64,000 nt of DNA, taken from contig JAAYBI010000015.1 of the NCBI GenBank assembly GCA_012718915.1, forward strand, positions 1 through 64,000. Direction: 5' to 3'. Numbering within the stretch: position 1 is the stretch's first letter; each line of letters opens with the position of its first letter. The notes below the pieces were generated by a model. The model made no database searches and was not told the DNA's origin. It saw only the letters and a list, made by a program, of their open reading frames with translations. A program made the translations under genes and the position numbers. This DNA comes from Clostridiaceae bacterium. GTDB taxonomy: Bacteria; Bacillota; Clostridia; Saccharofermentanales; Saccharofermentanaceae. Below are positions 1-64,000 of the stretch, piece by piece.

Positions 1-15
1 TTGGAATGAAGAGTC

Positions 16-44
16 TTGACACGATTACATCTTACGTGTAATAT
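16..44 (+). promoter_or_regulatory. Sigma-A promoter of the infC operon
   Basis: TTGACA at 16-21 is followed by a 17-base spacer and TAATAT at 39-44, an almost consensus vegetative promoter. It gives a start near position 51 and a leader of about 135 bases before infC. Confidence 0.85.
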
Positions 45-55
45 GAAACGCGTCA

Positions 56-168
56 TAACAAGAAGAGGCATCCGCTTCTCACCTCAAGCCTGTGCAAAGA
101 GGTTCATAACAGATTTTCGCGAGAGCGACTGTTTTGGAGCGGATAACGATTCGTTCCATTTTTGTTTT
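56..168 (+). promoter_or_regulatory. infC leader with attenuator-like terminator
   Basis: The untranslated leader carries a small hairpin (AGAAG / CTTCT around 62-80). It ends in a second hairpin, GGAGCG (136-141) with CGTTCC (152-157), followed directly by TTTTTGTTTT (159-168). This is an intrinsic terminator placed just before the infC ribosome binding site. In Bacillota the infC-rpmI-rplT operon is known to be controlled by premature termination when ribosomal protein L20 binds its leader, and this layout fits that mechanism. I infer the function from position and structure; I did not match it to a covariance model. Confidence 0.6.
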
Positions 169-185
169 AGAGGGGGTGCGTTTAT

Positions 186-707
186 ATCGCAAGACAAACT
201 AACGGGCAATTTATCAACGATGCTATTCGATTTAAGGAAGTTCGACTTATTGAGTCGGATGGAGAAATGATTGGGGTCGTGCAGATCTCTGATGCTCGCA
301 AGAGAGCAGAGGATCAAGGATTGGATTTGGTATTGATTGCAAATAATGCAGATAATCCGGTTTGCAAAATAATGGATTACGGCAAATTTTTATTTGAACA
401 GTCCAAGAGAGATAAGGAAGCTCGTAAGAATCAAAAGGTGACCGAGGTCAAAGAAATCGGAATGAGATTAACGACTGAGGAACATGATTTGAATGTCAAG
501 ACGAAAAACGCTTGCCGATTTTTAACAGACGGAGATCGAGTGAAAGTGATTATCAAGTATCGCGGACGCGAAATGGCTCACCAATCTCAAGGATATCCAG
601 TCATGGAGAAGTTTGCACAGGCTTGTGCCGAGTGTGGACAGATAGACAAGCCGGCCAGAGTCGAAGGGAGAAACATGGTTATGTTTCTTTCGCCAAAAAA
701 GAATTAA
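186..707 (+). CDS. infC: Translation initiation factor IF-3, rare ATC start
   Basis: IF-3 binds the 30S subunit, keeps it free of 50S and proofreads the start codon and initiator tRNA. The product has the family signature (VCKIMDYGKF, then GREMAH and EGRNMVMF) over about 173 residues, the normal length. The reading frame has a stop at 168-170. The conserved N-terminus (FINDAIRFKEVRLI) lies upstream of the first ATG at 267, so that ATG is too late. The best start is ATC at 186, nine bases after a near-perfect AGGGGGTG site at 171-178. E. coli infC also uses a non-canonical AUU start for autoregulation, since IF-3 rejects such codons, and the same control is likely here. It is the first gene of the operon with rpmI and rplT. 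Confidence 0.93.
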   Translation: MARQTNGQFINDAIRFKEVRLIESDGEMIGVVQISDARKRAEDQGLDLVLIANNADNPVCKIMDYGKFLFEQSKRDKEARKNQKVTEVKEIGMRLTTEEHDLNVKTKNACRFLTDGDRVKVIIKYRGREMAHQSQGYPVMEKFAQACAECGQIDKPARVEGRNMVMFLSPKKN

Positions 708-728
708 TCAACAAGGAGGAATCGGCAG

Positions 729-926
729 ATGCCAAAGCAAAAAACACACAGTTCGTCTAAGAAAAGATTCAAAGTCACTGGAACAGGTAAGGTTCTTTAT
801 TTCCAAGCCTTCCGCAGACATATTCTGAGTAAGCGACCCACCAAGCGTATGAGACATCTTCGTGGCGCGCTTGTTGCGAAACCCTGTAACGCCAAAATCA
901 TAAAGAAGATGATTCCGTACAAATAA
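729..926 (+). CDS. rpmI: 50S ribosomal protein L35
   Basis: This is a 65-residue basic ribosomal protein with the L35 pattern: [15 protein letters not shown] at the start, [16 protein letters not shown] in the middle and a lysine-rich end. It is part of the large subunit. It lies 21 bases after infC and 57 bases before rplT, the conserved infC-rpmI-rplT order. An AAGGAGG site at 713-719 precedes the ATG. Expression should follow the infC leader attenuator, and translation may be coupled to its neighbours. Confidence 0.98.
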
Positions 927-983
927 GTAATAGTATCAATAAGTCAATTACGAAAGAATGCAGTCGAATGCAGGAGGTAAAAT

Positions 984-1337
984 ATGACAAGAGTTAAAAG
1001 AGGTGTTCGCACAAGAGCGCGTCATCGTAAAATATTAAAGCAGGCTAAGGGTTATTTCGGACATAAGAGCAAGCTTTTTAAAGTTGCAAATCAACAAGTC
1101 CTCAAGTCCGGTGTGTATGCATATAGAGACCGTAGAAATAAGAAGAGAGACTTTCGTCGTCTCTGGATTCAGAGAATCAACGCGGCAGCACGTATGAACG
1201 GCATGTCCTATAGTCGCCTGATGGATGGCCTGAAGAAGGCGAACATCGCTCTGGACCGTAAGGTTTTATCCGATATCGCTATTACTGACCCAAAGGGCTT
1301 TGCAGCGCTTTGCGAGCAAGTTAAGGTTGCAAAATAA
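984..1337 (+). CDS. rplT: 50S ribosomal protein L20
   Basis: The 117-residue product is full-length L20, with typical stretches [17 protein letters not shown] near the N-terminus and [13 protein letters not shown] in the middle. It binds 23S rRNA early in 50S assembly. In Bacillota it also acts as the repressor of its own operon by binding the infC leader mRNA. An AGGAGG site (971-976) precedes the ATG. The rRNA methyltransferase gene begins 9 bases after its stop, so the operon probably continues. Confidence 0.98.
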
Positions 1338-1346
1338 GAGAAGACA

Positions 1347-2165
1347 ATGATAAATTCAGAGCAATTGATTTCCGGAAAAGATAATCCGAAAATCAAATAC
1401 ATTCGTTCATTGCATAACCGAAAGACAGCCATCAAAGAAGGCGTTATCTTCGTTGAGGGCATGCGACTTTGCGAAGATGCTCTGAATTCGGGATTCTCTC
1501 CGATAATCATCGTTTATCAAGAATCAAAGAGGTCGCTTGTAGCCGATTGGCTCAAGCGATTTCCTGTATTCACAAATACTCAGTTTCTTTGTGTCTCAAC
1601 CCCGGTCTTTGAAAAAATCTCTTCGACTGTCAGCCCGCAGGGGGTTGCAGCGGTAGTCACGGAACCGAAATATCTGACTACAACAGACGATGCGCATTTT
1701 CAACGAATCATGGTATGCGAAAATGTATCGGACCCCGGCAATCTGGGTAACATAATGCGTAGTGCCGAAGCGTTTGATTTTTCCGAACTCATACTCGTCG
1801 GCCAATGCGCAGATCCTTATAACGAAAAAGTTCTTCGCTCTTCAATGGGGGCTTGTTTTAGGCTTCGCGTTCGTCAAGAAGTCTCATGCGAAGAAGTGTG
1901 CTTGCAATTAAGAAACTCAGGTGTACAATTAGTGGCAACGCATTTGTCCGGGCGTCCTTTGTCTGAGGCTGTTTTTGAGCGTAAAGTTGCTGTCTTTATG
2001 GGTAATGAGGCTCATGGTCTTTCACAAAAATGCAGTGATAATTGTGATATGCTGTTAAAGATTCCAATGCCGGGTCGTGCGGAGTCTCTGAATGTGGCTT
2101 CGGCGGCGGCTATTTTGTCTTATGTGCTGATGCAAGAGCATACACACATGAGTCAGGGTGATTAA
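1347..2165 (+). CDS. TrmH/SpoU-family RNA 2'-O-methyltransferase
   Basis: The protein is a SPOUT-class S-adenosylmethionine-dependent RNA ribose methyltransferase of 272 residues. An N-terminal substrate-binding part (NPKIKYIRSLHNRK) is followed by the three SPOUT motifs: NVSDPGNLGNIMRSAEAF with the catalytic arginine, then GNEAHGLS, then MPGRAESLNVASAAAI, which forms the cofactor knot. Genes of this type sit directly after rplT in many Clostridia and are thought to modify 23S rRNA. The exact target nucleotide cannot be read from the sequence. It lies 9 bases after rplT and 14 before trkA. Confidence 0.92.
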   Translation: MINSEQLISGKDNPKIKYIRSLHNRKTAIKEGVIFVEGMRLCEDALNSGFSPIIIVYQESKRSLVADWLKRFPVFTNTQFLCVSTPVFEKISSTVSPQGVAAVVTEPKYLTTTDDAHFQRIMVCENVSDPGNLGNIMRSAEAFDFSELILVGQCADPYNEKVLRSSMGACFRLRVRQEVSCEEVCLQLRNSGVQLVATHLSGRPLSEAVFERKVAVFMGNEAHGLSQKCSDNCDMLLKIPMPGRAESLNVASAAAILSYVLMQEHTHMSQGD

Positions 2166-2179
2166 AAGGGAGGATTGTT

Positions 2180-2806
2180 ATGCAAATTATCGTCTTAGGT
2201 GCTTCCAGGGCCGGACTTGCATTAGTCAGACGATTATTAGAGTTGGATCACGATGTTGTACTAGTTGATCCGGATGCGACATCCATTGCAAAGAAGCGCG
2301 GTGTAGATGTGGTCGCCGTGGATGGTGTTTTTATTGATATAGATGTACTTAAAGAAGCGGGAGTTCAAATGGCCGATGCAGTATGTGCCGTCAGTGAAAA
2401 TGAGAACCAGAATCTCATGGCCACTCAGATCGCGCATGAATTATTTAATGTCAAACATGTCATTTCTCGCGTATTTGAGACAGAGAGCTACAACCTATTT
2501 GATGAAATGGGCTATGTCACTTTATCGTCTCCTCTTTTGACAGTGGATGCCATCATTGGCGAACTTGAAGATTTGGGTAAGGAGAAAGTCGTTGGGTTTT
2601 GTGATCAGAATGTACTTGGACATCATGTCAAGTTCAGCATGATTGAACCGGACCCCGATTTGCTCGGAAGTCGTGTTCGAGACCTCGAAGATACTGACGG
2701 ACGGCATGTTTTCGGTATCATTCGCCATGATCATCTGATATTGGCGCTGCCGACGACGAAAATAGAAAAAGGCGACAAGCTTGTATTAGCTACGCAGATT
2801 TCGTGA
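2180..2806 (+). CDS. TrkA-family potassium uptake regulator, first copy
   Basis: A 208-residue cytosolic gating subunit with one RCK module: an N-terminal Rossmann RCK_N domain (MQIIVLGASRAGLALVRRL, residues 1-120) and a C-terminal RCK_C/TrkA_C domain (about 130-208). It should bind nucleotide and open or close the TrkH pore encoded two genes downstream. The dinucleotide loop reads GASRAG rather than the usual GxGxxG, so binding may differ from its neighbour. AGGGAGG at 2167-2173 supports the ATG at 2180. Two single-module regulators in tandem may form a hetero-oligomeric ring in place of the fused two-module TrkA of enterobacteria. Confidence 0.9.
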   Translation: MQIIVLGASRAGLALVRRLLELDHDVVLVDPDATSIAKKRGVDVVAVDGVFIDIDVLKEAGVQMADAVCAVSENENQNLMATQIAHELFNVKHVISRVFETESYNLFDEMGYVTLSSPLLTVDAIIGELEDLGKEKVVGFCDQNVLGHHVKFSMIEPDPDLLGSRVRDLEDTDGRHVFGIIRHDHLILALPTTKIEKGDKLVLATQIS

Positions 2807-2816
2807 GGAGAAGCTT

Positions 2817-3470
2817 ATGAAGATTGTTATTGTCGGCGCGGGTAAGGTTGCTTACTATCTGATTCGAGAATTTGTGCAAGAGCATGAAGTTACTATTATC
2901 GAACAAGACGAGAAGTCTGCGAATAGAATGGCAAATCAGCTCTCGGCTTCGGTAATATATGGTGACGGTTCAATTCTTGCGGTACTTGGACCTGCTTGCA
3001 AAGGTGCGGATATGATCGTCGCATTAACCGGCAAGGATGAGACGAATTTAATCGCCTGCCAGATAGCTAAAAAATTCTGTGGTGTTCCGGTAGCGGTTGC
3101 CAGAGTAAACAATCCCAGAAATCTTGAGGTGATGTCCCGTTTTGGTGTCGACAAATCCTATTCCGGCACACAAATTCTTGCTGAGATGATAGAGCAGGAG
3201 ATTGATTTTAAGGGCCTTAGAATTGTTCACAAAATCAAAGGTTCAAAATACGTCTTGGTCGAATTTGAACTTTCGGCTCGTTCAAAAGCTTGCGGAAAGA
3301 CTCTTTCTGACTATCGATTTGTCAATGGTTCCAAGGTCGTTGTAGTGAATAGCAACGGTGATGTAATTACACCAAAAGGCGACACGGTCATGCATGCCGG
3401 AGATATGCTAACTCTGGTTTGTGATTCGAAGAGTATCGAACAAATCTGGAAAGAGATGGTAAGAGAGTAA
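2817..3470 (+). CDS. TrkA-family potassium uptake regulator, second copy
   Basis: A second single-module RCK protein of 217 residues. RCK_N begins MKIVIVGAGKVAYYLIREF, with acidic residues at the end of the second strand (TIIEQDEKSA) that usually contact the NAD ribose. RCK_C covers about residues 135-217. It begins 10 bases after the first copy, with GAGGAG just upstream, and its stop directly abuts the trkH start. The two copies are clearly diverged, so this is an old duplication and not a recent one. It is the likely partner of the adjacent gene in gating TrkH. Confidence 0.92.
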   Translation: MKIVIVGAGKVAYYLIREFVQEHEVTIIEQDEKSANRMANQLSASVIYGDGSILAVLGPACKGADMIVALTGKDETNLIACQIAKKFCGVPVAVARVNNPRNLEVMSRFGVDKSYSGTQILAEMIEQEIDFKGLRIVHKIKGSKYVLVEFELSARSKACGKTLSDYRFVNGSKVVVVNSNGDVITPKGDTVMHAGDMLTLVCDSKSIEQIWKEMVRE

Positions 3471-4877
3471 ATGTTGGTCCGAAAGAGCAAATCCAAGGAA
3501 TTCTTTCGATGGCTATTATCTAAACCGGCAAGAATGATTGTTGGTAGTTTTTTGCTCATCATCATGATGGGCTTTGTCTTGCTATTGCTTCCGCTTTCGT
3601 CTGCTGACGGGCGAAGTGTCGGGCCACTGAAGGCCATATTTACTTCGGTATCGGCAACTTGTGTTACCGGATTGGTGTTGTCGGATACGGCGTTGACATA
3701 TTCCTCGTTCGGTCGTTCTGTGGTTATCGGATTAATCCAGATTGGCGGTTTGGGATTAGTTACAATCACGACATTTTTTCTCACAATCGTCAGACGTCGA
3801 GTCGGATTAAAAACACGACTGTTGGCTCAAGAAAGTTCAGGTAGTTTCACGTTTATGGAATTGCCGTCACTTCTTAAGTCAATCGTAGTGATGACCCTTT
3901 CTTTTGAATTACTGGGTATGCTTGTATTTGCAACACAATTTGTGCCGCTGTTTGGTTGGCGGGCCGGACTTTCAAAATCTGCATTTCATGCTGTGTCTTC
4001 TTTTTGTAATGCCGGATTTGATTTGATGGGAGATACGAGTTTCGGTCCATATTCAAGTATGACCGGATTTGCTGATAATCCGGTCGTATTATTGATGACT
4101 TCATTTCTCATAATTTCTGGCGGTTTGGGGTTTATCGTTTGGCGAGATATTTTTGCGGCTATTAATTCAAAAAAACTCCATGTGCATAGCCGAATCACTT
4201 TACTGGGTACGGGAATACTTCTGATAGTGGGAACTGCATTTTTTCTTATGGCCGAGTTCTCAAATACTTCGGAAGGTGCAATGGGCTTGTTAGCTGCCGG
4301 AGACCGCCTTTCAAATGCATTCTTTCAATCGGTTACGATGAGAACGGCAGGATTTAACTCCATCAACATGACCACGATGATTGATTCGTCCAAGGTCATT
4401 TCTGTCATGTTGATGTTTATCGGTGCCGGTTCGGGATCTACCGGTGGTGGCGTTAAAGTATCCACTTTCATGCTTTTGCTGTATTCAATGCATGCAGAAA
4501 TTAAAGGCGATACCAATATTGTGATTCGAAAAAATCAAATTCCGAGAGAGGCAGTTCAGCGAGCTATTGCCATACTGGTTATGGCGATGGGCTTAGTGTT
4601 ATTTCTTTCAATTCTTTTATCCTTCGCAGAAGCAGAAGCGCTAGATTTAGGGCAGATGAGTTATTTAGATCTTTTGTTTGAATCGGCATCGGCATTTGGA
4701 ACCGTTGGCGTCTCGTCGGCGAACACGCCGGTTTTATCTACGCTGAGCAAAATTCTCATTATTCCGGTTATGTTTATCGGACGAATCGGACCGGTTACTT
4801 TTGCGGTCAGTCTTGCGTTAAGAGAACCCAAAGAATACTCGAATGTTTTTCCGGAAGGCAGAATTCACATTGGATAG
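3471..4877 (+). CDS. TrkH-family potassium transporter pore subunit
   Basis: An integral membrane protein of 468 residues that moves potassium (or potassium with sodium) through four repeated M1-P-M2 units. Visible filter-like segments are SVSATCVTGLV, SSFCNAGFDLMG, TMRTAGFN and SAFGTVGVS, each holding the expected glycine. Hydrophobic helices run throughout, starting with IVGSFLLIIMMGFVLLLL. The gene starts at the base after the second trkA stop, with a weak site (AAGAGAG), so it is probably translationally coupled. The operon ends here, and I see no strong terminator behind it. Confidence 0.95.
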   Translation: MLVRKSKSKEFFRWLLSKPARMIVGSFLLIIMMGFVLLLLPLSSADGRSVGPLKAIFTSVSATCVTGLVLSDTALTYSSFGRSVVIGLIQIGGLGLVTITTFFLTIVRRRVGLKTRLLAQESSGSFTFMELPSLLKSIVVMTLSFELLGMLVFATQFVPLFGWRAGLSKSAFHAVSSFCNAGFDLMGDTSFGPYSSMTGFADNPVVLLMTSFLIISGGLGFIVWRDIFAAINSKKLHVHSRITLLGTGILLIVGTAFFLMAEFSNTSEGAMGLLAAGDRLSNAFFQSVTMRTAGFNSINMTTMIDSSKVISVMLMFIGAGSGSTGGGVKVSTFMLLLYSMHAEIKGDTNIVIRKNQIPREAVQRAIAILVMAMGLVLFLSILLSFAEAEALDLGQMSYLDLLFESASAFGTVGVSSANTPVLSTLSKILIIPVMFIGRIGPVTFAVSLALREPKEYSNVFPEGRIHIG

Positions 4878-4922
4878 ATAGAACCTCCGTGAGATTATAG
4901 TTTTTGAATTCGATGAAAAGAA

Positions 4923-4936
4923 TTTCCAATTGGAAA
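4923..4936. promoter_or_regulatory. 14-bp perfect palindrome upstream of aconitase
   Basis: TTTCCAATTGGAAA is a perfect inverted repeat in the 248-base gap between trkH and the aconitase gene. It has no T-tract, so it looks like a protein binding site, not a terminator. The regulator is unknown. Confidence 0.4.
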
Positions 4937-5064
4937 ATTCCGAGTAAATTATTAATCTGAAATTACCATCTATACGTAATTAATCAGTAGAAATCGGCGA
5001 GTTGGTTTTTCTGTCATAACTCTAAAATCTAAAAGGAATCGTAGATTCAGCCGGGCGGATTCAC

Positions 5065-5094
5065 TTGACAAATTTACTTGTCGTAACGGATAAT
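5065..5094 (+). promoter_or_regulatory. Promoter and possible operator of aconitase/citrate synthase
   Basis: TTGACA (5065-5070), an 18-base spacer and GATAAT (5089-5094) form a good sigma-A promoter. An inverted repeat GACAA-N6-TTGTC (5067-5082) covers the -35 box and spacer, where a bound repressor would block RNA polymerase. The operator role is inference. Confidence 0.65.
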
Positions 5095-5125
5095 TAATGA
5101 TCGATTAGTTGAGGAGGACGGTATT

Positions 5126-7060
5126 ATGGGGCAGACCATATCGCAGAAAATCATTAGCGCACATTTAATTTCCGGTTCAATGGAGGCCGGTTCCGAAATA
5201 TCGATTCTTATTGATCAGACTCTTACACAGGATTCAACGGGTACAATGGCGTATCTTCAATTCGAAGCGATTGATATTCCGAAGGTCAAGACGAAGCTTT
5301 CCGTAGCGTATATTGACCATAATATGTTGCAATCCGGTTTCGAGAATGCAGACGATCATAAGTATATTCAGACCGTTGCCGCAAAGCACGGCATTCGTTT
5401 TTCCAAGCCCGGCAATGGTGTTTGCCACCAGGTCCATATTGAGCGATTCGGTATCCCGGGAGATACACTCCTGGGGTCTGACAGCCACACCCCAACCTGC
5501 GGCGGTATAGGCATGTTAGCTATCGGTGCCGGCGGCTTGGATGTTGCGGTTGCGATGGGTGGAGGACCTTATTATCTTAGCATGCCCAAAATGACCCAGG
5601 TCGTGTTAAAGGGAAGACTGGCGCCTTGGGCTACCGCTAAGGATATTATTCTCGAAGTATTACGCGTTATGACCGTCAAGGGTGGCGTTGGCAAAATAGT
5701 AGAATATGCCGGTGACGGTATCGACTATTTGTCAGTTCCGGAGCGTGCCACCATTACGAATATGGGAGCTGAACTTGGTGCGACTACATCAATATTTCCC
5801 TCTGATGAAGTCACGAGGAAATTCCTTGAGGCTCAAGGCAGAGCATCGGATTATGTTGCGTTGTCTGCAGATTCGGACGCTCTTTATGATGAAGTGATTG
5901 AGATCGATCTCTCGACATTAAGCCCAATGGTGGCTAAGCCGCATATGCCGGATAATGTTGTAAAGGTTTCTGAAATTGAAGGACTAAAAGTTGATCAGGT
6001 TTGTATTGGTTCCTGCACAAATTCTTCCCTTATGGATATGTTAAAAGTTGCGGCCTTATTGAAGGGTAAGACGGTTCATACCGATGTGTCTTTGGTCATT
6101 GCGCCAGGCTCAAAGCAAGTATTCAATATGCTTGCAGAATGTGGTGCTTTGGCGGATATGATTGCGGCGGGCGCACGTATTCTGGAGTGTTCTTGCGGAC
6201 CTTGTATCGGAATGGGCCAATCACCAAGGACAGATGCTATATCATTACGGACCAATAATCGCAATTTTTACGCGCGCTCGGGAACCGCATCAGCGAACGT
6301 CTACTTGGTGAGTCCGGAAGTCGCAACATTGGCTGCAATTGAAGGCAGAGTTATTGATCCAATCAATTGTGGTCAACCACCGGTGATTTCGATGCCTGAT
6401 TCTTTCTTAATTAATGACAATCTTGTTGTTCTTCCGCCCGACGACAACCACGAGATCGAAGTAGTCAGAGGACCTAACATCAAGCCATTTCCGATCAATA
6501 CGAGGTTGCCTGAAAATGTTTCCGGCAAAGTCTTGGCTTTGTTGGAGGATAACATTACAACGGACCATATTATGCCATCAAACGCCAAGTTGTTGCCTTA
6601 TCGTTCAAATGTCCCCTATTTGGCAGATTACTGCTTGACGCCGTCGGATCCCGAGTTCCCGAAGCGCGCCAAGGAGAATCAGGGCGGGTTTATAATTGGC
6701 GGAGCAAATTACGGACAGGGCTCAAGCCGTGAACATGCAGCGTTGGCTCCGTTACAGTTAGGTGTTAAAGCCGTTATTACGAAGTCTTTCGCTCGTATTC
6801 ACATGGCAAATCTTATCAATAACGGCATTTTACCACTGACTTTCGCAGATCTTTCAGACTATGATAGAATAACTCTGTTGGATGAGTTATACATCGATAA
6901 CGCGCAGGAACAGATTCGGTCAGCTGCAAAAGATGAGACTGTTACCGTAACAAATATAACCCAAGGGTACTCTTTCCGTACAATTTGCTCTATATCAGAG
7001 CGACAAGCCGAAATTCTCATTGCGGGTGGTCTTTTGAATTACACTAAAACCTTAGGATGA
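5126..7060 (+). CDS. Aconitate hydratase, short clostridial type
   Basis: The enzyme interconverts citrate and isocitrate through cis-aconitate in the cytosol using a [4Fe-4S] cluster. The product has 644 residues, shorter than the ~900 of AcnA and typical of the aconitase subgroup related to isopropylmalate isomerase. Key motifs are GSDSHTPTCGGIG (118-129), the cluster ligands C297 (GSCTNS), C357 and C360 (CGPC), and the swivelling-domain motif GQGSSREHAAL. GAGGAGG at 5110-5116 sets the start. It precedes the citrate synthase gene and is probably cotranscribed with it. Together they give the first steps of an oxidative branch towards 2-oxoglutarate. No isocitrate dehydrogenase gene is in the window. 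Confidence 0.95.
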   Translation: MGQTISQKIISAHLISGSMEAGSEISILIDQTLTQDSTGTMAYLQFEAIDIPKVKTKLSVAYIDHNMLQSGFENADDHKYIQTVAAKHGIRFSKPGNGVCHQVHIERFGIPGDTLLGSDSHTPTCGGIGMLAIGAGGLDVAVAMGGGPYYLSMPKMTQVVLKGRLAPWATAKDIILEVLRVMTVKGGVGKIVEYAGDGIDYLSVPERATITNMGAELGATTSIFPSDEVTRKFLEAQGRASDYVALSADSDALYDEVIEIDLSTLSPMVAKPHMPDNVVKVSEIEGLKVDQVCIGSCTNSSLMDMLKVAALLKGKTVHTDVSLVIAPGSKQVFNMLAECGALADMIAAGARILECSCGPCIGMGQSPRTDAISLRTNNRNFYARSGTASANVYLVSPEVATLAAIEGRVIDPINCGQPPVISMPDSFLINDNLVVLPPDDNHEIEVVRGPNIKPFPINTRLPENVSGKVLALLEDNITTDHIMPSNAKLLPYRSNVPYLADYCLTPSDPEFPKRAKENQGGFIIGGANYGQGSSREHAALAPLQLGVKAVITKSFARIHMANLINNGILPLTFADLSDYDRITLLDELYIDNAQEQIRSAAKDETVTVTNITQGYSFRTICSISERQAEILIAGGLLNYTKTLG

Positions 7061-7097
7061 TTTTGGCGCATTTACGATTCACCAGGGAGGTATGCCT

Positions 7098-8480
7098 ATG
7101 AGAGATGTTTCTCAAGATAAGACGAAAATAATCGAGGAAATGGCTGCAAAAGCCAGTGTTCAGTCTAAAATAGAGCCTGCCCTATACGAGCGTTTCAACG
7201 TGAAGCGCGGTCTTAGAAATTCTGACGGAACAGGTGTCTTAGTTGGATTAACCGAAGTGGGAGAGGTTATGTCTTACATCGTGGATGATGCCGAGCGTAT
7301 CCCGGTTGAGGGAAGACTTTTCTATCAAGGGATTGAGATATCCGATATCGTGTCCGGATTTTACCAGCACAAGCGATTTGGGTTTGAAGAAACCGCCTAT
7401 TTGCTTTTGTTCGGAGAGCTTCCGACAGCCGATCAATTATCTGAATTTGAGGCACTTTTGGTGGCTTGTCGTGACTTGCCGGACAATTTTACGGAAGATA
7501 TGATTCTAAAGGCACCAAGCCCTGACATTATGAATAAATTGGCTCGGTCCGTGTTGGCTCTGTATTCATATGATGCTGATCCGGACTCCTTGGAAGTTAC
7601 TAACGTTTTGAGACAATGCGTAGAATTAATTGCGCGTTTTCCGGTTATGATTGCTCATGCTTACATGGCCAGGCGCCACTATGTCGAGAAGGAGAGCCTT
7701 TTTCTTCATTCGCCAAAGCCTGAATATAATACTGCTCAGAATATTCTGTATCTGATTCGACCTGATGGTCAATTCTCGGACTTAGAAGCGCGAATCTTGG
7801 ATTTGGCTTTAGTGCTTCACGCAGAACACGGCGGAGGCAATAATTCCTCTTTTGTCACTCACTGTGTTTCTTCTTCGGGTTCAGATACTTATTCTGTCAT
7901 AGCAGCGGCTATTGGATCACTGAAGGGACCACAGCACGGTGGCGCAAGCAATAAAGCTTATGCTATGATGCAAGAACTGGCCGCTTCAGTTAAGAACTGG
8001 CGCAATGAGATGGAGATTTGCGATTATCTGACTAAGATATTAAGCAAACAAGCGTATGATCGTTCGGGCTTAATCTATGGTATCGGTCATGCCGTATATA
8101 CGGTTTCCGATCCGAGAACGAAGTTGCTTCGCGATTATGCTCGTTCTTTAGCTTATGAAGCGGGACGCGAAGAGGAATACGAATTGTATACGCTTACGGA
8201 ACGTTTGGCTCCGGAAGTTTTCAACCGCGTTAAGAAGAATGATAAAATCGTTTGTGCTAACGTTGATTTCTACGCCGGATTTATTTACTCCATGTTAGGT
8301 ATTCCGCCGGAGTTGTTTACACCGATCTTTGCTTGTGCTCGAATCGCCGGATGGAGTGCACATCGAATTGAAGAGCTTGTCTCCGGTGGTCGAATTATGA
8401 GACCCGCCTACAAATCCGTTCGCAAGAGAAGACGGTATGTTCAGATTGAGAATCGAGAAGATAAAGAGGACGAAGAATAA
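7098..8480 (+). CDS. Citrate synthase
   Basis: Condenses oxaloacetate with acetyl-CoA to citrate. The product is 460 residues with the family core: HAEHGGGNNSSF and GIGHAVYTVSDPR carry the two catalytic histidines, KGPQHGGASNKAY binds CoA, and NVDFYAGFIYSMLG holds the catalytic aspartate. An ATG at 7092 lies one base after the GGAGG site, which is too close. The ATG at 7098 has ideal spacing and is chosen. The C-terminal end is rich in arginine and lysine (SVRKRRRYVQ). An intrinsic terminator follows within 35 bases and closes the unit with aconitase. Confidence 0.95.
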   Translation: MRDVSQDKTKIIEEMAAKASVQSKIEPALYERFNVKRGLRNSDGTGVLVGLTEVGEVMSYIVDDAERIPVEGRLFYQGIEISDIVSGFYQHKRFGFEETAYLLLFGELPTADQLSEFEALLVACRDLPDNFTEDMILKAPSPDIMNKLARSVLALYSYDADPDSLEVTNVLRQCVELIARFPVMIAHAYMARRHYVEKESLFLHSPKPEYNTAQNILYLIRPDGQFSDLEARILDLALVLHAEHGGGNNSSFVTHCVSSSGSDTYSVIAAAIGSLKGPQHGGASNKAYAMMQELAASVKNWRNEMEICDYLTKILSKQAYDRSGLIYGIGHAVYTVSDPRTKLLRDYARSLAYEAGREEEYELYTLTERLAPEVFNRVKKNDKIVCANVDFYAGFIYSMLGIPPELFTPIFACARIAGWSAHRIEELVSGGRIMRPAYKSVRKRRRYVQIENREDKEDEE

Positions 8481-8486
8481 GCCATC

Positions 8487-8514
8487 AAGCCACATCGTAC
8501 GGTGTGGCTTTTTT
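8487..8514 (+). terminator. Terminator of citrate synthase
   Basis: AAGCCACA (8487-8494) pairs with TGTGGCTT (8503-8510), followed by a run of T to 8514. This is a standard intrinsic terminator ten bases after the stop codon. Confidence 0.9.
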
Positions 8515-8526
8515 ATGAGTATTGTC

Positions 8527-8558
8527 AAAAAAAAACACCCAAGCAATAGCTTGAGTGT
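8527..8558 (-). terminator. Terminator of tRNA-Glu
   Basis: On the minus strand CACTCAAGC pairs with GCTTGGGTG (one wobble pair) around a four-base loop and is followed by nine T residues, immediately downstream of the tRNA. Confidence 0.85.
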
Positions 8559-8560
8559 GT

Positions 8561-8635
8561 TGGTGACCCTAAGGAGAATCGAACTCCTGATTCCGCCTTG
8601 AGAGGGCAGCGTCTTAACCGCTTGACCATAGGGCC
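8561..8635 (-). tRNA. tRNA-Glu (CTC anticodon)
   Basis: The minus strand folds into a full cloverleaf. The acceptor stem GGCCCTA pairs with TAGGGTC, the discriminator base is A, and the CCA end is encoded. The anticodon loop is CTCTCAA, so the anticodon is CTC, reading GAG. TTC in the T arm is intact (GTTCGATTC). It has its own promoter and terminator and so is a single-gene unit. Confidence 0.93.
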
Positions 8636-8655
8636 GTTTTATTGATGCAGAAAGG

Positions 8656-8684
8656 ATAATACCATACGAAAGAAATCCAGACAA
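8656..8684 (-). promoter_or_regulatory. Promoter of tRNA-Glu
   Basis: Read on the minus strand: TTGTCT, a 17-base spacer, then TATTAT with an upstream TGG, an extended -10 element. It lies 21 bases before the tRNA. Confidence 0.6.
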
Positions 8685-8775
8685 GTGCTAAAGGGAACAA
8701 ATTGTAAAAATTTAAATCTCGCGTATGTCCGTGGTTATTTTTTCTCGTCACTATGATAAACTAATTCAGGAACAA

Positions 8776-8787
8776 GAACATACTTTC
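8776..8787 (+). promoter_or_regulatory. Possible LexA box upstream of uvrA
   Basis: GAACATACTTTC differs by one base from the Bacillota SOS box pattern GAAC-N4-GTTC, and it lies 22 bases before uvrA, a common SOS gene. A -10-like TATGAT lies at 8752-8757. The single mismatch in a symmetric half-site makes this only a candidate. Confidence 0.3.
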
Positions 8788-8809
8788 GGATTTATTTGAG
8801 GATTTAGTT

Positions 8810-11806
8810 ATGGATCAATATATCAGAATTAGAGGAGCTCGTGAGCACAACCTCAAAAATGTTAACCTGGATATACCCAGAGACCAGATTGTGGTGCTGA
8901 CCGGATTGTCCGGATCAGGTAAATCGTCTCTGGCTTTTGACACGATTTACGCAGAGGGTCAACGACGTTACGTTGAATCATTGTCTTCTTATGCCAGACT
9001 ATTTTTGGGACAGATGGAAAAACCGGATGTTGATCAAATTGATGGTCTTTCGCCTGCCATATCTATAGATCAGAAGACCACCAGCAAGAATCCGAGATCG
9101 ACGGTCGGCACGGTAACCGAGATATATGATTACCTGAGATTGCTTTTTGCGCGTGTCGGGACGATGCATTGCCCAAGTTGCGGACTCGAGATTTCCACGC
9201 AGTCCGTTGATCAGATTATTGATACGCTTAATGGATATGTCGAAGGTACGCGTCTTGTTATACTGGCTCCACTTGTTTCGGCTCGCAAAGGCGAGTATGC
9301 GAAACTTTTCGATAAGTTGCGTAAAGCCGGATTTGCGCGTGTTCGCGTAGATTCTGAAATTTTTGAGCTGGATGACGAAATACCTCTCAAAAAGAATGAA
9401 AAGCATAATATTGAATTAGTGGTAGATCGCATTATCATGCGATCGGATATTCAGTCTCGGCTCACAGATTCGCTTGAGACTGCAATGAATATGGCTGACG
9501 GTATTGTTCGAGTGCATATCATGGTTCCGGAGCATGAAGATGAATTCGGGGACATTCAGTACAGTGAGCTCGAACTCTTGTTTTCGCAGAAGTACGCGTG
9601 TTTGAGTTGCAGTGTTAGTTATGATGAGCCCTCTCCGAGAATGTTTTCGTTTAATAATCCTTTTGGCGCATGTTCGGATTGCTCCGGTTTGGGTACGCAT
9701 TCGTATATAGATCCTGAGCTTTGTGTTACGGATGATAATCTTTCAATCAATGAGGGTGCGATACGAACCGGCGGATGGAATTTTGATGAGCCGACCAGCT
9801 GGGGACGAGCGTTTATATTGGCATTGTCAAAACGTTATCATTTTTCTCTGGATACTAAGTGGAAGGATCTTCCCGAAGGAGTCAGAGACATTATACTTTA
9901 CGGTAACGGCGGAGAGATTCTGGATGTTGACACACGTTATAGCAAATATCCTCGCGGTGCTGAATATAAAAGCAAGTGGGAGGGCGTTGTACCGAGTCTC
10001 GAACGGCGATATAGAGAAACCGGGTCGGGAGACATGAAGGATTATTATGAGCAATATATGTCGATTCATCCGTGCTCGAAGTGTAACGGCGCACGTTTGA
10101 ATCCGGTTAGTTTGTCTGTTCGAATCAATAATCTCAATATATACGAGTTTACTTGCCTTCCGATTGTACATGCTTTGAATTATGTTGACCATCTTAAGCT
10201 TACCAGTCGTCAAAAGACAATAGCGGAACCCATTTTGAAGGAAATCCATGCCAGATTAAAGTTTCTTTCTGACGTTGGATTAGATTATATGACCCTAAGT
10301 CGATCGGCTTCGACATTATCAGGAGGAGAGTCACAACGCATCCGACTTGCGACGCAGATTGGTTCCGGGTTGATGGGTGTGTTATACATTCTTGATGAAC
10401 CGTCAATCGGTTTACACCAGCGCGACAATGCAAGGTTGCTCGGCACTCTAAGACATCTTAAAGCGCTTGGCAATACAGTTTTGGTCGTTGAGCATGATGA
10501 AGAGACAATGCGGGAAGCAGATCTGATTATTGATATGGGACCCGGAGCCGGTGAAAGAGGCGGGAAGGTCGTCGCTATCGGTACCGCTGAGGAGTTGGAG
10601 CGTATATCTGATTCGATTACCGGACAATACCTTAGCGGTGAGAGGTTTATACCGATTCCTCCGATTCGACGACCTATGGGTGATCAGTATCTGTCGATTA
10701 CGGGAGCAAGCGAGAATAATTTGAAGAACATTGATGTTCGTATCCCTATAGGTGTTTTGACCTGTATTACGGGCGTGTCCGGTTCCGGGAAAAGTTCTTT
10801 GGTCAACGGTATTATTTTGAAGCGATTATCTCGAGATCTTAACGGTGCAAGACGTCAACAGGGTAAGTATAAGAAATTCTCGGGTGCCAGTCTGTTGGAT
10901 AAGGTCATTGCTATTGATCAAAGTCCTATTGGGCGGACGCCGCGTTCGAATCCGGCGACATACACCGGCTGTTTTGATTTGATTCGAGAACTGTTTGCGC
11001 AGACAGAAGCGGCCAGGTCCAGAGGTTACAAAAACGGTCGATTTAGTTTCAATGTCCGCGGTGGCAGATGTGAAGCGTGTTCGGGCGATGGCGTGAATCG
11101 AATCGAAATGCATTTTTTGCCTGATGTATATGTGACGTGTGATGTATGTAAAGGTCGGCGTTACAATCGAGAGACTTTGGAGGTCAAATACAAGGGTAAG
11201 AGTATTGCAGATGTTTTGGATATGACAGTCGAAGAAGCCTTGTCGTTTTTTGAGAGCATTCCTAAAATCGCAAGGAAGTTAAGAACAATAGTTGATGTTG
11301 GAATGGGATACATTCGGTTAGGTCAACCCTCCACTCAATTGTCCGGCGGCGAGGCTCAACGAGTTAAATTAGCTACTGAACTCTCAAAGAGAAGTACCGG
11401 TAAGACTTTCTACATTTTAGACGAGCCAACCACCGGCCTGCATGTTGCGGACGTGCATAAGTTGGTTGACATTTTGCAGAGACTGACAGAAAATGGTAAT
11501 ACTGTTTTGGTCATCGAGCATAACCTGGATGTTATCAAGACTGCTGATTACATCATTGACTTGGGACCTGAGGGCGGAGATAAGGGCGGTTTCATAGTTG
11601 CCGAGGGAACTCCGGAAGAGGTCGCGAAATGCGATTCCTCTTATACCGGACAATACCTCAAGCGAATACTGGAACGTGAGGCACACCTCGTGCCTAATCA
11701 CGACGAGAGCAGAGCTTCTGCGAAGCGACTTGAAAATGACCGGCTTGAGATTGCTACGGCACCTAAGCCATTCAAGAGAAAAATAAAGGAAGACAAGGAT
11801 AAATAA
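8810..11806 (+). CDS. uvrA: Excinuclease ABC subunit A
   Basis: The damage-recognition ATPase of nucleotide excision repair, which loads UvrB on DNA. The product is 998 residues, slightly longer than the usual ~950, with two ABC modules. Walker A motifs are GLSGSGKSS near residue 32 and GVSGSGKSS in the second half. The ABC signatures are [12 protein letters not shown] and [12 protein letters not shown]. Zinc-binding cysteine pairs are CLSC/CSDC and CEAC/CDVC. The last ~50 residues form a charged lysine-rich tail beyond the usual end. uvrB is not adjacent. The stop codon abuts the ATG of the ClpE-like gene, so the two are likely cotranscribed and may share stress induction. Confidence 0.97.
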
Positions 11807-14278
11807 ATGTCAAAATGCATCATTTGCAAGAAGAACGTAGCGGTTGTGTACACGACTCGCATTGATAACGGCAGACGTATCACAGAGGGACTGTGTCTCA
11901 AGTGTGCCTACGAGACCGGAATTGGCGGAATCGAGGAGATGTTCGCTAAATCAGGTATCAACGAATCTAACATCGATAAACTATCTGAAAGACTTAATAA
12001 CGTTATGTCATCTGCTAACGCGGAGAGCATGATGCCGGAAGATATCTTTAAAATGTTAATGGGTGAAGAGGGAGAGGCATATGGTGAGATGTTTTCCGCT
12101 GATGATTCGGATGAAGACAGCGAACTTATGCCATATGAGGAGGAGAATATTTCAAACCTCGGATTTTTAGATATCGGAGATCAATCTTCGATGCAGTCCG
12201 ATTCTCCGTTTTCTTCTCCTGAGGACGATAACAATCTGCCATATACTTCTTCCAAAAATGCGGAGTCCGGTGATCCGGGGCGAAAGACCGCGGATAAAAA
12301 CGCCAATTCCCGCAAGAAAGAACCTAAACTGAGATTTTTGGATCAATTTGGTACCAATTTGACGATGAAAGCCAAAGAAGGAAAGATTGATCGGATTATC
12401 GGTCGCGCGAAGGAATTAGAGCGTGTAGTTCAGATTCTTAATCGCAGAACCAAGAATAATCCGGCTATACTGGGAGCGCCGGGTGTCGGCAAGACAGCCA
12501 TTGCCGAAGGGTTAGCGGTAAGAATAGCATCCGGGGAGGTTCCGGCAAAATTATTGGATATGTCGGTCTATTTATTGGATATGACTGCAATGGTAGCCGG
12601 TACCCAATTCAGAGGTCAATTTGAGAGCCGAATGAAAGGTGTCGTCGATGATGCCAGAAAGAGCGGAAATATCATTCTTGTCATCGATGAACTACATAAT
12701 ATTATGGGCGCCGGTGACGCCGAAGGTGCCATGAATGCCGCTAATATTTTGAAACCTGCCCTGGCGAAGGGTGAGATTCGTGTCATTGGATCGACCACAT
12801 TAGATGAATATCGTCGCTTTATTGAGAAAGACTCTGCACTCGAAAGACGTTTTCAGAAAGTTATTATTGATGAACCTTCTGAAGCTGAGAGCATTGAGAT
12901 TCTTAAAGGAATTCGTGATTATTACGAATCCCATCACCACGTATCTTATTCCGATGAGGTGATTGAATACTCTGTAAAGGTTGCCACTCGATATATTATG
13001 GATCGCTTTTTGCCCGATAAAGCAATTGACTTGTTAGACGAAGCCGGTTCCCGTGCGAATCTTCAAGAAGTTCGCTTGGTTAAGCTCAAACAGATCGGTT
13101 TAGAAATCGAGCAGGTCAAGATTGCATTAGCCGGTGTTGAGCAGAAGATAGAGGCATCGGCACCGCAGATGATCGAAGAGCAAAAACTTTATGAAATCCA
13201 AGCTGAAACTAAGGCAACTTTATTGCGTCTTGAGCAAGAACAATTTTCTCTTGAGAGTGAGATTGTGCCTACTATTATCTCTAAAGAAGACATTGCTCGT
13301 GTCGTAGAGATGTGGACCGGAATTCCCATACAGAGAATTTCAGAGTCTGAATCTGAGAAATTATTAAAACTTGAAGATCGTCTTCACGAGCGGGTTGTTG
13401 GCCAGGACGAAGCTGTAAGTGCTTTAGCACGAGCCATTCGTCGTAACCGTTCCGGATTTGGCAAGAAGCACAAACCCGCTTCGTTTATTTTTGTCGGCCC
13501 GACCGGTGTCGGTAAAACAGAACTCGTCAAAGCAATCGCTGAGGCGATGTTTTCGAGAGAAGATGCTCTCATTCGATTGGATATGTCCGAGTTTATGGAA
13601 GCCCACACAGTCAGCAAGATGATTGGTTCTCCTCCGGGATATGTCGGTTATGATGACGGCGGACAATTGACAGAGCGTGTGCGTCGTAAACCATATTCAG
13701 TGTTGCTTTTCGACGAGATTGAAAAGGCGCATCCGGACGTTTTTAACCTGTTACTTCAGATTCTGGATGACGGGCGGTTAACCGACAGTCACGGCAGATT
13801 GGTGAATTTTGAAAATACGATTTTAGTTATGACTTCCAATGCAGGAACGACTCTTAAGTCCAACGGTATCGGATTCGGTGCAGAAGGGCATGTAGCATTA
13901 GAAAGCCGCGTTCAAACCGTGCTCAAGGATATGTTCCGTCCGGAGTTTTTGAATCGTATTGACGAGATTATTGTATTCCGAGAGTTAACATCAGAACAGA
14001 TCCGCACAATCGTGGATTTGATGCTCAGAGAACTCTCCCACTCTCTTTCTGAAAAATTTATAGCTTTGGAGGTTTCCGAAAAAGCTAAGGATCAGCTAGC
14101 CCGTGAAGGTTACGATCCTAAATATGGTGCGAGGCCTTTGCGAAAAACCATTCAGCGTCGACTTGAAGATCCTTTGGCCGATATGTATCTGATGGGTAAA
14201 CTTGAAAAAGCGTCACTCGTACGAATCGATCATGACGCTGAAAAGTATACATTTGATCTGGTTCAACGAGAAGACTAA
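11807..14278 (+). CDS. ClpE-like AAA+ unfoldase with zinc finger
   Basis: An ATP-dependent unfoldase that feeds ClpP or refolds aggregated protein. The N-terminus has a CxxC...CxxC zinc finger (C4, C7, C30, C33) as in ClpE, and not the ClpC/ClpA repeat domain. A long acidic, serine-rich linker (about 90-170) follows, longer than in B. subtilis ClpE. Then come two AAA modules with GAPGVGKT (223-230) and GPTGVGKTE in the second, a helical insertion between them, and a ClpB_D2-small C-terminal domain. At 823 residues it is longer than usual because of the linker. It starts right at the uvrA stop. Its 3' end overlaps the convergent argJ gene by four bases. Confidence 0.9.
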   Translation: MSKCIICKKNVAVVYTTRIDNGRRITEGLCLKCAYETGIGGIEEMFAKSGINESNIDKLSERLNNVMSSANAESMMPEDIFKMLMGEEGEAYGEMFSADDSDEDSELMPYEEENISNLGFLDIGDQSSMQSDSPFSSPEDDNNLPYTSSKNAESGDPGRKTADKNANSRKKEPKLRFLDQFGTNLTMKAKEGKIDRIIGRAKELERVVQILNRRTKNNPAILGAPGVGKTAIAEGLAVRIASGEVPAKLLDMSVYLLDMTAMVAGTQFRGQFESRMKGVVDDARKSGNIILVIDELHNIMGAGDAEGAMNAANILKPALAKGEIRVIGSTTLDEYRRFIEKDSALERRFQKVIIDEPSEAESIEILKGIRDYYESHHHVSYSDEVIEYSVKVATRYIMDRFLPDKAIDLLDEAGSRANLQEVRLVKLKQIGLEIEQVKIALAGVEQKIEASAPQMIEEQKLYEIQAETKATLLRLEQEQFSLESEIVPTIISKEDIARVVEMWTGIPIQRISESESEKLLKLEDRLHERVVGQDEAVSALARAIRRNRSGFGKKHKPASFIFVGPTGVGKTELVKAIAEAMFSREDALIRLDMSEFMEAHTVSKMIGSPPGYVGYDDGGQLTERVRRKPYSVLLFDEIEKAHPDVFNLLLQILDDGRLTDSHGRLVNFENTILVMTSNAGTTLKSNGIGFGAEGHVALESRVQTVLKDMFRPEFLNRIDEIIVFRELTSEQIRTIVDLMLRELSHSLSEKFIALEVSEKAKDQLAREGYDPKYGARPLRKTIQRRLEDPLADMYLMGKLEKASLVRIDHDAEKYTFDLVQRED

Positions 14279-15480
14279 CTCCTGTAGCTACCATTTATCG
14301 TGACATAATCATGAGAGAAGTCACAAGTCCACATACGATCGTTGAAATCACCGGCATTGAGATGAATCTCGATGCCGATTTCTTTTTGTTTCAAGATATC
14401 TTTGGCGACTTCTTCATCAAATGGTAATGCACACCCATCTTTATATACGGGCAGTGAGCCAAGGAATATATCAATCATTTCGGGGTTGATTTGAGCTCCT
14501 GAATATCCAAGAGCAGTGATTATTCGTCCGCAATTCGCATCTTCTCCGTATATTGCGGTTTTGACTAGAGGTGAGCGGCAGACACTGAGGACACAAAGGT
14601 AAGCATCTTGTGATGTCGGAGCACCCGTGACATTGACCTCAATCAATTTCGTAGCACCTTCACCGTCGGCGGCAATCTTTCGAGAAAGGTCTTCACAAAT
14701 GTCATAAAGGGCAGACTCAAAGAGTTCGAAAGCCTCCGAATTTTCTTCTATGCGAACGCCGCTTTGGCCGTTTGCCATTATGATAACGGAATCACATACG
14801 GAAGTATCCCCGTCAACACTGACGCGATTATAGGTGGTACGAGAAATTTTCTTAAGAAGTGACGAGAGGAGATCCTTATCCATATCAACGTCGGTTGTAA
14901 TCACACTGATCATTGTGGCCATATTGGGATGAATCATTCCGGATCCCTTAGCGATAGCTGCGATTCTCACTTTTCCGGCATGGCATTCGATCTGAGCAGC
15001 TGCTTCCTTTTCGACCGTATCGGTGGTCATGATGGCATGCATTGCATCATGAGAGCTTTCAGCAGTATTTCCTAAACTGCTGACGACTTGAGGAAGAGAG
15101 GACAGAATTATTTCGGTCGGCATTCTCTGCCCAATGACACCGGTTGAAAACGTAAGAACTTCTGAGCCGGAACAACCGAAATAATTAGCAAATTTACTCG
15201 CAATCAGATCAGCATCTTCAACGCCTTGGGGACCGATGCAGGCATTGGCGTTGCCGCTATTGATTAATACGGCTCGAAAATCAGTTCTGCTATTTATAAG
15301 ATCCATTGATCGTTTGAGAGAGTGCCCCTTAACCAAGTTAGTCGTATAAACGCCGACGACATGACAAGGCGTCTCTGATGCGATACAAGCAAAATCGGGA
15401 GCATTTGTCTTTTTTAGTCCGACATGAATGCCGGTTGCAATAAATCCTTTTGGAAAAGTAATGAAGGCATCTTCAATCAT
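14275..15480 (-). CDS. argJ: Bifunctional glutamate N-acetyltransferase / ornithine acetyltransferase
   Basis: Carries out the acetyl-recycling step of arginine synthesis: it moves acetyl from N-acetylornithine to glutamate, and in bifunctional members also uses acetyl-CoA. The precursor is 401 residues and self-cleaves before a threonine; KGSGMIHPNMATM places that threonine at about residue 189. The frame is open further upstream to 15630, but ATG at 15480 has a GAGG site five bases upstream on the minus strand and matches the family start. No other arg gene is nearby, so it is an orphan. Its last four bases overlap the 3' end of the convergent ClpE-like gene. Confidence 0.93.
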   Translation of the reverse strand: MIEDAFITFPKGFIATGIHVGLKKTNAPDFACIASETPCHVVGVYTTNLVKGHSLKRSMDLINSRTDFRAVLINSGNANACIGPQGVEDADLIASKFANYFGCSGSEVLTFSTGVIGQRMPTEIILSSLPQVVSSLGNTAESSHDAMHAIMTTDTVEKEAAAQIECHAGKVRIAAIAKGSGMIHPNMATMISVITTDVDMDKDLLSSLLKKISRTTYNRVSVDGDTSVCDSVIIMANGQSGVRIEENSEAFELFESALYDICEDLSRKIAADGEGATKLIEVNVTGAPTSQDAYLCVLSVCRSPLVKTAIYGEDANCGRIITALGYSGAQINPEMIDIFLGSLPVYKDGCALPFDEEVAKDILKQKEIGIEIHLNAGDFNDRMWTCDFSHDYVTINGSYRS

Positions 15481-15511
15481 ATGAACCTCGCGCATTTTTA
15501 TATTAACTTGA

Positions 15512-15661
15512 ATCATTATACAACACTTCGATAGGTTGTTCGATGCCATAACACCCTTTGTGCAATATGAATTTTCGGATCTGCCTGAAGAAAAGTTTAC
15601 CGATGAATCTGCAATCGAAATACTTAACAATCAAATACTATATGTGATTCCTTATTCTTAA
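15512..15661 (+). pseudogene. Possible remnant of a coding sequence (C-terminal fragment)
   Basis: The 302-base gap between argJ and the DUF975 gene holds a short open stretch of about 49 codons after a TGA at 15509. Its translation looks like a globular protein end (FDAITPFVQYEF, then TDESAIEILNN) and stops at TAA 15659-15661. It has no ATG and no ribosome binding site; the only usable start is a TTG at 15536. It could be the decayed end of a lost gene, or chance. The rest of the gap is AT-rich with no clear promoter. Confidence 0.25.
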
Positions 15662-15782
15662 TACGATCGATACCTTTAAATGCAGAATATACTCTATAAA
15701 TGATGACTTCTACGTCATGATGCAGCTTGCGGATTTATATGATATATTCAATGTAGTTGTAAAAATAATGGAGGATAAAACT

Positions 15783-16736
15783 TTGTGGAAGTATTCTGAT
15801 ATTCGCAAAAAGGCTTGGAACTCTTTAACAGATGGAAGCCCGATTAATGCTGTTTTGGCAACATTTATATATTCGTTAATTATTTCTGTACCGGTGACTT
15901 TTATCGTGACGGCATCTACAATATTTCTATTTGTTTCAGGAGGCGCTTTTATTATAGAAAGCGAATCTCATCAAATCGATTACAGCTGGTTTGCGAGTAC
16001 CGGATTTATAGTTTTTATTTTATCATTCCTTCTGATTCTTCTTTTGATTGTTTTATTCGGCATATTTGTTATCGCACCGCTTACGGTCGGATATAATCGT
16101 TATCTGATTAATATGGTTCGTAAAAGTCCCGATAATGGTTTTGGATCAATTTTTTATTCATTTAAAAAGGGCAGATACTTGAATCAAGTCGCCGGAATGT
16201 TTGCAAAAGACATAAGACTCGCTTTGAATTCCGTTGTGTTTTTTGTTGCAATATATGTACCTTGGATCATATTTTATTTTGTTCTGCCATTTCTTGATTC
16301 GCTTGGTAATTCAAATAACAATTTATTGCTGATTTTGTTTCCGATGTTATTGATCCTTATAATTTTTCTCCTTCCGATTCTGGCCAATCTTTGGTTTATT
16401 CGGTGCGCATATGCGTATAGATTTACAGAATTTATTATTGCTGAGTATGACGGTTTGAAAATGAATCAAGCAGTTAATCTCAGTATCAAGTTAGCAAAAG
16501 GCATCAAGCTTCGAATGGTTTTTCTGAATCTGACTTTTATTGGTTGGTATTTTTTGAATTATATGACGTCTGGTTTGCTGATGTACTGGATTACTCCTTA
16601 TATAACTACCGCGTTTTATAAAGTGTATTGCATACAAAAATCGAATAATCCTGAGCTATTTGAGGGGTTGACGCCATTCGAGTATGATAAGGATATATTA
16701 CAGTCTGACGGTGTTGAAGAAAGTGTGACTATATGA
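15783..16736 (+). CDS. DUF975-family integral membrane protein
   Basis: A multi-pass membrane protein of unknown function. Five or six hydrophobic helices are visible, among them AVLATFIYSLIISVPVTFIV, FIVFILSFLLILLLIVLFGI, SVVFFVAIYVPWIIFYFVL and LLLILFPMLLILIIFLLPIL. The motif APLTVGYNRYLINMVRK and the C-terminal NLTFIGWYFLNYMTSG-type segment are characteristic of DUF975. TTG at 15783 is chosen because TGGAGG at 15769-15774 is eight bases upstream. An in-frame ATG at 15768 overlaps that site. The last four bases overlap the start of the FAD oxidoreductase gene (ATGA), suggesting coupling. Confidence 0.75.
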   Translation: MWKYSDIRKKAWNSLTDGSPINAVLATFIYSLIISVPVTFIVTASTIFLFVSGGAFIIESESHQIDYSWFASTGFIVFILSFLLILLLIVLFGIFVIAPLTVGYNRYLINMVRKSPDNGFGSIFYSFKKGRYLNQVAGMFAKDIRLALNSVVFFVAIYVPWIIFYFVLPFLDSLGNSNNNLLLILFPMLLILIIFLLPILANLWFIRCAYAYRFTEFIIAEYDGLKMNQAVNLSIKLAKGIKLRMVFLNLTFIGWYFLNYMTSGLLMYWITPYITTAFYKVYCIQKSNNPELFEGLTPFEYDKDILQSDGVEESVTI

Positions 16737-18124
16737 CAGCCATGAAGAAATATGACGTAGCGATAATCGGCGCGGGTATTGCCGGCATTTTCGCGGCATA
16801 TGAACTTACAGTTAAGAGGCCGGATTTAAAGATTGCACTGATTGAGCAGGGGCACCCGGTCGAGAAGCGAAGGTGTCCAATAATAGAGAACAAAGTTGAT
16901 CATTGTATTGGATGTAAGCCATGTGCGATTATGCGTGGTTTTGGCGGTGCCGGAGCATTTTCCGATGGCAAGTTCAATTTTACGACTGCTTTTGGCGGGT
17001 GGCTTAACGAGTATCTATCGGATAAGGACGTGATGTCTCTGATTGAGTATGTGGATTCCGTAAATGCTCAATTTGGCGCGACCGATGTTATATTTTCGAC
17101 CAACACACCTCAAGCCGAAGAAATTCGAAGAAAGGCAATCGGTCTGGATCTTCATCTGATGGATGCGCAATGTAAGCATCTGGGCACGGAGAAAAACCGC
17201 GAGCTGCTCTCATCCCAATTTCGCTTTTTGAATGAGAGGATTGATTTGATTACCGGTACTGTTGTGAAAGAAATCAGCGGAAGGCCGGATGGTTCATATG
17301 TTCTTGAAACTACAATTGGTGATTTGGAGTGTCAATATCTAATTGCGGCTCCGGGTCGCTCCGGTGCGGAATGGTTTCAGGATCAATGCCGAAAACTCAA
17401 GTTGGTGATGATTAATAATCAAGTGGATTTAGGTGTGCGTGTTGAGTTGCCGGCTATTGTTTTCAAGGAAATTACGGATGCGATGTATGAGGCAAAGCTA
17501 TTGTACAGAACATCACGATACAAGGATATGGTTCGGACGTTTTGCATGAATCCTTATGGATATGTTGTTACTGAAAATACCGACGGTATTATTACGGTTA
17601 ACGGACATAGTTATACCGACCCCGAATTACGAAGCGAAAATACCAATTTTGCGCTATTAGTCAGCAATCGCTTTACGACGCCGTTTAACGAACCCTATCA
17701 GTACGGCAAACGCATCGCTTCACTATCCAATATGCTGGGAGGAGGTATCATAGTTCAACGCTTTGGCGACTTGCTTGACGGTAGACGAACGAACGGACAT
17801 CGGTTGCCTCAGGGCTTTGTAAAACCGACGCTGAATGCCACTCCGGGGGATTTGTCGTTAGTCTTGCCTAAGAGACACCTTGATAATATCATCGAGATGA
17901 TTCAGGTGTTGGATCGATTGGCACCCGGAACAGCAAATCAGGACACATTGCTCTACGGCGTTGAAGTCAAATTTTACAGCGCCCGACTGAGTCTTTCGAA
18001 TGAACTTGAGACGATGATGCCCAATTTTTTCGCAGTCGGTGACGGAGCGGGAATTACCAGAGGGTTGTCTCAGGCAGGAGCCAGCGGTGTTCACGTTGCA
18101 CGTTCGATTCTCAAACGCTTGTAG
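16733..18124 (+). CDS. FAD-dependent oxidoreductase (COG2509-like)
   Basis: A 463-residue flavoprotein with an N-terminal dinucleotide fold (DVAIIGAGIAGIFAAYEL) that should bind FAD. A cysteine-rich element follows at about residue 49 (RRCPIIENKVDHCIGCKPCA), and there is a glycine-rich C-terminal motif (FFAVGDGAGITRGLSQAGA). This matches a family of uncharacterised FAD-dependent dehydrogenases common in Clostridia. The substrate is unknown. The ATG overlaps the previous stop by four bases, and a second in-frame ATG at 16742 (MKKYDVA) is also possible. The cysteine cluster could hold a metal or a disulphide, which I cannot decide. Confidence 0.8.
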   Translation: MTAMKKYDVAIIGAGIAGIFAAYELTVKRPDLKIALIEQGHPVEKRRCPIIENKVDHCIGCKPCAIMRGFGGAGAFSDGKFNFTTAFGGWLNEYLSDKDVMSLIEYVDSVNAQFGATDVIFSTNTPQAEEIRRKAIGLDLHLMDAQCKHLGTEKNRELLSSQFRFLNERIDLITGTVVKEISGRPDGSYVLETTIGDLECQYLIAAPGRSGAEWFQDQCRKLKLVMINNQVDLGVRVELPAIVFKEITDAMYEAKLLYRTSRYKDMVRTFCMNPYGYVVTENTDGIITVNGHSYTDPELRSENTNFALLVSNRFTTPFNEPYQYGKRIASLSNMLGGGIIVQRFGDLLDGRRTNGHRLPQGFVKPTLNATPGDLSLVLPKRHLDNIIEMIQVLDRLAPGTANQDTLLYGVEVKFYSARLSLSNELETMMPNFFAVGDGAGITRGLSQAGASGVHVARSILKRL

Positions 18125-18180
18125 TTGGGCGTTATTTGTTAGGTTAATGGATTGTAGCCGTTTAATTTAGATGCTGAATT

Positions 18181-18201
18181 AGCTTTTCGAGAAAGCTTTT
18201 T
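18181..18201 (+). terminator. Weak terminator after the FAD oxidoreductase
   Basis: AGCTTT (18181-18186) pairs with AAAGCT (18192-18197) and is followed by TTTT. The stem is short and AT-rich, so it may be inefficient. Confidence 0.4.
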
Positions 18202-18233
18202 GACTTTTGTACTATCTTATATTACTGAATCGG

Positions 18234-18262
18234 TTGACAATTATCTCTTTGAAACATATAAT
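18234..18262 (+). promoter_or_regulatory. Consensus promoter of the tRNA-His/Gln/Lys operon
   Basis: TTGACA (18234-18239), a 17-base spacer and TATAAT (18257-18262). All twelve bases match the sigma-A consensus, as expected for a strongly expressed stable-RNA promoter 30 bases before tRNA-His. Confidence 0.92.
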
Positions 18263-18291
18263 TTCATTCGTGCCTTTAATGGTACGGATAT

Positions 18292-18369
18292 GGTGGAATT
18301 AGCTCAGTTGGTTAGAGCGCTAGTTTGTGGCACTAGAGGTCATGGGTTCGATTCCCATATTCCACCCCA
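18292..18369 (+). tRNA. tRNA-His (GTG anticodon)
   Basis: Acceptor GTGGAAT pairs with ATTCCAC. The encoded extra G at -1 (18292) and discriminator C73 are the tRNA-His identity elements. The anticodon loop TTGTGGC gives GTG. CCA is encoded (18367-18369). It is the first gene of a three-tRNA operon. Confidence 0.95.
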
Positions 18370-18382
18370 TATATATCTATTC

Positions 18383-18400
18383 CTTTGGCGGTACGGCCGC
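18383..18400 (+). other. tRNA spacer hairpin motif
   Basis: The spacer between tRNA-His and tRNA-Gln holds CTTTGGCGGTACGGCCGC, able to form a GCGG/CCGC hairpin. A longer version with the same CTTTGGCGGT start occurs between tRNA-Gly and tRNA-Arg. It may be a processing signal. Confidence 0.4.
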
Positions 18401-18404
18401 TCGA

Positions 18405-18479
18405 TGGGGTGTCGCCAAGCGGTAAGGCACGGGACTTTGACTCCCGCACTCGTAGGTTCAAATCCTGCCACCCCAGCCA
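18405..18479 (+). tRNA. tRNA-Gln (TTG anticodon)
   Basis: Acceptor TGGGGTG pairs with CACCCCA, the discriminator is G, and CCA is encoded. The anticodon loop CTTTGAC gives TTG, reading CAA/CAG. The T arm is AGGTTCAAATCCT. Confidence 0.95.
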
Positions 18480-18482
18480 TAT

Positions 18483-18558
18483 GGTTCACTAGCTCAGTTG
18501 GTAGAGCACCTGACTTTTAATCAGGGGGTCCGGAGTTCGAACCTCCGGTGAGCCACCA
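18483..18558 (+). tRNA. tRNA-Lys (TTT anticodon)
   Basis: Acceptor GGTTCAC pairs with GTGAGCC, the discriminator is A, and CCA is encoded. The anticodon loop CTTTTAA gives TTT, reading AAA/AAG. It lies four bases after tRNA-Gln and is the last tRNA before the operon terminator. Confidence 0.95.
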
Positions 18559-18560
18559 AG

Positions 18561-18589
18561 AAGCCTCGGATAACCCGGGGCTTTTTTTT
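18561..18589 (+). terminator. Terminator of the tRNA-His/Gln/Lys operon
   Basis: AAGCCTCGG pairs with CCGGGGCTT (one wobble) and runs into eight T residues. Confidence 0.92.
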
Positions 18590-18741
18590 GTCGACTAGTG
18601 CTTTTTGCCTCAAAACTATGAGTACTGTTTGTTCACACAAAACTACCGCATATCTGATATCTTACTGTAATAGTACTGTAGTGGCGTTTTGGTAAAATAA
18701 TTGCAAATGCAATAAAAGCAACATTCTTGGAGGGCGTTACA

Positions 18742-20898
18742 ATTAATAGAAATTTTCATGCGACTACCGTAATAATGAAGCGCTCAATAGTTTGTACGAG
18801 TTATAAAAATACTAATTTTACTCGTATAGTTGCTATGCTCTTGTCTGCGATTGTGATATTAGGGTCGCTCTATCTTGTGCCTATGCAAGAAGTTTCTGCA
18901 GATCTCGTTTTGAACGCAACGATTTCCGCAAAGGAAGCGAATGTAAGATCTTCAACTTCATCCGCGTCCACTTTAGTCGCGACGCTTAATTCCGGGCATC
19001 GTGTCATGGTTGAGGGTGAACCGATTCCGGGGGAAATGGTTACGGCGTATAATTCCGATCTCTGGTATCTAATTACATTTGTGGATACGGAGGGCGTACA
19101 ACAGAGCGGATATATTCTTGCACCATTTGTGGTATTGGATGTCGCTTATACTGAAGACCCGGCATTTGAGGAAATGATTCTGGATTTTCCTGAGTCCTAT
19201 AAATTCTACTTAAGAATGCTCCATACTCAATATCCGTTATGGCGATTTGAGCCACAGATGATTTCTCTGGATTGGAACACTGTAGTTCAGAATGAGTCCG
19301 GAATTGGTCGCAGTCTTATTTGGAATGGACGAAATGATGCTTGGAAATCAGCACATACTGTAAATGACGCGTCTTTGCCGGGATGGCAGCCGAATATTGC
19401 GGATGCTTATAATTGGTTAACCAATCAATATGTTGTTTATGATGCCGGCGGATGGGTTAATGCGTCTTCCGGGATCATTGGATACTACATGGATCCCAGA
19501 AACTTTTTGACGGACACGCAGGTATTTCAGTTTTTGAAATTGTCTTATGATCCGGCACTTCAGAACCGTGACGGTGTGGTCAATATGCTTTCCGGAACCA
19601 CAATGGCATCAACTCAGATTGTTAATAGCGCCGGTGCCGCAATATCCTACGCTGATGCCTTTATGGATGCAGCAATCACTTACAATGTGAATCCATATTT
19701 TCTGGCGGCTCGTGTCCGACAAGAAGTGGTGCTCGGCGATGGATCTTTCAGTGGATCGGCTTCCGGCAACTATCCAAATTATCAAGGATTCTACAATTTT
19801 TATAATATTGGCGCATCATCATCAACGGATCCGATCGCTTTAGCCCTCCGGTTTGCCCAATCAACATCTTCCGATCCGGCCAAGAATCACGGACGTCCCT
19901 GGAATACTCCTTACAAAGCAATCCTTGGTGGTGCGAGCTGGATTGATGCTGGTTATATTTCTGTCGGTCAGGATACACTCTATTTACAAAAATGGCACGT
20001 GATACCTATTCCGATTTGGGGACTTTATAACCATCAATATATGACCAATATTGAAGCCGCGGCTTCTGAAGCGACAAAACTTAAATCCGCTTATACCTGT
20101 CCCGGTTCGCTACCTCTTACGGAGCAAGTGCTAACATTCAAGATTCCGATATACCAAAATATGCCCGAGTCCCGGGTGCCCCCTCCGGCAAAGCTTGGTA
20201 ATCCCAACAATTGGCTGACGAGCTTATCGGTCGAGGGTATTCCGCTGACGCCATCTTTTGATCCCAATATCTTACAGTATGATATTCTTGTGAGTAGCGC
20301 CACCACCTCCATTAACGTATCCGCAATCAAGGCTTCAACATTGTCAACAGTCAGCGGTCTCGGTGTTTGCGAGCTTAGTGTCGGTGTTAATGCGATTGAC
20401 ATTTCTGTGATTGCACAGAACGGAATCGTCAAAACCTACACCATTAATGTGGTACGAATGGATGAGACTCAGGTGCCGCAGTTCACGACTACCTACACGG
20501 TTCAAGGTGCCTATATCAGAGGCGTTCACGAGAAGCAGTCTATTAATGATTTTTTAGCGACGATCATCCCGAATGAAGGCTATGTCGTTGAGCTCTTTGA
20601 TGTTACCGGAGCGCCCAAGGCTTTGGATGCCGTCATGTGCACCGGCGATATTTTTAAGGTGAAAAATGCCGCGGGCGAGCAGGTGAATTATTACATTATT
20701 TCAGTGATTGGAGATGCATCCGGAGATGGTCGAATTAATTCATATGATTTAACAATTATCGCAAAGTATGTCATTAAAGAACTTGCTTTCTCCGGTTCAT
20801 CAATTCAGTCGGCGGATGTGAATAATGATGGCCGCGTAAATAGTTATGATTTGACGTTAATAGCTAAACATGTTATTAAAGTAACCCCGTTGTATTGA
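18742..20898 (+). CDS. Secreted SH3b-glucosaminidase with C-terminal dockerin
   Basis: A putative cell-wall hydrolase. Domain order: signal peptide (VAMLLSAIVILGSLYLVP, cut near VSA), bacterial SH3-like domain (AKEANVRSSTS), endo-beta-N-acetylglucosaminidase-like catalytic domain (about 19200-20100, with YNVNPYFLAARVRQE and GFYNFYNIGA), cadherin-like beta-sandwich domain (LTSLSVEGIPLTPSFDPN), then a type I-like dockerin at 20713-20889. The dockerin has two near-identical calcium loops, DASGDGRINSYD and DVNNDGRVNSYD, each followed by LTxIAKxVIK. The start is uncertain. GGAGGG at 18729-18734 points to ATT at 18742; a TTG at 18727 overlaps that site, and the ATG at 18775 has none. The next gene encodes a cohesin protein, its likely partner. 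Confidence 0.82.
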   Translation: MNRNFHATTVIMKRSIVCTSYKNTNFTRIVAMLLSAIVILGSLYLVPMQEVSADLVLNATISAKEANVRSSTSSASTLVATLNSGHRVMVEGEPIPGEMVTAYNSDLWYLITFVDTEGVQQSGYILAPFVVLDVAYTEDPAFEEMILDFPESYKFYLRMLHTQYPLWRFEPQMISLDWNTVVQNESGIGRSLIWNGRNDAWKSAHTVNDASLPGWQPNIADAYNWLTNQYVVYDAGGWVNASSGIIGYYMDPRNFLTDTQVFQFLKLSYDPALQNRDGVVNMLSGTTMASTQIVNSAGAAISYADAFMDAAITYNVNPYFLAARVRQEVVLGDGSFSGSASGNYPNYQGFYNFYNIGASSSTDPIALALRFAQSTSSDPAKNHGRPWNTPYKAILGGASWIDAGYISVGQDTLYLQKWHVIPIPIWGLYNHQYMTNIEAAASEATKLKSAYTCPGSLPLTEQVLTFKIPIYQNMPESRVPPPAKLGNPNNWLTSLSVEGIPLTPSFDPNILQYDILVSSATTSINVSAIKASTLSTVSGLGVCELSVGVNAIDISVIAQNGIVKTYTINVVRMDETQVPQFTTTYTVQGAYIRGVHEKQSINDFLATIIPNEGYVVELFDVTGAPKALDAVMCTGDIFKVKNAAGEQVNYYIISVIGDASGDGRINSYDLTIIAKYVIKELAFSGSSIQSADVNNDGRVNSYDLTLIAKHVIKVTPLY

Positions 20899-20908
20899 GA
20901 GGTAATAG

Positions 20909-22927
20909 ATGAATAAAATCAGATTTATGAAAATATTGGCAATGTTGCTTATCTCGGGTATTCTGCTATCATTTATGCCGATAGAAAAACTATCCGCTTC
21001 GGCATCACCTTCACTTAGCATATCCGGAAACTCCGAGGTGGGTGGTACGATTACCGCGGTGGTGACTATTTCGGGTCCCGAAGGAACCTATGAAAGCTTT
21101 TCCGGCGGCTTTTCTTACGATGCGACTTTGTTAAGATTGGATTCGATTACGCAAGGCGGATTTTCATCAGGTACGTGGGACGCTTCGGTAGCAAATAGTT
21201 GGTTTACAGCATATAATGCCACCATCCCAAGCGGTACTCGAGTAGTTAGCGCATCCTTTACTTGCTTGGCTGCCGGTAGTGCAACAATATCTCTAGTCGA
21301 TTTTGAGGTCGATAATATTGATTCATCAGCCTCTGCTTCTGTGAATATCGTCCAACCGGTTCCCAAATCCTCCGAGAATAATCTCAGCTCACTTCAGGTC
21401 TCTCCGGGTACGCTATCGCCCTCATTTTCCGCGGGAAAAACTTCTTATTCAATGACAGTAGAAGAAACCGTATCAAAAATTACCGTATCCGCTGTTCCGG
21501 CGGATACCAAGGCTACGATATCACTCAATGGGGTGCAGAATAACCTAAAGCCGGGTGATAATACGGTCAAGATTACGGTAAAAGCAGAAAACGGTGCCAC
21601 AAAAGTATATTCGATACTCGTCACGCGAGCACAGGGGCCGACACCATCGCCGACCCCTTCGCCGGTTCCTTTACCATTAATGGCATATCGTGATCAGGAG
21701 TTTGTGATACTGAATTTTGATGATGAAACCACAATTATGGAAGGTTTTTCCTTAACTACTGCAAAGTATAAAGGAGTCGATATTCCTGTTATCAAGACGG
21801 TATTGCCCAATCAGACCATTTTGCTCCTTGTATCCCTGCTTACCGATGAAGGCCAGCGCTATTTTATTTATGATGAAGTAAATTCCTCTGTAATGCCATA
21901 TATTTATTACACGCAAGCCGAAAGAAGCCTCGTGTTTATCTCTCCGGATGCATCAACACCTATTCCGAAAGGTTACGAGGCTTTTGATTTTGAATATGAG
22001 TCACAGATCATCACTGCTTATCGATTAATCAGCGACCCGCAAAGCCCTCAAATTCTTGTATTTCTTATGGGTGAAGATGGCGTTGGAAGCTATTTCTATT
22101 ACGATTCCGAGCAAAAACTAATATTGCCTTATCGCGGAGAGGTAATGATTCTTTTGCCGACTCCGACGATGGAACCGACGCCTGTACCGACCACGGTTCT
22201 GCCGACACAGTCGCAGACTGAAGCGCCAACAGAGAGTATTTCGGATACTAATCCGTTGTCGCTCGCCGCAATGCTGTCTGACTTTGGAAATCCTTTAACC
22301 TTATTGTTTTACACCGCTTGTTTGTTTGTGTTATTGCTTATTGCAGCAATAATTATCCTGCTCATAAAGAGTCGTATGAGCGGTGTGGAAGAGGAGGAGG
22401 TTAACTTTGAGGGATATGACACAATGTCTTCTGATCCGGAAAACGAACTTTACTCGTATCCCTACGACGAGCAAGATTCAGGAGAAGTAATGAATCAAAA
22501 GACTTCAATAATTCCGCCTGTCATTTTTGGAGATAATCTTGGGATTAACGAAAAGATCAGCGAACATGATCATCCTTCATCAAACCATAATTCAGTCGAT
22601 AAAGAAGAATATGTTAACCCGGTGATGATCCGACATAACCCATCAGTGCGGCCGGTGAATCTTGATTCGCTCTCATTACTCGACAATCAAGTGGTAGGTG
22701 CTCCTCAGACTTCGGCTCCGCTGACAAGTGATCCCGTTCAAAAACCCATCCCGGTCAGACTTAGAATGGAAATGATGGAAGAGTCAAAAGCGGAAGTGCT
22801 TAATGAAACAGCAGCGATAGATATAGATGAAATTCGTCTTAATCGATCAGAATTACATTTTCCGAATGATAGTGAAATTCGGAAAGAAGATTCTGTTGAA
22901 CCATTAAAATTTGATCCGGATTTATAA
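20909..22927 (+). CDS. Membrane-anchored cohesin-domain protein
   Basis: A 672-residue type I membrane protein. A signal peptide (ILAMLLISGILLSFMP) is followed by a cohesin-like beta-sandwich at about residues 33-150 (LSISGNSEVGGTITAVVTIS and the FSGGFSYDATLLRL strand). A cadherin-like domain follows (NNLSSLQVSPGTLSPSFSAG), then a Pro/Thr linker (PTPSPTPSPVPLP), a domain of unknown fold, a second linker, one transmembrane helix at about 464-487, and a cytoplasmic tail of about 185 residues, acidic and probably disordered. It starts 10 bases after the dockerin gene. I infer that the cohesin holds the neighbouring dockerin-bearing glucosaminidase at the cell surface. The long inner tail is unusual for a scaffoldin and suggests a link to internal proteins. 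Confidence 0.78.
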   Translation: MNKIRFMKILAMLLISGILLSFMPIEKLSASASPSLSISGNSEVGGTITAVVTISGPEGTYESFSGGFSYDATLLRLDSITQGGFSSGTWDASVANSWFTAYNATIPSGTRVVSASFTCLAAGSATISLVDFEVDNIDSSASASVNIVQPVPKSSENNLSSLQVSPGTLSPSFSAGKTSYSMTVEETVSKITVSAVPADTKATISLNGVQNNLKPGDNTVKITVKAENGATKVYSILVTRAQGPTPSPTPSPVPLPLMAYRDQEFVILNFDDETTIMEGFSLTTAKYKGVDIPVIKTVLPNQTILLLVSLLTDEGQRYFIYDEVNSSVMPYIYYTQAERSLVFISPDASTPIPKGYEAFDFEYESQIITAYRLISDPQSPQILVFLMGEDGVGSYFYYDSEQKLILPYRGEVMILLPTPTMEPTPVPTTVLPTQSQTEAPTESISDTNPLSLAAMLSDFGNPLTLLFYTACLFVLLLIAAIIILLIKSRMSGVEEEEVNFEGYDTMSSDPENELYSYPYDEQDSGEVMNQKTSIIPPVIFGDNLGINEKISEHDHPSSNHNSVDKEEYVNPVMIRHNPSVRPVNLDSLSLLDNQVVGAPQTSAPLTSDPVQKPIPVRLRMEMMEESKAEVLNETAAIDIDEIRLNRSELHFPNDSEIRKEDSVEPLKFDPDL

Positions 22928-22969
22928 TGGGTTATACTTGTCGGGAATGAATGATATTTGGAGGTTGCC

Positions 22970-23701
22970 ATGATTAATTTGCGTGGAAAATGGGCATTTA
23001 TTACGGGAGCAAGCCGGGGCTTAGGATACCAGATGGCACAGTACCTGGCAGATCAAGGATGTCATTTAGTCTTGCACAGCAGATCTTTATCGGGCACGTC
23101 AAGTCTTTCTCGACAACTTGAGTTTAAAGGAATCCAAACTCGATCTATAGAGTGTGATCTTTCAAGTGTCGAAGAAGTAGAGTCCATGCTCAAAACACTG
23201 GATGAAATGGATATTGTCATTGATGTTGTTTTTAATAATGCCGGATTACAAATCGGATATCATAGTGATTTTTTGAACACACCGATTGATGACTTCGAGG
23301 TCAGTTTTAAGGTGAATACCGTTGCTCCTGCTATGATAAGCTATCATTTTTTAAAGCAAATGAAAGCTCGTGGATTTGGTCGAATAATTAATACGACAAG
23401 TGGTATCCAAAATGAACCGGAGCAGGCCGGTTACTCTGCCAGTAAAGCGGCTCTTGATAAGTTTACTATGGACATTGGCGGCAAGTTTGATGGTACGGAT
23501 GTCATGATAGCGGTCGTCGATCCGGGCTGGTGTCGGACCGACATGGGGGGGCCTAATGCGCCCAACCCACCGGAGAGTGCTTTGCCGGGGATGGTCGTCG
23601 GTGCTTTTGCTGATGATAAGAAAAGTCCGCGTTACATTCGCGCTCAAGATTTTTCCGGTTTATCGCTTGAAGATGCTGTAAAGAAACTTCAACTTGAGTA
23701 G
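22970..23701 (+). CDS. Short-chain dehydrogenase/reductase
   Basis: A 243-residue classical SDR. The NAD(P)-binding loop is TGASRGLG near the N-terminus, NNAG follows in the middle, and the catalytic tetrad includes the YSASK motif (Tyr-x3-Lys) with an upstream TTSG serine. Substrate is not predictable; the basic residue context after strand 2 (HSRSLSG) leans towards NADP. The ATG at 22970 is five bases after GGAGG (22960-22964); a TTG at 22958 is upstream of that site and is rejected. It is monocistronic as far as can be seen and converges with the NAD synthetase gene. Confidence 0.88.
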   Translation: MINLRGKWAFITGASRGLGYQMAQYLADQGCHLVLHSRSLSGTSSLSRQLEFKGIQTRSIECDLSSVEEVESMLKTLDEMDIVIDVVFNNAGLQIGYHSDFLNTPIDDFEVSFKVNTVAPAMISYHFLKQMKARGFGRIINTTSGIQNEPEQAGYSASKAALDKFTMDIGGKFDGTDVMIAVVDPGWCRTDMGGPNAPNPPESALPGMVVGAFADDKKSPRYIRAQDFSGLSLEDAVKKLQLE

Positions 23702-23729
23702 TGACGATAAGATTTTTGCACGATGAATT

Positions 23730-23769
23730 GGGCGTTAGCATTTTTGAGAAATCATTGATGCTGACGCCC
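23730..23769. terminator. Long hairpin between convergent genes
   Basis: GGGCGTTAGCAT (23730-23741) pairs with ATGCTGACGCCC (23758-23769) over 12 base pairs with one wobble. It lies between the convergent SDR and NAD synthetase genes. There is no good T-tract on either strand, so termination activity is uncertain. Confidence 0.45.
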
Positions 23770-23827
23770 TGTTAATTTCGAAAATGTGTATAGGCCACTA
23801 ATCCGCCATTTGGCGAAAACAAAAGGG

Positions 23828-25750
23828 TTATAATGATTCTATGCTTTTCATCCATGCGTCTACCAAGGCATCGCTTGGCATTCTCCAATCTCCTCGAGGT
23901 GACAGAGATACTGAACCGACTTTCGGACCGTCAGGCAGGCATGACCGTTTAAACTGTTGGGAAAAGAATCGCCTTATGAATACTTTGAGCCATTTCACGA
24001 TAGTCTGGAAATCATAAGTATCCATAAAAGCTAAAGTAGCCATATATGCAATTTTTGATGGAGAAAAGCCGTATCTTATAAAATAATAGAGGAAGAAATC
24101 GTGTAATTCATATGGACCGACTAAATCTTCGGTAATCTGAGTCATGGTGTCATTGTCATGCGGTATGAGCTCCGGACTCGGAGGAGTTGCGGCGATATCA
24201 CAAAGAACCTCGGCAATATCCGGTTCGGATTGCCTTGCGCTGAATAGCACCAGATCTTTGACCAAGGTTTTCGGAACCGAAGCATTAACCGAATACATCG
24301 ACATGTGATCCCCGTTGTATGTCGCCCAACCTAATGCGAGTTCTGACAGATCGCCGGTCCCAATAACGAGTCCGTTAAATCGATTAGCAAGATCCATCAG
24401 AATCTGGGTGCGCTCGCGTGCCTGTGAGTTTTCGTAAGTAACATCATGTATGTTTGGGTCGTGTCCGATATCTTTAAAATGAAGCGCGACGGCATCATGT
24501 ATGGGTATGGTCATAAATGTTGTGTCAGACTTGGTCGAAAAAATTTCTGAATTTTCACGAGTACGAGAAGTTGAGCCGTAGCCCGGCATACTTATCGTGT
24601 AGATGCCTTTATGTGGCAGGCCAAGGATATCAAATGCACGTATGGTTACGATCAGTGCCAGTGTCGAGTCTAAGCCACCGGATACACCGATGATGGCCGA
24701 TTTAGAGTTTGTGTGGGACAGGCGTCTGGCCAGACCGTGTGCTTGGATATTAAGTATGTCATTGCATCGTTTGTCGCGATCTGAATGATCCGAAGGAACA
24801 AATGGATGTTTGTCAAAGAGACGCACGGTATCGCGTGAAGCCTTAATATTGGGCAATGAAAAATCCGTACGAATGTAATCGGAGCTTAAATGTTGAGCGG
24901 TTAGATCCGGAAAAGTCGATTGTCTCAAGCGGTCTTGCGTCAGTAATTCAATATCGATATCTTGAAAGATCAATCCGTCAGAAAAAAGCGTTGACTCGCA
25001 AAGAACTTTACCGTTCTCTGAAATGATATTATGCCCCGCAAAGACCATGTCGGTCGTGGATTCTCCGGTTCCTGCATCGGCATATGCATAGGCGCATATT
25101 AATCTTGCCGATTGCATGCGGACAAGATCACGACGAAATTCGGCTTTTGTGACTAATTCGTCGCTGGCTGACAGGTTAAGTATTACGGTAGCACCGAATG
25201 CGGCATGAGAAGAAGAGGGTGGAGACGGAACAAATAAATCTTCGCATATTTCAACAGATATGCGAAGTTCGGGCAGGTCGTTACAAACAAAAATCTGATT
25301 GCTGCCAAAAGGATAGGATTGTCCGTTGAATTGAATCGTCCCCGAAGACGGGCCGGCGCTGAAGTGTCGACGTTCGTAAAATTCGCCAAAATTGGGGATG
25401 TTTTTTTTGGGAACAAATCCCAGAATTTGACCGTGGCAAATTACTGCCGCGCAATTATAAAGCTTTGAGTGATATGCAATTGGCAGACCGACCGTGAACA
25501 CAATCGGAATATCTTTTGTGTCTTCGACGATTTTTATCAATGATGCCACGGCTTGCGCACGCAATATTTTCTGAAGAAACAAATCGGAACATGTGTACCC
25601 TGTCAATGACAGTTCAGGAAAACATAAGACCGAGACGCCGGCTGCGGAAGCCTTGGTGACTTCGGTAACAATTATTTCGGCGTTGCGAAGAGGATCGCCC
25701 AGAACGACTTTTGGCGTGCAGGACCCGATACGAATTAAGCCATGTTTCAT
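23828..25750 (-). CDS. nadE: Glutamine-dependent NAD+ synthetase
   Basis: Makes NAD from deamido-NAD, ATP and glutamine in the cytosol. The 640-residue two-domain form is present. The N-terminal nitrilase-type glutaminase has the catalytic triad in FPELSLTGY (Glu), PKKNIPNFGEFYE (Lys) and EICEDLF (Cys). The C-terminal synthetase has the PP-loop GVSGGLDSTLAL and the GTGDLSELALGW motif. Minus-strand AAAGGAA precedes the ATG. The ammonia made by the first domain is passed to the second through an internal tunnel in this family. It has its own promoter, divergent from the GNAT gene. Confidence 0.95.
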   Translation of the reverse strand: MKHGLIRIGSCTPKVVLGDPLRNAEIIVTEVTKASAAGVSVLCFPELSLTGYTCSDLFLQKILRAQAVASLIKIVEDTKDIPIVFTVGLPIAYHSKLYNCAAVICHGQILGFVPKKNIPNFGEFYERRHFSAGPSSGTIQFNGQSYPFGSNQIFVCNDLPELRISVEICEDLFVPSPPSSSHAAFGATVILNLSASDELVTKAEFRRDLVRMQSARLICAYAYADAGTGESTTDMVFAGHNIISENGKVLCESTLFSDGLIFQDIDIELLTQDRLRQSTFPDLTAQHLSSDYIRTDFSLPNIKASRDTVRLFDKHPFVPSDHSDRDKRCNDILNIQAHGLARRLSHTNSKSAIIGVSGGLDSTLALIVTIRAFDILGLPHKGIYTISMPGYGSTSRTRENSEIFSTKSDTTFMTIPIHDAVALHFKDIGHDPNIHDVTYENSQARERTQILMDLANRFNGLVIGTGDLSELALGWATYNGDHMSMYSVNASVPKTLVKDLVLFSARQSEPDIAEVLCDIAATPPSPELIPHDNDTMTQITEDLVGPYELHDFFLYYFIRYGFSPSKIAYMATLAFMDTYDFQTIVKWLKVFIRRFFSQQFKRSCLPDGPKVGSVSLSPRGDWRMPSDALVDAWMKSIESL

Positions 25751-25788
25751 AATTATGTTCCTTTCAAATTATAAGGCTAATCATCTCT

Positions 25789-25794
25789 ATTATA
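25789..25794 (-). promoter_or_regulatory. -10 box of the nadE promoter
   Basis: TATAAT on the minus strand, 39 bases before the nadE start; the matching -35 (GTGTTT at 17 bases) is poor. Confidence 0.45.
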
Positions 25795-25817
25795 CAACAA
25801 TCACCATCTCGAAACAC

Positions 25818-25846
25818 TTTGGCGGGCGTTTCTTTAATGATATAAT
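25818..25846 (+). promoter_or_regulatory. Promoter of the GNAT gene
   Basis: TTTGGC, a 17-base spacer and TATAAT (25841-25846), with a TGA ahead of the -10. It lies 36 bases before the ATG. Confidence 0.55.
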
Positions 25847-25881
25847 TCAAATGTTAGTCTAATCGTTACGGGGTGTTGATT

Positions 25882-26484
25882 ATGCGGTTCTATTCTAAAG
25901 AAAAGCGTCCGTTTTATGAAATTGAAACCGATAGACTCTTTTTGCGAATATTGCCTTCTTCTTATGCTGAAGAAGTAGCGGATTATCTCCTTCGAAATCG
26001 AGATTATCATAAACCGTTTCAACAAATTCATGATGATTCATATTTTTCGCTTGAAGTTCAGCGGCAATATTTGAAATATGATTTGCGTTCGTTTCGATTA
26101 GCAGAGCAATTTGGTTTTTGGATATTTCTCAAAGACTCGCCGGTGCGCGTGGTTGGCAGACTATCATTTGTATCAGTCATCAGAGGTGCGATGCAATCAT
26201 GTTTCATGGGATATCATTTAGATAAAGATATAGTTGGCTTCGGATACATGAGCGAAGCGATAAGGGCAGGATGCAAATATATGTTTACGGAGCAGCATTT
26301 ACATCGAATTCAAGCGGATGTGATGCCACGCAATGAGAGATCTAATCGCACCATCTTGCGATCCGGCTTCATGAGTCAAGGGCTAAATAAAGATTACATG
26401 GCGATCAACGGTCGATGGGAGGACCACAATACTTATGCGCTGATAAATCCGGATTTTCATGACAATACCATATTAGACGAATGA
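25882..26484 (+). CDS. GNAT-family N-acetyltransferase (RimJ/RimL type)
   Basis: A 200-residue acetyl-CoA-dependent acetyltransferase. The fold is recognisable from the start pattern EIETDRLFLRILPSSYAEEV, the loop MGYHLDKDIVGFGYMSEAIR where acetyl-CoA pyrophosphate binds, and HRIQADVMPRNERSNRTILR, typical of the RimJ/RimL group that acetylates protein N-termini or small molecules. The substrate is unknown. ATG at 25882 is six bases after GGGGTG; GTG at 25873 and TTG at 25876 in frame are less likely. It shares a divergent promoter region with nadE. Confidence 0.85.
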   Translation: MRFYSKEKRPFYEIETDRLFLRILPSSYAEEVADYLLRNRDYHKPFQQIHDDSYFSLEVQRQYLKYDLRSFRLAEQFGFWIFLKDSPVRVVGRLSFVSVIRGAMQSCFMGYHLDKDIVGFGYMSEAIRAGCKYMFTEQHLHRIQADVMPRNERSNRTILRSGFMSQGLNKDYMAINGRWEDHNTYALINPDFHDNTILDE

Positions 26485-26523
26485 ATTTTCAAAATATGTA
26501 TAGGATGATTTGATTATTAGCGC

Positions 26524-26529
26524 TATAAT
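26524..26529 (+). promoter_or_regulatory. -10 box upstream of the SH3 lipoprotein
   Basis: TATAAT in CGCTATAATAAG, 55 bases before the start codon. No good -35 box is seen at 16-18 bases. Confidence 0.4.
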
Positions 26530-26584
26530 AAGTATGATATTTCTACCTTATTGATATTAACTTGTATATGGGAGGTTTAGATTC

Positions 26585-27028
26585 ATGCATAAGGCTCAAT
26601 TCATCAAGGTGATCACCGTTTCTGCATTGGTGTTCGCTCTCGGTTTCTCGATTGCGGCTTGCGGCAAGAAGGACGATAAAGCGAAGGCCTCCGCGAGCAA
26701 TAGCAGTCAATCTTCTATTCCCTCTCAGATGATTACGCTTGCTACAACTACAACCGCTCCGACAATTGTATTTTCCGGTTCCTTGCCTTCGAATGATGAA
26801 GTTGAGACATGGACGATTACCCCGATTGATCCGGCGCTTACCAAGTACGTTAAGGTTAATTCCGGATATCTTAAAGTCCGAAAGGGACCCGGCAAGGATT
26901 ATGATCAAGTTGCTGCTCTTTCTAAGAATATGCAGGTGGTGGTTATCGGTAAGACCGATGGTAACTGGTATAAGCTTGACGATGGTTATTATGTTTCAGG
27001 GGATTATTTATCCGATACGACGACTTAA
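26585..27028 (+). CDS. SH3-domain lipoprotein
   Basis: A 147-residue predicted lipoprotein. The signal peptide ends in a lipobox (SIAAC, Cys at residue 26), so it should be anchored on the outer face of the membrane. After a serine/threonine-rich spacer comes a bacterial SH3 domain at about residues 85-143 (YLKVRKGPGKDYDQV, then DGNWYKLDDGYYVSGDYL). Such domains bind peptidoglycan peptides. GGGAGG precedes the ATG. It is a single gene with its own terminator. Together with the upstream SH3-glucosaminidase it belongs to the cell-wall-related set in this window. Confidence 0.85.
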   Translation: MHKAQFIKVITVSALVFALGFSIAACGKKDDKAKASASNSSQSSIPSQMITLATTTTAPTIVFSGSLPSNDEVETWTITPIDPALTKYVKVNSGYLKVRKGPGKDYDQVAALSKNMQVVVIGKTDGNWYKLDDGYYVSGDYLSDTTT

Positions 27029-27050
27029 GAACTCCGTAATTTGTCATTTC

Positions 27051-27079
27051 GGCCGATGCTTTGCATCGGCCTTTTTTTT
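27051..27079 (+). terminator. Terminator of the SH3 lipoprotein gene
   Basis: GGCCGATGC and GCATCGGCC form a perfect 9-bp stem with a TTT loop, followed by eight T residues. Confidence 0.95.
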
Positions 27080-27157
27080 ATTCTCGATAGTGATTTCTCC
27101 TGAATTCGATTAACGGACATACCGGACATCACTTTTTCGATGACGCCTGATTTAGTA

Positions 27158-27186
27158 TAGACAAGGCGAAAATGTTGTTGTATTAT
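27158..27186 (+). promoter_or_regulatory. Promoter of the tRNA-Gly/Arg operon
   Basis: TAGACA (27158-27163), a 17-base spacer and TATTAT (27181-27186), 44 bases before tRNA-Gly. Confidence 0.65.
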
Positions 27187-27229
27187 ATCAAGGCAAGTTT
27201 GATGACTTTACGACTGGTTTATTTTATTT

Positions 27230-27303
27230 GCGGGTGTAGTTCAATGGTAGAACTCCAGCCTTCCAAGCTGATCACGTGGGTTCGATTCCCATCACCCGCT
27301 CCA
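27230..27303 (+). tRNA. tRNA-Gly (TCC anticodon)
   Basis: Acceptor GCGGGTG pairs with CACCCGC, the discriminator is T, and CCA is encoded. The anticodon loop CTTCCAA gives TCC, reading GGA/GGG. Confidence 0.95.
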
Positions 27304-27305
27304 CT

Positions 27306-27331
27306 CTTTGGCGGTCGAGAGGCCGCCAAAG
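27306..27331 (+). other. Strong hairpin between tRNA-Gly and tRNA-Arg
   Basis: CTTTGGCGG (27306-27314) pairs perfectly with CCGCCAAAG (27323-27331). No T-tract follows, so it is not a terminator. It is related to the spacer element at 18383-18400 and may guide RNase cleavage. Confidence 0.5.
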
Positions 27332-27338
27332 TCATCTT

Positions 27339-27415
27339 GGGTCTATAGCTCAGCAGGATAGAGCAACAGCCTTCTAAGCTGTGGGTCGGAGGTTCGAGTC
27401 CTCCTAGGCTCACCA
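27339..27415 (+). tRNA. tRNA-Arg (TCT anticodon)
   Basis: Acceptor GGGTCTA pairs with TAGGCTC (two wobbles), the discriminator is A, and CCA is encoded. The anticodon loop CTTCTAA gives TCT, reading AGA/AGG. Confidence 0.94.
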
Positions 27416-27417
27416 AG

Positions 27418-27442
27418 GGATCGTTTAGACGATCCTTTTTTT
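27418..27442 (+). terminator. Terminator of the tRNA-Gly/Arg operon
   Basis: GGATCGT pairs with ACGATCC around TTAG, followed by seven T residues. Confidence 0.93.
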
Positions 27443-27490
27443 ATTCGTCTATTCCAAACTTGGTGTAAAATACTCAGTATTGTCCGACGT

Positions 27491-27523
27491 AATCCTACGA
27501 TTTGAAATCAGATTGTTAGGATT
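27491..27523 (+). promoter_or_regulatory. Leader hairpin upstream of the topoisomerase pair
   Basis: AATCCTA (27491-27497) and TAGGATT (27517-27523) form a 7-bp stem with a small inner stem (GATT/AATC). It lies in the ~140-base leader behind a weak -10 (TAAAAT at 27466-27471). The role is unknown. Confidence 0.3.
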
Positions 27524-27611
27524 TGTTAGCAGTAATCAAGCCGTTGTTGTGATAACCTATCTTTGGGTGTTCTCGCAACGCAACCATAAGTTCATTTTTC
27601 GGAGGAGAGAC

Positions 27612-29597
27612 ATGCCAAAAAAAGCAGTCTACGACAATCAAAGCATTACATCACTCAAAGGTGCGGATCGCGTTCGCAAACGTCCGGGCGTTATTTTCGG
27701 ATCAGACGGATTGGAGGGATGCGAGCATTCCTTTTTCGAGATTCTATCGAACTCGATAGATGAGGCGCGTGAAGGCTATGGCAATCGCATCGAAGTCATA
27801 CGTTATTCTGACGGCTCAATTCAGGTGTCTGATTTCGGGAGAGGCATTCCGCTCGATTATAATGAAAAAGAGGGCAGATACAATTGGGAATTAGTCTACT
27901 GTGAACTTTATGCCGGCGGTAAGTATAACAATGATACCGGTGAAAATTACGAATTTAGTTTAGGCCTTAACGGTTTGGGTGCTTGCGCTACGCAATATGC
28001 ATCCGAGTCTTTCGATGTATCGGTTTATCGAGATGGTTATAAATACGCTCTTCATTTTGAAAAAGGTGAGGTGTGTGGTGAGCTTCAGAAAGAAGAGACA
28101 CGTTTTAAGCGGACCGGAACGGTTCAACGCTGGAAACCGGATCGGGAAGTATTCACAGAGATATTGATTCCGTTGGAGTCATTTCAGACGATTTTGAAGC
28201 GTCAAGCGGTGGTTAACAGCGGCGTGACCTTTGTCCTGATGGATGATGAGACCAAAGAAGAATATGTTTACTGTTATCCCAGCGGGATTGCCGGTTATGT
28301 CGAGGAAATAAGCGGTGAGAACGCGATGACCAAGACGCATTATTTTGAGGGTAACGGTCAAGGTAGAGATCGGTCTGATAAGTCCGATTACAAAGTAAGG
28401 ACAGAAGTAGCTTTTTGTTTCAATAATGAGATTAACCGCATTGAGTATTATCATAACTCCAGTTTTCTTGAGCATGGCGGCGCTCCAGATAAAGCGGCAA
28501 GAAATGCTTTTACTGCAGAAATTGATCGTCAGATACGATTGCGCGATAAATACAAAAACAATGAAAGCAAAATTACTTTTCAAGATATCTCAGATAGTTT
28601 AATTTTGGTCACAAGTTCTTTTTCCACGCAAACCAGTTACGAGAACCAGACGAAGAAAGCAATCAACAATAAGTTCATTCAAGATTTTATGACGGACTTG
28701 ATTCGTCAGAGGCTCGAAGTATGGTTTATTGAAAATAAGCTCGATGCAGATCGCGTCATTGAGCAGCTGTTAATCAATAAACGCAGTCGTGAAAATGCGG
28801 AAAAGACACGTTTGAACGTCAAGAAAAAACTTATGGGTTCAATCGACATTAACAATCGTGTAAAAAAATTTGTTGATTGTCGAACGAAGGATGTTTCGCG
28901 AAGGGAACTCTATATTGTTGAGGGTGATTCGGCTCTTGGCTCGTGCAAAATGGGTCGGGATGCAGATTTTCAAGCCATTATGCCGGTGCGCGGAAAGATT
29001 CTTAATTGTCTGAAATCGGACTACAACGTCATTTTTAAGAGTGAAATTATCGTGGATCTATTAAAAGTATTGGGTTGTGGCGTCGAAATCAGCACAAAGC
29101 ATAACAAAGATCTGTCTTCTTTCAGTATGGATATGCTTCGCTGGAATAAGATTATTATATGCACCGATGCCGATGTAGACGGATTTCAGATTCGAACATT
29201 GATTCTGGCCATGCTATACAGGCTGACACCGACTCTCATCGATGAGGGGAAGGTTTTTATAGCGGAGTCCCCCTTGTTCGAAATTACATATCGGGACAAG
29301 AAAAAGGAGCAAACCTTTTTCGCTTACGATGAGAAAGAAAAGGCCGCCATTCTTGCGAAATACCCCGCTGAGAAACTGACAATTCAAAGATCAAAAGGAT
29401 TAGGTGAGAACGAGCCGGAGATGATGTGGCAGACGACAATGAATCCGAATTCACGACGACTGATTGAAGTGCTCTCTGATGATGTTAAGGCCACATCGGA
29501 AACATTTGATATGCTTTTGGGAGATAATCTTCAAGCACGCAAGAACCACATAGAGAAAAACGGTCATCTCTATCTGGACCAGCTGGACGTTGGCTAA
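27612..29597 (+). CDS. Type IIA topoisomerase subunit B (divergent ParE/GyrB-like)
   Basis: ATPase/TOPRIM subunit of a DNA strand-passing enzyme, 661 residues. The GHKL ATP site is seen in FFEILSNSIDEA (catalytic Glu and Mg-binding Asn) and VSDFGRGIP. The transducer lysine lies in QTKKAINNKF. TOPRIM motifs are ELYIVEGDSALGS and CTDADVDGF, and the zone before the end is RSKGLGENEPEMMW. Several normally strict positions differ from housekeeping GyrB, for example GVIFGS for GMYIGS and DFGRGIP for DDGRGIP. This points to a separate paralogue lineage. GGAGGAG at 27601-27607 sets the ATG at 27612. It pairs with the following A subunit. Confidence 0.9.
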   Translation: MPKKAVYDNQSITSLKGADRVRKRPGVIFGSDGLEGCEHSFFEILSNSIDEAREGYGNRIEVIRYSDGSIQVSDFGRGIPLDYNEKEGRYNWELVYCELYAGGKYNNDTGENYEFSLGLNGLGACATQYASESFDVSVYRDGYKYALHFEKGEVCGELQKEETRFKRTGTVQRWKPDREVFTEILIPLESFQTILKRQAVVNSGVTFVLMDDETKEEYVYCYPSGIAGYVEEISGENAMTKTHYFEGNGQGRDRSDKSDYKVRTEVAFCFNNEINRIEYYHNSSFLEHGGAPDKAARNAFTAEIDRQIRLRDKYKNNESKITFQDISDSLILVTSSFSTQTSYENQTKKAINNKFIQDFMTDLIRQRLEVWFIENKLDADRVIEQLLINKRSRENAEKTRLNVKKKLMGSIDINNRVKKFVDCRTKDVSRRELYIVEGDSALGSCKMGRDADFQAIMPVRGKILNCLKSDYNVIFKSEIIVDLLKVLGCGVEISTKHNKDLSSFSMDMLRWNKIIICTDADVDGFQIRTLILAMLYRLTPTLIDEGKVFIAESPLFEITYRDKKKEQTFFAYDEKEKAAILAKYPAEKLTIQRSKGLGENEPEMMWQTTMNPNSRRLIEVLSDDVKATSETFDMLLGDNLQARKNHIEKNGHLYLDQLDVG

Positions 29598-29656
29598 ATG
29601 TGGTCTGTCTTTTTATACAACTAACTTATTAACGAATATATACATCGGAGTGAATC

Positions 29657-31918
29657 ATGAAAAAGCATTCGAATCCATCTTCAGAAGATAGTGCAAAACA
29701 ATCTCTTAAAAATATCAGTAATTCTGAGAGTAGCGAGCCTGCAATTATTGAGAAGCAATTAATTACGGATACACTTGAAAGTAATTACATGCCTTATGCG
29801 ATGAGTGTTATTGTGTCTCGTGCCATTCCGGAAATTGACGGATTTAAACCATCTCACCGCAAACTACTATACACCATGTATAAAATGGGATTATTAGGGT
29901 CGACGAGAACCAAATCTGCAAATGTTGTCGGTCAAACGATGAAGTTGAATCCTCATGGTGATATGGCCATTTATGAGACGATGGTTCGACTTACTCGCGG
30001 CAATGGATCACTTTTGCATCCATATGTTGACTCAAAAGGTAATTTTGGTCGTAATTATTCTCGCGATATGCAGTTTGCCGCTTCAAGATATACAGAAGTT
30101 AAGCTCGATAAAATCTGCGAGGAACTATTCAAAGGTCTGGATCGTAACGCGGTCGATTTCATTGATAATTATGATTCCACAATGAAGGAACCAACGCTGC
30201 TTCCGGCCACTTTTCCTTCTATATTAGTTAACAGCAATCAAGGTATTGCAGTGGGTATGGCATCTAATATCTGTTCTTTTAATCTGGAAGAAGTTTGCCG
30301 TGCAACGATTGCGTACATGAAAGATCCGATGGTGTCGTTGATGGAAATTATGCCGGGTCCGGATTTTTCCGGCGGAGGTGTCATCCTTTATGACGATGAT
30401 GCCATGCAGCAGGTCTTTGACACAGGTCGCGGTGCGGTTCGGGTTCGGTCGAAGTACCGTGTTGACCGCAAACAGAACATGATAGAAATTTTCGAAATTC
30501 CCTATACTACTACAGCTGAAGCCATTATTGATGAAATCAGCGAGCTGGTTCGTTCTTCAAAAGTCAAAGAAGTCTCGGATGTAAGAGATGAGACCGATTT
30601 GGACGGCCTTTGTATTACTATCGAGTATAAGCGCGGAACAGACCCCGACGAGTTGATGACTAAACTTTTCAGATTTACGAAGCTTGAGGATACGTTTTCA
30701 TGTAACTTTAATATTTTAATCAATGGCATGCCTCGTGTTCTTGGCGTTAAGTCAATCATCGCGGAATGGTTGTCTTGGAGAAGAGCTTGCCAGAAAAGAG
30801 AAATCATATATGATTTGGAACGCAAACAAAACCGGCTGCATTTGCTCGACGGTTTAGCAAAGATCCTCCTCGACATTGACCGAGCTATTTCAATTATCAG
30901 GAATACTGAACTTGAATCTGATGTTGTTCCGAATTTGATGAAAGGTTTTGACATAGATGCTTTGCAAGCAGAGTATGTCGCGGAAATCAAGCTTCGCAAT
31001 ATTAACCGACAGTACATCTTGAACCGCACGGCGGACCGTGAAAATCTCATCAAGGAGATTGAAGATTTGAACGATATCTTGAGTAAACCCAAGCGTCTGG
31101 ATGCTTTAATCATCAAGACACTAGAAGATGTCGCCAAGAAATTCGGCAAACCTCGTCAGTCTGAACTGCTTCATATTGAGCAAGCCGTTACTTTTTCTGC
31201 AGACAAGATGATTGAAGATTACAATCTAAAATTATTCATGACTGAACATGGATATATTAAGAAAATTCCGCTTACGTCACTACGAAGTGCCGGCGAACTG
31301 AAAACCAAAGACGAAGATAATATTATCATCGAAAAGGAAAGCAAAAACAAAAGCGAGGTCATTTTCTTTTCGGATAAAGCCGTTGCATATAAGATGAAAA
31401 TATTCGAATTGGCGGATACAAAGCCCTCTGAACTTGGAGGGTATCTTCCGAACATTCTGGACATGGAAGATGGCGAGCGTATAATATATATGGTTGTAAC
31501 CGAAGACTACCAAGGAGACATCTTGTTCGGATATGAAAATGGCAAAATCTCGAAAGTGCCTCTTAAAGCATATGAGACCAAGCAGAATCGTAAGAAATTA
31601 CTACATGCTTGTTTTGAGGGCTCTTTGGTCATCGCGGCACACCACATTTTTGAAGATACCGATTTTACGGCTATAACAAATCAGGACAAAGTAGTCGTAT
31701 TTAATTCGACATTAATCCCATTGAAAACGACACGCTCGTCTCAAGGTATCCAGGTTATTGTCAGTAAAAAGGGAAGTAAGCTATCTGCTTTGATACCGCT
31801 TCAATTCAGCGGAATGACGGACCCGGAACGCTACAGAATTCGAAAGACACCATCCGTAGGTTATTACCTAAAGGAGAAAACTTTGGACTTCCGACAGATT
31901 ACATTAGGAGATGTATAG
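29657..31918 (+). CDS. Type IIA topoisomerase subunit A (divergent ParC/GyrA-like)
   Basis: DNA breakage-reunion subunit of 753 residues; the catalytic tyrosine is in FAASRYTEVKL. The winged-helix region has NPHGDMAIYETMVRL where GyrA/ParC proteins normally read HPHGDSAxYD, so the Ser at the quinolone-contact site is replaced by Met and the first His by Asn. A coiled-coil tower and a C-terminal beta-propeller-like region with divergent repeats follow. The N-terminal ~40 residues are polar and look disordered. The gene is 59 bases after the B subunit, and together they should form a functional A2B2 enzyme. The main gyrase genes are expected elsewhere in the genome. Confidence 0.88.
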   Translation: MKKHSNPSSEDSAKQSLKNISNSESSEPAIIEKQLITDTLESNYMPYAMSVIVSRAIPEIDGFKPSHRKLLYTMYKMGLLGSTRTKSANVVGQTMKLNPHGDMAIYETMVRLTRGNGSLLHPYVDSKGNFGRNYSRDMQFAASRYTEVKLDKICEELFKGLDRNAVDFIDNYDSTMKEPTLLPATFPSILVNSNQGIAVGMASNICSFNLEEVCRATIAYMKDPMVSLMEIMPGPDFSGGGVILYDDDAMQQVFDTGRGAVRVRSKYRVDRKQNMIEIFEIPYTTTAEAIIDEISELVRSSKVKEVSDVRDETDLDGLCITIEYKRGTDPDELMTKLFRFTKLEDTFSCNFNILINGMPRVLGVKSIIAEWLSWRRACQKREIIYDLERKQNRLHLLDGLAKILLDIDRAISIIRNTELESDVVPNLMKGFDIDALQAEYVAEIKLRNINRQYILNRTADRENLIKEIEDLNDILSKPKRLDALIIKTLEDVAKKFGKPRQSELLHIEQAVTFSADKMIEDYNLKLFMTEHGYIKKIPLTSLRSAGELKTKDEDNIIIEKESKNKSEVIFFSDKAVAYKMKIFELADTKPSELGGYLPNILDMEDGERIIYMVVTEDYQGDILFGYENGKISKVPLKAYETKQNRKKLLHACFEGSLVIAAHHIFEDTDFTAITNQDKVVVFNSTLIPLKTTRSSQGIQVIVSKKGSKLSALIPLQFSGMTDPERYRIRKTPSVGYYLKEKTLDFRQITLGDV

Positions 31919-31919
31919 T

Positions 31920-33791
31920 TTGAACGGATATTTCGGAATTGACCCGAAGCTCGAACGTGGCTCGTCAAAACTCAGACTATCGATTGTTATCATCGGTGTC
32001 GCAATATTGCTCGTTTTTGCAATAGGTATAGGAATAATTCATGTTAGTAACAATCGGTTATCTCGTGTCCTGACCGATTTTACCCAAGCTCTTGAAGATC
32101 GAGAATACTCAAAGGCACTTCGTATCTACAGAGAAATACATGAAAGTATTGTTCGCGTTAACCCTGACCGTCAACAATCTGTCCAACTGGAAAAACAAGT
32201 TCTTTCCGACATAGAGTCTGTAGTTCAGCAGCGAGTGACTCGAATTATGACGCAGATACGTTATGAACGATATGTTCCCTCTGCAGATGATCGGGCATTT
32301 TTAGAGGGTTTGGAAGAGCTTACCGGTGCTCGACTGTCGACGTGGCTTGATGATTTGGCCAGAGAGTACCTATTAGGGTCGATTGAAAAACCGACTATTG
32401 TGTTTATTTTTGATCAAATCAGTGATTATTCCAATGTTTCTGCAACGACCGGTCAACTAAAAAATGAATTATCGGCCATTGAACTGTTCCGAGGAGATGT
32501 TCAGTTAGCAGAGAATTATTTCTCACAAAAGAACTACATTGAAGCAGCAAAGCAATATGAGTATATTCTTTCGATGGCAGACGGTTACGTGATGAATTTT
32601 TCGGAGGCGAGATTAGCGACCCTTAAGGAAGAAATGTACGATCCGATTATGAAGCAAACAGAACAACTTATCGAAAACTTTAATTATTACACTGCTGAAG
32701 AAATATTGTCCGAGATGATTCGTATATTCCCCGATGATGCACGGGTTCAGAATAAATTATTAGAGGCGACTTCAAATACTTCTTTGCTTGAGCCCTATGT
32801 TGGATCTGTTGAAGTGATATGTGTAAAGCCATTAATTGCGGATGAAGAAGTCGCATTTTCCAGTTCGGTATCGTCTTCAGTCGATGCTTACAACCTGACA
32901 AGAGATGAATTTAGTAGTATTCTTGAATCTCTTTATGACAAAAACTACGTTTTAGTTAATCCTGAAGACATGGTTGATTTGACTAATCCGATTGTTTTGC
33001 AAGATCGCGCGCTATATGTTCCACAAGGTAAGAAGCCACTGGTCATAATCCTTGAAAATTTCAATTACTCTGCATATCAGATGGGTCAAGGGTTCTGCTC
33101 TAGACTGGTCATCAACGACCAAAATCAAGTTAGCGGTGAATTCGTTAATATCTCAGGACAGACCGTTATTAGTAGAACGGCGGAAGCAATCGGCATCTTG
33201 GATGCGTTTGTGGAAGAGCATCCGGATTTTTCATATAACGGTCAAAAGGGTATCATTTCTTTCAGCGGATATGAAAGTGTGTTTGGTTATATTATTCATG
33301 AGGATCAGATAGATGACCGAAATAACGCATTGACAGCTGTCGGACAGCCGACTATATCCTTATCAAATCAGGAGATACTGGATAATCAGAATAAGGTAAT
33401 TAACATTATTAGTCGACTCAATACGACGGGATGGGTTTTTGCTTCTTCTACTTATGGTTATATCAACGCAAATAGCTGCGAGCAGGAAACAATTGAGAAC
33501 GATACTCAAAAGTGGATTAATCAAATTTCGCCTATCGTCGGTCCAGTCAATATATTGGTATACCCCAACGGTGACTTTATAAAGGGCTCAGATCCAAGAT
33601 GCGTATATCTCAAAAACAATGGTTTCAGGATATTTTTTGGTGTAGGACCTACGCCATACTACATCTACGGAGACAATTACTTGTATTTTGATCGAGCGGT
33701 TCTTAACGGTGATACCATTCGAAATGTTGATTATTCTCGACTATTCGACGCGAAAACAGTCTATGATGAGAATAGAAAAATTCCATTTTGA
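31920..33791 (+). CDS. Membrane-anchored protein with degenerate polysaccharide-deacetylase-like domain
   Basis: A protein of about 623 residues with a short cytoplasmic N-terminus, one transmembrane helix (LSIVIIGVAILLVFAIGIGI) and a large outer part. Residues ~50-300 are helical, with TPR-like spacing (NYFSQKNYIEAAKQYEYIL). The C-terminal ~300 residues resemble a clostridial deacetylase-like family: KKPLVIILENFNYSAYQMG, HPDFSYNGQKGIISFSGYE, TTGWVFASSTYGYINAN and ILVYPNGDF. Where active members have an FDD pair this protein reads LEN, so metal binding is probably lost. TTG at 31920 lies nine bases after AGGAG; an ATG at 31911 directly touches that site. It overlaps no gene but follows the topoisomerase closely and may be cotranscribed. 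Confidence 0.6.
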   Translation: MNGYFGIDPKLERGSSKLRLSIVIIGVAILLVFAIGIGIIHVSNNRLSRVLTDFTQALEDREYSKALRIYREIHESIVRVNPDRQQSVQLEKQVLSDIESVVQQRVTRIMTQIRYERYVPSADDRAFLEGLEELTGARLSTWLDDLAREYLLGSIEKPTIVFIFDQISDYSNVSATTGQLKNELSAIELFRGDVQLAENYFSQKNYIEAAKQYEYILSMADGYVMNFSEARLATLKEEMYDPIMKQTEQLIENFNYYTAEEILSEMIRIFPDDARVQNKLLEATSNTSLLEPYVGSVEVICVKPLIADEEVAFSSSVSSSVDAYNLTRDEFSSILESLYDKNYVLVNPEDMVDLTNPIVLQDRALYVPQGKKPLVIILENFNYSAYQMGQGFCSRLVINDQNQVSGEFVNISGQTVISRTAEAIGILDAFVEEHPDFSYNGQKGIISFSGYESVFGYIIHEDQIDDRNNALTAVGQPTISLSNQEILDNQNKVINIISRLNTTGWVFASSTYGYINANSCEQETIENDTQKWINQISPIVGPVNILVYPNGDFIKGSDPRCVYLKNNGFRIFFGVGPTPYYIYGDNYLYFDRAVLNGDTIRNVDYSRLFDAKTVYDENRKIPF

Positions 33792-33893
33792 TAAGTGAGT
33801 TCTTCAAAAAAGATTGTTTGATTATTAACTTTTTAATTTTACATATGTGATATCCTAAATACTATAGTTAATAGCCAGTGTTTGGAGGCACCA

Positions 33894-34907
33894 TTGAGCA
33901 ACAGAACAAAAAATCATTATCGAAGAAATATTTCGAGGCGACGATTCGTTAGATTTCTTGCGCTTGTTCTTTGTTTTGCCTCGGTTTTTGTGTCTTCTTG
34001 TTTTTCGAGCAAAAACATTGATGAAATTATTTATGCAGTTGAAAGCAGATTTCCGGGTGTTCTCCAGACGCCTAAAAACATGCAAGGCGGATTGTCGTCA
34101 ATCGGTTCAGAAGAGGCAATTTCTGTCGGAAGTACTCAGGATCTTTTTTATGCCACCCAAGAGGCTTTGTATTCTTTTCGTTCAGACTTATATTTAACAG
34201 TTAATTCTTTTGAAGAATTTAATCAATATTGGGATGAACTTATTGAGGACGGTGCTTTGCATTCCGCTTTTCAATATCCTGAGGTTCAAATTGAATATGA
34301 TAATTATGAACCTTGTACGGTAAGAGTTATTCTGGACTTCAATGATACCGGTATTGTCATGAGAGAAATCCTTAATAGTACCAATCCGATTTTTACGGAC
34401 CCTATTCAACAAGAATTATATGATGTCGCCGAGTCTATTGTAGAATCAATAACGGATCCTGAGATGTCAGATAAAGAGATAGCTATTGCTGTTCACGATT
34501 ATTTAGTGGTGAATACTATATATGAAGATATTACGAATACCGTTGATCAGATTGACTATTTGTCGACAGCTCACAGCATATTAGTTCGGAATGAAGGACA
34601 GTGTCAGGGTTATGCGGAGGCTTATACATTATTGATGAGCATTGCGGGTGTGGAGAGCAGGATTGTTTCGGGTTCTGCGCTAGATCAAAGAGCAAAATAT
34701 CAGCCGCATGCCTGGAATCAAGTTAAAATCGATGGAATCTGGTATCATGTTGACGTGACTTGGGACGATCCGATTCCTGATACAGGGGATCAGGTTATCA
34801 GTTCATACTTGTTAAGGTCGGATGAATATTTTGACCGTGATCATGATTGGTCGGATCTCTTTCCGTATTGTCCGGAAGATGACGTTGTCGGTATTACGGA
34901 TAGGTAA
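33894..34907 (+). CDS. Transglutaminase-like lipoprotein
   Basis: A predicted surface lipoprotein of about 337 residues. A basic N-terminus (RRNISRRRFVRF) and hydrophobic core end in the lipobox FVSSC. The C-terminal half is a transglutaminase-like cysteine protease fold: Cys in EGQCQGYAEAY, His in QPHAWNQVKI and Asp in HVDVTWDDP form the expected catalytic triad. In bacteria such domains act as proteases, amidases or crosslinkers at the wall; the substrate is not known. GGAGG at 33884-33888 sets the TTG at 33894. A TTG at 33882 overlaps the site. It stands between the deacetylase-like gene and the sirtuin gene. Confidence 0.82.
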   Translation: MSNRTKNHYRRNISRRRFVRFLALVLCFASVFVSSCFSSKNIDEIIYAVESRFPGVLQTPKNMQGGLSSIGSEEAISVGSTQDLFYATQEALYSFRSDLYLTVNSFEEFNQYWDELIEDGALHSAFQYPEVQIEYDNYEPCTVRVILDFNDTGIVMREILNSTNPIFTDPIQQELYDVAESIVESITDPEMSDKEIAIAVHDYLVVNTIYEDITNTVDQIDYLSTAHSILVRNEGQCQGYAEAYTLLMSIAGVESRIVSGSALDQRAKYQPHAWNQVKIDGIWYHVDVTWDDPIPDTGDQVISSYLLRSDEYFDRDHDWSDLFPYCPEDDVVGITDR

Positions 34908-34926
34908 TATAACAGATTGCTTATGC

Positions 34927-34955
34927 TGGACTAACGACGATGACAAGAATATAAT
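34927..34955 (+). promoter_or_regulatory. Promoter of the sirtuin/MutS-like pair
   Basis: TGGACT, a 17-base spacer and TATAAT (34950-34955), 34 bases before the GTG start. Confidence 0.45.
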
Positions 34956-34988
34956 AAAGTAATGAAAAGCCGCGGAGGATGGTTTTAG

Positions 34989-35861
34989 GTGGAGACAAGG
35001 CAGGACCGATATTCGGGTGCTAAAGAGAAGAAAATTCAACAACTCAAGCAATTGATCGACGAGTCGAGTCAGATTGTTTTTTTGGGTGGTGCCGGTGTAT
35101 CGACTGAGAGTGGAATACCTGATTTCCGGAGCGGAGAGGGCATTTTTAATCAAGATAGCGGTCTTGAATATCGGCCGGTAGATATTATCAGCCATTCTTT
35201 TTTTATAGAGCATCCGGACGTATTTTTTGACTTTTATAAGAAAAAACTCTGTTATCCTAAAGCAAAGCCGAACCGCGCTCACAAGGCATTAGTACGACTT
35301 GAGAAGACGGGCAAACTGCGTTCGATCATTACTCAGAATGTTGACAATCTGCACCAGAGCGCCGGAAGCCTCAAGACAATAGAACTTCATGGATCTGTAT
35401 ATCGAAATTATTGTCTCTCTTGTGGTGCCAAGTATGATTTGTCCTTCGTGTTGGAGTCCGAAGGTATTCCGAAGTGTACTGCTTGCGGCGGAATGGTTCG
35501 TCCGGATATTGTTTTATACGAAGAACATTTGAACCATGCGAACATTGACCGAGCCGTCGCTGATATTGAGAAAGCCGACTTATTAATCATCGGAGGGACA
35601 TCCCTTACGGTATATCCCGCAGCGACGTTTGCTCAATTTTTACCGCATGACCGGGTTGTCATCATTAATAAGAGTTCTACGTATTTGGACCTGCAGGCCA
35701 TGTTAACCATTCACGACAGTATCGGCTCGGTATTGGATGCCTCAATACCAAAGAAAAAACGCCAAAAATCATCTGCTGATACTATCCCGAATCCGATTTC
35801 GGATAGTTCTTCTGAGGCTTCGGACGAAGACAATAATTTAATTGAAGGAGAGACCACTTGA
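34989..35861 (+). CDS. Sir2-family NAD-dependent protein deacylase
   Basis: Removes acetyl or other acyl groups from protein lysines using NAD, releasing nicotinamide. NAD-binding motifs GGAGVSTESGIPDFRS (33-48) and TQNVDNLH (115-122) are intact. The catalytic histidine is H134 (ELHGS), and the structural zinc is held by C142, C145, C163 and C166. Length is 290 residues, with about 40 extra C-terminal residues that are lysine-rich then acidic and serine-rich, probably disordered. GTG at 34989 follows GGAGG by ten bases. The stop overlaps the TTG start of the MutS-like gene (TTGA), so translation is coupled. Confidence 0.93.
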   Translation: METRQDRYSGAKEKKIQQLKQLIDESSQIVFLGGAGVSTESGIPDFRSGEGIFNQDSGLEYRPVDIISHSFFIEHPDVFFDFYKKKLCYPKAKPNRAHKALVRLEKTGKLRSIITQNVDNLHQSAGSLKTIELHGSVYRNYCLSCGAKYDLSFVLESEGIPKCTACGGMVRPDIVLYEEHLNHANIDRAVADIEKADLLIIGGTSLTVYPAATFAQFLPHDRVVIINKSSTYLDLQAMLTIHDSIGSVLDASIPKKKRQKSSADTIPNPISDSSSEASDEDNNLIEGETT

Positions 35862-37708
35862 TTCAATCAAATGCTTCTCGCGACGAGTTCATAAGAGAAC
35901 GCGAGGACGCGCTTCAGAAAGAATATAAGCAGTTAAGCGTTGTTTTTGATCGGTTGTCTAACGTTCGGCTATTCTTATTCGTTACGATTCTCGTATTAGT
36001 TGCCGCATATTTTTTTGCCGGTCGACAGTCGATATTTCTGATTCTCTCCGGTTTGCTCTTTTGTGCATTTCTAGTCGTAGTCATGAGTCATCTGCAAGTT
36101 TCTCGCAAACTTAAACATAGTATGACTTTATTGGAAATTCACTCAAGATACAAAGCCAGGGTGGTTCATCAATTTGAGAATTTACCGGATGACGGTGCAG
36201 ATTTTTTTGCCGAAGATCACGATTACGCTTCTGATTTGGATTTGTTTGGTCATGGCTCGCTGTTTCATTTACTCTCAGTCGCCCAGACGGATTACGGCCG
36301 TATGGCCTTGCGCGACTATTTATCACCCCTGGAACCTCAGAAACCAGATTTGAAAACAATCACTTCTCGCCAACAGTCGGTTAATGAGCTGTCTCAAGAT
36401 TTTGAGACCGTTCAGACTTTTGAAGCGCTCGGTAGCAAAGCTTTTAAAACGATACGCTCGGCAAAGTCATTTGTTGAATATGCTTCTTACAATGAAGCAA
36501 ATACATATATTCTTCCTAAGAGTAAATTATTCATCAATTTTGCGATTTCATCGCTTATGATCGTCTCTGCGATAATCTCTTTTCTTTCTCCTGTGAATAT
36601 TCTTTATGTGTCGTTTTCTCTGCTTCTGGTGCAACTTGTTCTTACAGCGATCAACTACTCAAGGTTTAAGAACGCCTTTTCCTCAATAACCGGATTGCAT
36701 CCGAAGTTTTTTGCGTATCATTCGCTTTTTGAACATGTCGAAAAACTTGATGTTCAGTCAGAGTATTTGAAAACTTTACAGTCGCAGTTAATGGCTTCGG
36801 ATCAGCATGCTGCTGCTTCAGATGAATTGTCGCGTCTGCATAATATCTGTCTCTTCATTCAAGCGAGAAGTCAGCCGTTACTTTTTCTGATTCTTAATTC
36901 TTTCTTTTTATACGATTATTATTGCTACTATCATCTCCAAAAATGGGTTGAAGATTCGGGCCCGCGTTTTCTCAGGAATTTGGAATGTCTTGGCGAGTGG
37001 GAAGCATTAATGAGCCTGTCGATGATGCGATTGATTTATCCTGAATTTCCGATGCCGACAATATTGAATGCAGATCAGCATAATGACAATAGTAAGCCTT
37101 TGTTTTCTGCGAAAAATATGGGGCATCCTTTGATTCCGGTCATCAAGCAAGTGAGGAATGATTTTAGTTTGCCCGGCGGTATTGCGATTATTACCGGATC
37201 TAACATGTCCGGAAAAACAACGCTGTTGCGCACGGTTGGAATTAATGCCGTGCTTGCCTATGCCGGAACCGTTTGTTGTGCAGATCATCTCGAATTATCG
37301 ATCATGCACATTATGACTTCAATGAGAATTGCGGATAATTTGGAATCCGGCCTTTCGACTTTCTATGCAGAACTTGTTCGCATTGAGCGAATTATCCGAT
37401 TTTCGAAAAATAGCATCCCTTTATTGTTTTTGATTGACGAGATTTTTCGTGGAACGAATTCTCGCGACCGAACGGACGGCGCACAAATTGTGCTGAATAA
37501 TCTTAATAGACATTGGATTACCGGATTAATGTCAACACATGACTATCAATTGTGTGAATTGAATCGAGATGGAGATTTACCGATTCGTTTTTATCATTTT
37601 TCCGAACGATATGATGATGAGGGAATACGATTTGATTATCTTTTAGCGGAAGGCATTTCAACTTCTGCGAATGCGAAATATTTAATGAAAATGGTGGGTA
37701 TTGAATAG
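35858..37708 (+). CDS. Membrane-associated MutS-family ATPase
   Basis: A 616-residue protein with two N-terminal membrane helices (FLFVTILVLVAAYFF and ILSGLLFCAFLVVVM), probably two more near 210-260 (FAISSLMIVSAIISFLS), and a C-terminal MutS ATPase. Walker A is GSNMSGKTTLL near residue 447, Walker B is LLFLIDEIFRGTNS, and the signature helix carries SGLSTFYAEL. There is no mismatch-recognition domain, so it is not a normal MutS1. Its role is unknown. TTG at 35858 overlaps the sirtuin stop by four bases, with AAGGAGAG upstream, a fixed pairing that suggests a joint function. Confidence 0.85.
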   Translation: MIQSNASRDEFIREREDALQKEYKQLSVVFDRLSNVRLFLFVTILVLVAAYFFAGRQSIFLILSGLLFCAFLVVVMSHLQVSRKLKHSMTLLEIHSRYKARVVHQFENLPDDGADFFAEDHDYASDLDLFGHGSLFHLLSVAQTDYGRMALRDYLSPLEPQKPDLKTITSRQQSVNELSQDFETVQTFEALGSKAFKTIRSAKSFVEYASYNEANTYILPKSKLFINFAISSLMIVSAIISFLSPVNILYVSFSLLLVQLVLTAINYSRFKNAFSSITGLHPKFFAYHSLFEHVEKLDVQSEYLKTLQSQLMASDQHAAASDELSRLHNICLFIQARSQPLLFLILNSFFLYDYYCYYHLQKWVEDSGPRFLRNLECLGEWEALMSLSMMRLIYPEFPMPTILNADQHNDNSKPLFSAKNMGHPLIPVIKQVRNDFSLPGGIAIITGSNMSGKTTLLRTVGINAVLAYAGTVCCADHLELSIMHIMTSMRIADNLESGLSTFYAELVRIERIIRFSKNSIPLLFLIDEIFRGTNSRDRTDGAQIVLNNLNRHWITGLMSTHDYQLCELNRDGDLPIRFYHFSERYDDEGIRFDYLLAEGISTSANAKYLMKMVGIE

Positions 37709-37719
37709 GCTGATATTCC

Positions 37720-37747
37720 TTGCAAAACAGAGTCTTGATGATAAAAT
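37720..37747 (+). promoter_or_regulatory. Promoter of lysA
   Basis: TTGCAA (37720-37725), a 16-base spacer and TAAAAT (37742-37747), 33 bases before the ATG. Confidence 0.5.
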
Positions 37748-37780
37748 ATATAGAATGTGACAAGACAATAGGAGAGCAAT

Positions 37781-39034
37781 ATGAATTCGTTTACTCAAAG
37801 CACTTCATTTTTCGGCGGTTCGAATCCTGAAGAATTGGCCAGATCTTTTGGAACCCCTCTTTATGTATACAATGAAGCAATACTAAGAGACAGAATGCGT
37901 CATATGCAAGGGCTCATTCGTTCGGTACCATTTACGGCCAACTATTCCATCAAAACCAACTCAAATCTCACTTTGCTTCGCATTGCGCTCGAAGAGGGAT
38001 TAAGTGCGGATGCGATGTCACCGGGAGAGATAGAGTTTTTACTTCGTGCCGGATTTCCGCAGGAACGTATTTTCTACGTTGCGAACAATGTGTCTGACGA
38101 AGAACTGAGATTTGCGATTGATCGGGGAATCATGACCAGTTTGGACAGTGTCTCTCAGTTGGAGCGTTTTGGCCGACTGAATCCGAATGGTAAGTGTGCT
38201 CTCCGCCTTAATCCGGGAGTAGGTGCCGGACATCATGAAAAAGTTATTACTGCGGGTAAGAAGACCAAATTTGCGATAGCGCAAGAAGATATCGACCATG
38301 CAAAGATAGTTGCTAATAAATACAACCTTAAGATTGTCGGAGTCAACCAGCATATTGGATCGTTGTTTATGGACGCCACGCCATATTTGCAGGCGATTGA
38401 GAATTTTCTTCAACTTGCCAAAGGTTTTGAAGATCTCGAGTTTGTTGATTTCGGTGGTGGCTTTGGAATTCCTTATCGCAAGCTTTCCGGGGAGAAGACC
38501 TTGGATATTGACGCGACTTCAAAGGCTCTTGATCATATATGTGAACAATTTGCAAAAGAATACGGCAAGCCGATTGTTTTCAAAATTGAACCGGGTCGGT
38601 ATATAGCGGCGGAATCATGCGTCTTAATTGGAAGGGTACATTCACTTAAGCAAAATGCCGGCGTGCATTATGTTGGTACCGACATCGGCATGAATGTTCT
38701 TGTTCGTCCGTCGATGTATGGTTCATGGCATGATATTGAAGTCTATCGGGATGGAGAAGTATTGAGTAGTGACGATCAGACTGCTATTTATACGGTCGTA
38801 GGCAATATTTGCGAGACCGGAGATATTTTGGCAAAAGATCGTACGCTTCCAATCGTTCGAGAAAATGACCTTTTGGTGGTTTTAGATGCCGGTGCATATG
38901 GTTATTGCATGTCTTCAAATTACAACAATCGACTTAAAGCAGCTGAAGTAATGATTGGAACGGATGGATTGCCTCAACTCATCCGCAGAAGGCAGACGCT
39001 CGAAGATTTATTTCGCGAGTTTCCGGGATTTTAG
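37781..39034 (+). CDS. lysA: Diaminopimelate decarboxylase
   Basis: Last step of lysine synthesis: decarboxylates meso-diaminopimelate with PLP. The 417-residue fold-type III enzyme has PLP-binding K58 in ANYSIKTNSN, the glycine loop GGGFGIPY, the substrate motif EPGRYIAAES, and the cysteine motif NICETGD that reaches across the dimer interface. AGGAGA precedes the ATG. It is flanked by its own promoter and by a 122-base AT-rich gap, so it appears monocistronic. Confidence 0.95.
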   Translation: MNSFTQSTSFFGGSNPEELARSFGTPLYVYNEAILRDRMRHMQGLIRSVPFTANYSIKTNSNLTLLRIALEEGLSADAMSPGEIEFLLRAGFPQERIFYVANNVSDEELRFAIDRGIMTSLDSVSQLERFGRLNPNGKCALRLNPGVGAGHHEKVITAGKKTKFAIAQEDIDHAKIVANKYNLKIVGVNQHIGSLFMDATPYLQAIENFLQLAKGFEDLEFVDFGGGFGIPYRKLSGEKTLDIDATSKALDHICEQFAKEYGKPIVFKIEPGRYIAAESCVLIGRVHSLKQNAGVHYVGTDIGMNVLVRPSMYGSWHDIEVYRDGEVLSSDDQTAIYTVVGNICETGDILAKDRTLPIVRENDLLVVLDAGAYGYCMSSNYNNRLKAAEVMIGTDGLPQLIRRRQTLEDLFREFPGF

Positions 39035-39128
39035 TCAATCGATGCATACATTTTTGAAATGTGTCAAAAATTTGAACAAAAAGTGATTTTTTGCTTGTTT
39101 TGAGTAACCTAATAATTTATTATCTATA

Positions 39129-39134
39129 TATAAT
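39129..39134 (+). promoter_or_regulatory. -10 box upstream of the kinase operon
   Basis: TATAAT in a very AT-rich stretch, 23 bases before the kinase ATG. A TTGAGT at 39100-39105 is too far (23-base spacer), so the -35 is unclear. Confidence 0.4.
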
Positions 39135-39156
39135 TATCTGCGCAAGTTGAGAAGAT

Positions 39157-40953
39157 ATGAAAAATAGATTAACAGAACTATTATCGAGCAATAAGCGAGT
39201 TCTTGTGGATTACTCAGCCATGATTATCATGGCTGAAATGCAAGAACTTCATTTCTTCACGGAACAGCTTATCGATCATCAGGTGGAGCTGATTCTTCCT
39301 GCGTTTTTTCGTTTTCAGCATGAGAGTGTATTCCAGACAGCTGAACAAGAAGGCAAATCGATTTTTGTCGCTGTCCGGGACTGTTTGGCTCGAGTAGAAA
39401 AGGCCGAATTACTGGTCTGGACGAAGCATCTGTCAGCCTACACTTTTTTGTCTGAATTCGCGTCAGATTCGTCGAATCTATTTATTGTCGGGAAAAAATC
39501 TTTTGTTTTGGAGCGCGTTCGAGACCGGAATATTTCCGGTCAGATGCCGGTATTTATTATCTCTAAGACATTTTTCAAAATGTATACGAACCTATCGGTT
39601 TGTCTTGAAGAAGAGGCTCCATATTCGATTCACAAAGTATCCGGATCAGATGAATATCTCGATGTTGAAATTCATTGCAATGTCGGTGATACCGTATACG
39701 ATGATGAGGGACAACCGGTGCTTCTGGCTTCGAAGATTAGTACCGGTGCGGAAGGTATAGTTTTTCGCACGGCAGACCCGTGCTATGTTGCAAAGGTTTA
39801 TCACAAGGCGGTCATTACGCCGTTAAGATGGCGAAAACTCCTTCGGATGAGGCAAGCTCTAATTCGCGCCAAGGGCATTTCATGGCCCTGCAAACTACTT
39901 TATACTTTCAACAAAGTACCTGTAGGATTTACTATGCCTACTGCGGAGGGCTGTACTCTGGGTTCGGCTTTCGATGGGCCGGATGCGGTAATTTCTTATT
40001 TCCCGGATTGGAAGCGAATTGATGTAGTGAATACGTCGATCAGCATCCTTCAGAAAATTATATACTTGCATCTGCACAATGTTTTAATCGGCGATATTCA
40101 GTTAAAGAACATGATGATTAAGGATGCAACGAATGTTTTCGTCATTGATATGGATAGTGTTCAGTTTGAAGATATGCCTTGCCCGGTTGGTACTGAAGAC
40201 TATACACCACCGGAATTATGGGATTATTCATTTTCGGCTATTTTGCGCGAGCCTGTGCACGAAGACTATTCTTGCGGTATATTGATTTTCTCTTTGCTTT
40301 TCTGCGGACAGCACCCTTATGCTCAGCGTATGGGCCGTGAAACACTTCGTGAGGAAATGTTGGCGCGTGCCTTTCCTTATCGTATGACAAACTCAGAAGA
40401 CTCGATGGTGCCGCTTGGCGGTTATGATAAGATCTGGGAAGCTTTGCCTGTTCGGTTGAGAATGATGTTTGTTAATGCCTTTTCCAGTGGCGTTCGATAT
40501 GAACCGGCTGAATGGTACGACGCGCTTCTCGATTATAAAAATCAACTTCAAAAGCATGCGTTTCAAGATGAACAATATTACGAACTGTTTCCGTTCACTG
40601 ATATCTCTCGGGTCGAGGTTGCGGAGCATAAAATCGGATTTAAGAAATCTATTCGTGAAGCAATCATCCATAAACCGGAAGATTCTGCGAGTGGTAATTC
40701 ATCTAACACAGGATTGTCTTCACAGAGAATCAAACGAGATTATAAAGGCTCTGAAGACAAAATATTTGTGCCACTGGTAAAACATGATCCGATACCGACG
40801 AATACGACTCCGAAATCGAAAGAACCGGATATCAATCTCAGTTCGGATTCCTTAGATGTCAAAGAGTTCCTTTTTCGGCCGTTGACAATTGTATTGCTTT
40901 CCGCATTCGTATTGTTAGTGATATTATTATTTGTAGTTGCTAATTTATTCTGA
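39157..40953 (+). CDS. PIN-like domain / protein kinase fusion with C-terminal membrane anchor
   Basis: A 598-residue protein. Residues ~1-150 look like a PIN-type fold (KRVLVDYSAMI, then SNLFIVGKKSFVLERV), though not all four acidic residues of an active nuclease can be placed. Residues ~165-480 are a Ser/Thr kinase-like domain: glycine loop STGAEGIVF (196-203), K213 (VAKVY), catalytic D313 in IGDIQLKN, and D331 in the DMDS version of DFG. IDxDS is typical of kinases paired with TerY vWA proteins. A basic, disordered linker leads to one C-terminal helix (about 575-598), which would leave the enzyme in the cytosol. vWA and PP2C genes follow, as in the TerY-P triad. Confidence 0.8.
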   Translation: MKNRLTELLSSNKRVLVDYSAMIIMAEMQELHFFTEQLIDHQVELILPAFFRFQHESVFQTAEQEGKSIFVAVRDCLARVEKAELLVWTKHLSAYTFLSEFASDSSNLFIVGKKSFVLERVRDRNISGQMPVFIISKTFFKMYTNLSVCLEEEAPYSIHKVSGSDEYLDVEIHCNVGDTVYDDEGQPVLLASKISTGAEGIVFRTADPCYVAKVYHKAVITPLRWRKLLRMRQALIRAKGISWPCKLLYTFNKVPVGFTMPTAEGCTLGSAFDGPDAVISYFPDWKRIDVVNTSISILQKIIYLHLHNVLIGDIQLKNMMIKDATNVFVIDMDSVQFEDMPCPVGTEDYTPPELWDYSFSAILREPVHEDYSCGILIFSLLFCGQHPYAQRMGRETLREEMLARAFPYRMTNSEDSMVPLGGYDKIWEALPVRLRMMFVNAFSSGVRYEPAEWYDALLDYKNQLQKHAFQDEQYYELFPFTDISRVEVAEHKIGFKKSIREAIIHKPEDSASGNSSNTGLSSQRIKRDYKGSEDKIFVPLVKHDPIPTNTTPKSKEPDINLSSDSLDVKEFLFRPLTIVLLSAFVLLVILLFVVANLF

Positions 40954-40970
40954 CCTTATAGGAGGGTAAA

Positions 40971-41708
40971 ATGACAAAGAAGTCGACACAAATCGATGCT
41001 TCTGATTTTGGTAAAAGCACTCGCCGCCGCTTACCGATTTGCTTTTGTTTGGATGTGAGTGGCTCGATGGCGGGTAATCCGATTCGTCAACTCAATGAAG
41101 GTTTGCAGGGATTCTTCTCTTCTATTCGAGAGAACGAGGAGACTCGAGCCGCTGCAGACATTTGCATTGTGACTTTTGGCGGAACGGTTGATATTTTCTT
41201 GCCATTTGGCAGGCTTAGCAAAGAGACTTCGGTTCCCCAGATTCAAGCTACGACTAGCTTGACACCAATCGGAGAGGGGATACTCACGGCTCTAGAGTTG
41301 TTAACTGCCAGAAAAGAGGGCTATAAAGAGCTTGGCATTAAGTATTATCAACCTTGGCTTGTCGTTATTACGGATGGAGCGCCTCAAGGCGAAAGTGCAA
41401 TAGAGAATATGGAAAAGGCTATTGCGACTACCAACGAGCTTGAATCCTCCGGACGTTTGGTCGTATTTAATATCGGTGTCGGAAACGGTGTTGATTTCAC
41501 GCTTCTTAAGCGACTATCGATTAAAAGACCGGAACCCATTTGTATTGATTCGGCGCAATTTTCGAAATTATTTGAATTTTTGGGCTCAAGTAGCTCCTCG
41601 ATTGTATCGAGCGGCATGAAAGATGATGCGCTATACTCTTTGGACGATCCGGAAAAAAAGAAATCTGTTGCGATGGATGAATTTTTTAAGTACTTGGAAG
41701 AGGAGTAA
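40971..41708 (+). CDS. vWA domain protein, TerY-like
   Basis: A 245-residue soluble protein made almost wholly of one von Willebrand A domain. The metal-binding MIDAS is complete: D28-x-S30-x-S32 (DVSGS), T98 (LTPIGEG) and D135 (ITDGAPQGE). This short cytosolic form matches TerY of the tellurite-resistance type systems. An AGGAGG site precedes the ATG, 17 bases after the kinase stop. In the TerY-P triad the vWA protein is thought to act with kinase and phosphatase as a metal-dependent switch or scaffold; which state it senses is not known. Confidence 0.87.
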   Translation: MTKKSTQIDASDFGKSTRRRLPICFCLDVSGSMAGNPIRQLNEGLQGFFSSIRENEETRAAADICIVTFGGTVDIFLPFGRLSKETSVPQIQATTSLTPIGEGILTALELLTARKEGYKELGIKYYQPWLVVITDGAPQGESAIENMEKAIATTNELESSGRLVVFNIGVGNGVDFTLLKRLSIKRPEPICIDSAQFSKLFEFLGSSSSSIVSSGMKDDALYSLDDPEKKKSVAMDEFFKYLEEE

Positions 41709-41714
41709 TGCGGC

Positions 41715-42872
41715 ATGTTTTTGAAACCGGAACTGACTTGTCTGTCGTTAACAGGCAGAAAGCATACGGAAAAAAACATGCCCAACGAAGACGCATGTTT
41801 CACGATGTCAGAAAACAACGTCCACGTCATTTGCATTTCAGACGGTGCTGGCGGAAGTTTCTATACGCATGCGGGAATTGGATCTGTAACGGCTGTTCAA
41901 ACCATCGCAAAACTAATGACGAAGCATTTTGATGCTTTCTTTATGGATGTTCGTGAAAATGTCGTTAGAAGTATTATCGTAACGGCTATTCAATCAGAAT
42001 TGGCAATCAAGGCCAAAGAACACCATCTTAAATCTATTGATAAGATGGCTGCAACATTTATGTTTTGTGCGGTTAAGGATACTAGGGTTATTTTCGGTCA
42101 TATCGGTGATGGTCTGATTGCTCGAGTTACGTCTTCCGGAGTGGTGCCCGTTACTTTGCCGCAAAATGGAGAAGATGCTTCGAGTACGTATTTCGTCACT
42201 TTCCCTGACGCTCAGGATTATCTGCGAATCGTTCGAACGACAACCGATGACGCCCATGCGTTTGTCTTGATGACGGATGGGATTTCTGAATCCGTATTCG
42301 ATTCATCGACTTATCACGTCTTGCCTGTAGTTGCACGTCTCGCTGAGTTTGGAGCTCCTAATGAGGTGGATCGATATTCAAAACTCGAATCAGCGATAGG
42401 AGAACACATTATTCAAAGGTCCCCTCTATCTGACGACGCGACGATTGGCATAATGTATTTTTCGGGGACCCCTGCACCGGATTTTGATTCTTTACCCAAG
42501 GAAAAACCAGTTCCGCAAATTAATTTTTCGGATCTGATGAAAAATGTTCAGATGGAAATTTTGCCTCGTGTCAAATTGGCTCGAGAGTTATTCAGGAAAG
42601 CCAGAGAAGAGCAACCAAGTGATACTCAATCGGATACAGTCAGTCTCACATCCGAGACGACTGCAAGTGGTCAATTAATCGAAGAAATAAAGGATCCTTC
42701 TCCGGCAAGAGAAGAAGTCGATGAAAGCGTTGCAGATCATCTCATCGATACCGTTGCCACAAAAGAAAAATATAACAAGAGATTTAAGTCCGGCAAAAGA
42801 GTATACTTATTTTGTGTACTCGGTATATTATTGGTCTCTGTGACAATTGCTCTGTTTTTTTATTATAGATAG
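41715..42872 (+). CDS. PP2C-type protein phosphatase with C-terminal membrane anchor
   Basis: A 385-residue Mn/Mg-dependent Ser/Thr phosphatase. PP2C motifs are in order: NEDA (24-27), ISDGAGG (41-47), GHIGDGLIA, LMTDGISES and SDDATIGI. After the catalytic domain (to about 250) comes an acidic, probably disordered linker. One hydrophobic helix ends the protein (VYLFCVLGILLVSVTIALFF). Its topology thus mirrors the upstream kinase: catalytic part in the cytosol, tail in the membrane. It starts 6 bases after the vWA stop and should reverse the kinase reaction. Confidence 0.88.
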   Translation: MFLKPELTCLSLTGRKHTEKNMPNEDACFTMSENNVHVICISDGAGGSFYTHAGIGSVTAVQTIAKLMTKHFDAFFMDVRENVVRSIIVTAIQSELAIKAKEHHLKSIDKMAATFMFCAVKDTRVIFGHIGDGLIARVTSSGVVPVTLPQNGEDASSTYFVTFPDAQDYLRIVRTTTDDAHAFVLMTDGISESVFDSSTYHVLPVVARLAEFGAPNEVDRYSKLESAIGEHIIQRSPLSDDATIGIMYFSGTPAPDFDSLPKEKPVPQINFSDLMKNVQMEILPRVKLARELFRKAREEQPSDTQSDTVSLTSETTASGQLIEEIKDPSPAREEVDESVADHLIDTVATKEKYNKRFKSGKRVYLFCVLGILLVSVTIALFFYYR

Positions 42873-42885
42873 ATAGGAGTATGAT

Positions 42886-43230
42886 ATGCCAAACAAAAAA
42901 CGAAAATACGATTTTGATTCCGACGTAAAGGTACCGGACATTGAGGAGATATCTCGCATTGCGAAGGATTTCTCGGATCCCACCATTTCTAAAGGAAATA
43001 TAAAAAACACCGATCCTTTGTCCAAGCGTGGACAGGTTGCAAAACTCGACACAAAATTGACTGAAGCTCAGAAACAAATGCAACTATTGGCGCGTGAAGT
43101 TATCAAGGAAGAGAAAAATAAAGCAAAAGACGAAGCTGAGGTCGTTGAAGTTGCGCCCACGGATTCAGATGAGGCGACGACTGTCGAGTCCGAAGAATCT
43201 GATGTAGCAGATCAATCAGAAGACAACTGA
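42886..43230 (+). CDS. Small charged protein at the end of the kinase/vWA/PP2C operon
   Basis: A 114-residue protein with no recognised domain. It has a basic start (MPNKKRKYDF), a middle with a likely helix (LDTKLTEAQKQMQLLAREVI), and a strongly acidic, Ser/Thr-rich end. It lies 13 bases after the phosphatase gene, with AGGAG upstream, so it is part of the operon. Given its position and many Ser/Thr residues it could be a substrate or adaptor of the kinase. That is inference only. Confidence 0.6.
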   Translation: MPNKKRKYDFDSDVKVPDIEEISRIAKDFSDPTISKGNIKNTDPLSKRGQVAKLDTKLTEAQKQMQLLAREVIKEEKNKAKDEAEVVEVAPTDSDEATTVESEESDVADQSEDN

Positions 43231-43287
43231 TTTCTCATCGTTGATTCGATTTTTTCGTAATCTAAATATTTTATCGAATGCCATCAC

Positions 43288-43318
43288 AAAAAACGACCGG
43301 AGTTGCCGGTCGTTTTTT
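43288..43318. terminator. Bidirectional terminator between the kinase operon and mraY-like gene
   Basis: AAAAAACGACCGG (43288-43300) and CCGGTCGTTTTTT (43306-43318) are a perfect 13-bp inverted repeat with a 5-base loop. T-tracts on both strands serve the convergent genes on either side. Confidence 0.95.
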
Positions 43319-43349
43319 GATAGTCATATGAATCAGAAATTCATATGTT

Positions 43350-44342
43350 CTACCTGAATACATAGACAAACATTAAGTAAAACAGACAAATCAAAGCATG
43401 TACAATGGAGAACCGCATGGTCAATGTTTGATTCTTGAGTTGATATTTTTTGTCGGGCTGAGAAGCTCTCTCTCGAAAATGGTCGTGAATCGGCGTAGTG
43501 ATATTTTTGAAAATCAATATACCGAAAAAACGCTTGAACGATATTTTTAGAATTCCGGCAGAACCGTCCACGATAAACAATAGGCAAATAATCAAATATG
43601 AAAAAGGAGATCCGGTATGGAGTGCCGATATTGCAAGAACGATGCCGAGTGCCCTGGAACCTGCGTCTCCCATGAGTAGTTGGCTTGGATTTGTGTTGAA
43701 GAACAGATAGACTAACAAAGCGAAAATAAGAACCACTAAAGAATAATTCCAGTCTGAATGGACGCGATTGAGATAACTCAGAGTGATAAACGAAACCAGA
43801 GAAATAATTGTCATCGACCCACTTAATCCATCGACTCCGTCGGTGCAATTAGTTACATTGATCGCAGCCCAAACCAGTAGAGATGCCAGTATAACGAATA
43901 ACACAAACGGCATATCAAAACCGGCTTTGAAGAATGGCAGGTTAATTGTTGTGCCATAAAAAAAGGCATAAACGATGGCAGTAGAAACCGACAATAATAA
44001 GTCCAATAGACCTTTGAAATATTCGTGCCACGGTTTATCGGCCCGATCATCCAGAAAACCAAACAACATGGATAGAAAAACAAGAGCATAAAATAAGCCT
44101 ATTGGAAGGGATAAGGGCAGAAATAGTATTGAAGCGATGATATATACCAGAACAAAATATATACCGGCCCCGGTCGGTTTGCCGATGCTTAATGCGCCTT
44201 GAGCGGCGAAGGCTCGGCCGCGATCTGTAGGAAGTGGGTGAGTAAATTTGGAGTATAAGACAAACAGCGTCACAACAGTCAAGAGTGACGCACAAAGTAC
44301 GCCGCTTCCCAAAGAGAATTGACTTAAGAAGTGAATCAGCAA
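43350..44342 (-). CDS. MraY-like phospho-sugar transferase (divergent)
   Basis: A 330-residue polytopic enzyme of the MraY/WecA family, which moves a phospho-sugar from a UDP donor to undecaprenyl phosphate. About ten membrane helices are visible. Catalytic motifs are GFLDDRAD (Asp pair), NVTNCTDGVDGLSGS and LLMGDAGSRALG. The closest type is MraY, the first membrane step of peptidoglycan synthesis, but the usual PTMGG reads PTGAG and the HHH motif reads HDH (TPIHDHFRERA). It starts with TTG at 44342, six bases after minus-strand AAAGGAGG. It lies alone, not in a mur/fts cluster, and may be the only MraY or a second, specialised copy. Confidence 0.8.
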   Translation of the reverse strand: MLIHFLSQFSLGSGVLCASLLTVVTLFVLYSKFTHPLPTDRGRAFAAQGALSIGKPTGAGIYFVLVYIIASILFLPLSLPIGLFYALVFLSMLFGFLDDRADKPWHEYFKGLLDLLLSVSTAIVYAFFYGTTINLPFFKAGFDMPFVLFVILASLLVWAAINVTNCTDGVDGLSGSMTIISLVSFITLSYLNRVHSDWNYSLVVLIFALLVYLFFNTNPSQLLMGDAGSRALGIVLAISALHTGSPFSYLIICLLFIVDGSAGILKISFKRFFGILIFKNITTPIHDHFRERASQPDKKYQLKNQTLTMRFSIVHALICLFYLMFVYVFR

Positions 44343-44402
44343 GATGAGCCTCCTTTGACCGTAAAAGATTTCGAAAAATCAACATCAACATGATATCATA
44401 AA

Positions 44403-44431
44403 TTGACGCAAAGTCGACGAAATGATACATT
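44403..44431 (+). promoter_or_regulatory. Promoter of argS
   Basis: TTGACG (44403-44408), a 17-base spacer and TACATT (44426-44431), 59 bases before argS. Confidence 0.5.
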
Positions 44432-44433
44432 GT

Positions 44434-44445
44434 CTTGGTACCAAG
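44434..44445. promoter_or_regulatory. 12-bp perfect palindrome at the argS transcription start
   Basis: CTTGGTACCAAG is a perfect palindrome just after the predicted -10 box, at the likely transcription start. The position suits a repressor site. The space before argS is too short for a T-box leader. Confidence 0.4.
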
Positions 44446-44490
44446 TCATGATTATACTTCGCATTATATACCCTTGGAGGCGCTCAATAT

Positions 44491-46224
44491 ATGGATTATA
44501 AAGTGGAGATCAGTGCTCTTCTTTCAAAAATCACCGGATTGGAATCAGAAGAAATTGCTCGACTGATGGAAATACCGCCTCAGTCGGATATGGGTGATTA
44601 CGCTTTTCCGTGTTTTATTTTATCGAAACAAATGCGCAAGTCTCCTGTAATGATAGCTGCTGAGATTGCATCGAGTTCGGATTTTGACGCACCATATATT
44701 GACTCAGTCCGTTCACAAGGACCCTATGTCAATTTTTTCATCGACAAGGGTCATTATGCAAAATCGGTCGTTTCTGAAATACTTCAAAAAGGTGAGCAAT
44801 ACGTATCTTCGAATATCGGAATAGGCAAGACGGTCATTGTCGAGTTTTCTTCACCTAATATTGCAAAGCCTTTTCATGTCGGACATGCATTTACGACGGT
44901 TTTGGGGCATTCTCTGTCACGTATTTATGACAAACTCGGTTATAACGTTGTGCGAGTCAATCATTTGGGAGATTACGGAACACAATTCGGCAAATTGATT
45001 ACAGCCTATCGTTTGTGGGGTGATGAATCTGCTTTGGAGGCATCACCGATTGATGAGTTGCTAAGAATTTATGTGCTTTTCCATGAAAAGGAAAAGGATG
45101 ATCCGCAGTTGACTCAGGATGCCCGTGACAATTTTCGAAGACTCGAGGCTGGTGAGCCGGAAGAGAAAGCTCTGTGGCAGAGATTCAGGGATCTCTCTTT
45201 AAAAGCTTTTGCAAAGGTTTATGATCGAATGGGTGTTACTTTTGACAGTTATAAAGGTGAGAGCGACTACAGTGATAGAATTCCCGGTGTCATTTCTTTT
45301 TTAGAAGAGAAAGACCTGCTCATCGATAGCGATGGCGCTCGGGTAGTTATGCTTGATGAATACAAGTTGCCTCCTTGTCTTGTCGTTAAGTCAGATGGTA
45401 CTACAATTTATGCTTCTAGAGATCTTGCAGCAGCGATGTTCAGACATGAACATTACAATTTTTATAAGAACATATACGTTGTAGGATTACCACAATCGCT
45501 TCATTTTCAACAGGTATTTGCAGTACTGGATAAAGCCGGGGCAGATTACGCAAAAAATTGCGAGCATGTGGGTTTTGGTCTGGTCAAATTTAAGAACATG
45601 AAGTTTTCTACACGTGAAGGTAATATCGTTGTATTGGAAGATCTGCTCAACGAGAGTATTGCGAAGACGCTTGATATCATTAGGTCAAATGCAGAATTAC
45701 GACAGACCGATATGTCAGAAGATGAAATTCTTGATATAGCCAATAAGGTCGGCATTGGTTCAGTAATATACACTTATCTCAAGTCCGGTCGTGAACGGGA
45801 TATTGTGTTTTCTTGGGAAGAGATGTTGGACTTTGAAGGTGATTCGGCACCCTATCTTATATATACATACGCTCGGACGCGTTCGATTTTGAGAAAAGCG
45901 ATGGATCAGGGAATATCTTCTTCAAATGCTTTCGATGACGCATTGTCTCTATTGAAGTCGGATGAAGAATTTGCTCTTTTGAAGCTTCTTTCTGATTTGC
46001 CGGATGCGATTGAAAAAGCGGCTTCAAGCAATGAACCGTTTATGCTCTCCAGACAGGTATCAAGAATTGCGCGTGCATTTAATCGCTTCTATAATAATTC
46101 AAGTATCCTCAGGGATTCGGACGACAGACTTCGCAGTGCTCGTCTGGCTATATGTGAAGCGGTCTGTACGGCCATTAAGACCGGCACGTATTTATTGGGT
46201 ATCGATGTCGTAGAGAGAATGTAG
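44491..46224 (+). CDS. argS: Arginyl-tRNA synthetase
   Basis: Charges tRNA-Arg with arginine using ATP. The 577-residue class Ia enzyme has the N-terminal Add-1 domain, the HIGH-type motif SPNIAKPFHVGHAF near residue 125, NHLGDYGTQFGKL, and in place of KMSKS the FKNMKFSTREGNIV segment typical of ArgRS. A helical anticodon-binding domain ends in FNRFYNNSSIL. GGAGG lies 11 bases before the ATG. It heads a run of closely spaced genes with pepF and the rRNA methyltransferase. Confidence 0.97.
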   Translation: MDYKVEISALLSKITGLESEEIARLMEIPPQSDMGDYAFPCFILSKQMRKSPVMIAAEIASSSDFDAPYIDSVRSQGPYVNFFIDKGHYAKSVVSEILQKGEQYVSSNIGIGKTVIVEFSSPNIAKPFHVGHAFTTVLGHSLSRIYDKLGYNVVRVNHLGDYGTQFGKLITAYRLWGDESALEASPIDELLRIYVLFHEKEKDDPQLTQDARDNFRRLEAGEPEEKALWQRFRDLSLKAFAKVYDRMGVTFDSYKGESDYSDRIPGVISFLEEKDLLIDSDGARVVMLDEYKLPPCLVVKSDGTTIYASRDLAAAMFRHEHYNFYKNIYVVGLPQSLHFQQVFAVLDKAGADYAKNCEHVGFGLVKFKNMKFSTREGNIVVLEDLLNESIAKTLDIIRSNAELRQTDMSEDEILDIANKVGIGSVIYTYLKSGRERDIVFSWEEMLDFEGDSAPYLIYTYARTRSILRKAMDQGISSSNAFDDALSLLKSDEEFALLKLLSDLPDAIEKAASSNEPFMLSRQVSRIARAFNRFYNNSSILRDSDDRLRSARLAICEAVCTAIKTGTYLLGIDVVERM

Positions 46225-46249
46225 TTGCGTTACAAGTGGGGAAGATGTC

Positions 46250-47938
46250 ATGCAGATGCCAAAATACCAAGACCTTCAATATAGGCGTCCTTCTGTTGAT
46301 GATATTAGAGAGTGCGCATTACGGACGCGTCTTCGACTCATGACATCAAAGGATATTTCTTTGGTTGATGCTGCATTGGCGGAGTTTCAACATTCTCTAA
46401 GCGGATTCTATACCGCTGAGGCATTATGCAATATACGTTTTGATCAAAATACTCAAGATGAGTACTTTAGACTTGAGCAGGATTTTTTTGAAGAGAATGA
46501 GCCGATTGTAAGCGAACTCTCTTCGATGGTATATAGTGTTTTGTTACATATGGAAGATATTGATGCGCTTAAGGATCGTTTCGGAGAAATGATTTTTCGT
46601 AAAGCACAGACACAAAAAGAAACCATCAACAGCACCGTGGTAGAATTGTTGTCGCTTGAGAGTTCCCTCGAAAATGATTACGACCAGATCATGGCACAGG
46701 CTCAAATCAGTTTTCACGATAAACTGCTGAATTTATCGATGATGGAGCCATATTTTGAGTCTGGTCACCGAGAAATTCGGAAGAGTGCCCAAGAGGAGGC
46801 GGCAAACTTCTTTGAGTCAGAACTAGACCGGTTTAACGATATTTTTAGTCGACTTGTTGAAACAAGAACTAAGATCGCTGAAAAACTTGGCTTCGAGAAT
46901 TTTGTTGCACTCGGATATAAGCGTATGGAAAGATACGATTATACACCCGAAATGGTTGCTTCTTTTCGAGAAATGGTGTGTAAATATATTGTACCGATGA
47001 CATCAGAAATCAGAAGATTGCAAAAAGAACGCTTGGGTGTTGATGCTCTAAAATATTACGATTTGCCGGTACTTTTTCCGAAGGGCAATCCAAAACCAAT
47101 CATCAGGATGGAAGATTATCCTGAGAAGACGGGTGAAATGTTTAGCGCCCTTATGGGAAAAACTCCGAGTTTCTTCGATATACTAAGAGAATATGGTTTT
47201 ATGGATCTGGTTTCGCGTCCGAGCAAAGCAACCGGTGGTTATTGTGTGACTCTTTTGGATTATGCGATTCCATTTATTCTCATGAATGCAAACGGCACGG
47301 CTGAGGATGTGACGACACTTATTCATGAGTCGGGGCATGCATATGCTTCGCTTAGAAGTGCCGATGCATCACCGTTTATTGAATGCCTTTCGCCGACGCT
47401 TGAGACTTGTGAGATTCATTCGACGGCTTTGGAATACCTGACATATCCTCATCTTGAACTGTTTTTCGGTGATCGTGCTTCGGATGTTCGCGACTTACAC
47501 ATGACTCGATCGCTACTGTTTATTCCTTATGGATGTATGGTTGATGAGTTCCAACATGAGATTTATGCTTCTCCGAATATGACGCATGAACAGAGACATG
47601 ATACTTGGAAGCGTCTGGAAGAGAAATACCAGCCTTTTCTGGATTATGATGGTCAATCGTTTTATGCGTCAGGAGCGGCGTGGGTAAAAAAAGGACACAT
47701 CTTTACCGATCCGTTCTACTATATTGATTATTGTCTGGCTCAAGTCGTATCTTTACAACTTTGGGATAAGTCAAGATCAAATCCTGCTGAAGCGATGAGA
47801 GTATATGATTTGCTTTGCAAAGAAGGCGGCAATAGCATGTTTTTGGATTTGCTGAGTAAATCTGGTTTGGAGTCGCCATTTGAGTCTGGCGTTATTAAGC
47901 GGATTGCTTATCGTGCAGCGGAGTTTTTACAGTTATGA
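46250..47938 (+). CDS. M3-family oligoendopeptidase (PepF type)
   Basis: A cytosolic zinc metallopeptidase that degrades short peptides. The zinc site is LIHESGHAYASL (HExxH), with the third ligand glutamate downstream in LETCEIHSTALEYL. The 562-residue length is normal. The closed, mainly helical fold admits only unfolded peptides. The gene lies 25 bases after argS, and its last four bases overlap the next gene (ATGA). Confidence 0.92.
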   Translation: MQMPKYQDLQYRRPSVDDIRECALRTRLRLMTSKDISLVDAALAEFQHSLSGFYTAEALCNIRFDQNTQDEYFRLEQDFFEENEPIVSELSSMVYSVLLHMEDIDALKDRFGEMIFRKAQTQKETINSTVVELLSLESSLENDYDQIMAQAQISFHDKLLNLSMMEPYFESGHREIRKSAQEEAANFFESELDRFNDIFSRLVETRTKIAEKLGFENFVALGYKRMERYDYTPEMVASFREMVCKYIVPMTSEIRRLQKERLGVDALKYYDLPVLFPKGNPKPIIRMEDYPEKTGEMFSALMGKTPSFFDILREYGFMDLVSRPSKATGGYCVTLLDYAIPFILMNANGTAEDVTTLIHESGHAYASLRSADASPFIECLSPTLETCEIHSTALEYLTYPHLELFFGDRASDVRDLHMTRSLLFIPYGCMVDEFQHEIYASPNMTHEQRHDTWKRLEEKYQPFLDYDGQSFYASGAAWVKKGHIFTDPFYYIDYCLAQVVSLQLWDKSRSNPAEAMRVYDLLCKEGGNSMFLDLLSKSGLESPFESGVIKRIAYRAAEFLQL

Positions 47939-49470
47939 ATCTGCCTCAGTCTTTTTTGGACAGTATTAATTCCTATTTTAATTCGCATCCCGAGATTCCG
48001 AAAACGGGTTTTTTCGAAAGTTTTGATCTTGAGTCTGAGCGGGGAATTCGTCTCAATCGACTTAAAATCAAACCTTCTGATGATATTCGAATGGTATCAC
48101 TTGTCCGAAGAGGGTCGAAAATTTCGAATCAAGCTGATGAGCCCGAAAAGCAAAAGCTACTTCTTGATCCAATTCCGTGGAATCCGTCCGGTTATTATAT
48201 ATCCGGTGCTGTAAGTGGAAATGATCCGCTCTTTCATGCCGGAGCTATCTATATTCAAGAACCGAGCGCGATGTTGCCTGCTCGTGTGCTTATGGCAGAA
48301 GAGGGCGACTATATTCTCGATATGTGCGCGGCGCCGGGCGGAAAAGCAACAGCGATTGCCGAGCAGATCGGACCGGACGGTTTGTTGGTTGCTAACGAAA
48401 TCAGTAACCAACGAGCCAAAGCTCTGATGCGAAACATTGAGCGTTTTGGCATTACAAATGCGGTTATTCTCAATGAAAATCCGAGCAATCTCAAGAATGC
48501 CTTTACTTCGTTCTTTGACAAAATTCTTATTGATGCGCCTTGCTCAGGAGAGGGTATGTTTAGGAGAGATCCCAATGCTACAGCTTCTTGGCTAAAATAC
48601 GGTCCAAATTCGACAGCACAAATTCAAGAGGAGATTCTCGAATACGCTGATGCGATGCTAAAGCCCGGTGGTGTTATTGTCTATTCAACTTGTACTTTTT
48701 CGGAAATTGAGAATGAGAAAATGATTTCTTCATTCATAGAAAAACATCAGGAATACGTTGTTGTTGATCTTTCTTCTCAAATTCCATCCGTCTGGCACAA
48801 CGCTTCCGGTACGTTGCCCGGCAGTATGAGAATATGGCCTCATTTGCATCGCGGCGACGGTCACTTTTGCGTGAGACTCGAAAAGACCAAGTGTAGATGT
48901 TCTGCGGAATCGGATAACCATAGTCTTTCGAATGAGATACATGCCAGACGAGGCAAAGAAAGAGACCCCGGCTCGACGCGTTTGACTAAGTCGCAACATG
49001 AAATGCGAGAAGCATACCTTGAATTCATGAAAGACTTGCTACAAGAATCAGAATACAGAATCTTTTCGGATCGTTCACAACGTGACTTCAAAATATTCGG
49101 TGAGGGTTTTAGAATTCACAATCAACCGGTTGATTTATATCGTCAATTGAAGATTGTAAAATTAGGTCTGTTTCCCGGAGATATCAAGAAGACGACCAAT
49201 GGATTGTATTTCAATCCGTCGCACTCATTAGCTCTCACGTTGAGTCAGAATATGATTCGTACATCAAGATTTTTGAATATGGACTATGATGATACCCGAT
49301 TATTACGCTATCTAAAGGGTGAGACTTTATTTCTTTCAGATTCCGAAAAAGAATATCTTGATGACAAATGTTATCTTGTTGTTGCCGTTGAAGGACTTCC
49401 TCTCGGCTTTGTACAACACCAAAACGGCATGCTTAAAAATCTTTATCCTCAAGGGTGGCGTGTCCTTTGA
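47935..49470 (+). CDS. RsmF/NOL1-NOP2-type RNA cytosine-C5 methyltransferase
   Basis: Adds a methyl group to C5 of cytosine in rRNA using S-adenosylmethionine. The 511-residue product has the cofactor loop DMCAAPGGKATAIA, the TCxxY-type Cys in DAPCSGEGMFRRD and the nucleophile Cys in YSTCTFSEIENE. A C-terminal region of about 160 residues ending in GLPLGFVQHQNGMLKNLYP resembles the extra C-terminal domains of RsmF/YebU. ATG overlaps the pepF stop by four bases. The target position in rRNA is inferred only by family. Confidence 0.92.
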   Translation: MNLPQSFLDSINSYFNSHPEIPKTGFFESFDLESERGIRLNRLKIKPSDDIRMVSLVRRGSKISNQADEPEKQKLLLDPIPWNPSGYYISGAVSGNDPLFHAGAIYIQEPSAMLPARVLMAEEGDYILDMCAAPGGKATAIAEQIGPDGLLVANEISNQRAKALMRNIERFGITNAVILNENPSNLKNAFTSFFDKILIDAPCSGEGMFRRDPNATASWLKYGPNSTAQIQEEILEYADAMLKPGGVIVYSTCTFSEIENEKMISSFIEKHQEYVVVDLSSQIPSVWHNASGTLPGSMRIWPHLHRGDGHFCVRLEKTKCRCSAESDNHSLSNEIHARRGKERDPGSTRLTKSQHEMREAYLEFMKDLLQESEYRIFSDRSQRDFKIFGEGFRIHNQPVDLYRQLKIVKLGLFPGDIKKTTNGLYFNPSHSLALTLSQNMIRTSRFLNMDYDDTRLLRYLKGETLFLSDSEKEYLDDKCYLVVAVEGLPLGFVQHQNGMLKNLYPQGWRVL

Positions 49471-49527
49471 ATTAACCCGTCTCATAATTTAATTCGATTT
49501 TCAGCAAAAAAGATGATGAGGTTTACG

Positions 49528-50121
49528 ATGGAAAGGCTAATAGTCGCTACAAATAACAATGGGAAACTTGAAGAAATATCCGCCATACTTGGCTCGCATT
49601 TTTGCGTTCTCGGCATGAAAGATGCCGGTATAGACATGGATATTGAAGAAAATGGAAGCACATTTGTCGATAATGCACGGATTAAAGCCAGAGCCATCCA
49701 TGAACTCATCGGAGGTCATGTATTGGCAGATGACTCCGGCTTGTGCATAGACGCATTGAATGGTGCTCCGGGCATATATTCAGCGCGATTTTTCGGAAAA
49801 GATTCTACGTACGAAGAGAAGTTTATAGAAATTAACCGTTTATTGGATGGTGTCCCGGAAGATAACAGAACCGCACAATTCGTTTGCGCGATTGTATATA
49901 TTGATAGTAATGGCAAAGAAGTCATTGCTGAAGGTCGTGTTGACGGTGTATTGCTGGCAACTCCTCGTGGGCGTAAGGGATTTGGTTATGATCCCATATT
50001 TTATATTCCGGAACTGAGAAAGACGACTGCTGAAATCAGTGATACTGAGAAAAATATGATTAGTCATCGCGGGCGTGCGCTATATCATTTACTTCAACTA
50101 TTGGAGACAGAAAACAAATAG
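49528..50121 (+). CDS. XTP/dITP pyrophosphatase
   Basis: Removes non-canonical purine nucleotides (XTP, ITP, dITP) from the pool by hydrolysing them to monophosphates. The 197-residue product has the family markers: ATNNNGKLEEI at the start, ADDSGLCIDALNGAPGIYSARF with the catalytic metal-binding acids, and GRKGFGYDPIF with SHRGRA near the end. ATG at 49528 follows GATGAGG by five to six bases; an upstream in-frame ATG at 49513 has no site. This is the RdgB/HAM1 family. Confidence 0.95.
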   Translation: MERLIVATNNNGKLEEISAILGSHFCVLGMKDAGIDMDIEENGSTFVDNARIKARAIHELIGGHVLADDSGLCIDALNGAPGIYSARFFGKDSTYEEKFIEINRLLDGVPEDNRTAQFVCAIVYIDSNGKEVIAEGRVDGVLLATPRGRKGFGYDPIFYIPELRKTTAEISDTEKNMISHRGRALYHLLQLLETENK

Positions 50122-50152
50122 TCACTTCTTGGCAAACTCGATGACTTTAGAC

Positions 50153-50181
50153 TTGATAAATTCTCATCATAATGGTATAGT
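50153..50181 (+). promoter_or_regulatory. Promoter of pheB-hom
   Basis: TTGATA (50153-50158), a 17-base spacer and TATAGT (50176-50181), giving a start near 50188. Confidence 0.6.
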
Positions 50182-50193
50182 TCCAATAAAGAC

Positions 50194-50221
50194 AAATGTT
50201 CACGAAGCGTGGACATTTTTT
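50194..50221 (+). terminator. Hairpin with T-tract in the pheB leader
   Basis: AAATGTTCACG (50194-50204) pairs with CGTGGACATTT (50208-50218), with one wobble and a 3-base loop, followed by T to 50221. It has full terminator form, yet it starts about six bases after the predicted transcription start and ends 12 bases before the pheB ribosome binding site. It may end the upstream operon or protect the 5' end of the pheB mRNA. Confidence 0.7.
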
Positions 50222-50243
50222 CTCTGTTCTGATGGAGGTAATT

Positions 50244-50687
50244 ATGCCTAAGAATGAAGAATATTTTTTGGTTCGTTCTGACATACTCCCAGAGGTTTTT
50301 GTAAAAGTAATGCAAGTCAAGCGACTTCTTAACTCCGGGAAAGCTCGTTCAATCAATGAAGCGGTACAGGTGATCGGCATTTCCAGAAGCGCCTATTACA
50401 AGTACAAGGACTCGATTATGCCGTTCTACGAGACCAGTAAGGGCAAAATTGTTACTTTGACCGTTTCTGTAGAGAATTTTCCCGGCATACTCGCCGGTAT
50501 CATTCAGAGTATTGCATTCGCCAAAGGAAATATTCTGACGATTAATCAGAATATCCCGATTAATGGGTTAGCGGATATTTCCATTTCAATGGAAACCGAC
50601 CGTATGACGCGTTCAATAGATTTGTTGGTCACGGATGTTCAGAAGATTCCCGGCGTCAGATCATGTCGTATTATGGCCAGAGAATAA
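50244..50687 (+). CDS. pheB: ACT-domain protein, PheB family (UPF0735)
   Basis: A 147-residue protein with an N-terminal helix-turn-helix-like part (SINEAVQVIGISRSAYYKYK) and a C-terminal ACT domain at about 70-147 (VTLTVSVENFPGILAGIIQS) that probably binds an amino acid. In Bacillota such genes lie next to hom or pheA and are thought to regulate amino acid synthesis. GGAGGT at 50234-50239 sets the ATG at 50244. Hom starts 19 bases after its stop, so the two form an operon and the protein may sense threonine or a related amino acid. Confidence 0.88.
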   Translation: MPKNEEYFLVRSDILPEVFVKVMQVKRLLNSGKARSINEAVQVIGISRSAYYKYKDSIMPFYETSKGKIVTLTVSVENFPGILAGIIQSIAFAKGNILTINQNIPINGLADISISMETDRMTRSIDLLVTDVQKIPGVRSCRIMARE

Positions 50688-50706
50688 TTGTCCTGGAGGA
50701 ATTTAT

Positions 50707-51942
50707 ATGATAAATATCGGAATACTTGGGTTTGGTGTTGTGGGTTCGGGCGTTGCCGAAGTCATTGCAATGAATCGCGAAAAACTTGAAAGACATCTTG
50801 AACAACCCATTCAAGTGAAAAAAATCTTGGATGTCCGCGATTTTGAAGAAGGTCCCTTTTCCGGATTATTGACCAAGGATTCTGAAGAGTTCTTTGATGA
50901 TTCAGACATCTCTGTGGTCGTTGAGACCATCGGTGGAGTAGGGATTGCATACGAATTTACATCTCGGGCGCTCAAGCAGGGAAAAAGCGTTGTGACATCT
51001 AATAAAGAATTGGTCGCTACACATGGTGTTGAACTCCTACAATTAGCAAAAGATAACCATTGTGCTTATTTTTTCGAAGCAGCAGTTGGAGGAGGCATTC
51101 CGATTATTCGTCCGCTTCATCGTTGTTTGGCAGCCAATCGTATTACGAAAATTGCAGGTATTGTCAATGGTACTACGAACTATATTCTGACGCAAATGGA
51201 GTCCTCCGATATGGATTTTTCCGCTGCACTATCGCGAGCGCAATTAAAAGGTTATGCGGAGAGCAATCCCTCTGCAGATATAGACGGTATTGATGCACAA
51301 CGAAAAATTGCGATTCTTTCCAGCATCGCGATGAATGGTATATATATTGACCCGGATCAGATTCATACTGAGGGTATTAAGAATATTAGCTCTGAAGACA
51401 TGTCCTATGCACGAGCGCTTGGAGCGAAAATAAAGCTTTTGGCTATATATAAGAGCTATAAAGAAGGATCTTGCGAGATAATTGTGGCACCGCATTTGCT
51501 CGATCGATCGGAACCAATATCTGTTGCAGATGGTGTGTTTAACGCAATCGCCGTTGACGGGAATGCACTTGGACCGTCCATGTTTTACGGAAAGGGTGCA
51601 GGAAAACTTGCGACTGCATCGGCAGTTGTTGCTGATGTGCTTGATGCAGCATTGCACCAGTCAAAAAATGCGCATATTATGTCCTGGACGCATCCTCAGC
51701 AAACGGTTGTAAAACCTTTTGAAGAGATGCACGTAAAAGCTCTGATTCGATTAAAAGGTGATGTAGACATAAACAAGTATCGAAGTCTATTTCCCAATAT
51801 GCAGATTAAACCTGTAGTTTCAGCTGTTCGTAATGAAACAGCACTCGTCGTCGGACAGGAAGGCACACTTACAGAAAAAATGCTTGCCGAAGCGACATCT
51901 CAAATCAAAGAATTCATCGCATTAATCAGAGTATATAATTAA
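50707..51942 (+). CDS. hom: Homoserine dehydrogenase
   Basis: Reduces aspartate semialdehyde to homoserine, the branch towards threonine and methionine. The 411-residue product has the NAD(P)-binding start INIGILGFGVVGSGVAEVI, the conserved VTSNKELVA and GGGIPIIRPL motifs, the catalytic-domain signature NPSADIDGIDAQRKIAIL, and a C-terminal ACT domain (about 340-411) for feedback by threonine. GGAGG at 50696-50700 sets the ATG. thrB and thrC are not in the window. Confidence 0.96.
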   Translation: MINIGILGFGVVGSGVAEVIAMNREKLERHLEQPIQVKKILDVRDFEEGPFSGLLTKDSEEFFDDSDISVVVETIGGVGIAYEFTSRALKQGKSVVTSNKELVATHGVELLQLAKDNHCAYFFEAAVGGGIPIIRPLHRCLAANRITKIAGIVNGTTNYILTQMESSDMDFSAALSRAQLKGYAESNPSADIDGIDAQRKIAILSSIAMNGIYIDPDQIHTEGIKNISSEDMSYARALGAKIKLLAIYKSYKEGSCEIIVAPHLLDRSEPISVADGVFNAIAVDGNALGPSMFYGKGAGKLATASAVVADVLDAALHQSKNAHIMSWTHPQQTVVKPFEEMHVKALIRLKGDVDINKYRSLFPNMQIKPVVSAVRNETALVVGQEGTLTEKMLAEATSQIKEFIALIRVYN

Positions 51943-51955
51943 TAATGGTTCAACC

Positions 51956-51999
51956 AAAAGGGCTGTCTCAAAACGAAAGTTGAGAGACAGCCCCTTTTT
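51956..51999. terminator. Terminator between hom and glutamine synthetase
   Basis: AAAAGGGCTGTCTC and GAGACAGCCCCTTTTT form a long stem with one bulged base. Runs of A before and T after let it serve both convergent genes. Confidence 0.88.
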
Positions 52000-52015
52000 G
52001 CGATGTGATAATGGA

Positions 52016-53926
52016 TTAAATCTGATTCAGTAAATACTCAGAATAAAGTGTAATGAGTTCTGTCTGCAACGCATTCATGAGTTGCTGCAGGCGAGAAAGT
52101 TCTTTCAGATTTTTTGCATCAATAGCGAGACGAATCTCCTTGAAAATACTGACGTATTCGGAAGTATCCTTTGCAAGACGTAATTTGATACTTTGGATGT
52201 CTTTCCAAAGAAGGACATCATACTCGCTGTCTTCGTCATGACAAGGGTCAATTCGGCGAATTCGTGAGAGGTTATCCGGAATAATTCGATCGGCTAACTC
52301 CATCTGCCAACGATCCAGCATCGCATGAGTATACGAAGCAATCAATCGATCGCTGAAGACGCCGCCGGCACATAAGACGGGAATCAAGTAATCATCGCGA
52401 AGTAATGTGCGAAGAGAATCATATACCGTTGACGGCGGTTTTCCGAAAAGTGTATCGCGCTCTTCAGCAGAATAGTGAACAAAGATATCATCCTCGGATC
52501 TGTACAAACGATTCTGCTCGAGATAATCGCCTTTTTCCCCGTATGGCTTGCAAAACTCTTTTTCAAGAGAAGAGGTATCTCTTTTAGAAGATGCGGCATA
52601 TTCAATACCCTCCAGCATGCATTGGTATGTTGCAGCTAAGCAAAGATAAGTATTGGTGTGTGGATTTGGAGATCGAATTTCCATTCTTGTTTGGGAAGGG
52701 GACTCCATGTTTCGAATTAATCCGATGAGGACGGTGCGATTTCTCGAAGGAACCGAGATATCTCTGCCCAGTGAAACAACCGGATGAGTCGGAGCCTCAA
52801 AACCAGGCTGAAGTCGAAGAAACGCGTCCGAAGTCACGGAAATAAATGGGTTGATCAGAGAATAATGCTTCATGAATCCCATAAGAGCGCCCCATCCGAT
52901 AATGCTGAGAAAGTCTTTTTTCATATTTCCCGGACTGAACAAATTAACTTTCTTACCATTCTTCAGATAGGCAACAGCGTTGATGTGTGTGTGCTCACCG
53001 CTGCCGGCCACACCATGCAAAGGTTTCGCCGAAAAACTAACATCAAGTCCGTGCATACGGAATACTTCTTTAATGAAAATACGTGCCAATAGTTCATAAT
53101 CCGCAGATTGAAGAGCCGTTGAATATTTCCAATCGACCTCAAGCTGCTCCATTATGTTGTGGAATTCCCCTTTTCCGGAAAGCTGAGCCTTTACGCCGCC
53201 AACCTCCTTGTGGGCCATTTCAGGATCAAAACCATAGAGTTTAAGAAGAAGAATCGATTGCTCCAAAGCAGTTCGGACAACGCCCTTGGTGCGCTTCCAA
53301 TATTGCTCCTTTAAACTCTCGGAAATACTTAATAGCTGGGCGCTGATTGTCTCATCCGGCGAACTGACCCAGAATTCGAGTTCGGTTGCCACTAACAATT
53401 CAACATGATCGACGTCTTCAGGAGCAAAGCCAATATCTGCGGCGACATGGGGATAGGCCCTAAGCGTATCCATAATGACAGTTGAAAATCTATCGACCGC
53501 GCGCTTGAGGATAGATCTGGAACATACTCGATTTCCGTTATGAACCAAAAAGGATGGGATGCGCAACGTTCCGATCGGTAAATTGGTGTTCGGACAAATA
53601 TGCTCATAATTGTAATCGACAAACCAATTCACATCCGTATCGGTCTCAAAATCGACCTGGCCATCGTTCAGCGTAGCTATGCCGGGGAGGACAACGGAAG
53701 AACCATCGGTTTGGACGGCATGTCCGCTCAGATAGCCTTTGATGTTGCTTAGGAAGTTTGAGATAGGAATTTTCTCATCCGTATCATTTCCGGCAAGATC
53801 TATGCCGACAAAAGAGACAAACTGAATATGGGGGTTGGCATCTAAGATTTGAGTTAGTTGATCTTCATTGTGCGTAGAAACCGGAATGACGTATAGGAGG
53901 TCGGGATAGATTTGAAATGGTCTCAT
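52016..53926 (-). CDS. Glutamine synthetase, long form with C-terminal extension
   Basis: Makes glutamine from glutamate, ammonia and ATP. The N-terminal beta-grasp (FVSFVGIDLAGND, then TDGSSVVLPGIATL) and catalytic domain (GVAGSGEHTHINAVAY and RMEIRSPNPHTNTYL) follow the type I pattern. The protein has 636 residues against about 445 for standard GSI. The extra ~190 C-terminal residues are helical and highly charged, ending in LQQLMNALQTELITLYSEYL. The usual type I adenylylation site is not evident. The ATG has a weak site (AAAGG) on the minus strand. It has its own extended -10 promoter and is divergent from the hydrogenase-type cluster. Confidence 0.85.
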   Translation of the reverse strand: MRPFQIYPDLLYVIPVSTHNEDQLTQILDANPHIQFVSFVGIDLAGNDTDEKIPISNFLSNIKGYLSGHAVQTDGSSVVLPGIATLNDGQVDFETDTDVNWFVDYNYEHICPNTNLPIGTLRIPSFLVHNGNRVCSRSILKRAVDRFSTVIMDTLRAYPHVAADIGFAPEDVDHVELLVATELEFWVSSPDETISAQLLSISESLKEQYWKRTKGVVRTALEQSILLLKLYGFDPEMAHKEVGGVKAQLSGKGEFHNIMEQLEVDWKYSTALQSADYELLARIFIKEVFRMHGLDVSFSAKPLHGVAGSGEHTHINAVAYLKNGKKVNLFSPGNMKKDFLSIIGWGALMGFMKHYSLINPFISVTSDAFLRLQPGFEAPTHPVVSLGRDISVPSRNRTVLIGLIRNMESPSQTRMEIRSPNPHTNTYLCLAATYQCMLEGIEYAASSKRDTSSLEKEFCKPYGEKGDYLEQNRLYRSEDDIFVHYSAEERDTLFGKPPSTVYDSLRTLLRDDYLIPVLCAGGVFSDRLIASYTHAMLDRWQMELADRIIPDNLSRIRRIDPCHDEDSEYDVLLWKDIQSIKLRLAKDTSEYVSIFKEIRLAIDAKNLKELSRLQQLMNALQTELITLYSEYLLNQI

Positions 53927-53959
53927 AATGCTGCCAGCCTTTCAGTAAAAATCAAAGAC

Positions 53960-53968
53960 ATTATACCA
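53960..53968 (-). promoter_or_regulatory. Extended -10 promoter of glutamine synthetase
   Basis: Minus strand TGGTATAAT, a perfect extended -10 element, 33 bases before the start codon; the -35 is weak. The 234-base divergent gap also has two copies of TAGTCTAT (53998-54005 and 54027-54034). Confidence 0.55.
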
Positions 53969-54100
53969 CGTCTATGCTTCTCTACATACTGTCTGTTAGT
54001 CTATACGCTCGGAAAATGGATGTCACTAGTCTATCGTCAAAATATATAAGATACAACAATTTGTAGAATATCTAACATATGAGATTGGCGTTTTCATGTT

Positions 54101-54144
54101 ATTATGTCAATGAGTCATTTCAAAGATGACATGATTATGTCAAT
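54101..54144 (+). promoter_or_regulatory. Direct and inverted repeats upstream of the hydrogenase-type cluster
   Basis: ATTATGTCAAT occurs at 54101-54111 and again at 54134-54144, 33 bases apart. Between them GTCAT (54114-54118) and ATGAC (54126-54130) form an inverted repeat. This lies just before the first ribosome binding site and looks like an operator region. Confidence 0.4.
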
Positions 54145-54160
54145 ATACGGAGGCAAATAT

Positions 54161-54517
54161 ATGAGAATTAACGAGATCGCATCTTTGCTCAATTCAGAAA
54201 TCTTGGTGGATTCTGACGACGTTGAGTTAGAAATACTGGTCGCATGCGGTTCAGATTTAATGAGCGATGTGATGGCGTTTGCTGGAACAACCAACCAAAT
54301 GATGCTCACGGGGCTTGTCAACCCGCAAACGATACGTACTGCAGAAATGCTGGATGTGAAGGTGGTTGTATTTGTTCGCGGCAAAGTTCCTGATACCAAT
54401 ATGTGTGATTTGGCGAAAGAGAAGGGGATTACTCTTCTTTCCACACCATATTCTCTATTTACCAGTTGTGGCGTATTGTTCAGAGCCGGTATACGTGGGA
54501 AGGAGGAAGAAGTATAG
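54161..54517 (+). CDS. DRTGG-domain protein, first of the redox cluster
   Basis: A 118-residue soluble protein of the DRTGG type (MRINEIASLLNSEILVD, LLNSEI followed by the VACGSDLMSDVMAF core). DRTGG domains are small alpha/beta folds often found with CBS domains and next to FeFe hydrogenase genes in Clostridia; the ligand is unknown. CGGAGG at 54148-54153 sets the ATG at 54161; an ATG at 54104 has no site. The TAG stop overlaps the next gene in the sequence ATAG, so the two are coupled. Confidence 0.8.
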   Translation: MRINEIASLLNSEILVDSDDVELEILVACGSDLMSDVMAFAGTTNQMMLTGLVNPQTIRTAEMLDVKVVVFVRGKVPDTNMCDLAKEKGITLLSTPYSLFTSCGVLFRAGIRGKEEEV

Positions 54518-54936
54518 AACCCTTAATCAGAGAATATCAAATACGGGCGAATGACTTTACACATGCAGGAGAAGCTTCAAGTTCAATGAAGAAATCTTTG
54601 ATGCGTCTTGGTGTTTCTCCGGCGAATGTTAAGCGTGCAGCAATTGCTATGTATGAAGCAGAGATTAATGCTGTCATTCATGGCGGCGGAGGCGTTGCTG
54701 TTGTTTCTGTATCACCGACGGAAGTCAAGATTGAGATTATCGATCAGGGACCCGGAATTCCGGATATTGATCAGGCAATGGTTGCCGGATTTTCTACGGC
54801 TCCCGATACTGCTCGCGAAATGGGTTTTGGTGCAGGTATGGGCCTTCCAAACATAAAGAAAAATGTAGATTCCTTAAACATAGACTCAAAGCCCGCAGTG
54901 GGTACCACCGTAACAATGACCGTTCATTTCAACTAG
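54514..54936 (+). CDS. RsbW-like HATPase protein, apparent ATA start
   Basis: A 140-residue GHKL ATP-binding protein like anti-sigma kinases such as RsbW and SpoIIAB. The N-box is MYEAEINAVIHGG, G1 is IDQGPGIPD and G2 is GFGAGMGLPNIKK. The conserved N-terminus (REYQIRANDFTHAGEAS) begins right after AAGGAGG (54500-54506). The only codon at correct spacing is ATA at 54514, which overlaps the upstream TAG stop. A GTG at 54466 lies inside the previous gene without a site, and the next ATG would remove conserved residues. It is expected to act as a kinase or regulator with the hydrogenase-like protein. Confidence 0.82.
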   Translation: MEPLIREYQIRANDFTHAGEASSSMKKSLMRLGVSPANVKRAAIAMYEAEINAVIHGGGGVAVVSVSPTEVKIEIIDQGPGIPDIDQAMVAGFSTAPDTAREMGFGAGMGLPNIKKNVDSLNIDSKPAVGTTVTMTVHFN

Positions 54937-54947
54937 AGGTTTTCGAA

Positions 54948-56249
54948 GTGGATAGATTGCACAGCGTTTCAATCATACCCGACCTATGTGTTGGGTGTAC
55001 AAATTGCATTAAGGGTTGCCCGACGGAAGCGATTCGAGTCCGAGACGGTAAAGCGGTTATCGATGACATAAGATGCATCGACTGCTCAGAATGCATCAGA
55101 ATTTGTCCGTATCATGCAAAATATGCAAAAACGGATAATTATGAGGCCGTATTCCAAAACAGGAAAAAGCTTAAAGTCGTCGCGGTTGTGTCACCGGTTT
55201 TATATACACAGTTTGCTCGACCTGTTTCACGTTTTGCGGTTCTTGCGGCCGTAAAAAGTCTTGGGTTTGATTACGTATATGAAGAATCAATTGCATATGC
55301 TTCATATTTGGATTCTATAAAAGCTCAAATCCTCGAAGCAGGGGAAGCGACATCACATTTAAGTTCGGACGAGACCATGGACATTCTTCCGTTGGTTTCC
55401 TCCACTTGTCCCGTTGTTGTTCGACTCATACAGATGAAGTACCGTACAATCATTCCAAGACTCATTCAGCTTGTGCCGCCCATGGAATCTGTCGCGTCTT
55501 TTGCCAGACAAGAGCTTGAAGCAGATGGGATAGACGCGTCGTTGATTAGAGTGGTCTATTTTTCTCCGTGTCCTGCTCGAAATACTCAGAAAGCTTTCCC
55601 TTTGGGCATTGCAAAATCATCAGTAGATTTAGTCATCTCGGTTCACGAAGTTTATTCAAGAATCGTTCGTACTATAGAAGATATCAATGTTGGAGAAGCC
55701 GTCGGGCATGATTCGACAATTAGATGTTCAGAATCTGTGTATTTATCTTGTGCAGCTATCGGTGGGGAATCTGAGTCTGTAGGTGTCAGTCAGTTTTTGA
55801 CTGTAGACGGTATCAAAAACGTCATGGATATTCTCAACGAGATTGAATCCGAACATCTTGAAGGCATATCTTTTGTGGAACCGTTTGCGTGTTTTGGAGG
55901 TTGTGTCGGCGGCCCGATGACCGTAATGAATCGCTTTACCGCGACATCAAGATTACGTGAAATCGCCTTCGAAAAAATTCCGGAATCGGCACAAGACTGT
56001 ATCGATCAGGACAAGATTTTTTCTAAGAAATGGTCTGAAGAACTTCCGGATAATAAAGCAATGCAACTCTCCGATGATATTGTTCAGGCAATGAGCAAAT
56101 ATGATCAGATTGATCAGTTGTTATCGATACTCCCCGGGTTGGATTGTGGTGCTTGTGGCGCGCCTTCTTGCGCGGCAATGGCAGAAGATATTGTCCAGGG
56201 GCGAGCTGATTTTTCTGACTGCATAATTTTACGAAAAGGAGACAAATAG
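54948..56249 (+). CDS. FeFe-hydrogenase-like protein, sensory type
   Basis: A 433-residue iron-sulfur protein. Two [4Fe-4S] motifs lie at the N-terminus (CVGCTNCIKGCP at 14-25 and CIDCSECIRICP at 43-54). H-cluster motifs follow: SSTCP with C154, FSPCPAR with C208, and EPFACFGGCVGGP with C315 and C319. All four H-cluster ligands are present, but the Cys used for proton transfer in catalytic enzymes (TSCCP) is Thr153. A C-terminal four-Cys iron-sulfur domain (C400, C403, C408, C425) completes it. This pattern fits the putative sensory FeFe hydrogenases and not a fast catalytic enzyme. GTG at 54948 is the start. It sits between HATPase and DRTGG genes. Confidence 0.85.
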   Translation: MDRLHSVSIIPDLCVGCTNCIKGCPTEAIRVRDGKAVIDDIRCIDCSECIRICPYHAKYAKTDNYEAVFQNRKKLKVVAVVSPVLYTQFARPVSRFAVLAAVKSLGFDYVYEESIAYASYLDSIKAQILEAGEATSHLSSDETMDILPLVSSTCPVVVRLIQMKYRTIIPRLIQLVPPMESVASFARQELEADGIDASLIRVVYFSPCPARNTQKAFPLGIAKSSVDLVISVHEVYSRIVRTIEDINVGEAVGHDSTIRCSESVYLSCAAIGGESESVGVSQFLTVDGIKNVMDILNEIESEHLEGISFVEPFACFGGCVGGPMTVMNRFTATSRLREIAFEKIPESAQDCIDQDKIFSKKWSEELPDNKAMQLSDDIVQAMSKYDQIDQLLSILPGLDCGACGAPSCAAMAEDIVQGRADFSDCIILRKGDK

Positions 56250-56251
56250 AC

Positions 56252-56623
56252 ATGGCATATCAAATAAATCACCCGCTTAAGGTCGAAGAAGTGATAAGTG
56301 CTCTGAGTCTTAACTTGATAACCGATATTTACGATAATAGGGAGGTTAGCACGGGTTACTGCTGTGATATGCTGAGTTGGGTTATATCCAAGCTTGAGGC
56401 CACAGCTTGTTGGTTTACAATTCTTAATAGTTTGAATGTTATCGCTGTTGCAACGCTTTCGGATTGTCCTATGGTAGTAATTACTGAATGCGAAGGACAG
56501 ATTGATCCGAACGTTATTGTTAAGGCCAAAGAGGAACGTGTGGTCATTTGCTCGACACCGATGAATTCATTTATGGCCGCATGTGCACTTCATAATCTTT
56601 TCAACAGTTCGTCAGAGGATTAA
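56252..56623 (+). CDS. DRTGG-domain protein, second copy
   Basis: A 123-residue protein related to the first DRTGG gene (GYCCDMLSWVISKLEATACW, then LNVIAVATLSDCPMVVI). It begins two bases after the hydrogenase-like gene, with AAGGAGAC as its site, and ends one base before the PHP gene, so the three are tightly coupled. The shared CxxDxLSxV region is typical of the clostridial hydrogenase-linked group. The ligand is unknown. Confidence 0.78.
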   Translation: MAYQINHPLKVEEVISALSLNLITDIYDNREVSTGYCCDMLSWVISKLEATACWFTILNSLNVIAVATLSDCPMVVITECEGQIDPNVIVKAKEERVVICSTPMNSFMAACALHNLFNSSSED

Positions 56624-56624
56624 G

Positions 56625-57380
56625 ATGATTCTATCGTGTGACCTTCATATTCATTCCGCGTTGTCACCTTGTGCCGAAGATGACATGACACCAGGCAATA
56701 TCGTTATGATGGCGATGCTTAATTGTCTTGATGTGATAGCCATAACAGACCATGGCAGTTGCCGCAATGTTCGTGCGGCAAAGGATATTGAATATCGATT
56801 GAGATCAGAAGGAAAAAAGCCTCCGATTGTCATTCCGGGAATGGAAATGGAGTGTGCTGAAGGATTTCACTTGCTTGCATATTTTCCGGATATTGAGTCA
56901 TCGTTGGCTTTTGAAGACGTCTATGAGAAAAATAGAATTATTTTGCCTAACAAACCGGATATTTTCGGGCATCAGCTAATCTTTAATTCACTTGATAATC
57001 TGGTTGGCGAATATGATTATCTATTGAGTGTTTCCAGTTATTTGTCGTCAGAAGAACTGACAAAAACAGTCCTGAGTTTCGGTGGTGTTGTTGTTCCGGC
57101 GCACATTGATCGAGACTCCTACAGTATGCTTTCGAGTCTGGGTGCGATTCCTCCGGAATTTTCCGGCAAGATACTGGAAATCAGTCCACGAACAACTGCT
57201 GCTCAAATGATAGAAAAGCACCCGGATATGGACGCTTACATTTTTGTTTCCAATTCAGATGCCCACAATCTGACCATGATAGCTGATCCGGGCTTCGGAT
57301 ATGAGTTTCCAAGCCATTTTCGCAGTGGTTTTGGCGCTAAAGATTTTGTAGTTTCATTGCGAGAACAATCGCATCAGTGA
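56625..57380 (+). CDS. PHP-domain metal-dependent phosphoesterase in the redox cluster
   Basis: A 251-residue single-domain PHP protein. Metal ligands appear in order: CDLHIHSALSPCAEDDM at the N-terminus, ITDHGS, the glutamate after VIPGMEMECAEG, PAHIDRDSYS, and the end motif SNSDAHNLT. It should hydrolyse a phosphate ester, with the substrate unknown. ATG at 56625 is one base after the previous stop, with GAGGA upstream. In related clusters a PHP gene of this kind regularly accompanies the sensory hydrogenase. Confidence 0.85.
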   Translation: MILSCDLHIHSALSPCAEDDMTPGNIVMMAMLNCLDVIAITDHGSCRNVRAAKDIEYRLRSEGKKPPIVIPGMEMECAEGFHLLAYFPDIESSLAFEDVYEKNRIILPNKPDIFGHQLIFNSLDNLVGEYDYLLSVSSYLSSEELTKTVLSFGGVVVPAHIDRDSYSMLSSLGAIPPEFSGKILEISPRTTAAQMIEKHPDMDAYIFVSNSDAHNLTMIADPGFGYEFPSHFRSGFGAKDFVVSLREQSHQ

Positions 57381-57386
57381 TATAAT
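57357..57386 (+). promoter_or_regulatory. Internal promoter before the second HATPase gene
   Basis: TTGCGA (57357-57362), an 18-base spacer and TATAAT (57381-57386), just inside and after the end of the PHP gene, 56 bases before the next start. Confidence 0.5.
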
Positions 57387-57441
57387 TACCGAGGTTAGAG
57401 AAACGTGCATGCTTGTGTAGCAAGCTAATCGGAGGACGGCT

Positions 57442-57990
57442 TTGAGAGATTTGTCTTTGCATATTCTGGATATCTTGACAAATTCGATTGCCGCTAATGC
57501 TAAACTCATGCATATTTCTGTTATCATTCAAGAAGATAGTGATTTGCTCCGAGTGATTATTGCAGATGACGGAGTCGGCATGGACGACGTGTTTCTCAAG
57601 ACAGTGACAGATCCTTTTTCGACGACACGAACGACTCGAAAGGTCGGACTCGGCATTCCTTTGCTTAAGGAATTATGTGAGCTTACGGGCGGATATTTTT
57701 CCATTGAATCTGTTAAAGGCGAGGGCACAAGGGTCGAGGCAGCATTTGTAAATTCATCTATCGATCGCTTGCCGATTGGACGTATAGGTGATAGCATGGC
57801 TCCGGTGTGGTCATCTTACGAAGATCGGGATTTTGTATTGTTGTTTGCTTCGCAGACTAATGGCGAAAGCACAATTGATACAAGATTGATAAAGCAACAA
57901 CTAGATGGTTTACCATTATCAAATCCTGATGTATATATGTTTTTAATTGACTACATCAACGAACAGCAGAATTCAATTTTAGGAGGATAA
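57442..57990 (+). CDS. HATPase-domain protein, second of the redox cluster
   Basis: A 182-residue GHKL ATPase like the C-terminal part of a histidine kinase but with no sensor or phospho-acceptor domain. The N-box is ILDILTNSIAANAK, G1 is IADDGVGMD, and G2 is RKVGLGIPLLKELCEL. About 70 C-terminal residues have no clear match. TTG at 57442 lies five bases after GGAGGA (57431-57436). It ends five bases before the 2Fe-2S gene. It may phosphorylate partners in trans or act as an ATP-dependent switch. Confidence 0.82.
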   Translation: MRDLSLHILDILTNSIAANAKLMHISVIIQEDSDLLRVIIADDGVGMDDVFLKTVTDPFSTTRTTRKVGLGIPLLKELCELTGGYFSIESVKGEGTRVEAAFVNSSIDRLPIGRIGDSMAPVWSSYEDRDFVLLFASQTNGESTIDTRLIKQQLDGLPLSNPDVYMFLIDYINEQQNSILGG

Positions 57991-57994
57991 ACAC

Positions 57995-58357
57995 ATGAAA
58001 TCTTTGGAAGAACTCGCAAAAATTAAGGCACAGGCTAAGGAGGCTATGTCCGCTCGCAATCAGTCAGGCATTCGCGTTGTCGTCGGCATGGCAACTTGTG
58101 GTATTGCTGCAGGAGCCCGTCCTGTAATGAATACTTTGGTTGAAGAACTGAAGCTTCGCGGGGTGTCAGACATCAACGTTACCATGACAGGTTGCCTCGG
58201 ACTATGCAAATATGAGCCCATGGTTGAAGTCATTGATGCTGAAGGAACTAAGACGACTTACATCAAAGTTGATTCCAACAAGGCCAAGAGAATTGTGGCA
58301 GAACATCTTGTGAACGGGCAGGTTTGTGAAGACTTGACGATTGCATCTGTCGAGTAG
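57995..58357 (+). CDS. Thioredoxin-fold 2Fe-2S ferredoxin protein
   Basis: A 120-residue protein of the NuoE/HydC-like thioredoxin-type ferredoxin group. Cysteines are in GMATCGIAAGA, TGCLGLCKYEP and GQVCED, giving four in all, enough for one [2Fe-2S] cluster if the last takes part. In many Clostridia this gene directly precedes the catalytic electron-bifurcating hydrogenase genes hydC, hydB and hydA. Here they are absent and a membrane protein follows. AGGAGG at 57980-57985 sets the start. Confidence 0.85.
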   Translation: MKSLEELAKIKAQAKEAMSARNQSGIRVVVGMATCGIAAGARPVMNTLVEELKLRGVSDINVTMTGCLGLCKYEPMVEVIDAEGTKTTYIKVDSNKAKRIVAEHLVNGQVCEDLTIASVE

Positions 58358-58365
58358 GATATATA

Positions 58366-59127
58366 ATGTTTTGGCATTACACCGGTTTTCGGTTTGAATC
58401 ATTAAAGATAGATACTCTCAAGGCCCGTTGGGCCGCGAGGGTTCTATTTATTGCCATTTTTATTTTGTCTGTTTTGCCCATTTTTTTCCCGGTCGGTAAT
58501 TCGGACTTTTCTGAACTGCTCAATTGGGGAGAGAAGATTCTCGAGCAAGGAGATAGTATATATTCGAGTGTCGATAATAACTCAATGCCTCCTATTACTG
58601 TAGGACATATACTTTATCTTGCCTCGGGATTAGGGTATCAATTACTATCCTTATTTTTTGCTATGTTATATACCGGTCTATATGTACTAAACGACAAATT
58701 CGACTCTCCAAAGAAGATTCTCATTGAAACTTGCAAGAGAATCCCTTCGATTATATTCATTATGTTCTTGTTTATTACACCTTTATTTTTCATTATTGCC
58801 ACGTTGCCGTTTGTCGTTTTGCTCATTCTTCCTATCTTTTATTTTGCTCCTGCGCTCATTTATGACCGGAAAATGCCGGGGTTTGAATCTATGATTCGGA
58901 GTGGATCAATAACGCAAGGCTACAAATTTTCGATATTTTTTAATCTAATGATGCTGAGTTCCCTTAATTATTTTGTGACGTTCTTGTTTTCGTTGGTTTT
59001 AGAAATCGAGTCGAAGGGATTTGCACTAATTGTGGCCTTTTTGGAAGCTTATATGTTGCTGGCGATTGCCAGAAATGTTGGCGTAATGTATCAGTTAGTG
59101 ACGGCTCAGCCAAAAGAGCACGGATAA
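58366..59127 (+). CDS. Multi-pass membrane protein of unknown function
   Basis: A 253-residue membrane protein with about six hydrophobic helices, including RVLFIAIFILSVLPIFFPV, SIIFIMFLFITPLFFIIA and LPFVVLLILPIFYFAPALI. The segment FESMIRSGSITQGYKFSIFF recalls DUF975 proteins, so it may be a distant relative of the gene at 15783. It starts 8 bases after the 2Fe-2S gene and could be the last gene of the redox cluster. The function is unknown. Confidence 0.65.
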   Translation: MFWHYTGFRFESLKIDTLKARWAARVLFIAIFILSVLPIFFPVGNSDFSELLNWGEKILEQGDSIYSSVDNNSMPPITVGHILYLASGLGYQLLSLFFAMLYTGLYVLNDKFDSPKKILIETCKRIPSIIFIMFLFITPLFFIIATLPFVVLLILPIFYFAPALIYDRKMPGFESMIRSGSITQGYKFSIFFNLMMLSSLNYFVTFLFSLVLEIESKGFALIVAFLEAYMLLAIARNVGVMYQLVTAQPKEHG

Positions 59128-59190
59128 GACGAATAGAAGTTAATATTGACATTTTTCAGTGCTCTTTTTGTCTTTTATCTTGCACATACA

Positions 59191-59219
59191 TTGTTTTTAT
59201 TTCGTTTTTCTAATATTAT
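59191..59219 (+). promoter_or_regulatory. Promoter of malic enzyme
   Basis: TTGTTT (59191-59196), a 17-base spacer and TATTAT (59214-59219), 34 bases before the ATG. A TTGACA at 59146 has no -10 partner. Confidence 0.5.
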
Positions 59220-59253
59220 TGTTTAGGCTGATTATTTATTTGGAGGAGATACC

Positions 59254-60426
59254 ATGGACGTTAAAAAAACTGCTATTGAGAAACATACAGAGTGGAAGGG
59301 CAAAATTGAAGTAATCGCCACTGCTCCTGTCGGTACTAAAGAGGAACTTTCAATTGCCTATACCCCCGGTGTTGCTGAGCCTTGCTTAGAGATTTCAAAA
59401 GATGTCGAACTATCGTACAAATATACCCGTCGCCATAATCTCGTTGCGGTTGTTACTGATGGTACAGCGGTTCTGGGTTTAGGAGATATCGGACCGGAAG
59501 CCGGAATGCCGGTTATGGAAGGTAAGTGTGCATTGTTCAAAGCTTTTGGCGATGTCGATGCTTTCCCTTTGTGTATTCGTTCCAAAGAAGTTGATGATAT
59601 CGTGAATACGGTCGCTTTGTTAGCGGGCTCGTTCGGCGGCATCAACTTGGAAGATATCTCGGCTCCGCGTTGTTTTGAAATTGAGAAAAGACTTAAAGAG
59701 ATATGCGATATTCCGATCTTTCATGATGATCAACACGGTACTGCTGTGGTTACTCTTGCAGGTTTGGTTAATGCATTGCGAATCGTTAACAAGAAAATTG
59801 AAGACGTATCCGTTGTAGTCAATGGCGCGGGTGCTGCAGCGATAGCCATCACCAAGCTTTTGATTTCATGCGGATTAAGTGATGTTGTATTGTGTGATCG
59901 TACCGGTGCAATCTTTGAGGGAAGAGATAACTTAAATGATGCTAAGATTGAGATGGCTCTGATCACGAATCGTAAGATGAAGAAGGGCTCGCTGGCAGAT
60001 GTTCTTAAGGGTGCAGATGTTTTCATCGGTGTTTCGGCTCCCGGTGTTTTGACAGCAGAAATGGTAGCGACAATGGCTGACCAGCCAATCGTATTTGCTT
60101 GTGCTAATCCGGTCCCGGAAATTCTCCCCGAAGAAGCACATAAAGCAGGTGTTGCTGTTATGGCTACCGGCCGTTCTGACTTCCCCAACCAGATCAACAA
60201 CGTCCTTGCTTTCCCGGGGATTTTCAGAGGTACACTTGATGTTCGTGCTTCCGATATTAACGACAGCATGAAGCTTGCAGCTGCATATGCAATTGCAGGG
60301 TTGGTATCTGATGAAGAATTAGGTGCAGAATATATCATTCCGGATGCGTTCGATCCTCGAGTAGGTAAAGCAGTTGCAGCGGCTGTTGCACAAGCTGCCC
60401 GTGACTCCGGTGTTTCCAGAATCTAA
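59254..60426 (+). CDS. Malic enzyme (malate dehydrogenase, decarboxylating)
   Basis: Converts malate to pyruvate and CO2 with reduction of NAD(P). The 390-residue short bacterial form has SIAYTPGVAEPCLEI at the N-terminus, VTDGTAVLGLGDIGPEAG, the substrate/metal region PIFHDDQHGTAVV, and the dinucleotide loop VVNGAGAAAIAITKLL. Cofactor preference is not certain. GGAGGAG precedes the ATG. The stop shares one base with the start of the next PHP gene (TAATG). It links C4 acids to pyruvate, alongside citrate synthase and aconitase earlier in the window. Confidence 0.95.
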   Translation: MDVKKTAIEKHTEWKGKIEVIATAPVGTKEELSIAYTPGVAEPCLEISKDVELSYKYTRRHNLVAVVTDGTAVLGLGDIGPEAGMPVMEGKCALFKAFGDVDAFPLCIRSKEVDDIVNTVALLAGSFGGINLEDISAPRCFEIEKRLKEICDIPIFHDDQHGTAVVTLAGLVNALRIVNKKIEDVSVVVNGAGAAAIAITKLLISCGLSDVVLCDRTGAIFEGRDNLNDAKIEMALITNRKMKKGSLADVLKGADVFIGVSAPGVLTAEMVATMADQPIVFACANPVPEILPEEAHKAGVAVMATGRSDFPNQINNVLAFPGIFRGTLDVRASDINDSMKLAAAYAIAGLVSDEELGAEYIIPDAFDPRVGKAVAAAVAQAARDSGVSRI

Positions 60427-61286
60427 TGTTCGAGAGTCAGATGGATTTACATCTTCACAGCATCTATTCTGATGGATCTGATTCACCGGAGCATGTGATG
60501 CGCATTCTAAAAGACAAAAGTATAAACGTATTTGCTTTTGCTGATCACGATACGGATTTCTGGATTGGAGAATGTTCGCTACAGTATCAAAATCTTTCTG
60601 AACAGTTAGGGCTAAAGCTCATTCGAGCGGTGGAACTCTCGACCAGAGATTATTATACAAGTAAAAAGGCTCATCTTCTGGCTTACTGGCCGGAAGGTGA
60701 GTCATTTATTTCGGAAAATCTTAGAAACATCATTGATAAAACGGTTCAGATGCGCAATGAAATTGCGGGTCGACAGATCGACTGTTTGAGTGCTTTAGGG
60801 TTTGGGATTGATTATCAGACAGTACTTCAATCAACATTAACCGGACAAATCTTCAAAAGACATATTATGGAAGCGATTCGTAACACGGGACGTCTATCTT
60901 TGGCAGAATACAGGCAGTTTCACCGGGAGCATTTTGCTAAGGGTAAAGCCTGTTATTTCCCCAAAAACTACCCGGATACCTCGGAAGTTCTAAAAGCGAT
61001 CGTTGATTCAGGAGCGATTCCGGTTCTTGCGCATCCGGGACATAACGATAATTATGAAATCATTCCGCGTTTGGCAGAGCAAGGATTACTCGGTGTTGAA
61101 TACAATCACCCGACACATTCTGATGAAGATAAAATTATTATTAGCAGGTTTAGCTTCAGTCACAATTTGCTCCTCTCGGGCGGGAGCGATTATCATGGAA
61201 AATATTATCGTTCCGGGGTTATCGGCGAATTTGTTGTTCCGAGCATTTTTGCTGAGAAGTGGAAAGATTTGCTCAAAGTTGAATAG
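60426..61286 (+). CDS. PHP-domain phosphoesterase (COG0613 type)
   Basis: A 286-residue metal-dependent phosphoesterase of the group that includes 3',5'-nucleoside bisphosphate phosphatases. Metal ligands lie in DLHLHSIYSDGSDSPE, AFADHDT, IRAVELST, PVLAHPGHND and GGSDYHGKY. The insertion in the middle (RRQIDCL-like helices) is usual for this group. ATG at 60426 overlaps the malic enzyme stop; a second in-frame ATG at 60441 directly precedes the first motif. A 15-base tandem duplication covers its last codons and stop. It differs clearly from the PHP protein of the redox cluster. Confidence 0.86.
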   Translation: MFESQMDLHLHSIYSDGSDSPEHVMRILKDKSINVFAFADHDTDFWIGECSLQYQNLSEQLGLKLIRAVELSTRDYYTSKKAHLLAYWPEGESFISENLRNIIDKTVQMRNEIAGRQIDCLSALGFGIDYQTVLQSTLTGQIFKRHIMEAIRNTGRLSLAEYRQFHREHFAKGKACYFPKNYPDTSEVLKAIVDSGAIPVLAHPGHNDNYEIIPRLAEQGLLGVEYNHPTHSDEDKIIISRFSFSHNLLLSGGSDYHGKYYRSGVIGEFVVPSIFAEKWKDLLKVE

Positions 61287-61303
61287 CACAAAGTTGAATA
61301 GCC
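61274..61303 (+). repeat. 15-bp tandem duplication at the 3' end of the PHP gene
   Basis: CAAAGTTGAATAGCA (61274-61288) is repeated as CAAAGTTGAATAGCC (61289-61303). It duplicates the last two codons and the TAG stop. Confidence 0.9.
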
Positions 61304-61335
61304 TCGAGATTTGCTATGTTTTGAGTTCACATATG

Positions 61336-61344
61336 TGATACAAT
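61336..61344 (+). promoter_or_regulatory. Extended -10 promoter of the Lrp gene
   Basis: TGATACAAT, an extended -10 element 29 bases before the ATG, preceded by the palindrome CACATATGTG. The -35 is poor. Confidence 0.45.
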
Positions 61345-61373
61345 ATTTTGAAAACCTGTCCGGGAGGTTATTT

Positions 61374-61862
61374 ATGTTTGATCGTCTTGAATTACTTCAT
61401 ATTTTAGAGCGTAACGCCAGAATATCTTCACAGGAATTGGCTGTGATGTTAGGTGCCGAAGAGGCCGAAATTATCCATGAACTTGATCAATTGCATGCGG
61501 AGAATATCATTCTCGGGTATTCAACGGTAATTAATTGGAGTAAAACTCAGAGAGAATCTGTTACGGCAATGATAGAGATAAGAATAACGCCTCAGCGCAA
61601 TAAAGGCTTTGATCAGATTGCCTGCCAGTTATTCAGATATCCTCAAGTGACATCGTGCTATTTAATGTCCGGTGGTTTTGACCTCATGTTGATTATTGAA
61701 GATTCTACTCTGAGAGAAGTCGCTTCGTTTATTTCGGATAAAGTCGCGCCAATTGAAGGAGTACTATCAACTTCAACACATTTCATTCTAAAAAAGTACA
61801 AGAGTAATGGCATTGTTTTTGATTCAAAACCCGAAGACAATCGCGAAACTATTATTCTTTAA
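61374..61862 (+). CDS. Lrp/AsnC-family regulator
   Basis: A 162-residue DNA-binding protein. The N-terminal helix-turn-helix (LLHILERNARISSQELAVML) is followed by a RAM ligand-binding domain at about 65-145 (SVTAMIEIRITPQRN, then YLMSGGFDLMLIIED). GGGAGG before ATG 61374 sets the start. It lies 22 bases before an aminotransferase gene, a pairing often seen where the regulator controls the enzyme and senses its amino acid. It probably forms dimers or octamers. Confidence 0.88.
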   Translation: MFDRLELLHILERNARISSQELAVMLGAEEAEIIHELDQLHAENIILGYSTVINWSKTQRESVTAMIEIRITPQRNKGFDQIACQLFRYPQVTSCYLMSGGFDLMLIIEDSTLREVASFISDKVAPIEGVLSTSTHFILKKYKSNGIVFDSKPEDNRETIIL

Positions 61863-61884
61863 TATCATTTGACGGAGTATTTAT

Positions 61885-63087
61885 ATGAGTGAACTTCCGA
61901 ATTCTTTATCTTCTGTAGTGCAAGCTTTACCACCTTCGGCTATTCGTAAATTTTTTGATCTCGCGAATGAAATGAAGGGTGAAGTCATTTCGCTTTCGAT
62001 TGGCGAGCCCGACTTTGTTACGCCTTGGGCCATTCGTGAAGCAGGAATTTATTCACTTGAAGTGGGTCATACACATTATTCGCCGAATCAAGGCTACATT
62101 CAGGTCAGACAAGCTATCGCGGACTATTTGAAGCGCAAATTCGCATTACAATACAATCCTAATGATCAGATTGTTGTTACCGTCGGCGGTAGTGAGGCAC
62201 TGGATATAGCGGCGAGAGCGTTAATTAATCCCGGAGATGAAGTGATTATCATCGAGCCTTGTTTTGTCGCGTATAAAGCGACTGTATCTTTGGCGGGGGG
62301 CATTCCTGTTGTTATTTCCACTCGACCGGAAGATGATTTTAAGCTAAAACCCGAGGATTTGGAGAAAGCAATATCACCCAAAACAAAATACATGATTCTT
62401 GGCTATCCTTGTAACCCGACCGGTGCGGTGATGGATCGTCAAGAACTATCCGGGATTGTCGATGTGCTAAAGAAATACCCTCATGTGTATATATTGTCGG
62501 ATGAGTTATATTCTGAATTGTCATATGGACCGGAACCGTCTGTATCCATTTCGTCATTTGCTGAAGTTCACGATCGTTGTATTGTCGTCAATGGCTTTTC
62601 TAAATCGCTTGCGATGACAGGGTGGCGCATTGGTTATGCAGCAGGCCCGAAGCCGATCATTGCGGCTATGAACAAGATTCACCAATATTGCATTATGTGT
62701 TCTCCTACAACCTCACAGTATGCAATTATTGAGGCTTGTCTCAATGGGGATAAAGATATCGCAGAAATGCAAAGTGAGTACAATCGTCGTCGTCGAGTGA
62801 TTCTTAATGGACTCAGTAAAGCAGGACTTGATTGTTTTGAGCCGATGGGTGCGTTTTATGCTTTTCCTTCAATCAAATCTACAGGTCTAACATCAGAAGA
62901 ATTCTGCGAACGTTTTCTTATGGAAAAAAAGGTTGCAATCGTTCCGGGTACTGCATTCGGAGAATGCGGACAAGGGCATGTTCGTATAAGTTATGCTGCT
63001 TCTATGCAAAACATCACTGAGGCCATGAGGCGACTCCGTGAATTTATCCAAGAATTAAATACAATAAAGGGTGTTCAACATGAATGA
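61885..63087 (+). CDS. Class I/II PLP-dependent aminotransferase
   Basis: A 400-residue fold-type I aminotransferase. SIGEPDF is near the N-terminus, the PLP-phosphate region is [13 protein letters not shown], the Asn/Asp/Tyr positions are in [10 protein letters not shown] and [10 protein letters not shown], and the Schiff-base lysine is in [16 protein letters not shown]. It most resembles aspartate/aromatic aminotransferases of the Lrp-linked group; the substrate is uncertain. GACGGAG precedes the ATG. The 3' end overlaps prfB by eight bases. Confidence 0.92.
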
Positions 63088-64000
63088 TTTCGACTCTATT
63101 CGCATACAGCTTCAAGAGATGGACACACCTCTTGAAGTTCTTAAGACTGCCCTAAATATTGAGACAGTATCCAATCAAGTCTCCGAACTGGAGGCTCGAG
63201 CTCAAGAGCCCGGGTTTTGGGATGATGTTGCTCGTGCTCAAGAAATTCAAACCAGAATTCGCAGAATGCAAAAACAAGTTGAACGATATTATAGTCTTGT
63301 AAATCTTCGAGAAGAGATTCTGGTTCTCTGTGAGCTTGGTGCAGAGGAAGACGATGATAATGTTTTTGAAGAAGTTCTGGATGGCTTCAAATCATTTTCT
63401 CAGGAATACGAAAGTATGCGTTTGCAGACATTGTTTACGGGACAGTACGACGGCAACAATGCGACACTTACGCTTCATGCGGGTGCAGGGGGAACAGAAG
63501 CCCAAGATTGGGCTGAAATGTTGTACAGAATGTACATGAGATGGGCAGAAGCGCACGAGTTCGAGACAAAAATTCTTGATTATCAAGATGGAGACGAAGC
63601 GGGTACGAAGAGTGTTTCGATTCACGTCATCGGCGATAATGCTTATGGGTATTTGCGTTCAGAAATTGGCGTACACCGTCTCGTGCGAATATCTCCGTTT
63701 GATTCTTCAGGGCGACGTCATACTTCTTTCGCTTCGTGTGAGGTAATTCCTGAATTAGACAATTCGATTGAGATAAAGATTGATCCTACGGATCTTCGCA
63801 TAGACACTTATCGTTCTTCGGGAAAAGGAGGTCAACACGTCAACAAGACGGATTCGGCAATTCGATTAACTCATATTCCGACGGGATGTGTTGTTGCATG
63901 TCAATCAGAGCGCTCTCAAGTTCAAAACAAAGAAACGGCTATGAATATGCTTAAAGCCAAATTATTCGCATTGGCGCAAGCTGCTCATATGGAAAAAATT
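63080..64000 (+). CDS. prfB: Peptide chain release factor 2 (5' part, cut by window end)
   Basis: Recognises UGA/UAA stop codons and releases the nascent chain. The frame is open from ATG 63080 to the window end (307 codons of an expected ~370). RF2 marks are present: the codon-recognition tripeptide in [15 protein letters not shown] and the catalytic GGQ in [15 protein letters not shown]. Most bacteria encode prfB in two frames with a programmed +1 shift at an in-frame UGA near codon 25. Here the alignable region ([14 protein letters not shown]) is in one frame with no UGA, so that autoregulation is absent. The start overlaps the aminotransferase stop, with AAAGGG upstream. Confidence 0.95.

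What the first reader, a model, noticed from the sequence alone, without database searches (positions are those of the whole stretch)
39157..43230. Membrane-anchored TerY-P-like signalling operon with a PIN-kinase fusion
Four genes in a row encode a kinase (G-loop, K213, D313, IDMDS), a one-domain MIDAS vWA protein, a PP2C phosphatase and a small charged protein. Kinase, vWA and PP2C together are the known TerY-P triad, proposed from comparative genomics of tellurium/stress systems. Three points look new. The kinase carries an N-terminal PIN-like domain. Both kinase and phosphatase end in a single C-terminal membrane helix, so two opposing enzymes would sit at the membrane facing the cytosol. 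No TerC/TerD/TerZ genes are nearby. This suggests a stand-alone membrane phospho-switch with the vWA protein as shared partner.
Basis: partly seen in the sequence, partly recalled or inferred. Interest (0 to 1): 0.87.

Follow-up and report, generated by a model that had tools for sequence, protein, structure and literature searches.

The report
Membrane-anchored PIN-kinase, vWA, PP2C operon
A four-gene bacterial signalling operon (a protein kinase and its opposing phosphatase, both fixed to the membrane, plus two partner proteins) looks like a formerly mobile stress or defence module whose built-in RNA-cutting domain has lost its active site, and which one family of gut and sludge bacteria now keeps as a fixed housekeeping system.

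Summary
Kinase, MIDAS-vWA, PP2C and a small charged protein form a tight operon closed by a strong terminator. The kinase is single-copy in 74 of 75 sampled genomes of the window's family (Saccharofermentans/Mageeibacillus group) and in none of 73 other genomes of the order. Relatives keep the gene order, including a rapidly evolving fourth gene. All three enzyme-type proteins are homologues of E. coli YegI, YegL and PphC, so this is a TerY-P/YegI-type triad. Membrane anchoring and absence of ter genes are not new in themselves. The N-terminal domain is PIN-like by predicted fold and profile comparison, but its PIN active site is mostly lost. I also found a wider set of YegI-type kinases with an apparently intact PIN active site, followed by vWA and PP2C in the same order, scattered across Bacillota, Fusobacteriota and Actinomycetota, some on plasmids; one already carries a C-terminal membrane helix. 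Best reading: a mobile PIN-kinase TerY-P module was fixed in this family, the PIN became a non-nucleolytic ligand or docking domain, and the kinase was tied to the membrane by a helix or a KKKFFGLF-type tail. Substrate, signal and phenotype are unknown.

The parts
39157..40953 (+). PIN-like/YegI-type Ser/Thr kinase, 598 aa, C-terminally membrane-anchored
   Evidence: Pkinase 8.6e-8; hhalign of family alignment to E. coli YegI 99.5% probability, E 8.5e-23 over 291 columns; AF2 pLDDT 84.5
39190..39612 (+). N-terminal PIN-like domain (about residues 12-152), D18 kept, other PIN acids mostly lost
   Evidence: AF2 pLDDT 89.5, PIN strand/helix order; listed Foldseek PDB hits at probability 1.00 are PIN entries or recalled as such, E >= 2e-3, TM < 0.5 by query length; hhalign to active-looking PINs 23.2 vs 11.7 +/- 2.0 in 200 column shuffles, none as high; residue counts
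39688..40554 (+). kinase domain, residues about 178-466 (K213, GDIQLKN with D313/N318, IDMDS D331/D333, PCPVGTE)
   Evidence: invariant residues in A3; Foldseek to protein kinases E 9e-10
40879..40947 (+). kinase C-terminal membrane helix, residues 575-597
   Evidence: AF2 helix 575-597, block pLDDT 95-97; hydropathy 3.29
40971..41708 (+). one-domain vWA protein with complete MIDAS, homologue of E. coli YegL (TerY-like)
   Evidence: VWA 4.7e-13; 37% identity to YegL, 4e-33; MIDAS invariant 80/80
41715..42872 (+). PP2C phosphatase with C-terminal TM helix (about residues 363-383)
   Evidence: PP2C_2 1.5e-35; 26% identity to PphC, 3e-13; metal-site acids invariant; TM-like C-terminus in 76/77 relatives
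42886..43230 (+). fourth gene: small charged protein with conserved N-terminal motif KRKYxFxxxVxVPxIEEI...DFS, otherwise fast evolving
   Evidence: motif follows PP2C in 68/76 testable loci by pattern, at least 73/76 after reading
43287..43319 (.). rho-independent terminator between the operon and the convergent Glycos_transf_4 (MraY/WecA-type) gene
   Evidence: 14-bp perfect inverted repeat; fold z -5.9

Best explanation
This is a chromosomal, vertically inherited TerY-P/YegI-type phospho-switch, derived from a PIN-kinase form of the triad that elsewhere behaves as a scattered mobile locus. Kinase and PP2C are held at the cytosolic face of the membrane by C-terminal anchors. The vWA protein, through Mg2+ at its MIDAS, probably bridges kinase, phosphatase and the fourth, charged protein. 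The PIN-like domain has lost most of its nuclease residues and most likely binds a ligand or partner in the old active-site cleft and gates the kinase. The kinase phosphorylates itself and probably the fourth protein or the Ser-rich vWA C-terminus, and PP2C resets the state. SHOWN computationally: family membership, gene order, conserved catalytic residues, PIN-like fold, loss of PIN acids, hydrophobic C-terminal anchors. INFERRED: scaffold role of vWA, sensing role of PIN, the substrate, fixation from a mobile ancestor. UNKNOWN: input signal and output.
For: Homology of all three proteins to YegI/YegL/PphC; PphC dephosphorylates membrane-bound, autophosphorylating YegI (stated in PMC13232886). 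Near-universal, single-copy kinase in the family and none found in the rest of the order; triad order conserved in 29 further loci and in the 80 named loci as far as contigs allow. PIN. Loss of acids: D18 kept as D/E in 58/58, E56 in 20/58, third-acid position not acidic in the family; scattered relatives D 10/11, E 11/11, D 10/11, D 8/11. New conserved set D18, S20, K52, H55, R120, which by secondary-structure position lies around the usual PIN site. Kinase tree: family 100/99, PIN-kinases 95/89, YegI-types 100/100, family nearer to PIN-kinases by path length. Intermediate: L187/L204 has active-looking PIN + kinase + C-terminal TM helix, then vWA and PP2C. Kinase end is a TM helix in 14 and a short basic-hydrophobic tail in 66 of 81; PP2C TM in 76/77.
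Against: No experiment supports kinase activity, membrane localisation, complex formation or a substrate. The profile link of the N-terminus to active PINs is significant against shuffles but weak in absolute terms (probability 7%, E 0.005), and fold TM-scores stay below 0.5, with generic Rossmann-like proteins close behind. The direction mobile-to-fixed depends on rooting; the tree is unrooted in effect and its branches are long. Short tails such as KKKFFGLF might bind a protein rather than the membrane; amphipathicity is only moderate.
Confidence: 0.62

Rival explanations
1. It is still an anti-phage defence system, as TerY-P modules are, with the membrane as the site of action.
For: TerY-P triads protect P. 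aeruginosa PAO1 from phage (PMC10889362) and STK-OB forms are stand-alone defence (PMC11090510); PIN-kinase relatives lie on a plasmid, a conjugative plasmid and next to restriction-modification-type genes (gene identities read from sequence).
Against: In this family it is fixed at one locus in 74/75 genomes, single copy, between housekeeping genes (lysA, MraY/WecA-type gene, argS), unlike a defence island; no strong PADLOC match to the window proteins beyond weak kinase-family similarity; nuclease residues mostly lost.
Confidence: 0.2
2. The PIN domain is still an RNase and the kinase/phosphatase pair switches it on and off.
For: PIN fold; D18 invariantly acidic; the window copy itself keeps an acid at E56; relatives have full acid sets.
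Against: E56 is Tyr, Gln or Lys in most relatives; the position of the third acid is Lys, Asn or His; a new conserved K52/H55/R120 set replaces them.
Confidence: 0.1
3. It is a metal or tellurite stress pathway in the Ter sense.
For: Kinase-vWA-PP2C is the TerY-P triad, which has been hypothesised to sense metal (PMC11090510).
Against: No TerC or TerD anywhere in the assembly; stand-alone triads without adjacent ter genes are common.
Confidence: 0.05
4. The N-terminal domain is a different Rossmann-like domain, and its likeness to PIN is convergence.
For: Foldseek TM below 0.5, with methyltransferases and E1-type folds among the next hits.
Against: All probability-1.00 PDB hits listed are PIN or PIN-like entries; same position in homologous kinases that carry recognisable PIN_4 domains above the Pfam cut-off; profile comparison over 114 columns beats all 200 shuffles.
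Confidence: 0.1

Closest known systems
E. coli YegL-PphC(YegK)-YegI
   Same: Homologous vWA, PP2C and kinase genes, stand-alone, kinase at the inner membrane, PP2C dephosphorylates the kinase (PMC13232886)
   Different: Gene order vWA-PP2C-kinase; no PIN; YegI has a helix-hairpin-helix region and internal hydrophobic segments instead of a C-terminal tail anchor; PphC (253 aa) ends with its phosphatase domain, without a hydrophobic tail; no fourth gene
TerY-P triads (Anantharaman, Iyer and Aravind 2012; described in PMC11090510)
   Same: TerY-like vWA + PP2C + STK module
   Different: Kinase usually ends in a zinc ribbon or OB fold and sits with ter or restriction genes; here PIN-like at the N-terminus, membrane anchor at the C-terminus, fixed housekeeping locus
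PIN-kinase/vWA/PP2C loci found here (Lysinibacillus pFN9B, Paenarthrobacter plasmid, Fusobacterium, several Bacillota genomes)
   Same: Order PIN-kinase, vWA, PP2C; PCPVGT kinase motif; nearest kinases in the tree among the sets sampled
   Different: PIN acids intact; mostly zinc ribbons or treble clef and no TM anchor; PP2C without TM in those inspected; fourth gene absent or unrelated (a J-domain-like protein in Lysinibacillus)
PASTA-type kinase/PP2C pairs (PrkC/PrpC)
   Same: Membrane Ser/Thr kinase with adjacent PP2C
   Different: Different kinase subfamily, no vWA; the genome separately has two ordinary kinase-PP2C pairs on other contigs (their PASTA status was not tested)

Membership tests
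TerY-P / YegI-YegL-PphC triad | TerY/YegL-like vWA with MIDAS | tested here: met
   37% identity to YegL, E 4e-33; MIDAS 80/80
TerY-P / YegI-YegL-PphC triad | adjacent PP2C phosphatase with metal-site acids | tested here: met
TerY-P / YegI-YegL-PphC triad | adjacent kinase of the YegI/TerY-P subfamily | tested here: met
   hhalign E 8.5e-23 to YegI; BLASTP 1e-19
TerY-P (classical form) | C-terminal zinc ribbon or OB fold on the kinase | tested here: not met
   C-terminus is a low-confidence linker plus TM helix
Ter tellurium/stress system | TerC/TerD genes present | tested here: not met
   absent from the whole assembly
PIN domain superfamily | PIN fold (strand/helix order and structural neighbours) | tested here: met
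   supported; TM-scores moderate
PIN domain superfamily | three to four catalytic acids (active nuclease) | tested here: not met
   only D18 conserved in the family
anti-phage defence system | patchy distribution / defence-island location | tested here: not met
   single-copy kinase in 74/75 family genomes at a conserved locus
membrane phospho-switch | both enzymes membrane-bound in cells | not testable with these tools
   only sequence and structure prediction

The most novel reading that the evidence does not exclude
A PIN-kinase TerY-P module that elsewhere is mobile and probably acts in defence has been turned into an almost universal signalling system of one bacterial family: the RNase-type domain became a non-catalytic ligand sensor with a new conserved D-S-K-H-R site, both opposing enzymes were anchored to the membrane (the kinase by a helix or an interchangeable KKKFFGLF-type tail), and a new family-specific fourth protein became the output.
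Probability: 0.4. Interest if true: 0.75.

Novelty: new variant of a known kind. Interest (0 to 1): 0.58.

Why it matters
TerY-P triads are known mainly from ter clusters and defence loci, and neither their input nor their substrate is known. Here is a version that is nearly always present in one family, so it should have a phenotype in uninfected cells; it has a conserved fourth gene that is an obvious candidate substrate, and a nuclease-derived domain that may have become a sensor. It also exposes an apparently undescribed subtype (active-looking PIN fused to a YegI-type kinase) that can be tested directly as an anti-phage system.

Tried and rejected
A single-sequence scan of genome contigs found no relatives; it worked only with an alignment. 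Direct hhalign of the N-terminal profile to single PIN sequences was inconclusive and needed a profile plus shuffles. No phage or viral-contig relatives of use. The N-terminal domain in its family form was not found in 380 other genomes of the class. Kinase tree first disturbed by very long branches, rebuilt without them. The promoter/terminator scan did not clearly exceed shuffles and missed the obvious terminator, which was checked by folding. The tellurium and active-RNase readings were considered and rejected. The original TerY-P paper and the two YegI/PphC papers are not held in the library, so they are cited through papers that are.

Full report
WHAT IS THERE. The four genes lie as described, on the + strand, with gaps of 6-17 bp, and are closed by a strong stem-loop terminator shared with the convergent Glycos_transf_4 (MraY/WecA-type) gene. 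Profile searches give Pkinase for the first (best stretch residues 292-403), VWA for the second, PP2C_2 for the third, nothing credible for the fourth, and nothing for kinase residues 1-158. The kinase's catalytic residues are invariant among 61 relatives, the MIDAS among 80 and the PP2C metal acids among 77 apart from one gap.

DISTRIBUTION. The kinase, with its N-terminal domain, is found in 74 of 75 sampled genomes of the same family, one copy each, and in none of 73 sampled genomes of other families of the order. Named relatives are Saccharofermentans, Mageeibacillus and unnamed Clostridiales/Ruminococcaceae assemblies. In 29 of 29 first loci the order kinase-vWA-PP2C is kept; among 81 named loci including the window, vWA is found in 80 and PP2C in 77. 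Of the four loci without PP2C, three end at or near the place where it should be; one (L094) is unexplained. The neighbours lysA and a MutS-domain-V membrane protein are often kept upstream and argS downstream. This is a fixed chromosomal locus, not an accessory island. vWA is the best conserved of the three (63-93% identity to the window).

FOURTH GENE. It looks family-specific but is not random: an ORF starting with [RK]KYx(F/I/V)...P(D/N)...I..AASDFS follows PP2C in at least 73 of 76 testable loci, then a charged, probably coiled stretch, and in many species a C-terminal SDEETxDDFSEFL-like end. The window copy has the N-terminal motif only. It is the natural candidate for a substrate or adaptor; this is inference.

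WHAT FAMILY. vWA against E. coli YegL 37% (4e-33), PP2C against PphC 26% (3e-13), kinase against YegI 28% (1e-19), profile comparison 8.5e-23. So the triad belongs to the YegI/YegL/PphC and TerY-P kind. In E. coli the kinase is membrane-bound and autophosphorylates and PphC dephosphorylates it (PMC13232886). Stand-alone triads without adjacent ter genes are frequent on plasmids, kinases fused to TM helices next to PP2C and vWA have been noted before (PMC7159879), and the window's genome has no TerC or TerD at all. Hence the absence of ter genes and a membrane kinase are not novel.

THE PIN DOMAIN. AlphaFold2 on 58 sequences gives pLDDT 89.5 and the PIN order of strands and helices. The listed PDB hits at probability 1.00 are PIN entries or, where the title does not say so, entries I recall as PIN or PIN-like; E-values are only 2e-3 or worse, and TM-scores by query length stay below 0.5. 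The link was then tested by sequence. Searching with the family kinase turned up YegI-type kinases in other Bacillota whose N-terminus is a recognisable PIN_4 domain. Profile comparison of the family's N-terminus with eleven N-termini of such kinases scores 23.2 over 114 columns, against 11.7 +/- 2.0 for 200 column shuffles, none as high. In that alignment the invariant D18 falls on the first catalytic Asp. The other acids are mostly gone in the family: position 56 is Glu in 20 of 58, and the position of the third acid is Asn, Lys, His or others. D18, S20, K52, H55 and R120 are conserved instead. A nuclease is therefore unlikely; a remodelled binding site is the economical reading.

THE RELATED PIN-KINASE LOCI. 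PIN-kinase, vWA, PP2C in the same order occur on a Lysinibacillus plasmid, a conjugative Paenarthrobacter plasmid, in Fusobacterium vincentii and in a few scattered Bacillota genomes. One lies beside restriction-modification-type genes (L176), and a divergent relative follows a TIR-Sel1 protein (L181). Catalytic acids are conserved in most of these (D 10/11, E 11/11, D 10/11, D 8/11). Most end in zinc ribbons or treble clefs. One (L187/L204) instead ends in a hydrophobic helix and is followed by vWA and PP2C, a natural intermediate. Two others (L175, L179) end in basic-aromatic tails. In the kinase tree the window's family is one clade (100/99), the PIN-kinases another (95/89), the YegI types a third (100/100); the family is nearer to the PIN-kinases by path length. 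I found no description of this subtype in the papers held, but the key 2012 paper is not held.

ANCHORS. Of 81 family kinases, 14 end in a TM helix, 66 in a short basic-hydrophobic tail (KKKFFGLF, GLFGKFKKGLFG and similar) and one is unclear. F+L make up 45% of the last six residues of the tails against 6% in the linker. The PP2C ends in a TM-like helix in 76 of 77, the exception being a truncated copy. The exchange of a helix for a basic-aromatic tail at the same place suggests that anchoring of the kinase is what selection keeps; this is inference, as the tails are only moderately amphipathic.

MECHANISM AND CONFIDENCE. I favour a membrane phospho-switch with vWA as a Mg-dependent bridge, a PIN-derived sensor on the kinase, and the fourth protein or the Ser-rich vWA end as substrate. 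Family identity is near certain; PIN ancestry about 0.85; loss of nuclease activity about 0.8; anchoring about 0.85; the functional scheme about 0.5; descent from a mobile ancestor about 0.6.

Noticed in passing
L173 8740-13740; L175 6288-10206; L174 9540-13645; L176 6533-11682; L204 6361-9707: Probably undescribed TerY-P subtype: active-looking PIN fused to a YegI-type kinase, followed by vWA and PP2C, on plasmids and in scattered genomes.
   Followed up: partly
L176 5529-6518, L174 8587-9495, L180 4872-5798, L204 5480-6343: A gene for an HTH protein with a second, degenerate PIN-like domain sits directly upstream of several PIN-kinases; a PIN pair may be part of the system.
   Followed up: no
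L173 13084-13740: The fourth gene of the Lysinibacillus plasmid triad ends in a weak J domain (PF00226, E 9e-4), and E. coli yegI is next to the Hsp70-family gene yegD, so a chaperone link may recur.
   Followed up: no
L181 5105-9017: A TIR-Sel1 protein (PF13676 1.6e-10) precedes a divergent PIN-like kinase and vWA without an adjacent PP2C.
   Followed up: no
window 35858-37708: A membrane protein with MutS domain V (2.6e-22) is kept upstream of the operon in most family loci, while lysA between them is missing from this spot in part of the family.
   Followed up: partly
window 41586-41600 (vWA residues 206-210): A serine run (SSSSS) in the C-terminal part of the vWA protein is nearly invariant in 80 relatives, and a similar Ser-rich end occurs in YegL; possible phosphorylation site.
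   Followed up: no
L094: Family locus with kinase and vWA but no detectable PP2C although the contig continues; could be a real loss or a broken frame.
   Followed up: no
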